The translations under genes and the position numbers were made by a program. DNA of 64,000 nucleotides from Arthonia radiata (taxonomy: Eukaryota > Ascomycota > Arthoniomycetes > Arthoniales > Arthoniaceae): NCBI GenBank assembly GCA_002989075.1, contig PSQN01000014.1, positions 372,001 to 436,000 on the forward strand, read 5' to 3'. Position 1 is the stretch's first letter; every line of letters starts with the position of its first letter. The notes under the pieces are model-generated. The model searched no databases and was not told the origin of the DNA. It worked only from the letters and a program-made list of their open reading frames with translations. Below are positions 1 through 64,000 of this stretch, piece by piece.

Positions 1-2198
1 CTGTATAATCGTTCTCCTTGCCGAGCGATATGTCACTGGGATGCGCGGTATTCCTCGGCTCTGGACAGCATTTTACAGCTACGAATGGTCCATCTGGAGC
101 GTATACTTTCGATAGTGCCGGTATTTGGGCTGCGGAGATGGTGACATGGTAAAGTGAAGCTCGGAGTGCAGCTGCTCTCTACTTTGGGATACCTGGTTGA
201 CATTTTGCGGGTGCTCAGGGTGCATTGACCTACTTTTGATGATAACGTGTGAGACTTCCGACATCTGCCTACCTTAGGTGCGCCAGTCAAGTGCCCGTGG
301 TAGCCGTGGTTTGGGACCGGATAGCTGGAGGCTTGTCGGCTATGAGGTTTATGGCGGAGTGGCATTATTCACAGTCCTTGCCTTTGGTCCGTTGCATTTT
401 CAGGCTGTTTGCACTTTGTATAGCGATCTACGGCTATCGCGGAGGCTCCAGCATTCAGTTGCTGATATAACGCAGCGGTCACGTTTAAGACGAGGCTTGA
501 TGCGTACTACAAAGTAAGCAGTCGAAATGCTGCGCGGCATGCGTGCAGTCTCACCATCACGTTCTCGGACGGCGCTTGTGGATAGCGTGTCAAGACTTGT
601 GGTACGGCGGTAGAACTGGTCGCCTTGGTGGGTATGAGTGGGCTGCCAGACCGCAGGCCTACTCTGTACCGGAGGCTGCGCGATGCGTATGCCGTTCATT
701 ACGTTTCCTGTTCTGATTTTATACTTGATATGACGCTGACAGCCAGAAATCTCCTGATCCCAGTCCGGATCCAGAACGTGCAATCTTTGGGGAGCGTTGC
801 AGTCTTGCAGCTCAAGCCCAGTCTAAAGTCTAGAAGCTAACGATGTGTCGGCTGTTAGAGTGGCCAGTGAACCTTGCCTCATGGTGCGCGGGCACTCAGT
901 GCTTCGTATTTTTTGGTGCGCAATTTTGGGCCATCCAGTGGCCACTTGGGGTTGTGGCATAGCTCTGTGGGGTGTGGTGAAAGACTGGGTTGGAGTAACA
1001 ATGTCAATGCAGCTCGAGTCAGGTATTGCGTTGCGTTCGCTGCGATGTTCCTTTCGTTGCCCCACTTTGGATCACGTTGTTTGTTTTTTGCTGGACTGAG
1101 CAATCTCTAGATAGCTCGTCCTGGCGATGAGCGAGCTTTCGTGGGTGAGAAGACTACGATAACGCTGGCGTTACCGTTACAGACAGAGCACTTACAATCG
1201 TAGATGCATGGCATGGATGCTGTATTGTTGATACCATGATACTTTCGTGCTTTTACAAATGGCCTGCTCCCAAAGTATTGCTTCTAGTCCTCCGGATCAA
1301 GGAATGTAGTTCCAATATCCAATTTTCCACACGTCCCGGCAAGACGAAAGTGATCTTCTCGTACGTGATGCCTATTACGTGGATTCTACAGCATTTCTCC
1401 ATGCTGCTTTCCATGACTTCATATCGCCTTAGCTCTTCTTGGTGTTGTTCTTTGCTCTTGCCATTGAACATCACTTCTTATTTGGTGGCGCGTGCGTTCG
1501 TCTCCGCCAGAATCTATGCGCAAGCAGACTTGTTCCCACAAGCAAGAAGTCTGACGCGTGGTACACGATCTCTGCCGCGGGTTTTCTTTGCCTCCATTGA
1601 ACCGCTCTTGCTTGCGTTCGTGGCCGTCTTTGAATAGTTCTATGCAGATAGAGTCGGCTTCATGAGGATATGAACAGTTTTCTTCGAAGCTTCACGTCAG
1701 TGCAACTTCTGGGCGCCATCCCACGGGTTTCTATAGCGTGCATCAGCACGAGGTTGACATCTGAATGCATGTGGAGAGGGCGCATCCAGTAACACTCCGA
1801 TGAGCGTCATGCTGGGCACTACTAAGGGCTCGTTGATACGAGTCTCCGCGTGGATGGGCCAAAGTGAGAGACTTCACAATGTCGTCCAGCTTGCAAGGCG
1901 TCTCGGACTTCCCCACGCGATGTGGGAGAGGCTTGTGAAGAATTGGTCCTGAAGAGATGCATGTAACAGCAGGATTTGCTCGTGAGCCGCCCGAAAGAAG
2001 GACCATGCTCCACAGCCCTTTCGACCAAATGCAGCAACACTGCCTGTGCCGTCGAGTGCTATGAATGTGTTTGCAACGAAGAGTGGACACCAAGATCGCC
2101 GAGTAGTCTAGCTCCAAAATCGGACTAGCTTGGTTTTCAAGATCGTCCACTCTTCTGGGAGTATTCCTGGGACGTGATGCGTCGCGTTTTGCACGTTA
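1..2198. other. Gene-free stretch, nothing supported
   Basis: Only short, mutually overlapping open frames occur on both strands. None has recognisable domain sequence, a convincing splice chain or a compositional signature of coding DNA. It could hold decayed gene fragments, but I cannot support any. Confidence 0.6.
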
Positions 2199-4000
2199 TC
2201 AAAAAATTTGACGTGTCAGAAACTCCAGATCCTTCCTAAGAGGCTCAATTACATCAGTATAGAGTCCCTTTCGAACTGTCGGGTCGTCCAGCGTGAAATC
2301 TTGGTGTGTTGTTACCCATGGGGGCTCCAAGCATGACTGGATGGCGTGGTGATAGTTGTCCGAGCATTCCAGCCTCTTGACGATACGCTGGGCCACGACG
2401 ATATCAGTGAAAGCTGTGACTTCTCCGTTGCTGAGGTCGTCGCTAGTGCGATACGCCTTTATCGGCTTTGCTAACTCGATCTCGATCAACAAGATGCCGA
2501 GAGCAAGGAGTCTGCGGTTGCTATGGCAGGCCACGATGTTCAAAGATTGAGTTTTCGGCACTTGGTCGAAGAATGTCGTCAGAAATGGTCTGTGACTGTC
2601 CAGGCCTTCTGCAGTCCGGAAGAAGGAAATGTTTTCCTTGCTCAATCCTTCTCTCAGCCAGGTGTCCTCTTGCAATCCCAACAAGGACAGCGCAACCATG
2701 AAGGCGAGCTTGCATTTGATTTTGGATCCAAGTGTCGACTCTGTGGACGTGAAAAGCTCGTGCAGCGTTATCGAGGAGCTCGGTGTTGATATCAGCAGCT
2801 GACTTGGCCTGGGTTGAAGTTGCCAAGTTTGAGGCAGACCTTGTTGCTCCTCGATCAGTCCCCGCAGCGAAAGCGTGTGGTGCGGTATTCTGTGGGCTGC
2901 ATCACATATTTTGGAAAGGACGGACAATGTATGCTGATCCTTTGACCTTTCAAAGAGAGTACGTGAGCGGGATCTCTGATTATCATCATTGCTAAATGAT
3001 TCACTTACCCGACTTTACGCACCAAAAAGCTTCCCTGACACCAATGCTGAGTTCCTCCGCCAGTGGACGTCTTGATCACAAAGTGAAAGTCGTTCTCGTT
3101 GAGGCTCGCCTTGCCGATGCAGCTCCGAATGGTCTCTAGGGAAAACCTGGCCTCATGCCGACTGGCACAGGTACAGTCCCAACATCTGGAAAGACCTTTG
3201 TACAATATCTTACCGAGCGCCCATACCTGGTCAAGGCGTCCCAACAACATCGTCTGCATGGACGTCTCTTCCTCTGTGTGCTTCGGTCTATTGACGTTGA
3301 GATTGATCAAGCGCTCCAGTTTCTTTGTCGAGCGATGTAAGTTCGTGAGATTCTCCCCACGCTTTTTGGCATTCGTCCAGAATTTCAGCCTGACCGAGAC
3401 GGTTGAGGAAGTGCGCTTGCGATCCTGGTTCTCATAAAGACCCTTCAGCTTTCGATACATCTGGTCTTCGTCCTTTCACAGCCGTCAGCGCGAGCACCGT
3501 ACGTACCACAATCGAGAGCAGGCATCGTTTAAAGAACGGGGCCAAGGGACACAGCATTCAAAAGCATGTGATCTCAAGCTTACCTTCCCTACGGCCGATG
3601 TTTGAGCATTTTCTCCATCAACGATCTGTCCAAGTAGCCTCATGATCTTTTTAATTGCTATTTCAAAGGGCACGTATCCGGCGCCAAAAAGGGACTGAAG
3701 TGCTTTCGCAATTTCATGATCAGGGGTCCAGTCCTGCAGAGAGATCTCCGATTGCAATTTGTCTTTGCGGTCTTTTGAAATTCCTGGTAAGTTCTCAATC
3801 ATGAGACCTATGATCTTGTTAATCAAGACGACCTCCATATAGAAATCTTCATAGAAAGCCTCTAGGTTTCTATCGTAGCGCTTCTCTAAGACCGCGTTTT
3901 TGATCTCGTCAACCCCTCTTGCGTACACTTTCGCAGCTTCGACGATGAACGGCAACGCTGCCAAGACGATTCCAGCGGTCTCAACACCCGTGACAGCCAT
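2199..4000 (-). CDS. DUF7580 protein (HeLo-like N-terminus, pseudokinase-like C-terminus)
   Basis: Three exons (4000-3584, 3472-3009, 2946-2199) close in frame to give 542 residues. The start, MAVTGVETAGIVLAALPFI, is the hydrophobic first helix typical of the fungal 'prion-inhibition and propagation'/HeLo-like N-terminus found in DUF7580 proteins. The C-terminal third (about 360-520) keeps the family pattern of a degenerate kinase-like lobe: a helix ending in LLGLQEDTWL, then a LALGILLIEI helix, then a block with the pattern YHHAIQSCLEPPW. Catalytic kinase residues are not visible, so a pseudokinase-like role is inferred. Known relatives are associated with fungal allorecognition and cell-death loci; the function here is inferred. 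It is divergently arranged with the large NLR at 4395, with 394 bases between start codons, which suggests a shared promoter and a functional pair. I am fairly sure of the family, less of the role. Confidence 0.82.
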
Positions 4001-4394
4001 GCCCGGACCAGGGCCTCGGCAGACCGCGCAACAACCTAATTGAGCTTATCTTGGGAGTGTAAAAGATGTCAATAGGAAGATATCGCCAGTGGAACGCAAT
4101 AAAATGGTATTTGAAAACAATGATATGCAGTCTGGGCCTTGTATGTGAGGCTGACGGATGTGCAAAGTCGTCCATCGCTTTCGGCGATGCGGGGTAAGTA
4201 CATAGTGACATGTACGTACCACTACAATTCGTTCACCCTTATCATGCTCTACGCATGTCTGAGCGTGACGATTGACCCTGAGCCACTGCCCCGTTGAAGC
4301 TGATGTCGGCTGTCTTATGTGACAAGGATGCGAATGACAACCATTTTTAGGGCATGGGTAGTTCTCCCTCAATCATTTCGCTAGCAGCCTCGGA
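4001..4394. promoter_or_regulatory. Divergent intergenic region between DUF7580 gene and NLR gene
   Basis: These 394 bases separate two head-to-head start codons and must contain both promoters. I see no specific factor site I can name. A short open frame on the plus strand begins at 4354 but runs out of frame with the NLR and is not its start. Confidence 0.5.
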
Positions 4395-7300
4395 ATGGAA
4401 AGATCAGTCAAATATTTCGCTCGCAAATGCGCAGATTCGTTTTCGAAAGCGGTTAAATTTCGTTCAGATGAAGTGGTGGAGAACGAACTTGGGCGCTTTA
4501 AGATCTGGGTCAGTCCTAGCCAACCTCATAGACCTCACCACTCATTCGCGTGGTCGTAGTCAATGTGCCGAAGGTTTCAACCACGCTCAGAGATCGAGTT
4601 ATGGGTCATGTTCAGGGAAATTCTACTGACCTGCTCGCCAGGCCGGAAACTTGGGCATATTCGCAAGTGGCAACGCTTCCGCGGATCATCGCCTTCGCAA
4701 CGACGAGTCTATCAAAGATGTGATCATCATGCTTTTAACGCGGTTGGACAAACAAGTGAAGGGAGTTTGGCAAATATCGGAGCTTTCTGAAGATGATTCC
4801 CTTGCTCAAACGTCTCCAAAAGATGGTTCCGAAGCTGAACTCTCGAGCGCATCAATATCACCAGCTTCAAGCGACACCTCCGAAGATGAACAATCAAGTC
4901 AGCAAGATGGTCGTAGGAGAAACGGCGGCGCAGGTGCAAACAAAGATATAAGCAATACCATCAGTCAGCTATACAGGCTGTCCGCCTTGGTGAAAAAGTC
5001 ACATTCGCTTCAGGAAAAGAGTAAAGTCGAGGACTTCATCCACAAAGAGAAATTTGCTGACCAGGTCAATGATTTCGGCACGTACGCCAAGTGGAAAGTT
5101 GAAAGGATGTTTCCAAACATGGAGCATTTTCTGCTCGAACGGCTCACAGCTGGTCTAACTTATCGACAGAACAAGCTCTTATACCGAAAGCTCCACCGCG
5201 AAAAGCTGAACTACGGAGTTGAAAACGCTTTCGACGCCCTTCTGACAGATGTTCCTGAGCAACGTATGATGAAGGATGACTCTATTTCCGGGAAGGCTCC
5301 ACGGACAACGAGCAACCCTGCACTTCGAGATCTTCAAAATCCGCAAAAATTTGCGGCACCGTCGACTACCAATGCGTCATCAATTGACCAAGCTCGCGCC
5401 AAATCATATCCAAAGTCGGTTGCACGTTCGCGTTTGGACACATCTGTCATTACCAGTCGCGCCAAATTTGATGTTCCTAGGCCACCTCTGCCATCCGCAA
5501 AGCACGATGAAGTGCGGTGTCCTTACTGCCCGCGCATTTTGACAAAGACAGACTTGATACCATCGAATTGGACGTAAGCTACGCCCACCGAAAATCCTCT
5601 CATGATTGCCCCGTTAACCATCGTTCTCAGGTTCCACATTCTCAAAGACATTGACCCTTACATGTGCATCTTTCCGGATTGCGACGAGTCGACAGAGCAG
5701 TATCGAACACAGGAAGAGTGGGTAGGTCATATGCAACGCGTGCACAACACGGCTTATTTTTGCCCACTAAAAGGGCATGAGACCGAGACGTTTCGCTCCT
5801 TGGAAAAATTTGACGCGCATATGAAAGTCGAGCATCATACAGAGTTCACCGAAGCACAACTTCCCACTATTCAAAAATTGAGTTGTAAGCCCGCCTCTTC
5901 TCTTTTTGGGGGTTTCAGAGGTGGCGAGCTTGAAACAGACCCAAGAGAAAATGTGGTCTGTCCATTCTGCCCATATTCGTACACTGAAGCGACGGCTGGC
6001 GCTAAGATAGGAGCTCCAAGCCGTGCTCCAAGCCTCTCTAACAATATTCAAAGACACATTGCTCGACACCTAGAGGAAGTTGCGTTGCTATCAATTCCCG
6101 AACAAGAAGAGTTTGATGCAACGTCGATCCAGCGAGCATCGGAGACCGTAATTAAGAGCGAGCGATCAGGCGATAATGACCTTCCCGCGGTTACTTGGGG
6201 TACCTGGTCGCATGAAAGTCCCACTCCTGCGGTTGATCTTATAATTCCCCCGACGGATGATCTGGACTGGTCGCAGGTGCGCAATAGCGTCACGAACAAT
6301 GTGGTTGACCACAACCGAATCCTAGAGAAGGATCCCGTGTTGCTTCCATTTGTCAAAGCAGCGATGATCGCTTCGCTGGCGAATGGGCCACACGCGGCTA
6401 CGCACGAGCAGTGGCGTCGCAACATGGATGCTGCTTCACGTGAAGCATTTTACAGGTTGTTGCGCCATCCAAATGGACTGCAAGCAATGATCGAAGGCCA
6501 GCAAAATTTCTTACTCTGTACCGCAAACGACCAAACGGTCAGAGCCATCATGTCTTGCGAAATCATTGAGTATCTGAACTCAATACACTCTCAAGGTAAA
6601 AACACTGCAGTGTGCTATGTTTATCTTGACTCTCGAACCATAGCGGATTACACTGTGGAAGAAATCCTCTCTCATATGCTGAAGCAGCTACTAGAGAAAT
6701 CATCAGGTATGCCATCGGAAATAATTGATCGAATTCGACCACAGGAGTCACTGGCGCTGCACCAAGTATCCGAAAGTCTTAAGGCTGTTGTCCTTAGCAG
6801 TTCTAACACCTTTGTTGTCGTCGACGCCTCCGTGACGTCTGGAGGAGCGCAGGTCTCTACGAGACTAGTCGAAGCGCTCTTAGAACTCCAGGTGGCCGTC
6901 AACGTCTGTCTAATGATTTTGTCAGCCCCAGCTTCCCATGACAAACAACTTTTTGCAGGCAAGCCAACTGTGGCTGTTGATTCCTTAGATCCGACCCTAT
7001 CCACAAGTGTTCAGAACGACGAGTCGGCCAAAGTAGAGTCAGCGAAAGTCATGCCGAAGAAGCAGCTCAGGCACGATCAGTACACTTGCGGATGGATCTG
7101 CGTGCTGTCATTCGAGCTAGAGGTGTGCCGCTTGATGCTTGATGAGGAGCACCATAGCCCTGAAGGGACGGCTTCAGAGTCAATGACGTATAGTTTCGGA
7201 CGTGTGGCGAAGCATAACATTGTTATCGCAAGTGGCTGTGACGGCGCTTATGGCACGGATTCGGCTGCCGTAGTGGCGCAAACGTTGTTGCGTAACTTTC

Positions 7301-10300
7301 CGAACTTTCGTTTCATTGTTTCAGTTGGTATTGGGGGAGGGGTTCCCACGGACATAAATGACGTCCGTTTGGGAGACGTCGTAGTCAGCACCCTGAAATA
7401 TTCCCAAGGTAACTTCAAGCTCTTCGAAAAGACAATGAGTCTATCTCTGACTTGTTTTCAGGTGGCCGTCCGCATCAAGATTCCGGCATACAGGATGCGG
7501 ATGGCTTTCCTAAGATAGTTGGCTCCTTGAACGCACCGCCAACAATATTGATGTCAGCATGTTCGCATCTGCAAGCTATGCAAGAGCTCGAGGAGACCAA
7601 AATGTCCGAATACCTATTCAACTTACCGATACAATTCCGAAAGCCTACTGCTCCAGACAGACTTTTCTATGCGGACTATGGTCACGTGCAGAGAGAAGAC
7701 AACGAGACCTGCGCGCGATGCGACGCACGCAAAGTAGTTCCTCGGGCAGACCGGGAGACTACCGTTCCGGAGGTGCATTACGGTATGATCGCATCAGTCA
7801 ATCGAATTGTGAAAGACGCCGTACTGCGTGACAAGCTTGCGTTGAAGAACGAGATACTTTGTTTTGAGATGCATGCGGCCGGTCTTGCGAATAACATCCC
7901 TTGTATCGCGGCAAGGGGCATTTGCGACTACTGCGATTCCCACAGGACAAATGAATGGCAGCATTACGCCGCCGCCTCGGCAGCTGCTTGGGCTAAAGAA
8001 ATGATGCAAGTGATTCCAGCTGAGACTCAAGAAGGTAAGCACATCACAGATCATCACGTTTCGCAGTGAGCGATGTTAATTCTCAAAATCAGACAGTGAC
8101 GACGGGAGAGCCGTAAAAGATTCTGATGTCACTGAAAAGCAACAAGCGGATGTGCTCCGATGGCTGTCGCCGCCAGACCCACAGATCGAACACGCCAAAG
8201 CTCTTAGCATTCGCTCCGTTCCAGAGCTTTCACCATTCCTCGCAACTGAAGTACTTGAGCATTGGGCAAGTTCGGGATCTTCCTCGTTTTACTGCCTCGA
8301 AGGGGCTCCCGGCTCTGGAAAGACTATTCTGACAGCCTCCATCGTGGAGCACTTGCTAAAGACCGCTGTTCCTAGAGGCGAGGCTGTCGCATTCTATTAC
8401 TTTGCTTACAGCGACATGAATAAAAGATCATACAACAAAATGATACGGTCTTTGACGTATCAACTTTCTACTCAGAAAGAGACAGGCTGGACGGATCTCT
8501 GGCGATTGTATTTGTCGTACCATAAAGAGATTGACTTGTCACTCATCGAGAGTAGCGCAGGGCCCAGTAATAGCGAGATGGAAAGTGTTATGATGCGCAT
8601 ACTTGGATTTTGGGATGAAACATGGCTCGTGATCGACGCTATAGATGAGTGCGAATCTGATCACGAATTTGTCAGCTGGCTTGCACGAGCATTGACGCAA
8701 GAACGACATCGACTGAACATTCTAGTCACAAGCCGCCTCGCAACAGGGATCCAATCTGAGCTGCAGAGTATCGCGAATCCGAAAACGTTCGTATCTTTAC
8801 GGGAGTGTTATCATGCTTGGATCACGAAAGCATATACACGTCATCAACTCTACGAGGGCAAAGAGTTCCAGACATGGGGTGGAAAAGACACACTGGAGCG
8901 TCTAGCAACCAGCGTCGCCGAGAAAGCGAACAGCTCGTAAGTGAACAACAAAGAATCCTATGCAGATGATGAAGTTTGCGATTGGTTGACTTTGGAGCAG
9001 GGTCGGTTTCGCAACGTGCTTACTAGACTTGCTATCCCAATGCCGCAACTTCGAAGACGCGGAGGGAGAGCTTGAAAGTCTTCCGCGGACGCTTGAAGCG
9101 ACATATGGTTTTATATTGCGAAAGATCAGTTCAGAAGCCAGGACTTCCGTAATATTCATGTTGCAGCTCTTGCTATTGTCTCAACGGCCGCTAAGGGTGG
9201 CGGAGGCCATCGAAGCTCTTGATACACATGCCGACAGCAGCCCTGTTTACTCAATCGGGCCCGTTTCGCGGCTAATGAATATCTCAGGTCTCTGTAGAGG
9301 GTTGCTTATAGTAACTCAAAATGAAACAAAAGCGATTGGCATGGACGACGAAGTCAGGTTCGCGCACTCTTCGGTAGAGGACTACTTGCAGTCGGACAGC
9401 ATAGACCCTGAGTTCGCGCAATACTTCTCGAGCGCAAACGTAAAGCAGACCGTAGTCATGGCTTGCCTGATATACTTGATGAAGTTACCACACGCAACCG
9501 ACATTGCTACAATTCGTCACGAGATGCCTTGGGCACAACAAGCGGCAGAAATTTGGTACGCATACGCTGCGGAGGTAGAAAGCGACGATACCGTTGCTAC
9601 ACGAATCTGCCTTTTCGCCACGCAACCGTGTTTTAGCACGTGGCTACAACTCATGGAGTATACTGTTGAGGGTTATCGTCCGTACTCGCCTCTTACAAAC
9701 CTTGCCTACGCGGGACTGTGGAAGTCATGTTACATGTTTATTGAACAAGAACAGGATATGCAGCTCGACCATTTGAACGATGCACTTTACGCTGCGTCTT
9801 CTGGTGGTCATTTGAAGACAGCTCAAGTATTGTTATACAACGGTGCTGATGCCAATGCGCGTAGTGGTATAGCAGAGTTCAGCGCACTCCAGGTTGCGGC
9901 ACACCAAGGTCATACCGAAGTCATCAAGCTGCTGCTCGGGGCAGGTGCTAGGATCGACTTCGGAAGTGCCGAAGGAGGTATGTCAGCGCTTCAAGTGGCC
10001 TCGCGGTACGGCAAACTCGAGGCTGCAAAAATCTTGGTCGAAGCTGGTGCTCATATCGATCAAGAGGACGATGACGGCGAAACTGCGCTTCAATCCGCTA
10101 CACGGGAAGGCCATTTGCAAGTCGTCAAATATCTGATCGAGCACGGCGCAGACGTCAACGCGATATCAGGTAGTGGCGTGGCGCTCGTGGCTGCCGCCTC
10201 AGAGGGCCATCTTGAAGTCGTGCATTGTCTTCTTGATGCGGGGGCCGATATCGAACTCGTATCCCCAGACAGAGTCGAAGGCAACGCCTTGCAAGCCGCT

Positions 10301-10459
10301 TCTGCCGCAGGCCACGAAGACGTAGTGAAGTGTCTTCTGGATCGTGGCGCCAACGTCAACACAAAGCCTGGCTCTTACAGCACCGCGCTTCAAGCAGCTA
10401 CGCGTTTCAGTCACGCAAAGATTGTGCAGATGTTGCGGGATGCCGGCGCTGAAAGCTGA
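4395..10459 (+). CDS. Large NLR-like STAND protein: C2H2 fingers, degenerate NACHT, PNP fold, NACHT, ankyrin repeats
   Basis: Six exons (4395-4508, 4642-5573, 5631-7408, 7462-8034, 8093-8936, 9001-10459) join in frame to give 1,899 residues. The 38-codon first exon ends GRFKIW and splices to AGNLGIFASG, restoring the RFKxWAGNLGA motif that opens many fungal STAND proteins. Zinc-finger pairs (CPYC, CIFPDC...H, CPFC...HIARH) occupy about 328-470. About 630-790 looks like a NACHT fold without a P-loop. Residues about 832-1130 match the PNP/UDP-phosphorylase domain of fungal NLRs (YTCGWICVLSFE, VGIGGGVP, RLGDVVVS). An intact NACHT follows, with Walker A GAPGSGKT near 1201 and Walker B WLVIDAIDECE near 1309. 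Six or more ankyrin repeats span about 1667-1895. Family knowledge points to a cytosolic sensor that oligomerises on ligand binding to the repeats; the ligand is unknown. It pairs divergently with the DUF7580 gene. Confidence 0.88.
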
Positions 10460-11627
10460 TGTTGCTGTCGATGTTGCGTAAACAGACGACAGCAGGACTG
10501 CAGTAGCGGGAAGCCGCCATGATTCTCGAATTATCTCAAGCTTCTCCTGTGAGGTGGCGGAAGAGGCTCTAATACTCATGCGCATGTGCAGCATTGGTTC
10601 CTCTATTCGCAAAAGCATGGCTTTCTGTGCATGTCATGACAGGACGCCGTCACGTCAAGACCGAGGTGTCGAGCAGATATGTAGGTATACTTGTGTCTCC
10701 AGGGTTACCATAGAGAGCTGGCGTGGCGGCTCGTTCGTGAAGATGAAGCCAATACTCGTCATGAAAGAAGGCTCCGCTGAAGGGACTTGACTCTGACAAA
10801 GGCCCGCCAATCCAACCTGACATGACAAAAGTGCTCCGACCTTGTACGCAGTCGGTTGATGGACAAAGTACCGTTATTGGTCTCATGACGATCGAACCGC
10901 TACGGGAGTACATTAATGAACGCCGAGACGTGCATATCTGGCGTGTCTTTGACGCCGTGCTCGGCGGGAGAGTCGACTCTGACAACGCAATTGCAATGGG
11001 TTGAACAAGCGAGAAAGGGTGTTCCCTGAATGAGGGAGACGAAGGACGGCGACAGTGGCGAGGCTATGGGCGAGGAGGCCTCCCTGCTCGGCTGCGGGTT
11101 GCTGGAGGGGCAGTTCTGGGGCAGTGAGCCCCTGAAACATGGCCGGTGGGACCCAACCGTAGGCGGGGCTGCGAAGCGCTTGACCGGGGCACGTGGGGGT
11201 CAAAATGGGGCCTTGAGCCCCCACATGCGGCGGTGCTTACAATGTTCTCGACAAACCCACGACAATCGTGCTCCCCAAGTAGTCCAACTCTGTCAAACAA
11301 AAGTAACTCGTGGAATCATGTAAAGCATGAAGTCTCATAAGCCAACTTCTGGGCTAGTTTGTCAGAAAACTCACTCTGACTCAAGCAAGGCAGACACCAA
11401 CATGGCTCGCAGTGGGGTCCGTATCCGCAGACACCAGGCTGCACAGCATTACCGAAGACCAGATACGGCATGATTAGGTAGATCGCATGTACACAGCTTG
11501 ACTATTCATCTGCCTGCGCAGGCAACAGCATACATATAAACATTCCATCACCCCCTCATAACTACTCCTACCACCCCGTCGACCACCCCAACCCACCACC
11601 CATCACCCCCTCCAACCCAAGCCCAAA
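10460..11627. other. Intergenic stretch after the NLR
   Basis: It contains the NLR 3' flank and, from about 11500, the C- and A-rich leader of the SIMPL gene, with many CCA/ACC runs just before the ATG at 11628. Open frames here (for example 10554-10790 and 11030-11323) overlap one another on both strands and show no domain sequence. Confidence 0.5.
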
Positions 11628-12392
11628 ATGCCCACCTGCGACATCACAACCGAAGGCCACTCCATCCTGCACCGCCTCGCCGAGCGCGCCGTCCTCAAAG
11701 TCAAAGTCTCCTCCTCCCGCTCCGCCGACCGCGCCGTCCTCAAAGCCAAAGTCTCCCCCCGCCCACCCCGCGACATCGCCGCCCACGACGTCACCGCCAC
11801 CGCGCGCCACCTGCAGAAGCTGATCGCGCCGTTGAACCCGCAGAACGAGCACGGCCACGCCCTCGACCATGCGGCGATCACGCACTTCTCCATGAGCTCC
11901 ATCAAGACGTCTTCGCACGTCCCGCAGGACGCGAATAAGAACCCGCTGCCAGAGGTCTACCGGGCCTCCACGAGCTTCGAGATCAAGTTTAAGGACTTTT
12001 CGAAACTCGGCGCGCTGGCGAAAGAGTTGAGCACGATGGAGTTTGTGGAGCTTGATGGCGTGGACTGGAAGTTGACCGATGCGACGAAGGAGAGTCTGGC
12101 GAGCCATAACAGGCGCGAGGCGATGCGCGACGCGGTGAGGAAGGCGCGAGACTTTGCGGACGCGCTGGATATGCCAAGGTTTGTACCCGTTGAGGTGAAG
12201 GAAGGGCAGGTGTACGAGCGGACGGGGAGCCATGGGATGCCGCCGCCGAAGAAGCAGAATGTGGTGTTTAGCGAGGGCGAGGCGGATGAGGATGCGCTGC
12301 AGTTTGTGCCGGAGGAGGTGAAGCTGCATGCGAAGGTGAATGCGAAGTTTGTGGTTGAGGAGTCGAAGACGGTTGAGGCTGTGGAGGCGTGA
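11628..12392 (+). CDS. SIMPL (DUF541) domain protein
   Basis: A single exon codes for 254 residues. The start MPTCDITTEGHSILHRLAERAVLKVKV carries the SIMPL opening (glycine, then a beta strand of alternating hydrophobics). The middle has SFEIKFKDFSKLGALAKEL and later a helix NRREAMRDAVRKARDFADAL, which match the central strand and the 'A..DA..KA...A' helix of SIMPL/DUF541 proteins. The biochemical role of the fungal members is unknown; the family is named after a mouse IRAK-interacting protein and is widespread in bacteria. There is no signal peptide, so it is probably cytosolic. The first third uses C-ending codons heavily and the last third G-ending codons. A long antisense open frame (12329-11568) is a by-product of this composition. 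It faces the PLC-like gene tail-to-tail, with 119 bases between. Confidence 0.8.
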   Translation: MPTCDITTEGHSILHRLAERAVLKVKVSSSRSADRAVLKAKVSPRPPRDIAAHDVTATARHLQKLIAPLNPQNEHGHALDHAAITHFSMSSIKTSSHVPQDANKNPLPEVYRASTSFEIKFKDFSKLGALAKELSTMEFVELDGVDWKLTDATKESLASHNRREAMRDAVRKARDFADALDMPRFVPVEVKEGQVYERTGSHGMPPPKKQNVVFSEGEADEDALQFVPEEVKLHAKVNAKFVVEESKTVEAVEA

Positions 12393-12511
12393 TGCTCAGC
12401 CGAAGTGCGAGGACCGTAGTGCTCTTAGAAGGAGAGAATGGAGCAATGCCAGCGCCTTCAGTAGCAATTGATGCTGCCTCTCTGGTATTGAACAGCTGCC
12501 GCCTGCTTTGA

Positions 12512-13513
12512 TCAATATGCGTTCATCCCATGCTCCACAGTCCACACGTCGCCCTCATTAAAGAAGTCCACAAGGAAGTAGTTAGGTCGTCGTTGATACC
12601 GCTCACGACATCTAACAGCATGCTCACCCAATTGGCCTTCCCTAAACCCCGCTCCATTCGTATAGTTCGCATAAGTAGCATTGGGGTAGACAAGCCCAAA
12701 GCCCGCCTTCGCATACAAGAAGTGGTTGACAAACGACAGCCGATCAGGTATCATGCTATGCGGCCAATGCGGGCGATCGACCTCACAGTCGAAGTCTTCA
12801 GGGTCCTCGTTGTCAAAGGCCGTCTCGAAGATGTAATCGAACTCGTGCAGTAGCCAGGGAACCCTGTCCTCGTCCGCGCCGTTGGAAAGAAAGGTGACTG
12901 CCCGCTTGCCGCTGTCTAGCATCTCGTCGATGGTGGGCCAGTCGTCTACACCCATGCGCCCTCGCAGTTCCTCAGGTGGTGAGTAGGATAGCATATCGAA
13001 GCCTGCCTTGTAGTACGCTAGCACCCAGTGGTGCAATGGCACGCCTACGTTCACCCAGAGGAACGTCAAGAATTCAGCGGGGTTGGCATCAAGCCAGGCT
13101 TTCGCTTCGAGCAGATACCCTTCGAGGCTTCCGCCGTCCATGAAGACGCAAAAGGAGTGGCAGAGTCGAATCTGGGACGAGCCTTCAGAATCTCTGTGGC
13201 CTTGAGCCTGGATGAGGCGGACGCCGGAGTTGAGCTGCGTGGTGAGATTGAAATACTGGTTACCGAAGAGGGACCAGTCGTTCTCAGGAGTCCGCAGTGC
13301 GGCGGAATTGTGAGCGCCAATGAAGGTGATATTAGAGTATTTACGGTAGTTGAGATCGGGAATGGGCTGGCGTTGAACCGGGGCTTTGGGCCATGGTTGA
13401 TCGAACAACGAAGGGTCAGGCTCTGGCGGCCATGGTGCATGCGCTCGAAAGTGTTCAGAAGACACGAAAGAAGAGCATAATAGAGGAACCAATATATGCC
13501 TGGCAAGGAGCAT
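12512..13513 (-). CDS. Secreted PLC-like phosphodiesterase (PI-PLC X-like TIM barrel)
   Basis: A single exon gives 333 residues from the ATG at 13513. The N-terminus MLLARHILVPLLCSSFVSS is a good signal peptide, so secretion or cell-wall location is expected. The body has NITFIGAHNSAA, where the His is the first catalytic position of PLC-like enzymes, then SGVRLIQAQGHRD and IRLCHSFCVFMDGGSLEGYL, the LCH-containing block of the fungal PLC-like family. Next come PAEFLTFLWVN and ELRGRMGVDDWPTIDEMLDSGKRAVTFL, also typical. The family lacks the Y domain of eukaryotic PLCs. The substrate is unproven and could be phosphatidylinositol or a GPI-type lipid. An upstream in-frame extension has no ATG, which fixes this start. 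Confidence 0.83.
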   Translation of the reverse strand: MLLARHILVPLLCSSFVSSEHFRAHAPWPPEPDPSLFDQPWPKAPVQRQPIPDLNYRKYSNITFIGAHNSAALRTPENDWSLFGNQYFNLTTQLNSGVRLIQAQGHRDSEGSSQIRLCHSFCVFMDGGSLEGYLLEAKAWLDANPAEFLTFLWVNVGVPLHHWVLAYYKAGFDMLSYSPPEELRGRMGVDDWPTIDEMLDSGKRAVTFLSNGADEDRVPWLLHEFDYIFETAFDNEDPEDFDCEVDRPHWPHSMIPDRLSFVNHFLYAKAGFGLVYPNATYANYTNGAGFREGQLGEHAVRCRERYQRRPNYFLVDFFNEGDVWTVEHGMNAY

Positions 13514-14283
13514 AGGCGGCGAGGAGTGTGAGCGCTGCTGATACAAGGACTGTACAAGATGGAAGGGGCTCTATGCAAATGCTCTACATTCTATGTGTTC
13601 GTCTTCACCCTCTACTTACTGACTTCGCTAGGTTCAGGCAGGAGCGAAAATTGCATGGATGCAGTTGACGAGCGATCAAAGTCACCAGCCGCGCCGAGAC
13701 ATTGGTTACGTACAAGGTTAGCCCAGCCGCGTACGCTGTTGGTGTGGCTGGGGCGAAAACCGCCGAGGTCGGCGTGGTCGGTGACCCACGCTCTCATCAT
13801 GATACACAAAATTATATAACGTTTGCATGTTTGCCGCCACTACCCTTCTATGCGTCAGTGGTGTAAGTAATGGACACTTGAAGAAGTTCCTGAGCCTCAC
13901 TGACCGCATCCAAGGTAGCGGTAGCGTTAGTTTACGACATCCATACCCCACACTCAATAATCATCAGATTGACTCCTCTTGCAGATGAAAGCCTTCCAAG
14001 CTTTAGAACCGGGTTCGGTAAGCGACTTCGAGCCTCAGAACAATGCAAAGTAGCCTCACTGACACAGTCCGTGAAGACTCCCGGCTGACGCAAAATTGTC
14101 CTGTATTTTTTGTACTTCTTTGTCATACACATCAGTATGTACTGATTTACATTCATGGTGTAGGTTCATGAACGTGAGCCCGAAATGTCATGATTCTGAC
14201 TCCATCTGGCCATCATCCGATGCAAAGTTAAAAGTTTCTGTGATGAGAGTTCCTTTTTAGTTGCGAGATCACGGAATAACCCT
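13514..14283. other. Intergenic stretch, nothing supported
   Basis: It holds the promoter side of the PLC-like gene and the 3' flank of the tyrosine phosphatase. No coding pattern, RNA gene or repeat is visible. Confidence 0.5.
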
Positions 14284-15500
14284 TCACAGCACAGCAGCAA
14301 CATCACTCCTCATATTCCTCCTCACCCTCCCCACATCCTCCTCACTCAATCCACACATACTCCGCGCATGCCCTTCCGGACCTCCATACGTCTCCCTTAT
14401 CATCGCCAAAGCTCCCATCATGTACTCCTTCCTGCACTACTGTTAGCCCTTCTCCGCCACCATCACAGCCCTCACAGAAGAAAGCAAAAACTCACCTCGC
14501 CCCCACCATCCTTCCCGCCTTCTCCCTATCCCCTAGCAGACCCCGTTCCATCAACCGCTCCACCATCATCTCCCTCATAGTCCCCATGCCCTGCTCCGTT
14601 AACGCATACTCCTCACTCACCACCTCGTCGCTCGCGCCCGCAATACTCAAGATGAGCGCCACGATGACACCTGTGCGGTCCTTTCCCGCTGTACAGTGGA
14701 TAAGGAGAGGTGAGCCGGGGTGCTCGATGATGTGGCGGAAGATGGCGCTGAAGGCGGGACCGCCGTGGGATAAGATGGAGGCGTAGGCGCGGGTGAAGCC
14801 CTGGGTTGTTAGTGTGGGTTTGGAGATGGGTGTTGTGGGTGGTGAGGGAGCGAGCGAAGCTGTGTCGGAGCATGCGGAGGTGAACACACCTCGACGCTAC
14901 CTTCAGCGTAACTTTCAAAACGCTCTGCGATAGATTCGGGCGAATAATCCTGTACCATAGTAGCATTAGCAATCTTCCTCACCCTCTCATCCGTACTCCT
15001 CCATTTTCCTCTTCACCCTCGTCGCCTACAATACTATCACACCCGCCCTCTTCACCACACCACGCACCCACATCTCCCACCGCACTCCACAACAAATCCT
15101 CTTCACCATCACCACCGCCACACCCACACCACCATCACCACCCCCTTCCACACCGCCTCCCACCCCACCAATCTCCTCACATCTACAAACCACTCACCTC
15201 CCCCTCAAAAACCGGCGCCCAAACCCTCTGCACGCCCTCAACCTCCACCACCTCCTTCCCTTGCGCCCTTTGATCTTCAATCTCCGTTTCACTCCTCAGA
15301 TCGAACACCGTTTGTACACCTAATTCATCTCTGAGCATGCGCTTGCCGTCGTCCGTCAACGCGTGGAGCGCGGCGGAGCGGTAGAGGTACCCGCGCCGTA
15401 TTGAGTCGTTAGATGGAGAATCGAGGCGGTAGCCGCCGGCGTCGCGGAAGTTGGAGACGTCGGGGATGTGGTAGAACGGCGGGGAGGGGAGGGGAGCCAT
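14284..15500 (-). CDS. Tyrosine phosphatase, Y_phosphatase3 family
   Basis: Four exons (15500-15198, 14949-14890, 14800-14496, 14431-14284) join in frame to 271 residues. The N-terminus FYHIPDVSNFRDAGGY with later RRGYLYRSAAL and VFDLRSETEIED is the start of the bacterial/fungal Y_phosphatase3 family. The active-site loop is complete, LLIHCTAGKDRTG, with nucleophile Cys and Arg in the CX5R motif. The last exon gives MGALAMIRETYGGPEGHA, the family's usual C-terminal helix. Relatives dephosphorylate phosphotyrosine or phosphoinositides; the substrate is unknown. The 248-base first intron is longer than its neighbours and very C-rich on the plus strand. No signal peptide is seen. Confidence 0.87.
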
Positions 15501-16178
15501 GGGTGTGATTTACGCGTTGACTAGTGGTAAGTAAGATCAAGCGGTGTAGTCCGTAGAGAAAAGAAGACGAAAAGTGGGCCAGCTTACTTTACAACAAGAA
15601 AACGCACCGCTGCTCTTGCCACTCGAACAGAAGAAAAAACACCTAAGCAGATAGCGGAAAAGCAGACGACGCAGCTACGCATAACCCACCGCCTAGCAAG
15701 CGGCACCGAGACTTCTGTGCTGAGCATAGAAGCTGAATAGAAGAGTCAGAGTGCCCCGTTCAAGAAGTGGCGAGCACCGAAATGGCATCCTCAGAGATGG
15801 ATCGATGGACGATGAGGCAGAGAAGAAGGCAGGTAAGTGAAGTCATTGTCAATGTTGATCTCAAAGTCTGCAGTGCTTGATTACTACACTAGACATCGTA
15901 CGTAGAAGAAGCTGGATAACAGCTTGGAGCAAAGATGCAGCTCATACAACATGACATCTCAGTAGTATGCCAACAACTCCCTGCTTCAACTGTCTTACGT
16001 GGAGACTTCGATTCTCCTGCGTGGAGGAAGCGCCAGCTTTTTAGACGCCCAGCCACCCCCAGCTGATGCTGACCCTTCCAGCATGTGGTAATATTCAATG
16101 GCCTTCCAATTCGTGCCGCACATGGTAGCCTTGTAACGCCAGGACCCTTGGTATCGTAGCTCGTCGTGAAAGTGCGTC
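15501..16178. other. Intergenic stretch, nothing supported
   Basis: Promoter side of the phosphatase and 3' flank of SHO1. Short frames only, with no RNA gene or repeat. Confidence 0.5.
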
Positions 16179-17252
16179 TTATAGCAGAATCAGGTAGTTC
16201 GAGGGTGCTATCCCCGTCTCCCCGTTGCCCTTCTTAGCCTGCCACCAGCGGCCACTGACGTCTGACACGTCCAGTACTTCATGCTTCGTGAAGCTGATCT
16301 CGTTCGCGTCTTCAGGGTTGGCGTCATACGAGTAGATTGCTCTTGCTTTGTACGGGTATTCGCCGTTCACTGGCTCAGCACTGGCTCTGTTGTTGTTCGA
16401 GTCGACTGCTGCTTGATGGTTCATGCCGTATGTGGAAGGCCCGCCGAAACCCCGTTGTTGCTGCACAGGTGACTGGCGTGACGTGGTACCCGGAGGATCA
16501 TGATAACGTGGCTCGGGCGAAGAGGCCTCGAGTCCGCCCAAGTGACTGCGAGGGTATGTTTGGTTGGCGTTGTATTGTGCGTGCTGTTGATTATAGTGGT
16601 GTTGATTCGAGGCCCGCATCGAGTTCGAACCGGTGCCCTGTCGACTACCATGCAGCGCAAAGGAGTCGATGAAGCCGCGGTGTCCTGATGCTGGTGTTGA
16701 TCCGAAGTACAATATCCAGACGACCTATTCGCTATTAGCCTAGGCAACTTACCTAATGAGCGACTGAGTGCATACAGAAACGACCGACAACAGGATGAAC
16801 CCTGCGGCTGCGGCCTCATGCGGCCCGAATGGATCCCAGATGGTGTTGTCAATGGCAGACGTGGACAAGAACAGCGCGTATGCCATCAACGAGCAGATTG
16901 CAGCGGAATAGTTGACCGTCGCATCGAATGCGACACAGATGATGACACCGATGATACATAGAAAGTAGAACGCTATCGTCCACCAAGCGAAGTTAGGAAA
17001 TGGATGTCTTTGGTAGTCATTGATCTTGCTGATGATGGCAGAGATAAAGGCGATCAGCCAGGCGAGCTATAGCTTGTTAGCTGCTGTTAAGAAGTACAGC
17101 TCCTGAGCAGTACATACGATCGCTATTGAGATCGTCGCTAACGCGAAAGGATCTCCGAGGATACGAGCAGGACTGAAGCCTTTCTTTGGTCTTCTTCTGC
17201 GTTGATCCGAGCCCTCCATCTTCATTAATGAGGGTGAGCCGTAGCCCGACAT
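16179..17252 (-). CDS. sho1: Osmosensor protein Sho1
   Basis: Three exons (17252-17118, 17066-16776, 16724-16179) give 323 residues, close to the usual 280-370. The basic N-terminus, including GFSPARILGDPFALATISIAI, leads into four membrane segments, the last ending [26 protein letters not shown], a Sho1 hallmark. A low-complexity linker follows. The C-terminal SH3 domain (about 263-323) reads YKARAIYSYDANPEDANEISF, then VSGRWWQAKKGNGETGIAPSNYL, keeping the ALYDY-like, WW and PSNY positions that bind proline motifs in the MAPKK Pbs2. The family acts at the plasma membrane in the Sho1 branch of the HOG pathway and in filamentous or invasive growth signalling. The upstream 5' flank is pyrimidine-rich on the coding strand. 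Confidence 0.95.
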
Positions 17253-18292
17253 GGATGTACTGGTACTGCTGCGCTCTTAACGGTCCTGATTATGAGAAAG
17301 GTCGCCTGCTGATGCGGAAGGAGCGTGGAAGGATGGTAGCGAAAGACTGGTGTGGCGCAATCTCTTGTTTCATTCGACGGGTGAGAGGGTCCTGTAAACG
17401 AGCGAAGGATTCTCACTGTCGAAGGTGGTGGTGATCACGGGGGGCTGCTCTCGGAGTGTGACAAGAAGTTGTGTGAGAGCGAAAGTGCAGATTGGTATTC
17501 TGAACCAGCTTGTGTAACAACAGACAGGTCCGCTGAGGCTCAGGTAGAGGATGTGTCGCAGGTATCGCTTGCCAAGCTGAAACACAGAAACGGGGCGTCT
17601 GGACAAAGAGGAGGGCGTTTCAGGCGCGGAGAGGAAAAGAGGAAAATAGAGAACCACGGGACAGCAGGCCGAGAACTGGTGAGCGCCCACGTCGAGAGGA
17701 GGTTGGGGTGAGAGAGAGGAAGCGGCAAAGGATTGGAGACGGGAAGCGCGTGGACAGAGAGGAGGGCACGGATGTCTGAGTTGGGAGAGAACGATTGTCT
17801 GGCCTTTTGCTGGGGCAGCGCGCTTGTCCAATTCTGTCTGATCGTGTGATTGGATAAGCCCTGCCAAGAGGGAGGTCCGGGCGCCGGCAGATCCCTGTCA
17901 CCTCAATTTACCCGTCACTAAAAAACGGTAACGGACAAAATCAAGCGCGTCCTCCTGGTCCATCTCAATTCAAAATGTTGAACGACTTCTTCAAATTACG
18001 GCCCCTTCCCACGAGACATCAGACTCAGCAACCATGGCTGCAATCTCACATCCGTGAAACATGCCAACACTGAACAGTCGCCTGATCAGGCCCTTCGCTA
18101 AGCCACGTGCAGGACATCCGTCTGATCTGCAAAGCCACCTTAACGCGTCCGTCAGCATCTTAGCACCAGTCTTATTAAGACTGTGAGGAGGGCTGTCCAG
18201 TGCATGTGTGAGTCGCTGCCAGCAGCAGAGTTCCTTTCACACGCATGGAGGTCTGACATCTGATTTGCCGTCCGAGGATGAATTGGATCTAT
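17253..18292. other. Intergenic stretch with SHO1 leader
   Basis: The part next to SHO1 (17253 to about 17800) is rich in CT on the minus strand, as expected of a promoter and 5' leader. The remainder is the 3' flank of the dynactin gene. No other gene is supported. Confidence 0.5.
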
Positions 18293-18961
18293 TCACAAAC
18301 CTTCTTCCTCACGTTGTCTCGCACGTTCCTTTCGCCGCAGCTGCATTTCAACACTCGACAGTCGGTCCTGCCAATCTGCCCACCGCTCGCCCTGACCGAC
18401 AACAGACTGTTCATGCCATCTTGCGAGCAGTCGGGCGCTCCTTAGATGCAACTCGTCCTGTTGATCTGACTGTGTTTGCTGGACTGTCATTGCACGTGCT
18501 ATCCGTGGCTGCAAGCCCACAAGACCCGCCAGTTGACGAGCGTCAGGTACTTGCTGGCTTTCTAGTGAAGTCAAGTCTGATAGTGTTTGCGGGAAAAGCG
18601 TTCCGGCTGCTAGAACGTTGGAGGTCTGGTGGTCCTTGGGCATTGTTGATGTGTCATCCTGTTGCTGGTCGAGCAGACTCGAGATTTCTGCATTTCGTTT
18701 GTCTGACTACCTTAGTAGTCGCCGCGCGGGAATTGCGTAGCCATACTCACACATTCGCAGTATACTGGCAGCTTGCGTATTATTTGCGCACAAGTCCTTG
18801 ACTCTGCTCTCGAGCCTGATCAGCTGAGCGGTCACAGGTACATTCTCAGACGCTGTGCCATTGCTCTGTCGATTCGTAGGCGGGTTCGCGCCAAGTTGAT
18901 ACTCGAGGCGCGCCAATCGTTGCTCAAGCAGATCGAGCGTGTCTGATGCTGTCGTAGACAT
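18293..18961 (-). CDS. Dynactin subunit p24 / nuclear distribution protein RO-10-like
   Basis: Two exons (18961-18751, 18702-18293) close to 206 residues using a GTGAGT donor and the TCAG acceptor; the nearer downstream CAG acceptor would create a stop. The N-terminus ASDTLDLLEQRLARLEYQLG is the characteristic first coiled coil of the fungal RO-10/dynactin-3 family. The rest is helical with heptads, including YKRNAEISSLLDQQQ and LSSVEMQLRRKERARQREEE. The family belongs to the dynactin shoulder, which links dynein to cargo and supports nuclear migration in hyphae. Sequence conservation in this family is low, so the call rests on the N-terminal block, length and coiled-coil content. Confidence 0.72.
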
Positions 18962-19843
18962 GTTTCAAATGCTTGTTGATGTCCGATGCTTTACAACCCT
19001 TCGAGCATTTCAAGGTGCGGAATGCATGGAAGTGGAGTGCCAAGATTGTGATGTATAACTCCACAAAGCCTCATCAAGTATCTGATCTGTTAGATCCACA
19101 GCATTGTGCCTTTCCCTGCGTTGAGCCAAGGCTTGCTTGCTGAACGGTTCAAGTGAACGGGGACGAAGGGGTGCACCTGCTCAATACTCAAGGCCAAGAC
19201 CCACTTTTCAAGACACGTGTCGACGGAATTTCGTGGATACCTAATTGCATGAATGTCCTACCACTTTTCCATGAATATGCCCCCAATTCCATGAGATCCG
19301 CTAGATTCTACGGAATCTCAGAGATCCGCGAAATAGGGCTCAATTCGTGGATTTTTTTACCTTCTCTCCGCAAATTTTCGTCGATAGATCGACGGAAATT
19401 TAGGGTTATTAACCCTTAGAATTATCTTTCGACGATAATTCTAGGAAATAAAGTGAGTCTACGAAATTAAAGATAGCTAATTGCATGAATATAGGCAGTT
19501 ATCCATGGAGTTTCTATCTTTGAAATTTGTTAGCGATTTTCGACGAAATGTGGTGTCATCCACGAAATTGGGGTATCCATGGATTTCGTCCGACACACGA
19601 GACAGTGACGATCCCATGACTCGCAATAGGCCGCGCACAGGCCGTCCTTCTTCATCTCCAATCTCTAATTTCCAGCAGTCTCCAAATATGTGCTTCTTCA
19701 AGCTTCTCAGCATGCATCTTTCTCTTCCAATGTCTTAGCCAGCTCATGATTGTGTGTAATCAAGTCGCATTCCTTGGACTGCCGCCGCAGGCTTGCTTCG
19801 GGCCAACAAAGCCCGGCTTGTCCTCGCGATACAGCTCCGCACC
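18962..19843. other. Intergenic stretch containing the AT-rich palindromic island
   Basis: The middle of this stretch is the palindrome-rich island described separately. The flanks have ordinary GC content and no coding pattern. Confidence 0.6.
19221..19592. repeat. MITE-like AT-rich element with imperfect terminal inverted repeats
   Basis: The stretch is far more AT-rich than its surroundings. Its ends are imperfect inverted repeats (19221-19241 against 19572-19592, 15 of 21 positions pairing). Inside are four tight palindromes: 19303-19318, 19379-19394, 19402-19416 and 19417-19443, the last with perfect 10-base arms and a 7-base loop. A 14-base direct repeat lies at 19241-19254 and 19477-19490. 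There is no coding capacity, as expected of a non-autonomous DNA element. No target-site duplication is obvious, so the ends are approximate. Confidence 0.45.
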
Positions 19844-21635
19844 ATGACCACCTTCTCTGAAGCAGAGCCAGGCCCCTCGGCTCGAAGTCGCTCTTCCAGC
19901 GCCGCGCCCTCGCGCACGAGGAGGTGAGTGAGGCTCTCGACCACAGGCAATGCTCAGCATGTTGACAACCTATGCACAGCATACCGCGCCGCAACATGAA
20001 GGACCATGGCTTCGCCGGCCAGGCAAGTTGGACGAGCGGTGTTATCAACTTGGTCAATACGAGTACGCACCGTATATAATCGATTTGAGCAACATACAAG
20101 TCTCGACTGACACAGCACAGTCGTTGGTGCCGGCGTCCTCGCCATGCCGCTGGCCTTGTCACACATGGGCATCCTCCTGGGCGTCATCGTCATAATCTGG
20201 GCTGGGGTCACTGCAGCATTCGGACTATACCTCCAGACGAGATGCGCAAGATATCTAGACAGAGGACAGGCGTCATTCTTCGCGCTATCACAAACGACAT
20301 ATCCTCGAGCTGCCGTCATCTTCGACGCCGCGATCGCTGTCAAGTGCTTCGGTGTAGGGGTTAGCTACCTGATCATCATTGGAGACTTGATGCCTGGCGT
20401 AGTCAATGGCTTCAGCAAGACCGCGGGCTCGACGTTTCTGATGGACAGACACTTTTGGATCACAGCTTTCATGTGAGATTTGCGAACAGGGATGAAGCTC
20501 GAAGACCATCGCTGACACTCGGCAGGCTCGTCGTAATACCCTTCTCCTTTTTACGCCGTCTAGACTCTCTCAAGTACACAAGCATTATTGCATTAATTTC
20601 AATTGGCTACTTGGTCATACTCGTCGTATACCATTTCGTGAAGCAAGACACATCTCTCGATAAAGGCCCCATCCGACCTATTCAATGGGGAGGCCTACAG
20701 CAGTTCCTGGCCAGTTTACCCGTCATGGTATTCGCATACACATGCCATCAGAACGTGAGCTTTGAGCCTGTGCGCAGTCGTGTGCAAAGATGCTGATAGA
20801 CTCGGACAGATGTTCTCCATCCTCAACGAACTGAAAGACAACGCCCCCTCTCAAACCACCTCAGTAGTCACCACCTCCATCGGCAGCGCCGCTGGCACCT
20901 ACCTCCTCGTGGCCATCGCCGGCTACCTCTCCTTCGGTGACAACATCGCCGGCAACATCGTCTCCATGTGTACGCCCTCCTTTTCCTACCCCGCGCCTAC
21001 TCCAACCCCCAGCGTACTAATTTCAATCAGACACCCCCTCCGCCGCCTCCACGATCGGCCGCGCCGCAATCGTCGTCCTCGTCATGTTCTCCTACCCCCT
21101 CCAAGTCCACCCGTGCCGCGCCTCCGCCGACGCAGTTTTCAAGTGGTTCTCCTCAACCACATCGACCGACACGCACCGCCCCGGCGGCGCTGCTCCTTTA
21201 CTTGGCCGCGAGCGCTCGAACACACGCGCTGCCGACGCCATCTCCGAAGCGCGTTTCGCCACCATCACCACCGCCATTATCATTCTTAGCTATATCGTAG
21301 CGATGACAGTCTCGTCGCTCGAGAAGGTGCTCGCGTATGTGGGCAGCACAGGCAGCACGAGCATCAGTTTCATTCTGCCGGGCTTGTTCTTCTACAAGAT
21401 CAGCGATCCGGAGAGCAGTTGTCATCAGCGCCTTGCGAAGGACGATGAGGAGGAAGAGGAGAACGACTATCCCAGTGGGGATGAAGTAGATGACAGTGAA
21501 GGGGCGAGGGTAAGGCAGCGGTGGCGGTGGCCTCGGCAGATGACGAGAAAGCTGAGTCTGGCGCTGGCGATCTATGGGGTCGTAGTCATGATTGTGTGTT
21601 TGATTAGTAATACGTATTTTAATGCCACGCATTAG
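19844..21635 (+). CDS. Vacuolar amino-acid transporter, AVT (AAAP) family
   Basis: Six exons (19844-19923, 19980-20062, 20121-20472, 20526-20754, 20810-20969, 21031-21635) close to 502 residues. After a polar Ser/Arg-rich tail, the first membrane segment reads ASWTSGVINLVNTIVGAGVL, the signature helix of the AAAP/SLC38 family, followed by AMPLALSHMGI. Later blocks, such as VFAYTCHQNMFSILNEL and TSVVTTSIGSAAGTYLLVAI, match the AVT5/6/7-type fungal transporters. About 11 membrane helices are expected. An acidic loop (KDDEEEEENDYPSGDEVDD) sits before the last helix. The family moves neutral or acidic and basic amino acids across the vacuolar membrane by proton coupling; the substrate is not readable here. 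Introns are 50-62 bases. Confidence 0.9.
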
Positions 21636-22401
21636 CGTGGCGAAAGAGATTCGGGGGTAAGGTGGTGTATATATGATGAGATACGAATTTAGAGTGGTTG
21701 AAGCAATGACTTTATGACGCATGCAGGGTATCTCACCCTCCTTTCGACGGTTCGTCGCCTGGCCACGGCAGCGCAACATTGCCTAGGATATCTCAGATGC
21801 GAAGGCTCGGCCTGCTCAGCTGGAGAAGGGCACCTACGATCTGGCGGCGCCAAGGGGCGATCTTGATATATCTGCAACGCCAGGTGAGGGCGAATAAGTA
21901 CTGAGACTTCCAGGTGCAATTCCCCATAATAGTCAGCTGGACGGAGCGTCGACGATGTATTAGTTCAGCCCAAACACTTTCTACCAAAAAAATCCAGAAG
22001 GTCGCAGGCGATTATATTCAAGGTACTGCACCTACCTCATCTACGCTCGCTCTTACTCCTTCAGGCTCAAACAGAGGCTTTTCACTATGCCGGGCTGCCG
22101 GAGGAGAAGGACAGAAAAAGTTCTCGTGCGCTACGCTCTTCTACAATAAATGCCTCAAGAGCGACTACCCCTACGCTTCAAAGTTCAAAGTAACGTTTCT
22201 TGCAGAGTCGACAGTCAGAAGAAACCAAGGACGAGAGTTCCACCCATACAAGCTCCAAATCGCTAGCTGACATACAGAACTCTGCGTTGCTTCCACTTCA
22301 ATCACCCCATATTCAGCCGCGCTGAGTATTGGTGGCAAAAGGATGTCGTCTCATATCGTACACTCCGCCTCCCGCTCTCGCCATCCGCTTCCCTGCCAGC
22401 A
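21636..22401. other. Intergenic stretch between convergent genes
   Basis: This lies between the stops of the transporter and bS16m. A 118-codon frame (21914-22270, plus) has no recognisable sequence and sits where only 3' flanks are expected. Nothing else is seen. Confidence 0.5.
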
Positions 22402-23162
22402 TCATACAATAGCCGTCGCATCCGCAGCCACCGTCCCCGGCGCCGCCTGCGCAACCTCTGACACCTTCCTCCGCTCCTGATCTTCTTTCTGGTATTGGCC
22501 TATACGGTATTTGGGCTCGAGGAGGCCGACCTACACACTATGTCAATTGTCATCCTACCTCCGCTTTTTGCAGCTCGTTGCTCTTCGCGTAGCTCTACTC
22601 TCTTTTTGTGGTTGTTGGGAGTGTGATGAGACTGTGGAGAGTGTGATGGAACGGTTAAAAGAGTGGAAAAGGTGATGTGGGCCAGACGCACCATACTCAA
22701 CAGCCTCCACGCGCTATCACTCGGCTGCGCGCCCACGCCTAGCCAGTACTTCGCGCGGAGCGTGTCGAGTTTGATGTCTTTGAATTTGCGGGTGGAGCCG
22801 TCGGGGGGGGGTTGGGGGATGGGGTCGTATGTGCCTTTGCTTCGTTAGTCACTGGTCTGTGTGGCTTCGGGATATTAGATGATGGGTACTGCGGAGGATG
22901 GTTTGCGTGGCCAAAGCAGCGAGTGGGGAGAGAGGTTGCAAGATTTGTTTGATGGCTACATACCGAGGACTTCGAGCGGTCTGCTATTGCGCGCTGTCCT
23001 GCTGTGGCGTTAGCATAGCCGAGATCTGTACTGGCGGATGCTGGCTTGATGGACGCGAGTGGAGTTCATGAGCTGGGGGGCGTACCGCGCGTGCGCAACC
23101 ACGATATTGTAGAAAGGGGTATGCCGGCGCCCGAAGCGCGCGAGCCGTATCTTCACGACCAT
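22402..23162 (-). CDS. mrps16: Mitochondrial small-subunit ribosomal protein bS16m
   Basis: Four exons (23162-23086, 22998-22964, 22834-22692, 22530-22402) rebuild a 127-residue protein. It starts MVVKIRLARFGRRHTPFYN, then IVVAHARTARNSRPLEVLGTYDPIPQ, both diagnostic of bS16. The third exon supplies FKDIKLDTLRAKYWLGVGAQ, then SDSAWRLLSM. The C-terminal tail GLLEPKYRIGQYQ is the fungal extension. The protein is in the mitochondrial 37S ribosomal subunit. Exon 2 is only 35 bases, so the gene is easily missed by frame-based gene finding. It is divergent from the Ist3 gene with 219 bases between start codons. Confidence 0.92.
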
Positions 23163-23381
23163 GGCATGGTATATTTAATGTCTTGCTTCAAGTATGGCAG
23201 ACGGACGATCTGAGACTTGGAGATGAACATATCTTAGCTGTCTTGGCAATATCACGGAGATTCCGGACATATACGAGAGACGTTCTTCGCGTGTCGCGAA
23301 AGTTGAAGACCACTTTATGCAACGCTACACTCCACACCCAGCTTCACCCATGTGCGCTTCAACGACTCATCAATTCCCGAC

Positions 23382-24393
23382 ATGAATCAAATCCGCTCCG
23401 TCCAAGCACTAAACCAAAAAGAGCTCGACAACGTCACGTAAGCCCCCCTCCACCACCCTCCACCCAACCCAAGCTAACACCCCCAGTCCCCCCACCGCCT
23501 CCTGGCACACCGACCACCGCCACACCGCCTTCATCTACATCGGCGGCCTCGACCCGCGCCTCTCCGAAGGCGACATCATCGTCATCTTCTCCCAGTACGG
23601 CAACCCCGTCTACCTAAACTACGTACGCGACCGCGAGACAGGAAAACCCAAAGGTTTCGCCTTCCTGAAATACGAGGACCAGCGCAGTTGCGATTTGGCT
23701 GTTGATAATCTCGGCGGGAGCGAGGTTCTGGGGTGGAAACTCAGGGTTGATCACTGCGAGTATAAGGTCAAGGAGGGGGAGGTGGTAAGGGATAATACGT
23801 ATGGGGAGGAGGGGGAGGATCCGTGGGGTGTGAAGGAGATAGATGAGGGGAATGAGACAGAAGGGGAGAGGCCGGTGTTGAGGGAGGAGCGGGAGCTGCA
23901 GAGGTTGGTGAGGGAGCATGATGAGGAGGATCCGATGAAGGGGATGTTGGTGAGGGGGAAGCGGGAGGAGGTGAAGAGGGCGGTGGCGAGGTGGGAGAGG
24001 GAGCAGGAGAGGGGGAAGAGGAGACGGAAGCATAGGAGGCGTGGGGAGCCGGGGATTGAGGATGGGGGGAATGATGGTGAGAGGAGGAGGAAGCACAGGC
24101 GGAGGCGGTCGAGGACGAGGTCGCGTAGTTCGGGGGATGGTCGTTCTGCGCGTGATAAGCGTCGACGGTCAGTCTCACCGCTGGCGAGGTCGAGGGAACG
24201 ACGGGAGGATGGCGGACGGCGTGACGGAAACAGAGGTCTGCTCTCATCTGATGAGGACGGCGGGAGGCGACGTAGAGACTCTCGTCGGCGCGACAGTTCA
24301 GCTCGCCGACGTAGTAGCTCAGATCGGCACCGCTCGTCACCTAAGCGCGGCGCACGATATGGTGAGCGCAGGAGACGCGATGACAGTCCATGA
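23382..24393 (+). CDS. ist3: U2 snRNP / RES complex component Ist3 (Snu17; RBMX2 family)
   Basis: Two exons (23382-23437, 23487-24393) give 320 residues. The start MNQIRSVQALNQKELDN is the family's N-terminal helix. The single RRM (about 35-112) has RNP2 FIYIGGL and RNP1 KGFAFLKY, and then the Ist3-type RRM extension WKLRVDHCEYKVKEGE. The remainder (about 150-320) is an Arg/Ser/Glu-rich tail with RR, RS and RD dipeptides. In yeast, Ist3 joins Bud13 and Pml1 in the RES complex, which helps first-step splicing and nuclear retention of pre-mRNA. A long antisense frame over the tail is a composition artefact. The first intron is 49 bases. Confidence 0.88.
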
Positions 24394-24555
24394 AATGAAG
24401 ATCTTAAAACGAGCAGCTTGCGTTCGAACCATTGATTTCTCTGCACATACCAAGGCAGCCAAATCGACGGGGGTGCTTGATAATACCTTCATTGAAGCCA
24501 GAAGCTGCAGATCGAAAATGCTGTTCAGCCGAAATCTTGGCCAGTAGAGCATTGA

Positions 24556-26143
24556 TTAATTTGGACGCATATACCTTGACCAGCCGACTCTCCGTAGGGT
24601 AGCTGGCTCATCCTCTGGCAACTTTAGCTCGAAGCGCTCATATCTTGCGTCTTTGCCAGCACTTAACACCTGGAGACAGAAAGTCAGCACAGTCCATTCT
24701 GAAGAGCAGTCACACCAGCGTCCTCAAACTTTTGACCAGCTCTGGGGAGGCAACGCCAGCTGGCTGCTTGCTAAGCGCTGAATATCACGGCAATACAGAC
24801 AGCGAGTGGCTGCTGCTATACTGGTGCGCAAGGCTTCCAATCGAGGCTGGTGACGCAGCAGTCATCCTTGCAGCTCTTCATATCGAAAGCGAATCCGCGA
24901 GTTATCGCAGCCATCCGGACGCTGAGGGGAGTCTCGGAGGCTATAGAATGAAAGGTGTAGACGCTGATAGGAGCAGACCTACCACGAGGTGCTCGTCATC
25001 CACCCAACCGACAAGACCCTTAACGCGAGCCATGCCTGGATAGTCATCCAGGCCGGAATCAAACGCCACGCTGACGAATGAGTAAACGTCCGTAAACACG
25101 CGTGGAGCGAATGGTACTTTTGCAAGACTGCCCCACTTTTGCCAATTAAGATACGATCCAGCATTAGATCCAGGAGATGCAGCGATGGGTGATGGAGAGC
25201 GGTCGACACTATGCCAGTCTGGGTCAGATGCAGATTTTTTATTTTGCGTACCAACCTGAATGTGCGACGTGGGCAGATTGAAGATGTGTAGTGTGTTGGT
25301 GTCAGACGTCACGGCCAGCTGACCTCCAGAGGGCGACGCCGCCACTGAGTAGATATTGGCAGTGTTGACACCTCGTCGCAATTCTCCAAGCTTTGCGCCG
25401 CTGCTCGTTGAATGCAAACGTATTAGCGTGCCATTCTCGCTCGCACTACATACGATCTCCTCGTCCTTGGTCAAACACAGAGCGCGTAGTGCACTGCTGT
25501 GAGCTGGGACGATTTTCTGGCCCGTCACCTCACGACGGCCCTCGCCTTTGTCGTCGAGCAGCACGACATGGATCTGTCCCGGCGATCGAGCTGGAAAGAT
25601 GCAGATCCGCGTACCAATCTCGCAGATTCCATTGGGATTTGCTGCCGTGGCGTAGGTGCCTATTGGCTTGATAGCCTCGCGCGAGTGGATGTACAGATGC
25701 ACTTGCGTCTGGCTGATGATGCAGATGTAGTGCACTGTCAATACTGAGCGTGTAATAGGTTCAGGAATAGATAGCGCAGTGATCTGCTTCTTCTGTCGGC
25801 TATTGTAGAGCGTTAGCTGTCTTGGCTTTGTGCCCTCGTTAGTCAGGCCCAGAATCTCGCTACTTCCAAGCATTGAAGCTGTCGAAGATCCGTCATTGAT
25901 CTCTTGACATGTATCGATCAGCTGATGACCTCGCAGTTACAAGGTGGTACTCACCTTGACTTAGTCGCACGTCGCAGCTATCTGACGTACGGACTAGAGA
26001 AAGTCAGCTTACTCATGCCATGGGTTGCTACGAAATGATGTACCTTGGAAGCCATCGTCTGTAGCAATTGCGAAGTATCTGCAGTCATTGCTGAGTGATA
26101 CAGAATGAGCGCGGCCGCCAAGAGCGCTATTGAACGATGCCAT
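24556..26143 (-). CDS. PROPPIN (Atg18/Atg21/Hsv2 family) WD-repeat protein
   Basis: Four exons (26143-26044, 25993-25955, 25902-24983, 24669-24556) close to 390 residues. The start is VSLSNDCRYFAIATDDGF, the usual first blade. The phosphoinositide-binding motif is present as LGELRRG followed by NIYSVAASPSGGQLAVTSD, the L/FRRG site that binds PI3P and PI(3,5)P2. The last blade ends with LSAGKDARYERFEL. Family members recruit autophagy or vacuole factors to endosomal and phagophore membranes. The acidic and Ser-rich loop SDPDWHSVDRSPSPIAASPG is the expected membrane-insertion loop of blade 6. I cannot tell Atg18 from Atg21 or Hsv2. The last intron (24670-24982) is 313 bases, much longer than the first two (50 and 52). 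Confidence 0.85.
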
Positions 26144-26916
26144 CCGTGCTGTCAACAGAAACACTCTTAAGAGTCCCGCGAGAAGTCCAGAATTGGAGGA
26201 GAGTTCACTGTCTACGATTGCCTCTCAAACATCCCGGTAGAATGTAGATCTTCTGGATCTGCGAAGACTGCTCTTGAGGTTCCGACGACTGATGTCGGCC
26301 AAGTCATAGTGCACAGAGTTACGTCACATGCAGCAGAATATGTCGGCCTGACTTCGTTGCATAACATGAGAAAACGGTCTCATGTTCCTTCGTCCAGACA
26401 ATTTGTGATCTCTGGGTAGAATCAAGCTGATGGAAGATGCTGTTCACGTTCGCTAGGTCGAGAGAGACGGGAGGTCTGTGCACCAGACATTCGAGGATTG
26501 TGATTGGCGGAGGGACTAGTGCACTTCTCCAGGGTGGGAAATGGGGACGAGAGTCAGGAGCGCCCCTGGGACTTCATCAGAGGCACCTTTTCTGCGCGAC
26601 ACTCTCATCTCGTCCGCAAACCTCCGTCTCACATCCCCCTCGTCTTGCTGCTTCTTCTCACTTTCATTCAGAACGTTGCCGAGCCTGTCAGAGACTCGTC
26701 TTTAGCTGCCAGGAATCTCTCAAGCGTGCCGTGCAGAGAGCGAACCGGGATCGACATGTCTTCAAACGCCAGTTCTGTATGATCCTAATTTCCTGCACAT
26801 CGCCAACCCTTTCCCCCATCTTCCGTCACAACTCAATCCAGCTTTCTTCTTGCACTCAACTTCCACCACCGTCACCTTCGTCCACACATCCAGGCCGCAC
26901 ACACTAATCAGCCGCT
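26144..26916. other. Divergent intergenic region between PROPPIN and septin genes
   Basis: About 770 bases. The part before the septin ATG (26580-26916) is CT- and CA-rich on the plus strand, a typical fungal 5' leader. The open frames inside it (26437-26907 and 26504-26782) show no domain sequence and end at or before the septin start. Confidence 0.5.
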
Positions 26917-28210
26917 ATGGCTCCACAGCTCAAGATGCGCAGGAAGAAGAACGTGAAGAAGGGTATTCAATTTTGTCTGATGGTCTGCGGCGCTTCGGGC
27001 ACTGGTACGACTCCGGGCAGGACCGTTGAGCAATCACAATAGCTAAATAATCCAGGTCGCACAACATTCGTCAACACGCTCTGCGGCAAGAAAGTCCTCG
27101 ACGGCAAAGATGCAGACGATGCGGAGAACGCCCACATGGAAGAGGGTGTCAAGATCAAGCCTATGACAGTTGGTCAGTGCTGCTTGTCTCTCATACAGCG
27201 TCGGCATGACCACGCTGACCCTCTGCAGAGCTTGAGCTGGATGACGAAGGCACACGCATATCCCTGACCGTCGTGGATACCCCTGGCTTTGGTGACCAGA
27301 TTGACAACGAGGCTAGGTGGGTTAGATGTCTACTGCGCCAATCGAACTGACTGACAGTAATAACAGCTTCTCGGAGATCGTCGGCTACCTCGAGCGCCAA
27401 TACGACTACATCCTTGCCGAAGAGTCGCGAATTAAGCGTAACCCGCGCTTCCGCGATAATCGTGTTCACGTCCTCCTCTACTTCATCACACCCACCGGCC
27501 ACGGTCTTCGCGAGTTGGATATCGAGCTCATGAAGCGCCTATCACCTCGCGTCAACGTCATCCCCGTCATCGGCAAAGCCGATGCTCTCACACCTGCCGA
27601 GCTTGCCGAGTCAAAGAGACTCGTCATGGAGGATATTGAGCACTACCGCATCCCCGTCTACAACTTTCCGTACGACATGGAGGAGGATGACGAGGACACC
27701 GTTGAGGAAAACGGCGAGCTCCGCAGCCTGATGCCGTTCGCGATTGTCGGTTCGGAAGAGAGCGTCGAAATCGGCGGCCGACGAATTCGCGCGCGCCAAT
27801 ATCCCTGGGGCGTCGTCGAGGTCGAAAATCCCAAGCACTCAGACTTCCTTGCCATTCGAAGCGCTTTGTTACACAGTCATTTGGCGGACCTGAAGGAGAT
27901 CACACATGACTTCCTGTACGAGAACTACCGTACCGAGAAGCTCAGCAAAGGCGTTAGCTCAGACACGCCCAACGACCAGAGCATGAACCCCGAGGATCTG
28001 GCATCGCAGTCGGTGAGATTGAAGGAGGAGCAGCTCAAGCGGGAAGAGGAGAAGCTGCGCGAGATCGAGTCCAAGGTGCAACGCGAGATTAACGAGAAGC
28101 GACAGGAGCTGCTTGCCCGCGAGAGCCAACTGCGGGAGATTGAGGCACGCATGACGAACCGGGAGAACAGCGCAGTACCTCCAGAAGCGGATGGCGAGGT
28201 GGCAGCGTAG
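26917..28210 (+). CDS. aspA: Septin, Cdc11/AspA group
   Basis: Four exons (26917-27004, 27056-27172, 27229-27316, 27367-28210) give 378 residues. The N-terminus RKKNVKKGIQFCLMVCGASG is diagnostic of the Cdc11/AspA group. The GTPase has G1 GASGTGRTT, G3 DTPGFGD and G4 GKAD, followed by the septin unique element (HSDFLAIRSALLHSHLADLKE). A coiled coil covers about 310-360. Core septins of this group cap or link hetero-octamers at the cortex, septa and hyphal branches. In this group the G1 Lys is replaced by Arg (GTGRTT), which fits the weak hydrolysis known for Cdc11. Introns are 50-56 bases. Confidence 0.95.
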
Positions 28211-29596
28211 GGGACGTCCATCGAGCGCTGTGCAAATCTTCTTGCTCACCGGACCTCGTGGTCATCTCAAGGCATTGCGGTCGTTCTGCACATGTTGGGG
28301 TTCTTGTAGAAAAACAATCTTGAGGGCTACTGGTATGAACCGACGGTGAGCATGTGCGTGGCAAACAAGACGCAAATGCCTCCCCAGGGTTTGGTGAGCA
28401 GTGATCCGAGTTCTCTTCTCGTCTACAAAAGGTTGCCATGACTTCATTCTGTGTGTACTCTACCTTACACTATCTACTAATGTTTCCACCATTGGGCCGA
28501 ACTCTGTTTGTTCCTGACCCAAACACTGCCCTTGCCGTAAGTTGCACGTTTTGGTCTGCTATCTGCGGAATCTTCACCGGGACAGACGAAGCTTGGTCCA
28601 CGTTACAATTTGGCGTTGTCGCTGACTGAAAACAAGTCGAATGGGAGTGTACTGTGACTGACGATAGATTGTGATGCATCTCAGACGCTTTACTGCCCAC
28701 TGATTGGGTCTAGAAGCTAGGAACAGGTTGCAGCAAGGACAACGTTGAGGTCGGTACCGGTGGGTAACGTGCACGTCCCAAGCACACAAAGAGATACCCA
28801 GCGCGACCTTCACTTTTGATGCCCAAGAGCCGAATATTGATCGCCTGATGCGGTAATTACTGATCCGCCATTAGCGCCTAATGGATGTTAGCGTGAAAAG
28901 AGCGCGCGCCAGCATTCACCCCTCTCTGCGCTCATCATCCGCCGCATCTGCCTGCTTTTCTGCCTTTTCCCTCTCTTTACACCCAGGTGTTTGCATCTTT
29001 AACGACCACTTGTACAGCTTTGAACCCCATCATATAGGACTGTGATTAAACCACCTTGGGAGTCATCCGTCTCATACAATTGTGCCCTGTGGATTACTGT
29101 ACCACCTGGGGAGCACCAACCCCCACCAGGAGCCTGAATTTCTTCACCTGGACCCGCCACGCAATCCGAGGACTTGAAGGCTGTTTGTGCCCTGAGAACC
29201 CAATCTCACCGGACTCTGCTGTTTGTATAATCTGTAAACTACCCACTGGACATATTTAATCCCCATTGCCCGGACTTCCTCCTTCACTTTCTCCCCGGAC
29301 ATCTGGACTCGAGCACTGCTTCGTCGTGTGTTCGATTCCCATTGGATCCTGTTACGACCAAGTCATTGGCGTGAGCATCGCGAAAGCAACCTCGCATCCT
29401 CTCCGTTACCGTGTGCCCTGCAGGACCGTACCTGAAAAAGCTCCCTGGCCACATCGATTGAAGTTTCCCAACACCGTGGACAAGCCCTCGAGGACCCGCA
29501 CTTGATAGGAAGTATCGTTTCACCAAAGGATCTAGAGCTAAAGGGAAACCCTGTTGTCACCTGCGTGGAGGCCGCACTCCGGAATTCTTCCTCGCC
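28211..29596. other. Intergenic stretch upstream of rfeG
   Basis: About 1.4 kb with no coding support. From about 28900 to 29596 it is CT-rich on the plus strand and probably contains a long transcribed leader of rfeG. Several short upstream ATGs lie in it, including one at 29056, which could affect translation if transcribed. I found no RNA gene; a GTTCGATTCC-like box near 29331 lacks the rest of a tRNA. Confidence 0.5.
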
Positions 29597-30705
29597 ATGT
29601 CAGAGTACGGCTCACGGAAAAATCAATACTTCGTCCCTGGAGATGGTATTGCGCGCGAGGTCATCACAGCTGACGTTTGCAAATACCTCGACAATGATGC
29701 GACCGTGCGTCCAATGAACTACCAGGTATACCTCTCTCCGCTACGTCTGATTGAGCTGCTTCTGACCTCTCGCACAGGGACGCGACGGCTTTATGCTGTA
29801 CGCGTATCGCAACCTCACATCTGTAAGCGCTTTGCTCATGGCGTAGCTCAACCCAACATTCTGACGTTTGCAAATCGCCACAGGCAATGATCGAAGACCT
29901 GAAAAAGGACACGCTCCTCTTCCAGAAAGAACAGCGAGAAAAGCGGCAACGTCAAACCTCCAGCCGCAGCCAAGGATCGGGCGCTCAACAGCAATCTCGT
30001 AAACGTGGTTACGAACCCACTCCGGACGCAGACCTGGCGTACATTGATTCTAGGACACATCAGCGAAGACAAGACATTGGCCCCACGGTTCCAGAAACGC
30101 CCTCGCCAGGCATTGCGGACGCCTATCCTCCTGGCCGCGGACCACCACCTGGCATGGGCTACCAGCAACATCCGTCTCCTCAGCATGAGTCAAATTATCC
30201 TCCCAATCGTGGCGGTGGTCCCTACGCAGGCTCCTCCAGCTCTCCCTCATTCCAGCCCGGATACCCTACGGCAATGGACACCAGCTATCCCTCAAGACCC
30301 TCTAACGATTTTGGTGGATACCCACCGAATGCGTTTGCTAATGGACAGCCGTCCGTTGGAGGTCCAGGACGGGCATTTCCACCTCAGCCGCCTCAGACTG
30401 CCCCGCCCATCGCTTCGAGGTCAGTCGAGCACTTTAGCTCACCGACATCGCTGACTGACACATCTCCCAGAGATCCTCGAGACCCGCACTACGGTTATGG
30501 CGATCCACGCGGTGATCCGCGGGATCCCCGCGATATGAGGGATCCACGTGCTGACCCAAGAGCTGACCCAAGAGCTGACCCCCGTGCCATGCCTCATGGG
30601 GACCCACGGCAATTCCCTCCGGACCGAAACATGGATTACGGTCGCCCAGTGGATCCTCGTGCTTACAACGATCCTCGATACCAAGACAGCCGGTACCGGC
30701 GCTGA
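29597..30705 (+). CDS. rfeG: RfeG-type transcription factor-like protein
   Basis: Three exons (29597-29725, 29778-29822, 29884-30705) give 331 residues. The conserved head reads MSEYGSRKNQYFVPGDGI, then REVITADVCKYLDNDATVRP, GFMLYAYRNLTSAMIEDLK, matching the fungal proteins annotated as transcription factor RfeG. A short basic segment follows (QREKRQRQ), then a Pro/Gly/Tyr-rich region and a C-terminal stretch of DPR tripeptides. The biochemical function is poorly known; DNA binding is inferred from the family name only. The DPR stretch is encoded by an imperfect 12-base tandem repeat at about 30547-30590. Exon 2 is just 45 bases. Confidence 0.85.
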
Positions 30706-33700
30706 CGAGAGATGCATTGAGCGCTGTGTCTAATAGCAGTCATGTCTTCCACGCCCTTCTCAAAGTCCGGATCGGCAGGTCTGGTATAGTAATCTTGCTT
30801 TGGAACGTGTCCATGGCATTACTGCTGCTGCTACTGCTCTCGGAGCGTCACAGGGCGATTATCCACAACCACCGAGGACTACGAAGTCTTCTGCAATCAA
30901 CCATGTATCAATTCAGTCGCTCTCAATATCCCTTTGGTAATGGCTCCGGCCAACCGATACTTGACGCAAAGAGGCAAGTCGATTATGCTCGGAAAGGACA
31001 TCAGCATTAGCGGAGCGAACTTTTTGCTGTCACTGCTTGGCGTTATGGATCCCATTTGAAGGAAACTGATTTGGGCACATACATGAATTATACCCACACT
31101 GTGATCTCTACAGACGAATATACGGCCGAGGAGGCTTATTGGTACAGGGAGAAAGATTGACCCGCAATGCATGAGCATCGATTTCTGACCTCCCCATCGT
31201 GTTTCAAAGACATGCACGTAGCGCCTCTGACTATCTCACAGCACAAAGGTGAAGCCGGCGGACCCAAGAAACCTCGGTCGAGTCCCAGGTAAAGCCGCCT
31301 CCACACGGAACCGAACCAAGGGCTGATTTTGCGCTGCCAAAAAGAGGACTGCATGCAGAAAAGAAAAACCCTGAATTTCAATGGCCCCTGCCACACTTTT
31401 GAAAGAGGCCTCCGGTCCGTGGCCTATCGCTAACCGGGCAGGCACTCTTGCGAGCTTATATAAGCTGCCCTACCTCGGTGCTTGGCGCCCGTCTAGCGGC
31501 ATGAATGTCACCTTGACAACGATATGCCCCAGATCCCCTGTACTCCTCCCCGTCACCGTCGATTCTAGGGTCTCCAATTAGACACAAATTGATACGAGGT
31601 CGCTTCTATACCACGGTAGTCCCATCTATTCTTCAAACTATGTCGTGGCACACGCCACACCGATTCTTTAAACTGCTGCAGACATTTCTAATGAACAGGC
31701 TCATGCCGCAGCTCGGCTTAGGGTCCGATCTCTAGCAGATACTGCGAAGGCTGATGAATATGCATGCAATGAGGAGTGCGAAGAAGATGCACTTCAATGT
31801 GCTGACCCCCTTACCATACGCTAATCTTAAAATTGACTTCCAGTCCAAACCCGTCTACTCATGCTCCACGTGTCAAGTCACCACTGCGGCAAGACGTCCA
31901 GAAGTGCGAGTCTGGCATATATCGGAAGAACGAATGCAGCACCACCTCTCCGTACTTGACGCTCACGCACACGATGCCGATACAATCCGCGTTTTCCGTA
32001 AGGCGCCGATGCTTTCATCTCATGGCCTTGACCCGTGAGCAGGGTGTAATCTTCAGGGTGGTGTGCCCGTCACGTCACTGTTGTCAATCAGTGTCTTTGA
32101 AACACGACGTGCCAGGGTTCCGCACAAGGTAAGGCGTCTCAAGGTAAGGCTCAAGTCAAGGCATTTTGACCAAATCAAATCGCACCTTATGGCTGCCTTG
32201 AATTGGAGGGCGTCGAAACAAGGCGCGCGCATTTGATTTGCATACTGCCTTCAGGGGGGAAAGCCCGAGCTAATGAAGGCAAGGCAAACTTGATTGTGTC
32301 TTCAGCAAACGCAGGCGGAAGTCCTTGGTTTGATCTTCCTGATGCGGAATCCTTTCGGACGTGGTCATTCCGCTGAAACCCCGGCAAGTTTGTGAGCAGA
32401 TTCATGGCCACGGCCAGCAACACCTGTCCTTGCCAAACTCAATACCCGCAATGTCCACGACACGTGGGGGATCATGACACCTCACTTTCTTCCAGTCCTC
32501 TTGCAATTCCGTTTCTATGTCACGACAGCTGTACCATCATGCGTGTCCCGTCCTTTACACCGTTCCTTACTTAAACCCACTTCGATCTCCTTCTCAACCC
32601 AGAACTCCAGACACCAGTACCACAAGCAGCAGCACCACCAGCACACCAACCACTTCTACACTTTAGCCTAAAAGCCAACCATCCAACAACCCCAAATCAA
32701 CCCACCCGTCCATCGAAATGGCCGAAAATGACGACGTCGCCACAGACGTAAGCTCAGGGGAGATCGAAATACATTTCACGTGAGATCCTCGACGCGTGAC
32801 GCGGGGTGTCATATACTGGCGAGTAGAAAGCTTACATCATCTTACTGCCTTTAAAGACAACGACAGCCGCAGGAATATCCAGCAAAGTGAGAAAGGATCA
32901 GATCACATGATCTTCGAAACCGTACTGTGGCTGTGGTGTACGGTAGCGAGCATCACAGCACTGAGATTACCCCCGTGTCCAGTGATCGTTTCAGTCTCGC
33001 CTCCCAACCGGTTCTCCTTGTCTTTGTCTGCTTGAGCAACTCTCCCTCTCGCTCCGCCGGGGATTTTTCATTGAGCTACGCTTGATGGTGGTCGTAAGTG
33101 TTTGCGCCGGCATGCGTTCAGCTTTAATGAATGCGCTGCGCAGGTACCTTCTTTCTCTGCGGTCCATATGTTCATCCCCGTTCTAGAGTTTGTGATAGAA
33201 GACAGATTCAAATGGCCATGCATTCATGTTCGGACTGCGCAAAAATTCTTGCGCCCGCGTGTGGGACATTCTAGTGGATATTGCGCCCATAGAAAGGCGA
33301 GGCTGATGGTCAAAGGTGACAGTTCGCTCGCGGTCGCCAGTCAAAGGACTCAGCGAGGCAGAAGTATCCTGGCGCTCCACTTCATCAGCATAGAGCCAGG
33401 ATGGGCAGGTCTTCGATCATGTAAAGTAGGTAAAGGACGCTCTTCGTATCGCACTTGCGTCTTAGAATGCGCGTTCCCCTGATGGTGGAACCATTCCGCG
33501 GAGTCGATCTAAGATATGCTTTGATGCCTGAGTCCGACTGAAGTCCAGCCAGGGCGTTTTTTAAGAAGCTATGCAGAACAGGCCCAAGTTTCCGAGCATC
33601 ATGTTGATCAGCGACGAGGACATATATAGAGTGATACGTTTTAGTGCATAAGAGGTCGGCGCCATAGATTCAGCCTTCGCTGGAAAGCCTCCAGTCATTT

Positions 33701-34206
33701 ACTCATGCATTTGTGCGCGCTCATCGCGTTCCGGAAGTCTAGCTTGCAAAGCGTCAGCTCGGGTTGGCTTCTTCGAGTATATAATCTTAGCTCAAGTTTT
33801 CTCATGAATCAGTGCTCTCTTTGATCGACAGTGCGTGTCAATGGCTGTGCTAGCCAATGACAGCTTCAGGCGAGCATTACGGTTTTGACTACACAAGGAG
33901 GCTGCTAGGACCACGAGAGGCCAGCAACTTCTGCCTTGAGGCTCGCGTGTCTTTCGTCATCTTGAGATGGAGACGGCATGAAGAATATGGACTTACCCGT
34001 CGACAGTAGAACACTTCCGTACGCACAAAGGAAGCAGTCGAACGCCAAACGATTCGCTCAGCGTATCTTGAAATCTCCGCGTTCCGCCGCTCGATCGTTC
34101 GTTCGTCGCGATGATATGTCTTCGTATGGCATCTTAATGGGTCAACCGTTTTACCTGCGATTTGGCTCAAGCTGCGCGCTAATGTTTGCGCATCGAGCTG
34201 CCCAAC
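30706..34206. other. Gene-poor 3.5 kb stretch
   Basis: Almost nothing codes here. A CA-rich leader and a good start context lie near 32718 (listed separately). An 11-base motif CAAGGTAAGGC occurs twice, 15 bases apart, at 32125 and 32140, inside a run of AAGG-like words. The rest has only short overlapping frames. It is unusual next to gene spacing elsewhere in the window. Confidence 0.5.
32718..32783 (+). CDS. Possible 5' end of an unidentified spliced gene
   Basis: A CT/CA-rich leader (about 32480-32717) of the kind seen before real genes here leads to a clean ATG whose frame, MAENDDVATDVSSGEIEIHFT, stops after 21 codons. A strong GTAAGC donor follows codon 10 (at 32748) and a GTGAGA donor lies at 32780. 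Splicing the first to the AAAG acceptor before 32861 would continue in frame for about a dozen codons to another GTGAGA donor. I could not find the next exons, so the gene may be small, decayed or made of very short exons. Family unknown. Confidence 0.28.
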   Translation: MAENDDVATDVSSGEIEIHFT

Positions 34207-35970
34207 CTATTTCTTATGCCCACGGCTGCTATTATTGACCATTCTCTTCTTTAAATTCTTGGGCAACTTCGTCTTGCGCCGCTCGCGCTTCTCCTCCTTG
34301 ACAGCGTTTTTGTGCTCTTTTTTGACAGACTTGTCTTCAAAGCGCTTACCTCGTGGTGTCGACGGCTTATCAATGCGATCGTCGTCATCTTCGTCCTCAT
34401 CCGAAGGCTCTGACAACTCACCAACTCCCTCTTCCTCGGAAGGCACCTCTGCCTTTTCGAGGACATTTTCATTCACGTTTTCGTTCGGCGGCGGTGTAAC
34501 TCCATGTTTCACCGTATCAGGGAGAAGGTGCTCGTGACCAAGCTTCGCGCCATTGCCAACGTTCGCACCTTCTATCGCTCGCTCATAATCGGACACTTGG
34601 TTGAGGTTCTGTGGGATGTGCTGAAGTCGAAAGACCTCCTCGCTCGATTCAATATCTATAGGAGTGTTTTGGAGATCGTCAAGGGCTCTGTTCATACCCG
34701 CGTTGTCCATAGGCAACTTCTCCTTGGTCACGAAATGAAAAGTTGAGGATTCGGTCAAACAGGCGGCACCTTTGCGAGAGAAGAAATTGCACACGTTCTT
34801 GATGTCCATGCGCAAGAAATCGAGGCTTCTAGGATGGTCGTGCTCAACACTTTGGGAGACATCAATGATGTTCAACCCACTCTTACCCACATCATATAAA
34901 GTGTTGTACTCGCTGAGATCAGCGTGCACAAGTTTACACTGTTGATACATGATACGCATACAGCGAAGTAGTTGCCGATAGGTCTCTTGCCATTGCATGG
35001 CTTGTTGCTCCTCTGACTGGTCCTCGAATTCGATGTCTCGCAGAAGAGGAGCTGCCATCGTACGGCCGGTCTTGCTAACGCTGCCGATGAATTCCATGAC
35101 GAGCACGTGGCTTTTGAGATGAATCGGTTCTGGCACGGACAGGCCAGCGCTGTGCATGCGCTTCATATTTCTGAACTCTTTCTCGGCCCACAAACGAACC
35201 ATACCGCGGTTACTCCTCTTTGGGAAGCCTTTCTGGAAGCGGAACTCACCACTGACGTACTTGGAGCGATCCTTGAAGTGAAGTATTGCTGTCTTGTAGA
35301 TCTTGACAGCAAGATGCTTGAGGCTACCGGTGCCGTCCTCTGGTTCCAAGACAGCGTGGTAAACATTCGCTTCCTTTCCTGTCGATATGCAACCGTGAAT
35401 CTCCGATACGATGCCGCGGTTGATCATCTGAAGCAAGATCATGCGAGTGCGTGGGTCGAGAACTTGCTCGTTGGTCGCACGCTCGCTTCGCTCGTGGCCA
35501 TGACCACCACTACCGCTTTTGACGCCAGCAGTCTGATCGTCGAGCTTGAGCTTGGCCGCATGCCGGCCTAAAGACGTTATCTGATCGTCGATGAGCGCAG
35601 CAACGTTTGCTTTTGGCTTTTGCTGAGGGTTAGAGCGTGGGATCTGTGAGTTGGGTGTATCAGGATCGAGAAGGCGACGCTGTCGGTTGTATGATTTCGT
35701 GAAGTCGCTTGGATTAGATGAGGCAATATCATTATCAAAGATGTCGTCCTCATCCGCAGAATCGTAGTCCTCCTCTTCATCCCCAACGTATGCCTCTTCG
35801 TCATTCCTACCTACTTGATCGTCTTGCCGTTCTGACGAATTCTGTTGGGTATCTGTCTCAGGCGTAGTTAGATTTTCATACCCTCGCGTGGGAGTGAAGT
35901 CATAGGGCGCCTCGTGTGGCGCGACCAAGTCTACAGCCTGCCCTGGAGGGTCTTTTTGATTCTTCGACAT
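34207..35970 (-). CDS. rio1: RIO1 atypical protein kinase
   Basis: A single exon encodes 587 residues. The N-terminal 130 are acidic and low in complexity. The RIO domain (about 185-400) contains the flexible ATP loop GCISTGKEANVY, the Lys strand LAVKIYKTAIL, the RIO1 block FKDRSKYVSGEFRF, catalytic loop LVHADLSEYN and metal-binding loop IIDVSQSVEHDHP. Rio1 acts in the final steps of 40S subunit maturation (20S pre-rRNA cleavage and release of late factors) and in cell-cycle control. The C-terminus is acidic then strongly basic (KREKKKxK-like runs), a likely nuclear targeting or rRNA-binding tail. Divergent from SMC3 with 325 bases between start codons. Confidence 0.95.
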   Translation of the reverse strand: MSKNQKDPPGQAVDLVAPHEAPYDFTPTRGYENLTTPETDTQQNSSERQDDQVGRNDEEAYVGDEEEDYDSADEDDIFDNDIASSNPSDFTKSYNRQRRLLDPDTPNSQIPRSNPQQKPKANVAALIDDQITSLGRHAAKLKLDDQTAGVKSGSGGHGHERSERATNEQVLDPRTRMILLQMINRGIVSEIHGCISTGKEANVYHAVLEPEDGTGSLKHLAVKIYKTAILHFKDRSKYVSGEFRFQKGFPKRSNRGMVRLWAEKEFRNMKRMHSAGLSVPEPIHLKSHVLVMEFIGSVSKTGRTMAAPLLRDIEFEDQSEEQQAMQWQETYRQLLRCMRIMYQQCKLVHADLSEYNTLYDVGKSGLNIIDVSQSVEHDHPRSLDFLRMDIKNVCNFFSRKGAACLTESSTFHFVTKEKLPMDNAGMNRALDDLQNTPIDIESSEEVFRLQHIPQNLNQVSDYERAIEGANVGNGAKLGHEHLLPDTVKHGVTPPPNENVNENVLEKAEVPSEEEGVGELSEPSDEDEDDDDRIDKPSTPRGKRFEDKSVKKEHKNAVKEEKRERRKTKLPKNLKKRMVNNSSRGHKK

Positions 35971-36295
35971 ATTTGCTGCGAGCAGACGCTAAGCCTTTCG
36001 ATTGCAGCAAGAAGGGTATTCGTGGGGTGGATAAAGACCTGGTGGCAACCTAACGATAGACATTTGCCTGAGGATTCAGGACGCAATTTCACGCGTCGAG
36101 ACGCGTCCTTCATCGCGTTCAGCATCCCCCGTTCATTGGGAAGTGTCCTGTCTTCACCTCCACGTACTACGCCTCCGCACGAAACTCACGACGGCCTGCG
36201 TCAACACGTCTACGAAAATGCTGAGCGCTCTCTCTACGTACGCAACCGTCGTCTAGCATCGGTCAAACCCCACACACTGGGCTTGCTTCCCCACC
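35971..36295. promoter_or_regulatory. Divergent promoter region of RIO1 and SMC3
   Basis: These 325 bases lie between two head-to-head start codons. It contains CACG-, ACGCGT- and GACGCGTC-like words (around 36092-36115) resembling the ACGCGT box bound by MBF in fungi, which would suit a cell-cycle gene such as SMC3. The assignment is an inference from the motif alone. Confidence 0.4.
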
Positions 36296-39200
36296 ATGTA
36301 CATCAAACAGATCATCATCCAAGGCTTCAAAAGCTACAAGGAGCAGACGATCCTTGAACCCTTCTCACCTAAGCACAATGTCATCGTCGGTCGCAATGGT
36401 TCAGGCAAAAGCAACTTCTTCGCAGCTATCCGCTTCGCTCTCGGCGACTCCTACACCTCCCTCAGTAGGGAAGACCGACAGAACTTGCTTCATGAGGGGT
36501 CAGGCTCGGCCGTCATGTCCGCCTATGTCGAAGTCATCTTCGACAATAGTGACGAGCGGTTTCCCACTGGCAAGGACGAGCTCATTCTGAGAAGAACCAT
36601 TGGGGCAAAGAAGGACGAGTATTCGCTCGACCGCAAGAACGCTACCAAGCAGGATGTCATGAATCTTCTTGAATCAGCGGGCTTCTCCAAATCAAACCCA
36701 TATTACATCGTGCCGCAAGGACGCGTCACCACCTTGACGAACATGAAGGATGCCGAGCGTCTGAACCTGCTGAAGGAGGTGGCTGGTACCCAAGTGTACG
36801 AGAATCGTCGCGCCGAGAGTATCAAGATCATGACAGAGACCGACTCAAAGCGCTCGAAGATCGATGACTTGCTCTCTTACATTCGCGAGCGCCTTGACGA
36901 GCTGGAGGAGGAGAAGGAGGAATTACGTGCATATCAGGATAAGGACCGCGAGCGGCGCTGTCTGGAATACACAATCTACAATCGCGAGCAGGAAGAGATC
37001 AACAAGGCATTGGATGAGATTAATGAATTGCGCGTGAATGGCGTTGACGAGACGGATGCGAACCGGGACGGGTTTCAGCAGGGCGAGCAGGAGAAATCAG
37101 ACCTGGAGGAAGAAATCGGTAAAGTACGCCAACGCCTGGAGCTGCTACAGCTTGACAAGAAGCAGTACGAGGATGAACGAAACGACGCGACTAAGCGAAA
37201 GGCCAACCTAGAGATGGATGTTGAGAGGCTATCAGCGGGCCAGTCTGCCGCCCAGAAGTCGCGTGCACAACATGATCAAGACCTGAAGCAGGTGCAGTCC
37301 TCAATCAAGGAGCGTGAAACCAGCTTGGATCAAATCGTGCCTCAGTACACTCAGACTCGCGATCAAGAGAAAACATTCAAGTCTCAAGTTACAGATGCCG
37401 AAACCAAGCGGCAGCGACTCTTCGCAAAGCAGGGTCGCAGCGCGAAGTTCAAAACGAAAGCTGAGCGTGACAAGTGGCTCAAGCATGAGATTGAGGAGAA
37501 TAACATGGCTTTAGCTACGCGTAAGGCGGTTCGCACGCAGACAATTGAAGATATACAAGCTCTTGAGTCCGACATCAAGAATGTCACAGCTCAGATCTCA
37601 TCGCTGAGGGAGCAGCTTGACAACCGCGGTGGCTCCATGCAGCAGCACCAAGATGCAATTCAGAAAGCGAAGGAGAGTCGCGACAGTCTCCAGGACCAGC
37701 GCAAGGAGCTCTGGCGAGAGGAAGCTCGTCTTGATTCCGTATTGCGAAACACACAGCAAGAGCACGAGCGGGCAGAGCGATTTTTGAGCCACATGATGGA
37801 TCACAACACCAGTCGTGGCCTTGCTTCCGTCCGTCGAATAAAGCAGGAACACAAGCTTGACGGTGTCTACGGAACGCTCGCAGAGCTGTTTACAGTCTCA
37901 GACAAGTTCAAAACCGCCGTCGAAGTGACTGGCGGGACCTCTCTCTTCCATGTGGTTGTCGACAACGACGATACAGCCACGCAAGTGCTTGAGATCCTAC
38001 AGAAGGAGAAGTCTGGTCGCGTCACCTTTATGCCTCTGAATCGAATCAACCCGAGGCCAACAAAGATGCCTCAAGCCAACGATGCTATCGAGATGATCTC
38101 GCGGCTGAACTTTGAGCCCAAGTACGAGAAAGCCTTCCGTCAAGTCTTCGGAAAGACCATCATCTGCCCTAATCTCGAAGTAGCCGCCCAGTATGCTCGC
38201 AGTCACGGTGTAAGTGCCATCACGCCAGACGGCGATCGCAGCGACAAGAAAGGGGCACTGTCTGGAGGTTATCATGACCCTCGCAGCTCGCGCATTGATG
38301 GCGTTCAGACTATGATGAAGCATCGCGACGAGCTTGACAAGCAGCGAGCACGCGCAAAAGAGATCCGCCAGCAACTAGCATCGAAAGATCAAGAAATCAC
38401 TCGCGCCGTCGGTGAGCTCGAAAAGGCCGAGCAGAAGGCGCGTCAGGCAGAGCGCGCTTACGAGCCGATGCAGCAAGAGCTACGCGCTCGCAACACTGAT
38501 CTTCAAAACAAGAATGAGGCGCTCGATGCGAAAGGTAGCGCGAAGGAGAACGTTGAGAGTGCGAATCATGACATTGAGAATCAGCAATCCGCCTATGAAA
38601 CCGAGCTTGCCAGTGACTTTAAGAAAGCATTGTCAAGTGCGGAAGAGACGGAGCTGGAACGCCTCAACGAAGCCTTGCCAGGTCTGCGCAAGCAACATTT
38701 TGATATCAGCTCCAAGCGTGCCGACCTCGAGGGAAAGAAGTCTACGTTGGATGTCGAGCTCCGCGAGAATTTGCGGCCACGACTTGACCAGCTCAAGTCA
38801 CAGGAGTTCACTGAAGGAGGCACGCCCTCCTCAACCGCACTTCAGTCCAAGCAAAAGGACCTTAAGAAAGCAGCGAAAGGCCTCGACGCCGTGGAAGCAA
38901 AGCTTCGCGAATCCGAAGCCTCCATAGAGACCGCAAACGAAGACCTCTCTCGCCTCCAGTGCCAGCGAGACGACAAACAGCGCGACCTCGAAGAGCTCGC
39001 CAAAAGCATCGAGCGCTTCCAAAAGCGCATGGACAAGTCCATCTCCAAAAAATCGCTCCTCACTGAGAAGGCCGCCGAAGCCGCACGCAACATTCGTGAC
39101 CTCGGCGTCCTCCCCGAAGAGGCCTTCGAAAAATATACGCGTGTCTCCAGCGAAAAAGCCATCAAGCGCCTGCACGCCGTCCACGACGCGCTGAAGAAGT

Positions 39201-39886
39201 ACAGCCACGTCAACAAAAAGGCCTTCGAACAATACAGTAATTTCATGCGCCAGCGCACCGAGCTGCAGAAGCGCCGAAAAGAACTCGACGACTCACAGGG
39301 TTCCATCACAGAGCTTATCACCGTGCTTGACACGCGCAAAGACGAGGCCATCGACCGCACCTTCAAGCAGGTGTCTAAAGAATTCGCCACCGTCTTCAAT
39401 AAACTCGTGCCGGCCGGAAAGGGCCGCCTGATCATCCAGCGCCGCACTGACGCCCCCAACGACGACGACTCTGAAGCCGAGCGTCCGCAGTCCCGCGTCG
39501 AATCCTATACCGGCGTCGGCATCGCCGTCTCATTCAACAGCAAGCACGACGAGCAGCAGCGTATCGCGCAGCTGTCGGGCGGTCAAAAGTCCCTCTGCGC
39601 CTTGGCGCTCGTGTTCGCGATCCAGGCGTGCGATCCAGCGCCATTTTACCTGTTTGATGAGATCGACGCGAATCTAGATGCGCAGTATCGGACGGCAGTG
39701 GCGGAGTTGCTGAAGGAGAGTGCGGAGCATGGGCAGTTCATCTGCACGACGTTCAGGCCGGAGATGCTGCATGTGGCGGAGAAGTGCTATGGTGTTATTT
39801 ACGGGGGAAGTAAGACGAGTCGTGTTGAGGAGGTGGATCGGGAGCAGGCGCTGGGTTTTGTGGAGGGGCGGATTAGTGGGAAGTAG
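36296..39886 (+). CDS. smc3: Cohesin subunit SMC3
   Basis: One exon of 1,196 codons, the normal length for SMC3. The N-terminal head begins MYIKQIIIQGFKSYKEQT, with Walker A VGRNGSGKSN at about 32-41 and the SMC3-type GDSYTSLSREDRQNLLHEG that contains the acetylated-lysine region's neighbourhood. Two long coiled coils flank the hinge (about 520-665), including DGVYGTLAELF and LSGGYHD. The C-terminal head carries the signature LSGGQKSLCALALVFAIQ and Walker B FYLFDEIDANLD. Together with SMC1 and the kleisin it forms the cohesin ring for sister-chromatid cohesion; the A. nidulans orthologue is SudA. The final 250 bases shift to G-ending codons, unlike the C-ending start. Confidence 0.97.
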   Translation: MYIKQIIIQGFKSYKEQTILEPFSPKHNVIVGRNGSGKSNFFAAIRFALGDSYTSLSREDRQNLLHEGSGSAVMSAYVEVIFDNSDERFPTGKDELILRRTIGAKKDEYSLDRKNATKQDVMNLLESAGFSKSNPYYIVPQGRVTTLTNMKDAERLNLLKEVAGTQVYENRRAESIKIMTETDSKRSKIDDLLSYIRERLDELEEEKEELRAYQDKDRERRCLEYTIYNREQEEINKALDEINELRVNGVDETDANRDGFQQGEQEKSDLEEEIGKVRQRLELLQLDKKQYEDERNDATKRKANLEMDVERLSAGQSAAQKSRAQHDQDLKQVQSSIKERETSLDQIVPQYTQTRDQEKTFKSQVTDAETKRQRLFAKQGRSAKFKTKAERDKWLKHEIEENNMALATRKAVRTQTIEDIQALESDIKNVTAQISSLREQLDNRGGSMQQHQDAIQKAKESRDSLQDQRKELWREEARLDSVLRNTQQEHERAERFLSHMMDHNTSRGLASVRRIKQEHKLDGVYGTLAELFTVSDKFKTAVEVTGGTSLFHVVVDNDDTATQVLEILQKEKSGRVTFMPLNRINPRPTKMPQANDAIEMISRLNFEPKYEKAFRQVFGKTIICPNLEVAAQYARSHGVSAITPDGDRSDKKGALSGGYHDPRSSRIDGVQTMMKHRDELDKQRARAKEIRQQLASKDQEITRAVGELEKAEQKARQAERAYEPMQQELRARNTDLQNKNEALDAKGSAKENVESANHDIENQQSAYETELASDFKKALSSAEETELERLNEALPGLRKQHFDISSKRADLEGKKSTLDVELRENLRPRLDQLKSQEFTEGGTPSSTALQSKQKDLKKAAKGLDAVEAKLRESEASIETANEDLSRLQCQRDDKQRDLEELAKSIERFQKRMDKSISKKSLLTEKAAEAARNIRDLGVLPEEAFEKYTRVSSEKAIKRLHAVHDALKKYSHVNKKAFEQYSNFMRQRTELQKRRKELDDSQGSITELITVLDTRKDEAIDRTFKQVSKEFATVFNKLVPAGKGRLIIQRRTDAPNDDDSEAERPQSRVESYTGVGIAVSFNSKHDEQQRIAQLSGGQKSLCALALVFAIQACDPAPFYLFDEIDANLDAQYRTAVAELLKESAEHGQFICTTFRPEMLHVAEKCYGVIYGGSKTSRVEEVDREQALGFVEGRISGK

Positions 39887-40807
39887 TTGTTTTAGGAGAG
39901 GCAAGTGGCGTTCGGGGTAAAGTGATGAGGACTAGGCAAGGCAAGGGAGGGTGAAGCATGTTGCTTGATGATATCATGGGATGGTATTTCGGGTCGTTTG
40001 TCTGGAATGGTGATGCAGTTCGAATGTGTCCCGCAAATGGTCTTCACGTCTTCTACTCGAGGCTTCACAATCTGCTCGGTCTATTCATTTCAACTGCTAG
40101 ACTACTCGCAAAACCCACGCGTTCTTCCAAACAGCAGAGTCTGGCTACTCGCGCTGACCCCTTCGCGGGCGTTTGTCCTCCAGCACGTTGCGGTTCCCTT
40201 TCCCATTCGGACTCATAGACTAGCAATGCTCCACTCGAGCCACAGCGCCCATTCCTCGCCGACCGGAAGCTGCACCAAGCTCAACTCAGCTTGGTGGGTC
40301 GACGTGGTGGTAGACAGGAGATTCACCGTGTGAACCTGCTTCGAAACTACGCCATGCTCTGGCCGTCACAAATGGTGGGCCGGCACGATATGAGAGTTGA
40401 TAGAGTTGCATGAGTGAATTGCGTAGGACTGCAATCAGCATGCTCCGAAAATCTTGCTGAGCGCCAAAGGTTGCGTGTGGGTGATGCAGGGCTGTGGTTC
40501 AGAGGATGTGGCTGTGGATGTTGCGAGCGGAGGTGGTGAGGTTGGGAGATGTCAGTGAGCCGTCAAGACGTTTGAAGGGGGGAAGAAGGGTGTGGCGAAG
40601 AGACAGGAGTAAGTGTAGATGGTAGCCGTGGCTTCCAATCCACATTCCCGAGGTTTGATAGTCGCTTGCAGCCAACACAGCGGAGATGCTTCCCCTATGA
40701 AGACCTCTCTTTTACGTCCAAACGTGTAGTTCCCAGATATCTGTTGATACATTGGCCCCAACGCCATCGCTGAAATGCCGTAAATCTCTCATAGATCACC
40801 TGAAATC
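39887..40807. other. Intergenic stretch between convergent genes
   Basis: The stretch is between the stop codons of SMC3 and the GT32 gene. Only short frames occur; none is supported. No RNA gene or repeat seen. Confidence 0.5.
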
Positions 40808-42104
40808 CTACCCTTGCTGCTCGCCGATATGCCTTTCACTCTCCGGTTTCCAAGTCCCTATCACAGATTAGCACACCCCAAGTCACCGCACACAGCTCAA
40901 ACTCACCATCAAAATAATGCTTCACCATCGCCATCTCATCGTCGTCAGGCCCACTCCCCATCGTCTCCACCCCGGGACTAAACCCCGTAATCGGCAAGAC
41001 CACCACATCGCCCACCTTCCGCTGCTTCGTCATGCCCGTGAAATCCCTCCACGTAATCGTCCCATTCCCCGCCTTCCCATCCAGCTCCCCCGCGCGCCCG
41101 GCAAATCCATCCTTCCCACTCTTATTCGTCCGTCTCGTCTCCTCCGCCGCCCTCACCGCCTCCTTACTCATCTCAAAATACCTCGGATCATTAAAGTAAT
41201 CAAAAATCACATCCGTCCACACCGCCGGCCCCGTGAACTCCACCACCTCATGCACGTCCTCCTTCCTCAGGCTCCCCGCCTTCTGCTTCTCCAGCGTTTT
41301 CTCCGTGATGGCCGCCACGATCTCCCGCAGCACCGGGTGCCCCGGCTTCGCCTGGATCGTCCACTGGCAGAACTGGATGCGCCGGGAGTACCAGTCCGCC
41401 CAGTCGTCGCGGTCGGGGTCCGCCTCGATGCCGATGACGAGCCCGAAGGTGGAGCGCGGGACGTGCGGCGGGATCCAGTCGATGGCCGGGCGGATCGCGA
41501 AGGTGTCGATGTCGGTGTAGATGCCGCCTCTTGCTAACAGTATCAGGTAGCGGAAGAAGTCGGCTTTGAGGACTGGACGCGGCAGGGCTTCGTACGCGGT
41601 TATCACGTCCGGCACCGCGGAGTAGAGGTGCCGCAGCACGTATCGCGCGTTCTCGTCTGTGAGGACCTCGTGCACGAAGTTGGGGTGGCGCTCGGTCCAG
41701 CTTGCTTCGAACTCGCGGTACGCGTCGGGGAAGTCGGAGGTCGCGGGCGTGCTCTTCCAGGTCTGCCAGATGTAGCCTGGGAACTTGGCGGATTGGTCGT
41801 AGGGGAAGTGGTAGGCGAGGCGCTGGCGGAGAGGGAGGGCCGCGATGTCTGTGAGGGGTTTTTGGCGGGTGCGTGCGTTGTCCTTGGAGGACGGAGGGTT
41901 TGGGGGTGGGTCTTCGGAGGAGGTTGTGGTGTGTGTTTTGGAGGAAGGGCGGGCGCTGTGGAGGGTTTCTTGGATCTTCGTGCGGGCGGACCCGATGGCT
42001 GGAGTTGAGGAGGGAGAGGAAGCGTGTCGGAGGAGGAGGAAGAGGACGAGAAAGCCGAGGAGGATGGCAGTGCCGCGTAGGTAGGCGCGTTGTCGGGTGA
42101 TCAT
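40808..42104 (-). CDS. Glycosyltransferase family 32, Och1-like mannosyltransferase
   Basis: Two exons (42104-40907, 40857-40808) give 415 residues. A type II membrane anchor is visible (basic MITRQRAYLRGTAILLG, then a hydrophobic run to about 26), followed by a Ser/Pro-rich stem. The catalytic domain has IPGYIWQTWK-like PGYIWQTWKS, then the donor-binding block LKADFFRYLILLARGGIYTD and the DXD motif as IDTFA, matching GT32 Och1-type enzymes. It probably acts in the Golgi, adding mannose to N-glycan cores or other acceptors. The last exon adds TWKPESERHIGEQQG, the usual GT32 end; without the splice the protein would run into a different tail. An added segment near 300-340 (ETRRTNKSGKDGF...) is variable in the family. 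Confidence 0.88.
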
Positions 42105-43241
42105 CGTAGGAAGTGTTTGTGACGGTTACAAAGAGGTCGCCGTGCTGGTTATTCGTTCTGCATTTGCTAGCTGCTAGCGATGTGTCCAGTCCCCCTGGGC
42201 ATGAGTGCTCAATCTGAAGAGTCCGGCCCAGCCGGTGAGCTCGTTCAAAGTCGGAGACACGCGATGGGCCTCCCTATGAATGGCAGTAGGCCGTCAGGTC
42301 AGGCTATCGGGAGCCTTTGTGAGTCGAATCTAAATTCGCTCGCAACGCTCTGAAATGAAGGGTTGCCGGCAGATGGCCAGAATGGAAGTGGGATAGAATG
42401 ATCGGGAGAAGACGATCACCTTGCGTCTCTGGAATCTTTTCGTCCGACGTTCCAGAAGCACGCTAAATCGCGGGCCGCTTTGACAGTTGCCAAGAAACAA
42501 AGCTTGGCCAGGGCTATTCCTGGCGAATGCTCGAAGCGGACGAAGTGCGTAGCCACGAAACACAAAGCCAGATGCGATGAGACTGAGAGATAAGTAGTTG
42601 GAGAGGGAGATGCAAGGCACAGTGATTAGGTCAGGTTTATCACAGCGGTGTCTCCACTCTGAGCCGCGCGTCCATTGCGCGAGCCACCCACGCGGCTCAC
42701 ACCACTGGCTGCAGCAAATCAGCGAATCTTCACTGAAGAGTCACCAGGGGGAGTCGCCCTTGAGAACATTGTATCGAAGCAAGGTCAATGACTTGACCGC
42801 AATCATCTTCCTAAAAAGCCAACAAGGAAGGTGGCCTTGGGCTTTACCCCAAGCCTTTTACGCCTGGCCACTTTTCAAGGGCAGAATAGGTTGGATGCGG
42901 CCCATCGCTTGCGCAAGAAGAGCCTCAGGCGCGGATTGCGTGCTTCTCATCTAGACGTAAACCACGATAGCTCCTCCCAGGAACTGGCTCCACGCCTCTC
43001 TCTACCTCGAGCTGCGCCCAACGCCCGCTCCCAGACCTATGCCTCCGTGTCCCATGGGTTCATCGTCTCGATCGTTCCGCTCGACTGCCTTCTATCACCG
43101 CCTTCTGAGCCTATGCAAAGCGGACCTGACTGCTTGCATGGCCAGTTTGCCTCCTACGGCCCGGTCCGCGGCAAGCGAGCGTCGAATTTCTCTATTTTAG
43201 CGAGTGTCGTGAGGGCGCATAGCACCTCTTCATCATCTCAA
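42105..43241. other. Intergenic stretch, nothing supported
   Basis: It includes the promoter of the GT32 gene and the 3' flank of the RhoGEF. Overlapping frames on the plus strand (42598-42954 and 42831-43274) look non-coding and run into the RhoGEF 3' exon on the opposite strand. Confidence 0.5.
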
Positions 43242-46200
43242 TCACCTTCCGTGGCCACCATGACTGCCGTGTGAGCTTGGCCCGGGTTGAGTCCCGTGAC
43301 TCCAAAAGTCTAAGCTCGCAATCACATCTTCTCCAAATTCATCCTCGTATGCGTATATGATCTGCGCAGACTGTCAGCTGTGCTCGCAGTTTATGGTTGC
43401 AGGTGTTAGCCAAGCTTACCTCACGAGTCGATGAATGTACCATGCGCACATTCTTCGCTGTCAGAATGTAAACAAGCTCGCCGTCGTCCATGTTTCGAAT
43501 TTCGACGAAGTTTGGCTCGAATGCCAGGATGAAAGGCTGGTGGATGGCAAAGGCCTGAGGCGCGCCCTCCCACTGTATCTTCCAATCATTGAAGGTTCGC
43601 CAGCCATGCTTGTTGACGAAAAAGGCGAAATCCGAGTAGCACAACAAGAACGCCTGGTTGAGACGCTCGACATGTATCGGCTTCAAGTTCTCCTTGAGAG
43701 CGACAAAGTCGAGTGAGGTATCTGCTTGATCTAGTAACGGCTGCGTCACTAAAGTGTCGAGCGTGACAATCTCGAAACCTCGAGCGCACCCAACGCAAAG
43801 GGATGAGCGCAAGAAGTGTACTGAATACGTCTCAGTGGGTACATAAAACTCCTGCGTAGGTGGTTAGCATGAGAAGGTGGACGAATATCATCGCGCATAC
43901 CTTGAACGGCCTAAGCACATCCTGATTGCCACCAGCAAAGAGATTGGAGAAGCCAGACTTCTTCTTATGATTCGCCATAGTCTCCATCGGCTTATACACC
44001 TTGACAGTTGCGGAAAGAGCACTAGTCTTCACGCAACATACCAGATGCTGCCCCTCGAACACCCCAATCTTAAAGAAGTTGCAGCCCGATATCTTTCTAC
44101 CACGTCGAGATGCAAGACCATTATCGTCAACGTCCAAAACACTAGCTGAGTACGAATACAGCTGTTTCTCGGTGAGTACCAGCAGGATAGAGTGCTGCTC
44201 GAGAACGTCCACCTGGGTGACTGCTCGAACGTCAAGCACCCGTCTAGGCTTGGCCGCGTTAGGCCTGCGGTCTACTAGAAAGACGCCAGCGTCGGTGCCA
44301 ACGACGAGCTTGCGACCTCCGTCAACTGGCACGCCGCATGTAACGCGTTGCCCGGTATTGAAGAAGCCTTCGCTGACTATGGTTTTGGTGAAGAGGTTTT
44401 TGTGATCTCTCATTGTTTCTTGCTGATCGTTGACGAGTTTGATCCATTTCTCTTTTTGAATCGGTGATGATGCATACAGCGTGAGCTCGAAAGCACCGCG
44501 ACCGAGATGTCGGAAGGTGAGCGGGTGTCCCTGTTGCTGCTTGGTCTCCTGTTTAGGCAGAATGGTAGGCTCGCGACTTCGAGCTCCTGGTATTAAGCTA
44601 GAAGACGGTCTCTTGGCTAGCCCTACCCTGGTGATAGCCTCTTCCAATTGATTGATAACCAGCAAAGCCAGCGGTATAGGCTTTTTGTACACTCTAAGTT
44701 CCTCGCGCTTGTTCGTGGTCTTCGGGCGCACAAAGAGTAGGTAGTTGTCGAATAGGTATGTCGTGATCTCCGCGTTATTGTCGGTTGGATTCTTCTTCAG
44801 TGGACCTTTGAAGATGATTTGCCTTCCTTCTTCCCGTAGCTTCATGTCGTTGGTCTCGCCAGGCTTGAAGACAAGCTGCGCATCGAGCTGCATCAAGTTG
44901 AATCGGTTTTCTTCCCTACCTGTTGCCTGGTTGACCTTGGAGAGGACCTCTCTGATTGCGGCGATGGCTAGGGGCAAGTCACGCTTGTCAGGGTTGTCGT
45001 CTGCAGTATTCTTGAGGATGCCATCCAACAGCAATGGATATCTGGCCAGCCGAGTGGTAGGCTTCGTAAGATAGCCATTCAACTCAAGCTTACGAGATTC
45101 TTTGAGTCTTTCCGTCTCATCAACAAATCGCTTGAAAAATGTGTTCTCTTTCTTCTCACGCTCGAACTCATACTTCCCCCACAACTGGTTCGAACCATAG
45201 GTGACAAAAGGCGTAAATCTAGGTACGAATTCGAGGAGAATATCGCCAACGTTTCGGACCACTGGATGTTGCTGCTGTCTGCGAGTCAAGGCTTCTGCGA
45301 GTCGCAAGTTCACAGAGTAGACCTCCGGACAATTTGCGAAGACAGTCCGGAGGAAACGTTCGCGTTTTACGTCGGGGAGGACAGGTGCTTTGCCGAGGAT
45401 GACCATGCGCAGTGGTTTCAACCAGAAATCTTGCAAGTACTCAAGGTCCTTCACGAAATCCCGCTCCGTGTAGCATAGCTCGGAGATGATCTCCTGCCTC
45501 TTTTTCTCACGATCATCAATACTATCCGCGATCTCCTTCGATACTGTGTTGATCCAGAGCTTCTGCTCATCGCTCTGATCTTCGTGAAGCGACTCATGTG
45601 AGGTCGACCTTTGCAGACCACCAATCTGTGGTTTATTCATCCGCTTTTGCTGGTCGATGCGCTTCGGGCAAGCTATAGAATAGCAGAGACGGTCAGGCGT
45701 ACAGGTTGGTGAGTAGCACTCCGTGGTCAGCGTGAAGACACCGTTGACTTCGCTGCCGTCTTCAACGATCGTCTCTCTGAATTGATACAGCTCGCTGTGC
45801 GAGTCGCGCAATCGGTGAGCATAAGTCACATCATGGAAGAACTTTTGAGCATCCAGCGACCGACCAAGGAGCAAAGCCAGATTGCGATCTGTTGTTTGCA
45901 TGATGTAAGCAATCAGATCAACGGCTTCAGCTCCTGTGAAAGCGCTTTTGTATACCAAGCCATCCTTCTCTTTATCCGTGAGGGTGATCCTTTCGCGGAA
46001 AGCGTTTGCGACCATGGACAACATCGCGGGGTATACCAGGGGTGTTCGCCTCCGAACGGGTCTCTCGTTCAACATCTTCGCATTGTTCACGCTGCTTGCG
46101 CCCATGGATGGGCGGCTACTCATGCTCATCATCGAGAACGATCGATCTGAGGGAGGTACTACAGTGGATGCCATGGACATGGATCTTCCATCGCCAGGCA

Positions 46201-47002
46201 GAGTTCTCTGTGTCGATATTGTGTCCGTCGATGGTCGCGAGGGATCCTGCGCCGCTGACTCCCGCCTTCTGCTCGGAATCACACGTCCACTAGACGTCTG
46301 ATGAAAGTCTGAATCCCGCGCAAATGACGACATTGACATCGTCCTCTCGTCATGACGCTCCGGTATTGCGCGACCTTGTGCTGTGGTGTGGGAAGTCTTG
46401 TGTGGTTGCTGTCTGAAGGCATTCGGAGGAGCAGGATTGAAGCTGCCACCGGCTCTGAAGGGCGGCGGGCGCGCAGATGAGGCAAGTGATTGTGTGCGAA
46501 AAGAGTCATTGTTGAGCGCGGGCTCTGAGTTCGGAGGGTGTCCTCTGTTGGGTACTGGTTTTGAGACAGGCGTTTGGGGATATGAAGGACGAGATTCCAC
46601 GCGAGGAGGTGGGGCGTATGGTTGGCGGTTTGGTAGCGGTCCTGAGGGATTGTAGTGATTCTGATACGAGTTTGGCAATGAAGGAGCACGTTGTTGGTTT
46701 AAGGGTTGGCTCAAGGGAGGAGGTGCCATCCCATTCGGTATCTGATACCCGTTCGTCGTAGCTACGTCTGGGTATTGCTGGCGTTGAGGAGGGCTCCTTT
46801 GCATCATAGCTGTAGTATTCGCGCCCATTGTCTGGGCTCGTCCTTGGGGACTCTGAGATGGTCTTGATCCCATTGTCGGTGCGCCCGGTGGAGGCCGCTG
46901 CTGGCCGAAGATATAACTATAGTCTTCGCCGACATCTCGACTAGGTCTTGCTGGTGGCGGCGACGGAAATTGTCGTGCTCGTTGACTGCCGTATTGTGCC
47001 AT
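43242..47002 (-). CDS. rom2: Rho1 guanine-nucleotide exchange factor, Rom2 type
   Basis: Three exons (47002-43901, 43851-43420, 43361-43242) give 1,217 residues. Order: Pro/Arg/Ser-rich disordered head with conserved short motifs (1 to about 320); DEP domain at about 335-420 (FTGAEAVDLIAYIM); DH/RhoGEF domain at about 510-705 (KRQEIISELCYTERDFVKDLEYLQDFW, later LARYPLLLDGILK); PH domain at about 735-880; and CNH/citron domain at about 910-1195, ending MVHSSTREIIYAYEDEFGED. The architecture is that of fungal Rom1/Rom2, which activate Rho1 at the plasma membrane for cell-wall integrity signalling and glucan synthesis. The His/Gly-rich end SSHGSHGGHGR is unremarkable. Divergent from V-ATPase subunit c. 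Confidence 0.94.
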
Positions 47003-47449
47003 GGCCAGTGGCGCGCGAACATGAGTTCAGAGAGCGACGAGATGATCCTTTCACATGGGATAAGGATATTGGTGTGTCCTGCAACCGCTTACAAACTGCG
47101 GCTGAGAATCTGTATAGTGATCATGAAAAGGGAGCGTGTGCCTAGAGCTGGAAGGGGTGTACTGCTGAAGAGAAGACGACGGTGGGCGAGCGATACATTA
47201 GCCGACAAAGTTGAGGTTGGTTAGAAGTGCTCGCAAACCTCCGCCAACGACCATTTCCAGGGTCCAGAGTTCCCGACCCTGCCCACATATCACGCCCGCC
47301 GACTTCATTGCCAGGTGACATCTATTGCCTCAGTTGTTTGGACAATCGTGAATACCACCTCACAGGACGCAGATCTGAACATCTCGACCTCCCGGATATA
47401 TTGAGCGCACAGTCCCTTCATCGGCGCCTGCATCCAAGACAATCGCATC
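47003..47449. promoter_or_regulatory. Divergent promoter region of the RhoGEF and V-ATPase c genes
   Basis: The 447 bases between two head-to-head start codons hold both promoters and leaders. I see no site I can name with confidence. Confidence 0.4.
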
Positions 47450-48108
47450 ATGGCGGACCTGGCGCCCAAGTTCGCGCCGTTCCTAGGCATGGTACGTCAA
47501 CGCCGCGCATGAAACACAACAGCGCAGTCTATATACAGGAGCGCTACTGACAGCTCACAGGGCGGCGTAGCCTCAGCCATGGTATTCGGATGTACGATTG
47601 CCCCCACTACCAGACCTTCCCGCCTGCATCTAACACGCAACCACAGGTCTCGGAGCAGCGTACGGCACCGCCAAAGCCGGCATAGGCATCTCAGGCGTCG
47701 GCACCTTCAGACCGGACCTTATCATGAAGTCTCTCATTCCAGTCGTCATGGCCGGTATCATCGCCGTATACGCACTGGTGATCGCAGTCTTGATTGCGAA
47801 CAGCATGGGGCCGCCTCCGCAGCAGAACTACAACTTGTTCACAGGATTCTGTCATCTCGGCGCTGGCCTAAGCGTGGGAATGTCAGGGTTGGCAGCAGGA
47901 TACACGATCGGTGTGGTGGGCGATATGGGCGTAAGAGCGTATATGCAGCAAAGTCGCGTATTCGTCGGCATGGTGTTGATATTGATTTTTGGGGAGGTGC
48001 TGGGCCTTTACGGGTATGTGAAAACAATATTTCGTGCGATCATGCAGCATGCTAACCGTCAGCAGTCTCATTGTCGGCCTTATCCTAAACACGCGGGGCT
48101 CAGGTTGA
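47450..48108 (+). CDS. vma3: V-type proton ATPase subunit c (16 kDa proteolipid)
   Basis: Four exons (47450-47491, 47561-47591, 47647-48013, 48066-48108) rebuild exactly 160 residues, the usual length. Start [24 protein letters not shown] leads into helix 1 and [17 protein letters not shown], a hallmark of the c subunit. Four membrane helices are seen. The proton-binding Glu lies in helix 4, in [20 protein letters not shown]. The c subunits form the rotating ring of the V0 sector in vacuole and endosome membranes. Exons of 42, 31 and 43 bases make the gene easy to miss. The C-terminus [10 protein letters not shown] is typical. It is divergent from the Rho1 exchange factor. Confidence 0.95.
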
Positions 48109-48440
48109 AGGCTTTTTAGGCATTGTTGGCCCGGCGTTCGGGGAATCAAATGCATAGCATAAGAGTGTACGAGAGCATTGAAAGGTGTCTAGAAGCGTGG
48201 CAGCTGTATACACATTTCGCTTCCCATTCGCAACGGACTGTGCAAGCACATTGGCTCCGCGAAGGTTGAACAACAAAACTGCTACTGCTGCAGGCAGTTT
48301 CAAGCCTCGTCTGCGGGCACGCCGCCGTGGTATCAGCTGCGCTACCGATCACAGATTTAGCCAGTTGCGTTATGTTCACGCGCTGAGCTAAACAAGAGCT
48401 CGACACTTCACATTTCCCCTCTCCATCACGGCGTGCAACG
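48109..48440. other. Intergenic stretch between convergent genes
   Basis: 3' flanks of the V-ATPase c and Dbp9 genes. Nothing else is visible. Confidence 0.5.
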
Positions 48441-50276
48441 CTACTTGCGACCTCTGAAGGTTTTTAGCGGATCTGCTCGCTTCCGAGGATTCTTCCTCAG
48501 TTTGTTGAACTGGCGTGCCTTCCTGATACGATTCTCACTTTGCCGTCCGGGACCGACGAAACCGATGTCTTTCAACCCATTTGCCGATGCGGTACCCGCA
48601 GGCACAAGGTAGTCGGGCATGGACTTCAGATGAGGGAGTACGCGAGCCGCCTTGGTCTCCTGATCATGCCTCAGCCATTTCAGGTCCTCAGGGTTCTCTT
48701 CCAGATGCCTCTTCAGCTTCTCACTCTTCAAAAGCTCTTCCCTTAGCTCCTTTAGTCTCGCTTGTCGTACTGCGCCTGGCGTGACGACCTTCAACGCGCT
48801 CTGGACCCGGTAAGCGAGTGGTTCCACGAGTTTGTAGTCGAAGTCGTAGTCCTCCACTTTGTTACCTCGTTTTTCTTGGGCAGCTCTGATTGCAACAAGC
48901 ACCGCCTCGTCATATTGTGTAGTGGGAAAGGAAAGTAATTTGTGCTTGCGATACTCCTTTTGAGAGACGACTAGGGAGATCGCGGTCCCCGATCGGCCGA
49001 GGCGCCCTGTACGACCGATTCGATGCGTATACGATTTAGCTGAAGTAGGGAGATCAAAGTTCAACACATAAGAGACGTATTGGAAATCGATACCGCGAGA
49101 GATGCCGTAATTGGCGTCTTTCTTGTGCTTCTTGTGTCCCTTGCCTGGCTTGCCGGAGGCGTTGTGGTTGGGTTGTGTCGACACGCCATTCGCCATGTGG
49201 TCTTCTGGTAACCCATTTGGCAGCGCCTCAGACGATGTGGCTCTTGTCTGTGACTTTTCGTACGTGCCAGACGTGTCGCTTTCGTCAGTCGCGATGATCA
49301 CATCGTATACACCTTTGTTGAACTCCTCCACGACATGGATTCTTGAGGCGACGGGTAGCTCTGAATTCAGTACGCAGCTCCGGATGCCAAATTGCTCTAA
49401 CACCATCTTGACTTTGTAACATCGATCGACATCGCCAGCAAATATGATACTCTTGCCCTTAACGGACCCATATGAGTATAAAGCTACGAGCAGCAGGAAT
49501 TTGTGTTCCTCTCCACATTTTACTGCGTATTGATTGACTGCTGCTTGCTCTTGTTGTTCTTCCCCTTGCAAGTCTAGGACGACTGGGTTGTGACAGAACA
49601 GAGATTTCAGCTCGTCAACCTCCGTCGTCAAAGTCGCGCTCGCAAGGAAAGCCTGCACACCTTGGCCCGGTAACAGGCCAACGAGGGCTCGAAAGTCTTC
49701 CTCGTAACCATAGCTCATAACAAGGTCTGCCTCATCTACAACAATCCAGTGTAGGCCATCGAGATCCAAGCTTTTGCGCTCCGCATGGTGTCTTGCCCTA
49801 GCCGGAGTTGCAATGACAACGTCTGGCTGCGTCGCTAGCTGTGCTCGCTGCGCTTGGTCCGAGATCTGAGGAGCGAGGTTGACGCTCTGCACATCTTTAC
49901 TACAGAATGCAGCAAAGCGCTGTAATGCCTTGTGTACTTGGCTGGCGAGCTCGCGGGTCGGTACAAGTACCAAAGCGGAGGTTCTTGCTGGCTTGGACGA
50001 CGACTTTGATGAGAGGACAGACTGCAACAAAGGCAGCACATACGCAGCGGTCTTGCCTGTGCCGGTCTTTGCGCGTGCGAGAACATCGGAGCCCTGAAGA
50101 GCCAAAGGAACCGCCCGGGCTTGGATGGAGGTGGGCTTAGAGAAGCCCTCCTTTGCGATGGCTTGGCGAAGTCGAGGGTCCAGTGGGAAGTCTTCGAAAG
50201 ACGAGGGTGTTGTCTTGCTTAGGGTTTGTCCTTGCACAGCTTCGGGCACATCATCTTCATTCAGCTTGCGCTTCAT
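48441..50276 (-). CDS. dbp9: DEAD-box RNA helicase Dbp9
   Basis: A single exon, 611 residues from the ATG at 50276; an upstream in-frame extension lacks an ATG. The start MKRKLNEDDVPE and the Q-motif region FEDFPLDPRLRQAIAKEGFSKPTSIQ are as in Dbp9. Helicase motifs: I ARAKTGTGKT, Ia PTRELA, II VDEAD, III SAT, V and VI region SYTHRIGRTGRLGRSGTA. Between motifs IV and V is a Dbp9-type insertion (about 370-410, polar and basic). The C-terminus is basic (KLRKNPRKRADPLKTFRGRK), for nucleolar targeting or rRNA binding. Dbp9 acts in 60S ribosomal subunit assembly. Confidence 0.94.
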   Translation of the reverse strand: MKRKLNEDDVPEAVQGQTLSKTTPSSFEDFPLDPRLRQAIAKEGFSKPTSIQARAVPLALQGSDVLARAKTGTGKTAAYVLPLLQSVLSSKSSSKPARTSALVLVPTRELASQVHKALQRFAAFCSKDVQSVNLAPQISDQAQRAQLATQPDVVIATPARARHHAERKSLDLDGLHWIVVDEADLVMSYGYEEDFRALVGLLPGQGVQAFLASATLTTEVDELKSLFCHNPVVLDLQGEEQQEQAAVNQYAVKCGEEHKFLLLVALYSYGSVKGKSIIFAGDVDRCYKVKMVLEQFGIRSCVLNSELPVASRIHVVEEFNKGVYDVIIATDESDTSGTYEKSQTRATSSEALPNGLPEDHMANGVSTQPNHNASGKPGKGHKKHKKDANYGISRGIDFQYVSYVLNFDLPTSAKSYTHRIGRTGRLGRSGTAISLVVSQKEYRKHKLLSFPTTQYDEAVLVAIRAAQEKRGNKVEDYDFDYKLVEPLAYRVQSALKVVTPGAVRQARLKELREELLKSEKLKRHLEENPEDLKWLRHDQETKAARVLPHLKSMPDYLVPAGTASANGLKDIGFVGPGRQSENRIRKARQFNKLRKNPRKRADPLKTFRGRK

Positions 50277-50600
50277 GTTGAGTTGGTATGTCTTGTTGCA
50301 GGGCCGTGACTGCAGTTGATGGTCGACGAAAAGTTCCACACGCCAAGATTTCTGTTTAGGGCACGCACATTCTAACTTAATGTGATCCGTGCACGCGCAT
50401 GCTGTGCATGCTCAAATACCGGGGCTGGGGGGGAAAAAGTAATGATACCTACTAAAATGAAGACAAAGTGCCAGTAGAATTGCACCTTAATATCTATAGT
50501 TAATCGCTACGATACTTCAATAGTAGAATACACTACAGACAATGGACACCAAAAAAATAAGAGGAAAAAGGTGATAGAAAAGTCAATGCACAGGAGTTAC
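50277..50600. other. Intergenic stretch with oligo-A tracts
   Basis: 5' flank of Dbp9 and the 3' side of the tRNA-like element. The oligo-A tracts at 50551-50557 and 50565-50569 read as T7 and T5 on the minus strand, in the right place and orientation to end an RNA polymerase III transcript from that element. Confidence 0.45.
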
Positions 50601-50840
50601 TCCCCCGGGTGGGCTCGAACCACCGATCCTAAACATGCGTTAGATTACATATCAGTGTACGATGTGTCGGATTACATACTTCCGGTTGCGACTGGAGTAA
50701 CAGCTTGGAACGACATTAGTACGAGCTCATTGGATTGCGCACAAAGGTGAATTTACCCGGACGCTGGTATTAATGTTAGCAAGAGAATAATTCCCCAGAA
50801 ATCGAGATGACATACCCTTAGCCAGCTGGGCCACAGGGGA
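50601..50840 (-). tRNA. tRNA-like element with a very long internal insert
   Basis: The minus-strand 5' end TCCCCTG pairs with the 3' end CGGGGGA over seven positions (one G-U pair). Directly after the 5' acceptor strand is a D-arm-like A-box region (TGGCCCAGCTGGCTAAGGG). Just before the 3' acceptor strand is a perfect T arm (GGTGG TTCGAGC CCACC) with a B box. The two halves are separated by roughly 165 bases that I cannot fold into an anticodon arm with confidence. Options are a tRNA with an unusually long intron, a decayed tRNA, or a tRNA-derived SINE head. Oligo-T terminators follow at 50557-50551. No amino acid is assigned. Confidence 0.42.
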
Positions 50841-51217
50841 TCAATATCACGAAAACTTATTTACAAAATATAACTTTTGAAAAAATACAAAAATTCAGGT
50901 TGCGCTTTGCTCATGTCGTATCTGAGCAGAAGTATCTCGCAGTCGGTCTCTGAGAAGTTTCTATTGGAGCGATGCTTTGTAACATGTCGACCCGCAGTCA
51001 CGCCCGCAAAGAGTGGAGCATACACACACAAGCATGATAATCCATAAGGTACAGGGATCAAGTTCACGTGGTCGATTGATCGGCATGAGCGCTTTCACAG
51101 CACAAATTCGATGCTACGAGCTCCCATCTGAAGCTTCACACACCCGCATGTCGGCTTCTAGAACGTCTTGCGCCGTCGCGCAGTGCAATTCTGGAGCTTG
51201 GCTTGCGGTGCCATCCA
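50841..51217. other. Intergenic stretch, nothing supported
   Basis: AT-rich upstream flank of the tRNA-like element and the 3' flank of the clathrin light chain gene. Confidence 0.5.
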
Positions 51218-52095
51218 TTAGTAACCCTTTGAACCCGGCGCATTTTCATCCTTCATTAGATCCTTCAAGAGGTCCCTGAACTTCTCCTTCCCTTCAGCAG
51301 TCCCTCCACCCTTCCCGCCCTTGACATCTACAAGCTTCGCAATTCGCTCCCAGCTCGTGCCGCCGCTTGTGGTGTCGTCTCGCTTGGCCAGGAACTCGTC
51401 GGCATCTTTTCGTGTGGCCTGAATGCCCTTCTCCTTTTTGTTGTTGTAATTCTCATAAAAGTCGTCGACAGCCTCTTGCGCGGCCTGGACAGTCTCTTCT
51501 TTGCGCTGTGCAGCAACCTCCTCACGCGACTGGATGGCCAGATTCCTCCGCTCGCGCCAGTCCTTGATCACTTGTGGCTCTTCTTCGTATTCTGCTGAGG
51601 CTGCTGGAGGCATGTGTGATGCCGTGCGGTTTGAACCGGTGACGGAGCCGCCGAGGCCGACGTTCTGCTCGCACTTGTCAGTGAAGTTCATTCAGATAGT
51701 GCGCGGCTTCACGTTGTCTTCGTCTGGAATCTGCTGTTCGCTGTCTTTGCGCTTGGCTGCACTCACCTCGTTGCGACCGCCAACTACGGGATAACTCTGC
51801 TGGAACTGCCGCACTTCATCTCCTGCCCCGTTGGCTCCGCCATCTCCACCTAGCAGGTCTCCTGCGTTGTCTCCCGGCGAAGCAAACTGGTCTGCATCGT
51901 CACCCAAGGCGGCTCGTTCGCGGGAAAGGAAGTCGTCTGTCGAGTCGCCGCCACCATCTAAAAGGTCGTCGCTACCGTTGGTCGCCGCCGCGGGAGCGGC
52001 GCCTGTAGACATATGTCAATCGTGAAACCGCTGGTGAAGGGGATCAGGGACAAACCTGAGTCGAGTTCCTCGATGGACGGAAAGCGGTCGGTCAT
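51218..52095 (-). CDS. clc1: Clathrin light chain
   Basis: Three exons (52095-52056, 52002-51767, 51664-51218) give 240 residues. The head MTDRFPSIEELDSG is the standard fungal clathrin light chain start, followed by an acidic region with DDFLSRERAALGDDADQF. The central helix EPQVIKDWRERRNLAIQSRE is the heavy-chain binding region, and the C-terminal part has WERIAKLVDVKGGKGGG and FRDLLKDLMKDENAPGSKGY, both typical. The protein regulates clathrin coat assembly at the plasma membrane, Golgi and endosomes. Divergent from the Rtt103-type gene (453 bases between start codons). Confidence 0.93.
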
Positions 52096-52548
52096 GATGG
52101 ATATTTGGAAACGATTCGAAAGGTAGAAGAAGGAGTTCAAATGAGAGTTCTGGGAGCTGTGTACGTGGACTGCGGACTCATGTGCAAACTGATTTCCTTT
52201 CGTTAGTTAAAGATCGGCCAAACGTAGCCTTGGCAGCACCCATCGTAAGGCTGCTAGCGCGATTGGAGATCTGCAGCTGTCGGAGCGAGCGTGCGGAGCT
52301 TGCTTGCCTCTGCTTCATCAAAATCTACTACACCGTAAGAACAGCATTTGTACCGCCTTGCATATATTCGGACGCGGACATAGTGGAAGCTGCAGCATAG
52401 AACAATTGATCATCGCTTGCTCTGTCTGAGCTCTGCCGCTTCTGCACAAGCCGCGTGATCTACCAATCGCCCGTTCTCGCGTTTGAGCCTTCAAAAACTG
52501 CCCACGAGTTTATATGCTGCATTGAAGCTGCGCATATACTCCGTCGAG
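52096..52548. promoter_or_regulatory. Divergent promoter region of clathrin light chain and Rtt103-type genes
   Basis: The 453 bases between two start codons contain both promoters and leaders. No named site is visible. Confidence 0.4.
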
Positions 52549-54213
52549 ATGGCTTACGACGACGAGACTGTGCGCGCCAAGCTCACGAAGCTCAATGAGA
52601 CGCAAGACAGCATCATGGCCGTCTCGCAGTGGATCATGTTTCATAAGTGCGTACACTGCTCCCTCATGCGAGGTTCCTCCTCGAGTAGACGCTGACTGCT
52701 TCTATACAGGCGCCATGCCAGTCGTACCGCTCAAATCTGGGCCAAACAAGTCCACGAGTCCTTCTCGCCCAAACGTCTGTGTCTTATCTACCTTGCAAAC
52801 GATGTGGTCCAGCAAACGAAGAACCGCGGCAAAGACGACTTCTACAAAGCTTTCGCACCAGTCATCGTCGATGCATTCGGCGAATCATACTCGAGTGGCA
52901 ACAGCGATATGCGAGGCAAGCTGCGACGTGTGGTCGATATATGGCGCCAGAGGAACATTTTCGACCCAGACACGCAGAATGCTATGGAGAAGAAGGTGAG
53001 CGACATCGATAAAGGACGAGGCGCTAAGGGCAAGCTCGGTGGAAGCTTGTTCGCTAGTGGCGCGACGGGCGAGGCTGGAGTCCCGAGTGAAATGAAGGAG
53101 CTGGTGAATCTGCAGACGAATCTCAGCAAGGCTGCGATCGCCTCGTCGTCTGCTAGCAAGAGCGCGGCGACAGAACACAGCAATCTCACTGCGCCCGACT
53201 ACGTCACCCCCACACCACCTGTGCATGCCGCACGATTGAACCAGCTCCTCAAGTCACTGGGCGCAGCGCATGCATCGCTTCAGACCACACTCTCCGCTCG
53301 CGACGCTCTCATCGTCGGTCTTGAGAAACTCATCACCGAAAACCGCGTCACGCGCGAGGAAGAAGAGATGGAGTTGCGAGACCTCGAGCAGAAGCGTCCC
53401 GAGATTGAGGATCGCAAGAGCAAAGTCGAAGATGCCATCATGAGGGGCTTGAGCGCAGAAGAAGCCGCGGCAGCCACCGCTCAAATCAACGGAACCGCCG
53501 AAGACGAAGGGATCCCAAGACCCGACTTCGAAGAGCTCACGCCGCCCCCTGTGGAGAGGCTGTCACCTGCTGCGGACGAAGCGCCTGACGCAGTACCCGA
53601 AGGCGTCATGAATAGCATTGAAGACGACGGAGCCAGGACCCCTACTGAAGAAGTTCCGCAAAATGTGCTCACCGCACAGCAAGCACAGGCATCGAGAGAC
53701 CCTCGCAGACGGCCACAGCAAGCCCCATCCGCTACCATTAACAACGCAGCAGTCGCGCCCCCACCCGCCCTCGGCGCGAAGCGTTCGAGCGATGAAAGCC
53801 AACCGGCTACCGCACTAACACAGGATCCGCGCCGCAAAAGCTTCGAGAACCACACATTCAAGCGCCGGAAGACGGAAGAACAGCCTATGGGCAATGGACT
53901 AGAAGGTAAGACCACTCCCACCATGCTTTGTAGCTCTCTGTGACCGTGTACACGACCAATTTGTCGGCGTTGCCTGGACAATACCCTAAATTCAATACCG
54001 GTGACGCTGGGTTGAGTGCTGTATAGAGGGCATCGATGCTACAGCGTCCGAAATCCTCTCCTTCCAGTCCTTTAAGACGCTTCCAGCAGCCAGATCGCTG
54101 GCCTTGCATGAGAGCAGGCCTTCTAAAAGCGGAATTATCTGAAGTATATGCTGTACATCGTGCTAACTCCACTTCCAGGACTTGACGACGACGTAGTGGG
54201 CATGCTAGGATAG
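52549..54213 (+). CDS. rtt103: CID-domain RNA polymerase II CTD-binding protein, Rtt103 type
   Basis: Three exons (52549-52646, 52710-53905, 54179-54213) give 442 residues. The CID (about 1-135) starts MAYDDETVRAKLTKLNETQDSI, followed by WAKQVHESFSPKRLCLIYLANDVVQQTKNRG, closely matching Rtt103/RPRD. Then come a coiled coil (about 220-290) with TREEEEMELRDLEQKRPEIE and a disordered Ala/Pro-rich tail with two DPR(R/K) motifs. Rtt103 binds Ser2-phosphorylated CTD and helps the Rat1 exonuclease terminate transcription. The last 12 residues (GLDDDVVGMLG type) come from a small exon after an intron of 273 bases. If that intron is retained, translation stops at 53943 with a different short tail. Confidence 0.88.
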
Positions 54214-54330
54214 AACCACAGCTCCGAGGACCCAAGCTCCTAGGAGAGCAAGCACTCAGACCATCAGCCGCCAGATTGTCGTGTTGCCGACCGAGTGCAT
54301 CACCTGAGCCATTCGATCGAGTCTTCTTAC

Positions 54331-54932
54331 TGCGATAAGGATGCTCTTACAGGTCTGACCACGGACACCAAGTCTTTCATCGACACAAGCACATGGTTTC
54401 CCCCGTCCACCGTGAGTTTCAACCCTCCGCACCCCTCCTGCAGTCATTCGCCAGTCCATATAGATCAAGCGACTGGCGCCATTTAAGACTAATCTCGCCG
54501 ATTCTTTGTCAAAAGACTACGCTGACGGATTTGCGTCAGTACGACTCCCAAGCAGGCTACAACACCGATATCCCTGGCTTTCTTGCCCACTACCCACCTC
54601 ACGGCATCTTCTGGTGTCCTACACATCACCGTCCCTCGCCCATGTGTCCACAAGTCTGTTTCAACCGCTGGGTCGGGCTGGGTCCTTTGCCTGAGCGCTC
54701 GTTACGCGCGCAGAGGCTCGTCGAGGCTGCCAGAGCAGTGTTGAACGATGATGTCAAGCCTACTAAAATAGAAGAGGAATGCTTGAATTGGTACGATCCT
54801 AATGTGAACAAGGTGGATGAAAGTGTAAAAGACGATGTCTGGTGGTCTGGCATGACGGTGCAGAGGCGCTGTCGGTGCGTGAGCTGCAGGGTGTCTGTTG
54901 AGCGTTTGGATTTCGACAGTGCGTGGAATTGA
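54331..54932 (+). CDS. Unrecognised Cys-rich protein, 5' end not resolved
   Basis: Two exons are supported: one ending at the GTGAGT donor after 54411 (frame LTTDTKSFIDTSTWFPPST) and one from 54540 to the stop at 54932. They join in phase and give GYNTDIPGFLAHYPPHGIFWC, then a Cys/His cluster, CPTHHRPSPMCPQVC, and near the end WWSGMTVQRRCRCVSCRVS. The spacing suggests two or more zinc-binding sites. I found no ATG in frame in the first exon, so another exon must lie upstream, probably after a CTTACAG acceptor at 54350. The family is unknown. It follows the Rtt103-type gene closely. Confidence 0.45.
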
Positions 54933-55299
54933 ACAAGGCGCGTGTTCTAATCTCATGCCGTCGCTCGCCCGCTAGTAATGGATATACTCGTCTACCAGCA
55001 CCAACAGCTATCTCGACCTCAGCATCACCCGGACGCCGCTGTCCACTTTAGTGCATGCTTCTCTCCTTCCTTCCGCTCTCACTACTCTCCCCCCCTGGAG
55101 CAATCCCTCACGCCTTTCAGCATCCCACTCATACCCTCTCCCGCCCAAAACCCGCGTCTTGCCTCTCCTTCTCAACGCGTGTAGGCGTCCCCGCCTACAC
55201 CACATTCTCGTCAAAATTCTCTCTTACCCAACACACCGAACCCCCTAGCGTCGTTTCAAGACAAGAACCACGGTTCCTCGTCCAGTCCATGTGTTCTTG
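54933..55299. other. Intergenic stretch, nothing supported
   Basis: CT- and CCC-rich on the plus strand (55040-55200). 3' flanks only; short frames are composition artefacts. Confidence 0.5.
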
Positions 55300-57652
55300 C
55301 TATCGTATCCCCAGTCTCTTCTCGACTTCTGCGCGGAGTTTAAAGCGCTGGATCTTCCCGCTGGGAGTCTTCGGGAGGGAGGCCACGAAGAAGACGTAAG
55401 CGGGGATGAGGTGGTTGGCTAGGCGTTGACGCACGAAGGTTCGTATGTCGTCTTCGTTTAACTTGTCGTCGGCACTTTTGTTGATATCCTCACTCCCTTC
55501 CCTACTCTCTTTCTCACCCTCTTTCGGCTCGCTTCGTTCGCGTCTCACAACAGCCACAGCAACACACTCCCCATACCTTTCATCACTAACCCCAAACGCA
55601 CTAACCTCCGCCACGCCCTCACACCCCAGCAAACAATCTTCGACGTCAAGCGGATGCACGTTCTCGCCCCCTCTGATGATAATGTCCTTGAGCCGTCCCG
55701 TGATCTTAACGTACCCCTGTGCGTCCATGACGCCTTCGTCGCCCGTGTGCATCCATACCCTTTCTTTTACATTGCTTTTCTCTGCGATTGGGGTGGTTTC
55801 TGTGGAGGATGCGGCGGCCTCGACAGACGTCTCGTCAGCCTCGACATACTTCTCCACCTTCCTCACCTCCCCCGTCTTCTCCTCATCGCCCCAATAACCT
55901 TTCATCACTAGATACCCACTCACGACTAATTCCCCGCGCTCGCCTATCTCCGCGACTCTTTCTTTGTACGGAGGCGACGGAGAGCGGACAACGATCTTGG
56001 CTGTCACATGTGGAAGGCATTTCCCCACGGAATCCGTGCGCTTTTCGAGAGAGTCGGACAGCGAGGTCATGACGGACACGGGGGAGGTTTCGGTCATGCC
56101 GTAGCAGATTGTTAGATCTTTCAGGTTGAGCTCGGCGTGTAGGCGGCGCATGAGGGTCGCGGGGATTTGTGAGCCTAGTTCTTCTGTCAGCGGCGGTGTC
56201 AGACATTGAGCCATCACGGCTCTTCTCGTCAAGGATGGCGCGAGGTCTTTGCGACGCTCCTGTTACACGAGCGTCGAAAGGGGTATGGCTATGACTGAAG
56301 CTTACCTGCGGCGATCCCAGTACGGAGCGTGCTCATTGCACCCTCGGGAAACAAATGCGGCGAGCTTTCTAGCAATGCGAGTTCGGACAGGAACATGGTG
56401 GGCACGCCGTAGAGGGCCGTGCATTTATATTCGTGGACAACATGCAAAGTAGCGAGCGGGTCGAAGGCCTCAGTGGGAAAGACAATGCAGCTGCCGTGCG
56501 TGGCGGTCGCCATGTACCCGAGGATGCAGCCGAAGCAGTGAAATAAGGGAGGGCAACAGCAGATGATGTCTTGTTCCGTGAGAGCCTGAGGGCTGTCAGC
56601 TTGAGTGCGATTGCCCAGGGATATGATCCTGAGGTGGAAGAAGGGATGTAAAGGGGGCACAGACCATACGGTCGCCGATTGCACGGCCGTTGTTGAGGAT
56701 TGAGCGGTGAGTGAGAGATGCGGCTTTGGGCATGGAGGTCGTGCCGGAGGTGAACTGGATATTGACGATGTCGTCTTTGTGGAAGGTTCGTGGCGTGAGG
56801 CTATGTTTGTTTGAGGTGTGTTCTTGTGCCGCGTCGGTGTAAGAAGTCAAGAATGGGAGCGAAGGGAAGGGTTTGCTGGCGTTGTCGACGAGGATGATGG
56901 ACTTGAGGGAGGGGACGGCTTCGGAGGAGACAGCGGGGGCGTTGAGATCTGGCACAAGGTGCCGTAGCGTGGGAAGGTTCGACGCAGGCGACTTGCGAGG
57001 CAGGTTGGTCTCGGCGGAGATGATGAGATGGGAAGCTGTGAGGTGGTTGAGCGCGGAGGCGATCTGGGGTGGGGTGAATGCGGGATTGAGCGGAACCTTG
57101 AAGGTGTGTCAGTATTGGTTATGTTGGAAATCAGGTATGAAAGCGTACGAGGATGGCGCCCAGTTTGAAGAGGGCGTAGGTGAGCTATTGTCTCCATGGT
57201 GAGTTCTCACGCATGCTGGTTGGCTGGGGCTCACATACGGTTGCGAACTCTACGTTGTTGCCCAGTGACACTGCGACCCTACTGCCCTTCTCGACACCAC
57301 GCTGCTCCAGACCGCGGGCGAGTGCATTGCTGTCGTCGTCGAGGGCTTCATATGTCAGGCGCTTCTGCTGGTGACGGGAGATGACAGCAGGTCGATCGCC
57401 ATGCTGTGAGACTATTGACGCAAAATGCTCAGGTACAGTCTGCTCTAGCAAGGGAGGCTTCTTACAGTCAGTATCCGAGGGCTGTCTGCTCTGATATTGC
57501 AGCTGGACGTACCTCTGATGGACCTGTATCGAAAGCTCTTGTGAGAAGGGTACGCTTGCATCGGAAGCTAAAGGCAGTGCCTGAGATCTTCGAAAAGGTC
57601 GAGGAAGGCCATGCGGGACGAAGACCTCCTCGCATGGTAATAGAGAAGACAT
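55300..57652 (-). CDS. Acyl-CoA synthetase (AMP-dependent, ANL superfamily)
   Basis: Five exons (57652-57239, 57184-57149, 57096-56665, 56585-56306, 56174-55300) close to 678 residues. Motifs: P-loop [28 protein letters not shown], hinge/adenylate [29 protein letters not shown] and the catalytic Lys in [14 protein letters not shown]. These fit medium- or long-chain fatty-acid CoA ligases, which make acyl-CoA via acyl-AMP. The location (mitochondrial, peroxisomal or cytosolic) is not clear; the C-terminus KRLGIR is not a PTS1. Two polar insertions are unusual: about 30 residues rich in E/T/S before WMHTGD and about 25 acidic residues after VVRRERSEP. The start at 57652 is the best in-frame ATG; another at 57715 is possible. 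Confidence 0.86.
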
Positions 57653-58085
57653 CGAACAGGAAGGGGTAAAAGATGTATGATTCGAAGCAGTGTGTTTACT
57701 TTCGTGAGCTCTCATCTGAAAAGCTGCGTCACTCACCCACCAGACAAGCCCCACCACGGCACACGATTGCGGGGTTCCTCCCGCCCCGGTGGCTTCAGAA
57801 ATCCCAATGGCCGGGAAAGCACATGTCAGCATCTGACGGACCTTGCAGCTTGAACGCAGAGAAGAATTCTGGAAGACCGGCATTCTCTAACTTCAAGTCA
57901 TTGTTCGTCGTATAAGAAATGCAGGTGTACAGGTCACGCCACGTCATGCCTCCATCATCCTCTAGACAAAATGTACCGTACAGCACACTGGCGGGTGTGG
58001 TAACAATAATGCAGTGTCTGTCGCTTGTTGATTAAGCGTACCGTCCCGGAACACCTTCGCAATGCTGATCATCCTCACGTTGCCT
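57653..58085. other. Intergenic stretch, nothing supported
   Basis: 5' flank of the acyl-CoA synthetase and 3' flank of the PKA gene. Short frames only. Confidence 0.5.
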
Positions 58086-60477
58086 TCAGAAGCCGTTGAA
58101 TTCGTGGTCGTATTTCTTGTGCATGTCAGGCGTGTACACTGTCCTCCGCTCCGGCTCAGCGTCGTAGTTCTCGAAATTGCGCGTGTCGTCCTAAATCATC
58201 ATCGATAAGCCGCAGTCCACGCCGCGCAAAACGAGCAAGTATACTTACCGTGCCCTTGAGTTGGGGAATGATGGGGCCCCTGGTTTCCCGCTTATACAGC
58301 CCATGCCAGTTAACGTCTTTAAACCAGGAATGGCTCTTGACGTCCGCGCCCTTGTTTGCTAGATTGCCAAGTCGGTTTGCTGGGTTGACGGTGCATAGTT
58401 TGCCAATGATATCCTTGGCATCTGCGGACATATCGGTAGGGTAGTTGATCTTCCCTTGCACGATCCTGCAAGATAGTCAGGCATGAATTGTCTGATCGAA
58501 TTCCTACCTATACTCACTGCTCATATAGTTTCATTGGATTGTTATCCCAGAATGGCGGCTGACCAACGAGGAACTCATGAATGAGAATGCCGAATGCCCA
58601 CCAATCGACCGCGTTACCGTGGCCTGGGGGTTTTGTAAGGTTGTTGAACTTGTTCCCGGATTTTGAAGGACACTCACCAGAGTTCCTGATAGTTTCTGGC
58701 GCGAGGTATTCCTGCCAAAACCAGTCATTTCAACGACGCTTCTTCTTGACCGGAAACAACTTACGGGCGTGCCACAAAGGGTCCATGTCTGCTCTATGCC
58801 ATCAGTCAGCTCCATACCAGTTGACGGTGGTGACATGTTTGGACGTACTGCCAGTGTTCAGGCGTTTTGCGAAACCAAAGTCGACCAGTTTGAGATGCCC
58901 ATCAGCGTCGATCAATATGTTTTCGGGCTTTAAGTCTCTGTATGCGACATTCTTCTTCTCATGCAAGAACTCGAGAATCAGACAGACTTCTGCCGCATAG
59001 AATTGGGCTGTAGATTCTTCAAACGTCTTCATTTTACGGAGATATGTGAAGATCTCGCCGCCAGGACAGTAATCAAGCTGCGCACAACGAAAGTCAGCCA
59101 CTGGACGTGCGGACATACTTGGATACGCGACGACCCTACAATCATGTAAACGCAATCGTGATCACTGAAGCTGGCAACCATGGTCGTAATGAATGGATGC
59201 CCGGCTACCGCAGCAAGCACATCGCGTTCACTTTTGACCTGTGGAGAGGACAATCAGATTGAGTTTCACAGCCAAAAAGTGGTCCCACCTACGTGTTCTA
59301 CTTGCTTGAGCTTGATGACTGCCAAAAGACGCTTGTTAGCGGTGCTAAAGTGACTGCCTTAATCGCACGTGCATTGACATACCATCCACCTTCCGTAGCT
59401 TCTTGAGTGCAAAAACTTTGTTCTCGTCACCGCTTTGGGGCGAATCCAGCTTGACCAGGTCGACTCTGGCGAAGGTGCCTGTGTAGCTCGTCAGGGATGT
59501 TGTCGTTTCTCATGAGACGCAGAACGTCTGGTCATACCTGTACCGATGGTTTTGATCATCTTGAAATCCGATCTTCTGAGGTATCTCGACTGATGCCCCA
59601 CTTGCTTTTCGCTAGGATCCTTCATCACCATTGTAGGGCTGAGTGGGTCCTTGGAATTTCTTTCCTCAAAAACGCAGATCAGGTGCTTCTCCTCCTCTTT
59701 CTTCTTTTGAAAATCTGGATCTTTATCGGTTGGGGTCATTTTGGGTGCCTTCTCGCCACTCTTACCCGATCGCGGCAAATGCGGATGGTGCTCTCTGAAA
59801 AACGATCGAGCGGAGGCTCTGGTGCTACTAGCCATGGTGGGCGTGCTGACCTTGGATTTCAACAATCTTCGTGATGTCTTCGGTCGCAAAGGGGGCAAGT
59901 CTGATGATTGTTCGTTAGATTCGTGGGGAGTTTGTGCGGTCGTAATTTGAGGGGCTGCGAGGTTTCGAGGGGTTTCCAATGGCGACACTTCGGCCTCGGA
60001 TTTGAGCAAACTTCGTGAGATCTTGGGTCGAAGTGAGATGCGTGACGTTTTCGGTCGGAGAGGCTTCGGATTTGAGACCTCTTCGCCACAACTACAAGAT
60101 GTGTGAGCGGTCTTAGGTGTAAGCGAGAATTGTGAAGTCGGTGGCTGGACAGGAGCTGGGCCAGGGAGCTCTTCTAGCCGCGAAGAGGACGAATGGGTTG
60201 CAGAGCGCTTGGCGGAGAAACGACCGGCGTAACCCGAGAGCGTTGTCGTGAGGAGAGCGAAGAGGGCGGGTGTTGGGGACGGAGAAGTAGAAGTCGTTGA
60301 GCGATTCTTGGCCTTGAGCCCGCTACTGACATTATCACCAGGCGGAGAATGCTTGAAAGAGGGAGTTGAGGTCGAACAATGGCGCGAGGCGTAAGGCGGG
60401 TCGAGATCTTGGGGGGCAGTAGTCCGACCTCGCGGGAAGTGGGAGTGGTTGGAATTGGTGGGGGAGAGCTGTAGCAT
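58086..60477 (-). CDS. pkaC2: cAMP-dependent protein kinase catalytic subunit, class II (PkaC2/PkaB type), long N-terminus
   Basis: Ten exons (60477-59538, 59478-59383, 59318-59293, 59238-59140, 59077-58849, 58793-58765, 58711-58678, 58623-58518, 58465-58249, 58190-58086) close to 626 residues. The AGC kinase domain begins about 306: glycine loop IGTGTFARV, VAIK-like FALKKL, catalytic [11 protein letters not shown] in VDFGFAKR, activation loop [15 protein letters not shown] (the Thr phosphorylated by PDK1). The C-terminal tail ends DHEFNGF, a PKA-type FxxF end. Many small exons are typical of fungal class II PKA genes. The 305-residue N-terminus is disordered and contains three LRPKTSR-like repeats (about 140, 149 and 197). 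It is probably one of two PKA isoforms; the other is not in this window. Confidence 0.88.
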
Positions 60478-61440
60478 TCTGTTCTGTTCGCGGGCAGAAA
60501 CGACCGAAAGGGCTTCTTTTAGGGTTAGGGTGACACAATAATACCGCCGAAGATGACCCCTTTTCTGCCTCGTTGCTACGTATCTATGCGTCCCCCTCTT
60601 CACGGACTGCACGTGTTTCAACAAGCAAGTGCCCTGTGGTGGTGAGCAGTGATATTAAGACATTGCAAGAATCATTAAAAGAAATCTGGAAGACGTTGGT
60701 TCATATATATATCGGCGAGGGCATCATCCCCACAGCCAAACGCCAGCCAAGCGCAAGATCTGCATTGCGTTGAAGACGTTATTATTTCACCCAAATGGAA
60801 GCCCGCACGCTCTCATCCGTTGCAGTCACTCTTCCCCTGGACGCGGACTTGCATACCTCCCAAGACTATTTCATGCTTGCAAGTTGCGGGCATGCTCGTT
60901 TGCCATAGGCCTCCGTCTGTGCGATAACATGGTCCGCCGTTGCGCATGAGCTTGGCAGCGTCTCACGTTACCACCTCGGAGCGCATTCCACGTTGTCCGG
61001 CTTTCTTGGTCGTCGTACAAACAAGCAGTGGTGTGTGCTTTTAGTTTCCTTGAGTCAGACGAGGCTACCTCTGCGAACCAAAACCCATACGATCTCCCTT
61101 GGCTGCTTGCCGGAACGTTGGCTCTAGCCTTGGTGATCATCTGGCCAAGCTAATAGTAACGCTTGGCTAAGACAGATAGCCATCATCACCTTGGCAGTAG
61201 ATGCAGGGTAATGCAATCGCTGGCGAGGTGCGCCCTGCAGTATCACCTTGCAACGGCAACACGCGACTCTTGGCAAGTAAACAAGGATGCCAGCGTTGGC
61301 ATGGCATGGCATGCATTTGTCAAACCGCAATCAGATGTCCCAATCTTGGAGCATATACCAGCGAGATCGAAGCTTGTGAGGGCTTCATTATCCGCGTTGG
61401 CAACTGCTAAAATGGCTGCAGCTGTTTTAAGAAATGTGTT
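60478..61440. other. Intergenic stretch, nothing supported
   Basis: 5' flank of the PKA gene and 3' flank of the 61441 gene. A GGCATGGCATGGCATGC microrepeat lies near 61299-61315. No coding support. Confidence 0.5.
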
Positions 61441-63075
61441 TCATAGGCCAGCATCGAACACCGTCTGCTCTTCATATCCAGCTGCCAACAGTTCTGCTCG
61501 TCCCCAGCCAAAGTCGAATTCGGCCGTTGGGAGCTTTTCTTTAGAGCGTTTCCGATCGACCGTTGAGGCGAGGCAAATGCTCAGGCGCTCCAGTAGCACC
61601 CACCGATTCCTCCGCAGCCGCTCGCTGATCACCCTCTGCACTTCGTCACTTTCAGAGCTCAGCCGGTATGCCTCATGCATTGGAGGTAGCCGAAATGGTT
61701 CCGCTTTCAGAGCTTCTCTGTTCGCGCTTCTTGCCTTGCGTGGGATGACTAGCTTCATGAGATCCTCGGTTTTGATGTTCAGTGGGATCCAATCCTGACT
61801 GACGTTGACATAGCGCACACGACGCCATGCGCAATTCCAGTCAGGACCTCTGCCGGCACTTTCCGTTGCGCTGGACATATTTTCCTGATCAAGCCGTGCA
61901 AGACGTGCGTTGCGTGAGGGTCCTGTGAGCGCACTTTCGAGATCCCGAGTCCGGGCTCGTGTGATAGCAGCTGGTGGAGCTTGCTCATCCTCTTGTGGCA
62001 GCAGCGCATCGTACCACACTTGGCAGCCCGCAAATGACAGCCATTGTAGTGATGGTGTATTTCGGCTCAATAGGCGAAGAATAATTGCCCCTTCTTGCTC
62101 TTGCGATTGTCTAGCCCCAACGACCGGATTATCTAGCAGAGATCTGTACTGTAAAGATACAGGTTGCATCTCTGGAAGGCATGGCCTCGGCCAGAAGTCC
62201 AGACAGAGGTGGGTAAGTGAGCCAAGGTGGTATGAAAAATTAATGAGATCTTGCCATGAGACAGTCAATGTAGGATGAGCAAGGGAAAGGTGAGTAAGAC
62301 ATGGAAATTGCAAGGGTGTTGCCAAAGAAAGATCGTTGAGGTCCAGGTCATCCTCCCAAGATTCTAGGATCGATGCTCGTGCTTCTTCTTTCCGCTTCAT
62401 TGACCTCTCTTTCCAGAGCCTCTGCAGCTCAGGCAGAGTCAAACTACGGCCTATGGATCGTGTGAGATCCAGGCGTGTCACCTCTAGCGAGCCGGTGCTA
62501 TCCGCCAATCCTGACGCGGATGGGTCCAAGAAAAGCATTTCAAGGCCATCTCGTGAAACTGCTTGCCGACCATGTACTCCAATATAGCTCATCAGCTGCA
62601 GCTTCAACTCGATCGGCAACGTCGACAGGTAGGCGTGATCAAAGGCAAGATGCCACTCAAAGTGAGAAGCCATTGAACGAAGGCTGTAATCCAATAGACT
62701 CGCTTTCGCTGGCATGGTCACTCCTGGGAGTCGGTTCAAACGCGGACTCTGCTCAGGCAGGCTATTGTCACCATTTACTTCAGATGGTAACCCATCGTTA
62801 CCAACGATCCAACTGCGAGGTGGTGGTGGACCCGCGACTTTTCTCCTACCAGGAGGGACTGAAGTAGGAGCATGCCGGCTGGCATACATCCCTTGTGTCT
62901 CTACTGAAGTCGCGGCAAGACCTTGAGTTCTTCTGAGATGTTCTATGCGCTCATTAACGCTGGTCGACGCCTCTTGTCGGGTTTCTGGCGAGGCATTACT
63001 CCTCGCCACCAGTGATGGATGGACATAGTTCTTCGAGCCCGATATATTAAAATGAGGCTGCTGCTTCTTAGGCAT
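61441..63075 (-). CDS. Conserved fungal protein with leucine-rich region, function unknown
   Basis: A single exon of 544 residues from the ATG at 63075 (MPKKQQPHFNISGS); the frame extends upstream but without an ATG. An N-terminal segment VNERIEHLRRTQG and a Pro-rich stretch ending GPPPPRSWIVG match a family of fungal proteins starting MPKK that are of unknown role (some databases carry the name tafazzin by mis-annotation). The middle has a hydrophobic helix LPIELKLQLMSYIGV like an F-box or similar motif, then LTHLSLAHPTL and SLQWLSFAGCQVWY, which resemble leucine-rich strands. No transferase motif (HX4D) is visible, so I do not assign tafazzin. Divergent from the BI-1 gene. Confidence 0.75.
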   Translation of the reverse strand: MPKKQQPHFNISGSKNYVHPSLVARSNASPETRQEASTSVNERIEHLRRTQGLAATSVETQGMYASRHAPTSVPPGRRKVAGPPPPRSWIVGNDGLPSEVNGDNSLPEQSPRLNRLPGVTMPAKASLLDYSLRSMASHFEWHLAFDHAYLSTLPIELKLQLMSYIGVHGRQAVSRDGLEMLFLDPSASGLADSTGSLEVTRLDLTRSIGRSLTLPELQRLWKERSMKRKEEARASILESWEDDLDLNDLSLATPLQFPCLTHLSLAHPTLTVSWQDLINFSYHLGSLTHLCLDFWPRPCLPEMQPVSLQYRSLLDNPVVGARQSQEQEGAIILRLLSRNTPSLQWLSFAGCQVWYDALLPQEDEQAPPAAITRARTRDLESALTGPSRNARLARLDQENMSSATESAGRGPDWNCAWRRVRYVNVSQDWIPLNIKTEDLMKLVIPRKARSANREALKAEPFRLPPMHEAYRLSSESDEVQRVISERLRRNRWVLLERLSICLASTVDRKRSKEKLPTAEFDFGWGRAELLAAGYEEQTVFDAGL

Positions 63076-63407
63076 TACTAGCCCTCGCGCAAGCTGTCGC
63101 GGTTCGTACACTCAACGACAATACTCTTGAAGCTATATGAGCGATAAGACTGCTGTAACAATGATTCACGCCGTGATGCCGTACTCCGAAAGGATGGCGC
63201 TATCCACATCTAGAGCGCCAAGGCGCACGTGAAGGGAGTGGCTCGTGCTTTGTCCATCTGCCTTCCGTCATCACCCACTTCATCTTCTAGCATCTTCGCC
63301 ATCCACCTCTACACCTTCTCACCAAGCAAACCTGGTCATTCATCTTGACCTCCTCTCGCCATCCTCATCAGCCGTTTCCTTTGCCATCAGCACCAACAGC
63401 CACAACA
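63076..63407. promoter_or_regulatory. Divergent promoter region of the 61441 gene and the BI-1 gene
   Basis: These 332 bases lie between two head-to-head start codons. The right half (63245-63407) is CA/CT-rich and reads as the BI-1 leader. No named site. Confidence 0.4.
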
Positions 63408-64000
63408 ATGGCGTCCAACCCCAAATACGCCCCGGCGCCTCAGCGCGACTCCCTCGACTCGCCCTCCCAAAGCCAAAGCTACAGCCAACCGCCTCCCTCA
63501 TATCAAGCCGAAAATGCACCCTTCACCGACGTTCCCCGCGACTCCACCGACAACGTCCCTGATGACTTCAAATTCGGCACCTCCGTCGCTGAAGCCACAC
63601 TCGACATCCGCATGGCCTTCATCCGCAAGGTCTACTCAATCCTGACGGTACAGATCCTCTTCACTGCCGCGCTATCCGGTCTCTCCTTCGCCTCCGAGGG
63701 CTACAAGCACTGGATACAGGAGCACCAATGGATGATGTGGGTGTCATTGTTCGGCGCGCTCGGGATGATGCTGTTGACCTTCTGGAAACGCAAGAGCTAT
63801 CCCACCAACCTGCTCTTCTTGAGCGGATTCACGGCACTGGAGGCGTACAGTATTAGCGTCATTACCAGCTACTACCAAAGCAAGATTGTGTTGGAGGCGC
63901 TGGTTTTTACGCTGGCGATCTTCGTGGCGCTGACGCTGTTTGCGTGCCAGACAAAGTATGATTTCACGAATTGGATGCCGTATCTGTTTGGTGGGCTCTG
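63408..64000 (+). CDS. bxi1: BAX inhibitor-1 / LFG family membrane protein, cut by window end
   Basis: The open frame starts at the ATG at 63408 and runs 197 codons to the window end. A Pro/Gln/Ser-rich cytosolic head precedes the BI-1 domain, which begins VAEATLDIRMAFIRKVYSILTVQ, a strong family signature. Helices LFTAALSGLSF, WMMWVSLFGALGMMLLTF and YPTNLLFLSGFTALEAYSISVI are as in fungal Bxi1/Ybh3-type proteins, which sit in ER or vacuole membranes and affect calcium leak and cell-death responses. The C-terminal helices with the conserved Asp lie beyond the window. The first part uses C-ending codons, the last 200 bases G-ending ones. Confidence 0.93.
   Translation, partial: MASNPKYAPAPQRDSLDSPSQSQSYSQPPPSYQAENAPFTDVPRDSTDNVPDDFKFGTSVAEATLDIRMAFIRKVYSILTVQILFTAALSGLSFASEGYKHWIQEHQWMMWVSLFGALGMMLLTFWKRKSYPTNLLFLSGFTALEAYSISVITSYYQSKIVLEALVFTLAIFVALTLFACQTKYDFTNWMPYLFGGL

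What the first reader, a model, noticed from the sequence alone, without database searches (positions are those of the whole stretch)
6480..8940. NLR with two NTPase-like modules: a P-loop-less NACHT-like segment before the PNP fold and an intact NACHT after it
Between the zinc fingers and the PNP domain (about residues 630-790, nt 6480-6960) the sequence keeps the NACHT layout: a block in the P-loop position (NFLLCTANDQT) that has lost GxxGxGKT, a helix EIIEYLNSIHSQ, strand AVCYVYLDSR, helix LSHMLKQLLEKSSG, then a Walker-B-like strand NTFVVVDAS without the acidic DE, and a strand CLMILSAP where LLTSRP would sit. A complete NACHT follows the PNP domain with GAPGSGKT and VIDAIDECE. A dead-plus-live NTPase pair within one sensor, split by an enzyme-like fold, is not an architecture I know as standard.
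Basis: partly seen in the sequence, partly recalled or inferred. Interest (0 to 1): 0.82.

Follow-up and report, generated by a model that had tools for sequence, protein, structure and literature searches.

The report
Fungal immune receptor with dead switch
A fungal immune-receptor gene carries, in front of its normal ATP-driven switch, a second such switch that keeps the pattern of a folded core but has lost the residues needed to handle ATP, so it may serve as a regulatory or docking part.

Summary
Confirmed. A six-exon model (window 4395-10459, +) encodes an open 1,899-residue fungal NLR: zinc-finger-like block, NACHT-like segment, PNP fold, intact NACHT, ankyrin repeats. The segment matches Pfam NPHP3_N above cut-off (36.5 vs 24.8 bits), though not PF05729, and a profile of 25 intact NACHTs of this genome at 31.0 bits (2,000 shuffles: at most 6.2). 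It lost 6 of 7 near-invariant catalytic columns; each of the 25 loses at most one. It keeps 36 of 41 hydrophobic-core columns (200 shuffles: at most 33). Trees disfavour a duplicate of the live NACHT (AU p 0.017, 0.039). A Met before the PNP, as in 6 of 7 paralogous frames read, suggests fusion of a truncated NLR to a standard PNP-NACHT-ANK NLR. The PNP lost a Glu kept in 10 of 10 paralogues read. Rice BPH18/BPH26/Pib carry a similar P-loop-less first NB domain (passages). New fungal variant of a known kind. Its role is inferred; the fold model is poor, and orthologues could not be searched.

The parts
4395..10459 (+). whole gene, six exons 4395-4508, 4642-5573, 5631-7408, 7462-8034, 8093-8936, 9001-10459 (stop TGA 10457-10459); 1,899 aa
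   Evidence: joined exons open without a stop, GT..AG introns and stop seen in the sequence; model by eye, no transcript data
4395..5573 (+). N-terminal region; resembles the N-terminus of fungal 'acuF-like' C2H2 proteins (name recalled)
   Evidence: no Pfam match for 4651-5571 at E 0.1
5518..6078 (+). C2H2-like zinc-finger block
   Evidence: Cys and His pairs spaced as in C2H2 fingers, by eye; no zinc-finger Pfam above cut-off; 7 distant matches elsewhere in the genome, 24-32% identity
6412..6993 (+). degenerate (P-loop-less) NACHT core, about residues 610-803; ends set by eye
   Evidence: Pfam PF24883 over 6487-6831, own profile over about 6436-6957
6505..6546 (+). P-loop position, reads NFLLC-TANDQTVRA; the three conserved Gly and the Lys are replaced
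6805..6843 (+). Walker B position, reads NTFVVVDASVTSG; first Asp kept, Asp-Glu replaced by Val-Thr
6907..6930 (+). TSR (sensor) position, reads CLMILSAP; Arg replaced by Ala
7051..7053 (+). Met823, candidate fossil start codon of an ancestral PNP-NACHT-ANK gene (or internal start)
   Evidence: 14 residues before the WIC motif; 6 of 7 paralogous PNP frames printed have a Met 9-15 residues before theirs, L051 has none
7084..8018 (+). PNP_UDP-type domain, interrupted by intron 7409-7461
   Evidence: PF01048 22.0 and 19.5 bits on the two exon parts, each under the cut-off of 25.1 for a whole domain; best paralogue 48% identical over 110 residues
7797..7799 (+). Val in GMIASVN where the six aligned PNP paralogues have Gly
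7872..7874 (+). His in FEMHAAG where 10 of 10 PNP paralogues read have Glu (FExE); 10 of 19 other PNP loci could be read
8230..8799 (+). intact NACHT: GAPGSGKT 8302-8325, VIDAIDECE 8629-8655, ILVTSR 8719-8736
   Evidence: PF24883 120.5 bits, PF05729 42.8 bits; position of motifs
9773..10456 (+). ankyrin repeats
   Evidence: PF12796 202.5 bits

Best explanation
This is a fungal STAND/NLR receptor made by joining a truncated upstream NLR (zinc fingers plus a NACHT core without its winged-helix part) to a standard PNP-NACHT-ankyrin NLR. The second NACHT is the working ATP switch. The first has lost ATP handling but keeps its hydrophobic core and works as a non-catalytic module. Most likely it docks on the PNP or the live NACHT and helps set the resting state or the geometry of the activated assembly. 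Shown by sequence: the architecture, the selective loss of catalytic motifs, the retained core pattern, and (moderately) ancestry apart from the live copy. Inferred: the fusion, the fold, and the docking role.
For: NACHT identity. Selective loss: 6 of 7 catalytic columns lost against at most 1 in each of 25 intact NACHTs, and 10 of 13 at the looser threshold against at most 3; 36 of 41 core columns kept, 2 of 14 motif columns kept. In a tree without 20 motif columns its branch (2.07) is no longer the longest (L017 2.58, L028 2.34). Coding: codon bias fits its own frame only (0.103 against at most -0.065 in the other five); 0 stops against 7-15 in the other five frames. Separate origin: AU p 0.017 and 0.039 against pairing with the live NACHT; the live NACHT groups with L013 and L015, 98/89. 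Fusion: Met823 where 6 of 7 paralogous PNP frames have a Met; about 30 residues between core and PNP.
Against: No orthologue could be searched, so conservation of the degenerate module across species is untested. The open frame could be kept for the downstream domains alone. Its place in the trees is on a long branch with weak support for its nearest kin (88/84, where the bootstrap had not settled, then 82/53), and the two trees differ in rows and alignment, so the shorter branch in the second is not owed to the removed columns alone. The structure model is poor (pLDDT 43.8; TM at most 0.39 in the listed Foldseek rows). PF05729 does not match. Gene model without transcripts. The PNP changes could mean that the whole N-terminal half is drifting.
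Confidence: 0.6

Rival explanations
1. Neutral relic: the segment is a leftover of a fusion, without function of its own, kept in frame only because the domains behind it are needed.
For: The catalytic motifs are lost; no winged-helix part follows; best other match in the genome is 26.2 bits; no orthologues tested.
Against: 36 of 41 hydrophobic-core columns kept, above all 200 shuffles; branch length not exceptional in the tree without motif columns. A young relic could still look like this.
Confidence: 0.25
2. Two genes read as one: a C2H2 plus NACHT-remnant gene followed by a PNP-NACHT-ankyrin gene starting at Met823 (nt 7051), perhaps with alternative transcripts.
For: Met823 lies where 6 of 7 PNP paralogue frames have a Met.
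Against: Remnant and PNP start share one uninterrupted exon frame (5631-7408) with coding codon bias in the remnant; no stop lies between them.
Confidence: 0.15
3. Tandem duplication of the live NACHT within the gene, followed by decay of the first copy.
For: Same family; simple mechanism.
Against: AU p 0.017 and 0.039 against a joint clade; the live copy groups with L013 and L015. Both tests involve long branches, so they are not final.
Confidence: 0.05
4. Not an NTPase relic but an unrelated alpha/beta domain that resembles NACHT by chance.
For: No sequence match in the PDB, but the live NACHT has none of note either; poor structure model; no PF05729 match.
Against: NPHP3_N above cut-off, hhalign 94%, shuffles and other frames far below.
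Confidence: 0.03

Closest known systems
Rice CC-NBS-NBS-LRR proteins BPH18, BPH26 and Pib (PMC5041133, passages)
   Same: Two NB domains in one receptor; the first is partial (NB only, most of ARC missing) with a P-loop far from consensus, the second complete.
   Different: NB-ARC and LRR in plants, without an enzyme fold between; here NACHT and ankyrin in a fungus, with a PNP fold between and zinc fingers in front. No homology claimed.
Fungal PNP_UDP-NACHT-ankyrin NLRs (PMC4986451, passages)
   Same: The C-terminal half (PNP, live NACHT, ankyrin) has this layout; other PNP and NACHT matches lie side by side in the genome.
   Different: There PNP is the N-terminal domain; here zinc fingers and a degenerate NACHT precede it, and the PNP lost a conserved Glu.
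Fungal NLRs with non-canonical P-loops (PMC4986451, passage) or with multiple NB domains in three Sordariales orthogroups (PMC12258605, methods passage)
   Same: P-loop variation and more than one NB domain have been seen in fungi.
   Different: The passages speak of single-residue P-loop variants and of multiple NB domains; they do not describe a degenerate-plus-intact pair split by PNP. Supplements were not seen.
Plant NLRs that work without a P-loop, such as ADR1-L2 as helper, or lack one, such as Pb1 (PMC3478704, passages)
   Same: NB domains can act without a working ATP site.
   Different: One NB domain per protein as described there; NB-ARC.
Sir3 AAA+ domain (3te6, row 9 of the Foldseek list; that it is inactive is recalled)
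   Same: P-loop NTPase fold used without ATPase activity.
   Different: Chromatin protein, AAA+ rather than NACHT; the match is from a low-confidence model.

Membership tests
NPHP3_N / NACHT NTPase (for segment 6412-6993) | match to a curated family profile above cut-off | tested here: met
   PF24883 36.5 bits, cut-off 24.8; PF05729 not matched
NPHP3_N / NACHT NTPase (for segment 6412-6993) | P-loop GxxGxGK[ST] | tested here: not met
   TANDQTVRA at that place
NPHP3_N / NACHT NTPase (for segment 6412-6993) | Walker B with acidic DE | tested here: not met
   DASVTS; only the first Asp is kept
NPHP3_N / NACHT NTPase (for segment 6412-6993) | P-loop NTPase fold | tested here: inconclusive
   strand and helix order as in the live copy, but pLDDT 43.8 (live 56.3); first 27 Foldseek rows AAA+, E 3.2e-3 or worse, TM 0.31 at the top
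NPHP3_N / NACHT NTPase (for segment 6412-6993) | winged-helix/HETHS part after the core | tested here: not met
   judged by length only: about 30 residues separate the core from the PNP start
fungal PNP-NACHT-ankyrin NLR | PNP_UDP domain, intact NACHT and ankyrin repeats in that order | tested here: met
   the two PNP exon parts score below the Pfam cut-off singly
fungal PNP-NACHT-ankyrin NLR | PNP with conserved active-site residues | tested here: not met
   Asp of RGICDY kept; Glu of FExE is His, Gly of IASG is Val; the role of the Glu is recalled from MTA/SAH nucleosidases, the solved relatives
tandem-NB NLR of BPH18/Pib kind | partial P-loop-less NB followed by a complete NB in one protein | tested here: met
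   here, for the paper; analogy, not homology
tandem-NB NLR of BPH18/Pib kind | NB-ARC type NB domains and LRR | tested here: not met
   NPHP3_N and ankyrin instead

The most novel reading that the evidence does not exclude
The N-terminal half (zinc fingers, NACHT without ATP site, PNP without its conserved Glu) is a stack of pseudoenzymes inside one receptor: a built-in decoy, or an obligate dead ring partner that the single live NACHT uses. That would be a pseudo-subunit encoded in cis, which my phrase searches of open-access papers did not turn up for fungal NLRs.
Probability: 0.2. Interest if true: 0.75.

Novelty: new variant of a known kind. Interest (0 to 1): 0.52.

Why it matters
If the degenerate NACHT is kept for a purpose, fungi and grasses arrived separately at receptors that pair a dead with a live NTPase, and the question of what such a dead module does becomes testable in a tractable microbe. 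It also warns annotators: a match to a NACHT profile does not show a working switch, and gene callers may split or merge such loci.

Tried and rejected
Duplication of the live NACHT: disfavoured. Chance resemblance: rejected. Decay by RIP: no RIP signature in the segment (TpA/ApT 0.70, the same as the live NACHT), although four other NACHT copies in the genome carry 7-13 stops. A C2H2-NACHT gene elsewhere in this genome: no frame of the 7 C2H2-type paralogue loci scores above 2.7 bits with the NACHT profile. Relatives elsewhere: the segment itself found none in viral contigs and was not searched in prokaryotic contigs; an alignment led by the live NACHT found none in viral contigs and one in prokaryotic contigs, L093, which reads as a fungal NLR in a bacterial MAG. 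Sequence relatives in the PDB: none for the segment. My first profile was built from only 6 sequences because I had not reverse-complemented minus-strand loci; it scored 1.2 bits and was replaced. The first exon model was off by a few bases and full of stops, and was replaced. Alignments A3, A5 and A6 were not used further; A6 was misaligned. The PNP comparison cuts both ways: the window loses 10 of 58 invariant columns, but paralogue L052 also loses 10 of 58, so only the Glu and Gly changes are telling. In one search the intact NACHTs were themselves used to define the columns, which favours them, and the segment and shuffles were added to that alignment. In one search the codon table was trained on the gene without the segment but with the live NACHT.

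Base rate of P-loops: read were the 25 NACHTs (the gene's own live one included), the 2 with a stop shown there (L014, L016), and 21 of the 22 loci, of which 14 by pattern and 7 by eye across introns; all 48 show a GK-type P-loop. L091 is an AAA ATPase and was set aside. The remaining rows (95 rows in all, several per gene; among them L022, L025, L040, the stop-ridden copies and weak fragments) were not read. Glu of the PNP: read in 10 of 19 other PNP loci fetched; the rest did not show the motif to my pattern.
Full report
What is there. The window lies in a 33.5-Mb, 16-contig genome with many NACHT and PNP matches; I take it for an ascomycete (inference). On the + strand a six-exon model, 4395-10459, reads 1,899 residues without a stop. 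It was drawn by eye from splice signals and frame, without transcripts. In order it encodes an N-terminal region with C2H2-like zinc fingers (by Cys/His spacing; no zinc-finger Pfam above cut-off), a NACHT-like segment, a PNP_UDP-type fold, an intact NACHT and ankyrin repeats.

Is the first segment a NACHT? Pfam NPHP3_N matches it at 36.5 bits against a cut-off of 24.8, over profile positions 15-133 of 164; PF05729 does not match. A profile from 25 intact NACHTs of this genome (24 paralogues and the gene's own live copy) scores it 31.0 bits; 2,000 shuffles reach 6.2 and 264 other open frames of the window reach 2.9. hhalign against 23 NACHTs gives 94.1%, E 1.2e-7.

What has it lost and kept? 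Of 7 columns that are at least 95% conserved it lost 6 (three Gly and the Lys of the P-loop, Asp and Glu of Walker B); each of the 25 others loses at most one. Of 13 columns at least 80% conserved it lost 10; the others lose at most 3. Of 41 hydrophobic-core columns it keeps 36; intact copies keep 35-41, and 200 shuffles average 26.5 with a maximum of 33. Of 14 conserved polar or glycine columns it keeps 2; intact copies keep 9-14, shuffles average 3.5 with a maximum of 8. In the first tree (33 rows) its branch was the longest (2.57); in a second (29 rows, another alignment, 20 motif columns removed) it is 2.07, behind L017 (2.58) and L028 (2.34) and level with L029. The loss thus looks concentrated in the ATP site, though the two trees differ in more than the removed columns. 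All 48 other NACHT loci read show a P-loop (7 of them by eye across introns); the other rows were not read.

Is it coding? Codon usage fits only its own frame (0.103 against at most -0.065 in the other five); the live NACHT, which unlike the segment was part of the training set, gives 0.118; there is no RIP signature. Its frame has 0 stops, the other five 7-15. This shows that the protein is kept open, not that the segment itself is under selection.

Fold. AlphaFold with a two-row alignment gave a poor model (pLDDT 43.8, pTM 0.39) with the strand and helix order of a P-loop NTPase; the live NACHT, treated alike, gave 56.3 and 0.54. Because each sequence was in the other's alignment, the two models are not independent. 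For the segment the first 27 Foldseek rows are AAA+ proteins (membership recalled from the names), other folds appear from row 28 on, no match is below E 0.001 (best 3.2e-3), and TM is only 0.31 at the top. The live control has 7 chains below 0.001, ORC and Apaf-1, with TM 0.45-0.49.

Where did it come from? The live NACHT groups with L013 and L015 (98/89), both near PNP matches on the same strand. The segment sits with L073 (88/84; bootstrap not settled), or with L026, L030 and L073 (82/53). Holding it with the live copy is disfavoured at p 0.017 and 0.039. Upstream of L073 lies a frame with a sub-threshold match to PF17111 (25.8 bits, cut-off 27.2). After the segment about 30 residues lead to the PNP, with Met823 14 residues before its WIC motif; of 7 PNP paralogue frames printed, 6 have a Met 9-15 residues before theirs and L051 has none (that these are starts is not shown). 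I infer a fusion of a truncated NLR with a standard PNP-NACHT-ankyrin NLR.

The PNP may be impaired as well. All 10 paralogues whose motif I could read (of 19 other PNP loci) have Glu in FExE, where the window has His; the six aligned ones have Gly in IASG, where it has Val. The family's solved relatives are mostly MTA/SAH nucleosidases; that this Glu binds the ribose is recalled. PNP_UDP effectors of fungal NLRs have been predicted to be such nucleosidases (PMC4986451, passage) and linked to bacterial ATP nucleosidases (PMC10197012 and PMC12881547, passages). Overall the window loses 10 of 58 invariant columns and L052 also 10 of 58, so this is suggestive only.

How it may work. The live NACHT switches on ATP after the ankyrin part senses something, and brings PNP domains together; this follows the general NLR model (PMC12258605, figure-legend passage). 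The degenerate NACHT would pack on the PNP or the live NACHT as a fixed, nucleotide-free partner. This role is inference.

Known and new. Rice BPH18, BPH26 and Pib have a partial, P-loop-less first NB and a complete second one; the authors think the first non-functional or diversified (PMC5041133, passages). Plant NLRs that work without or lack a P-loop are reviewed in PMC3478704 (passages). Fungal papers report P-loop variants (PMC4986451) and some multi-NB orthogroups (PMC12258605). A search for 'two NACHT domains' found 0 papers. Six phrases such as tandem, double or degenerate NACHT found 9 papers, none on fungal NLRs by title. Six more phrases found 25, of which the 15 listed are plant resistance-gene or NLRP3 papers by title. 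Wider term searches gave the papers cited. Only open-access papers are held, supplements were not seen, and no paper was read whole, so absence from print is not shown. I file it as a new variant of a known kind.

Limits. No fungal relatives outside this genome could be searched; conservation is the missing test.

Noticed in passing
window 7797-7799 and 7872-7874: The PNP domain has Val for the Gly of IASG and His for the Glu of FExE, both otherwise invariant among the paralogues read, so the effector fold may be impaired.
   Followed up: partly
window 7051-7053: Met823 sits where 6 of 7 paralogous PNP frames have a Met, a possible fossil or alternative start.
   Followed up: partly
window 3485-4000 (- strand): A divergent frame beside the NLR looks HeLo-like by eye, but Pfam gives no family above cut-off; it could be a partner gene.
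   Followed up: partly
L093 (NYXK01000085.1): A contig of a deltaproteobacterial MAG encodes a fungal-type NLR with split frames (PigL_N, then NACHT and ankyrin by eye): likely contamination.
   Followed up: partly
G000 C9:524661, C1:250138, C1:244572, C7:315831: NACHT copies with 7-13 in-frame stops, mostly TAG and TAA, look like RIP-decayed NLRs.
   Followed up: no
L067 (G000 C9:137902): A C2H2-type paralogue of this gene's zinc-finger block shares a reading frame with ankyrin repeats.
   Followed up: no
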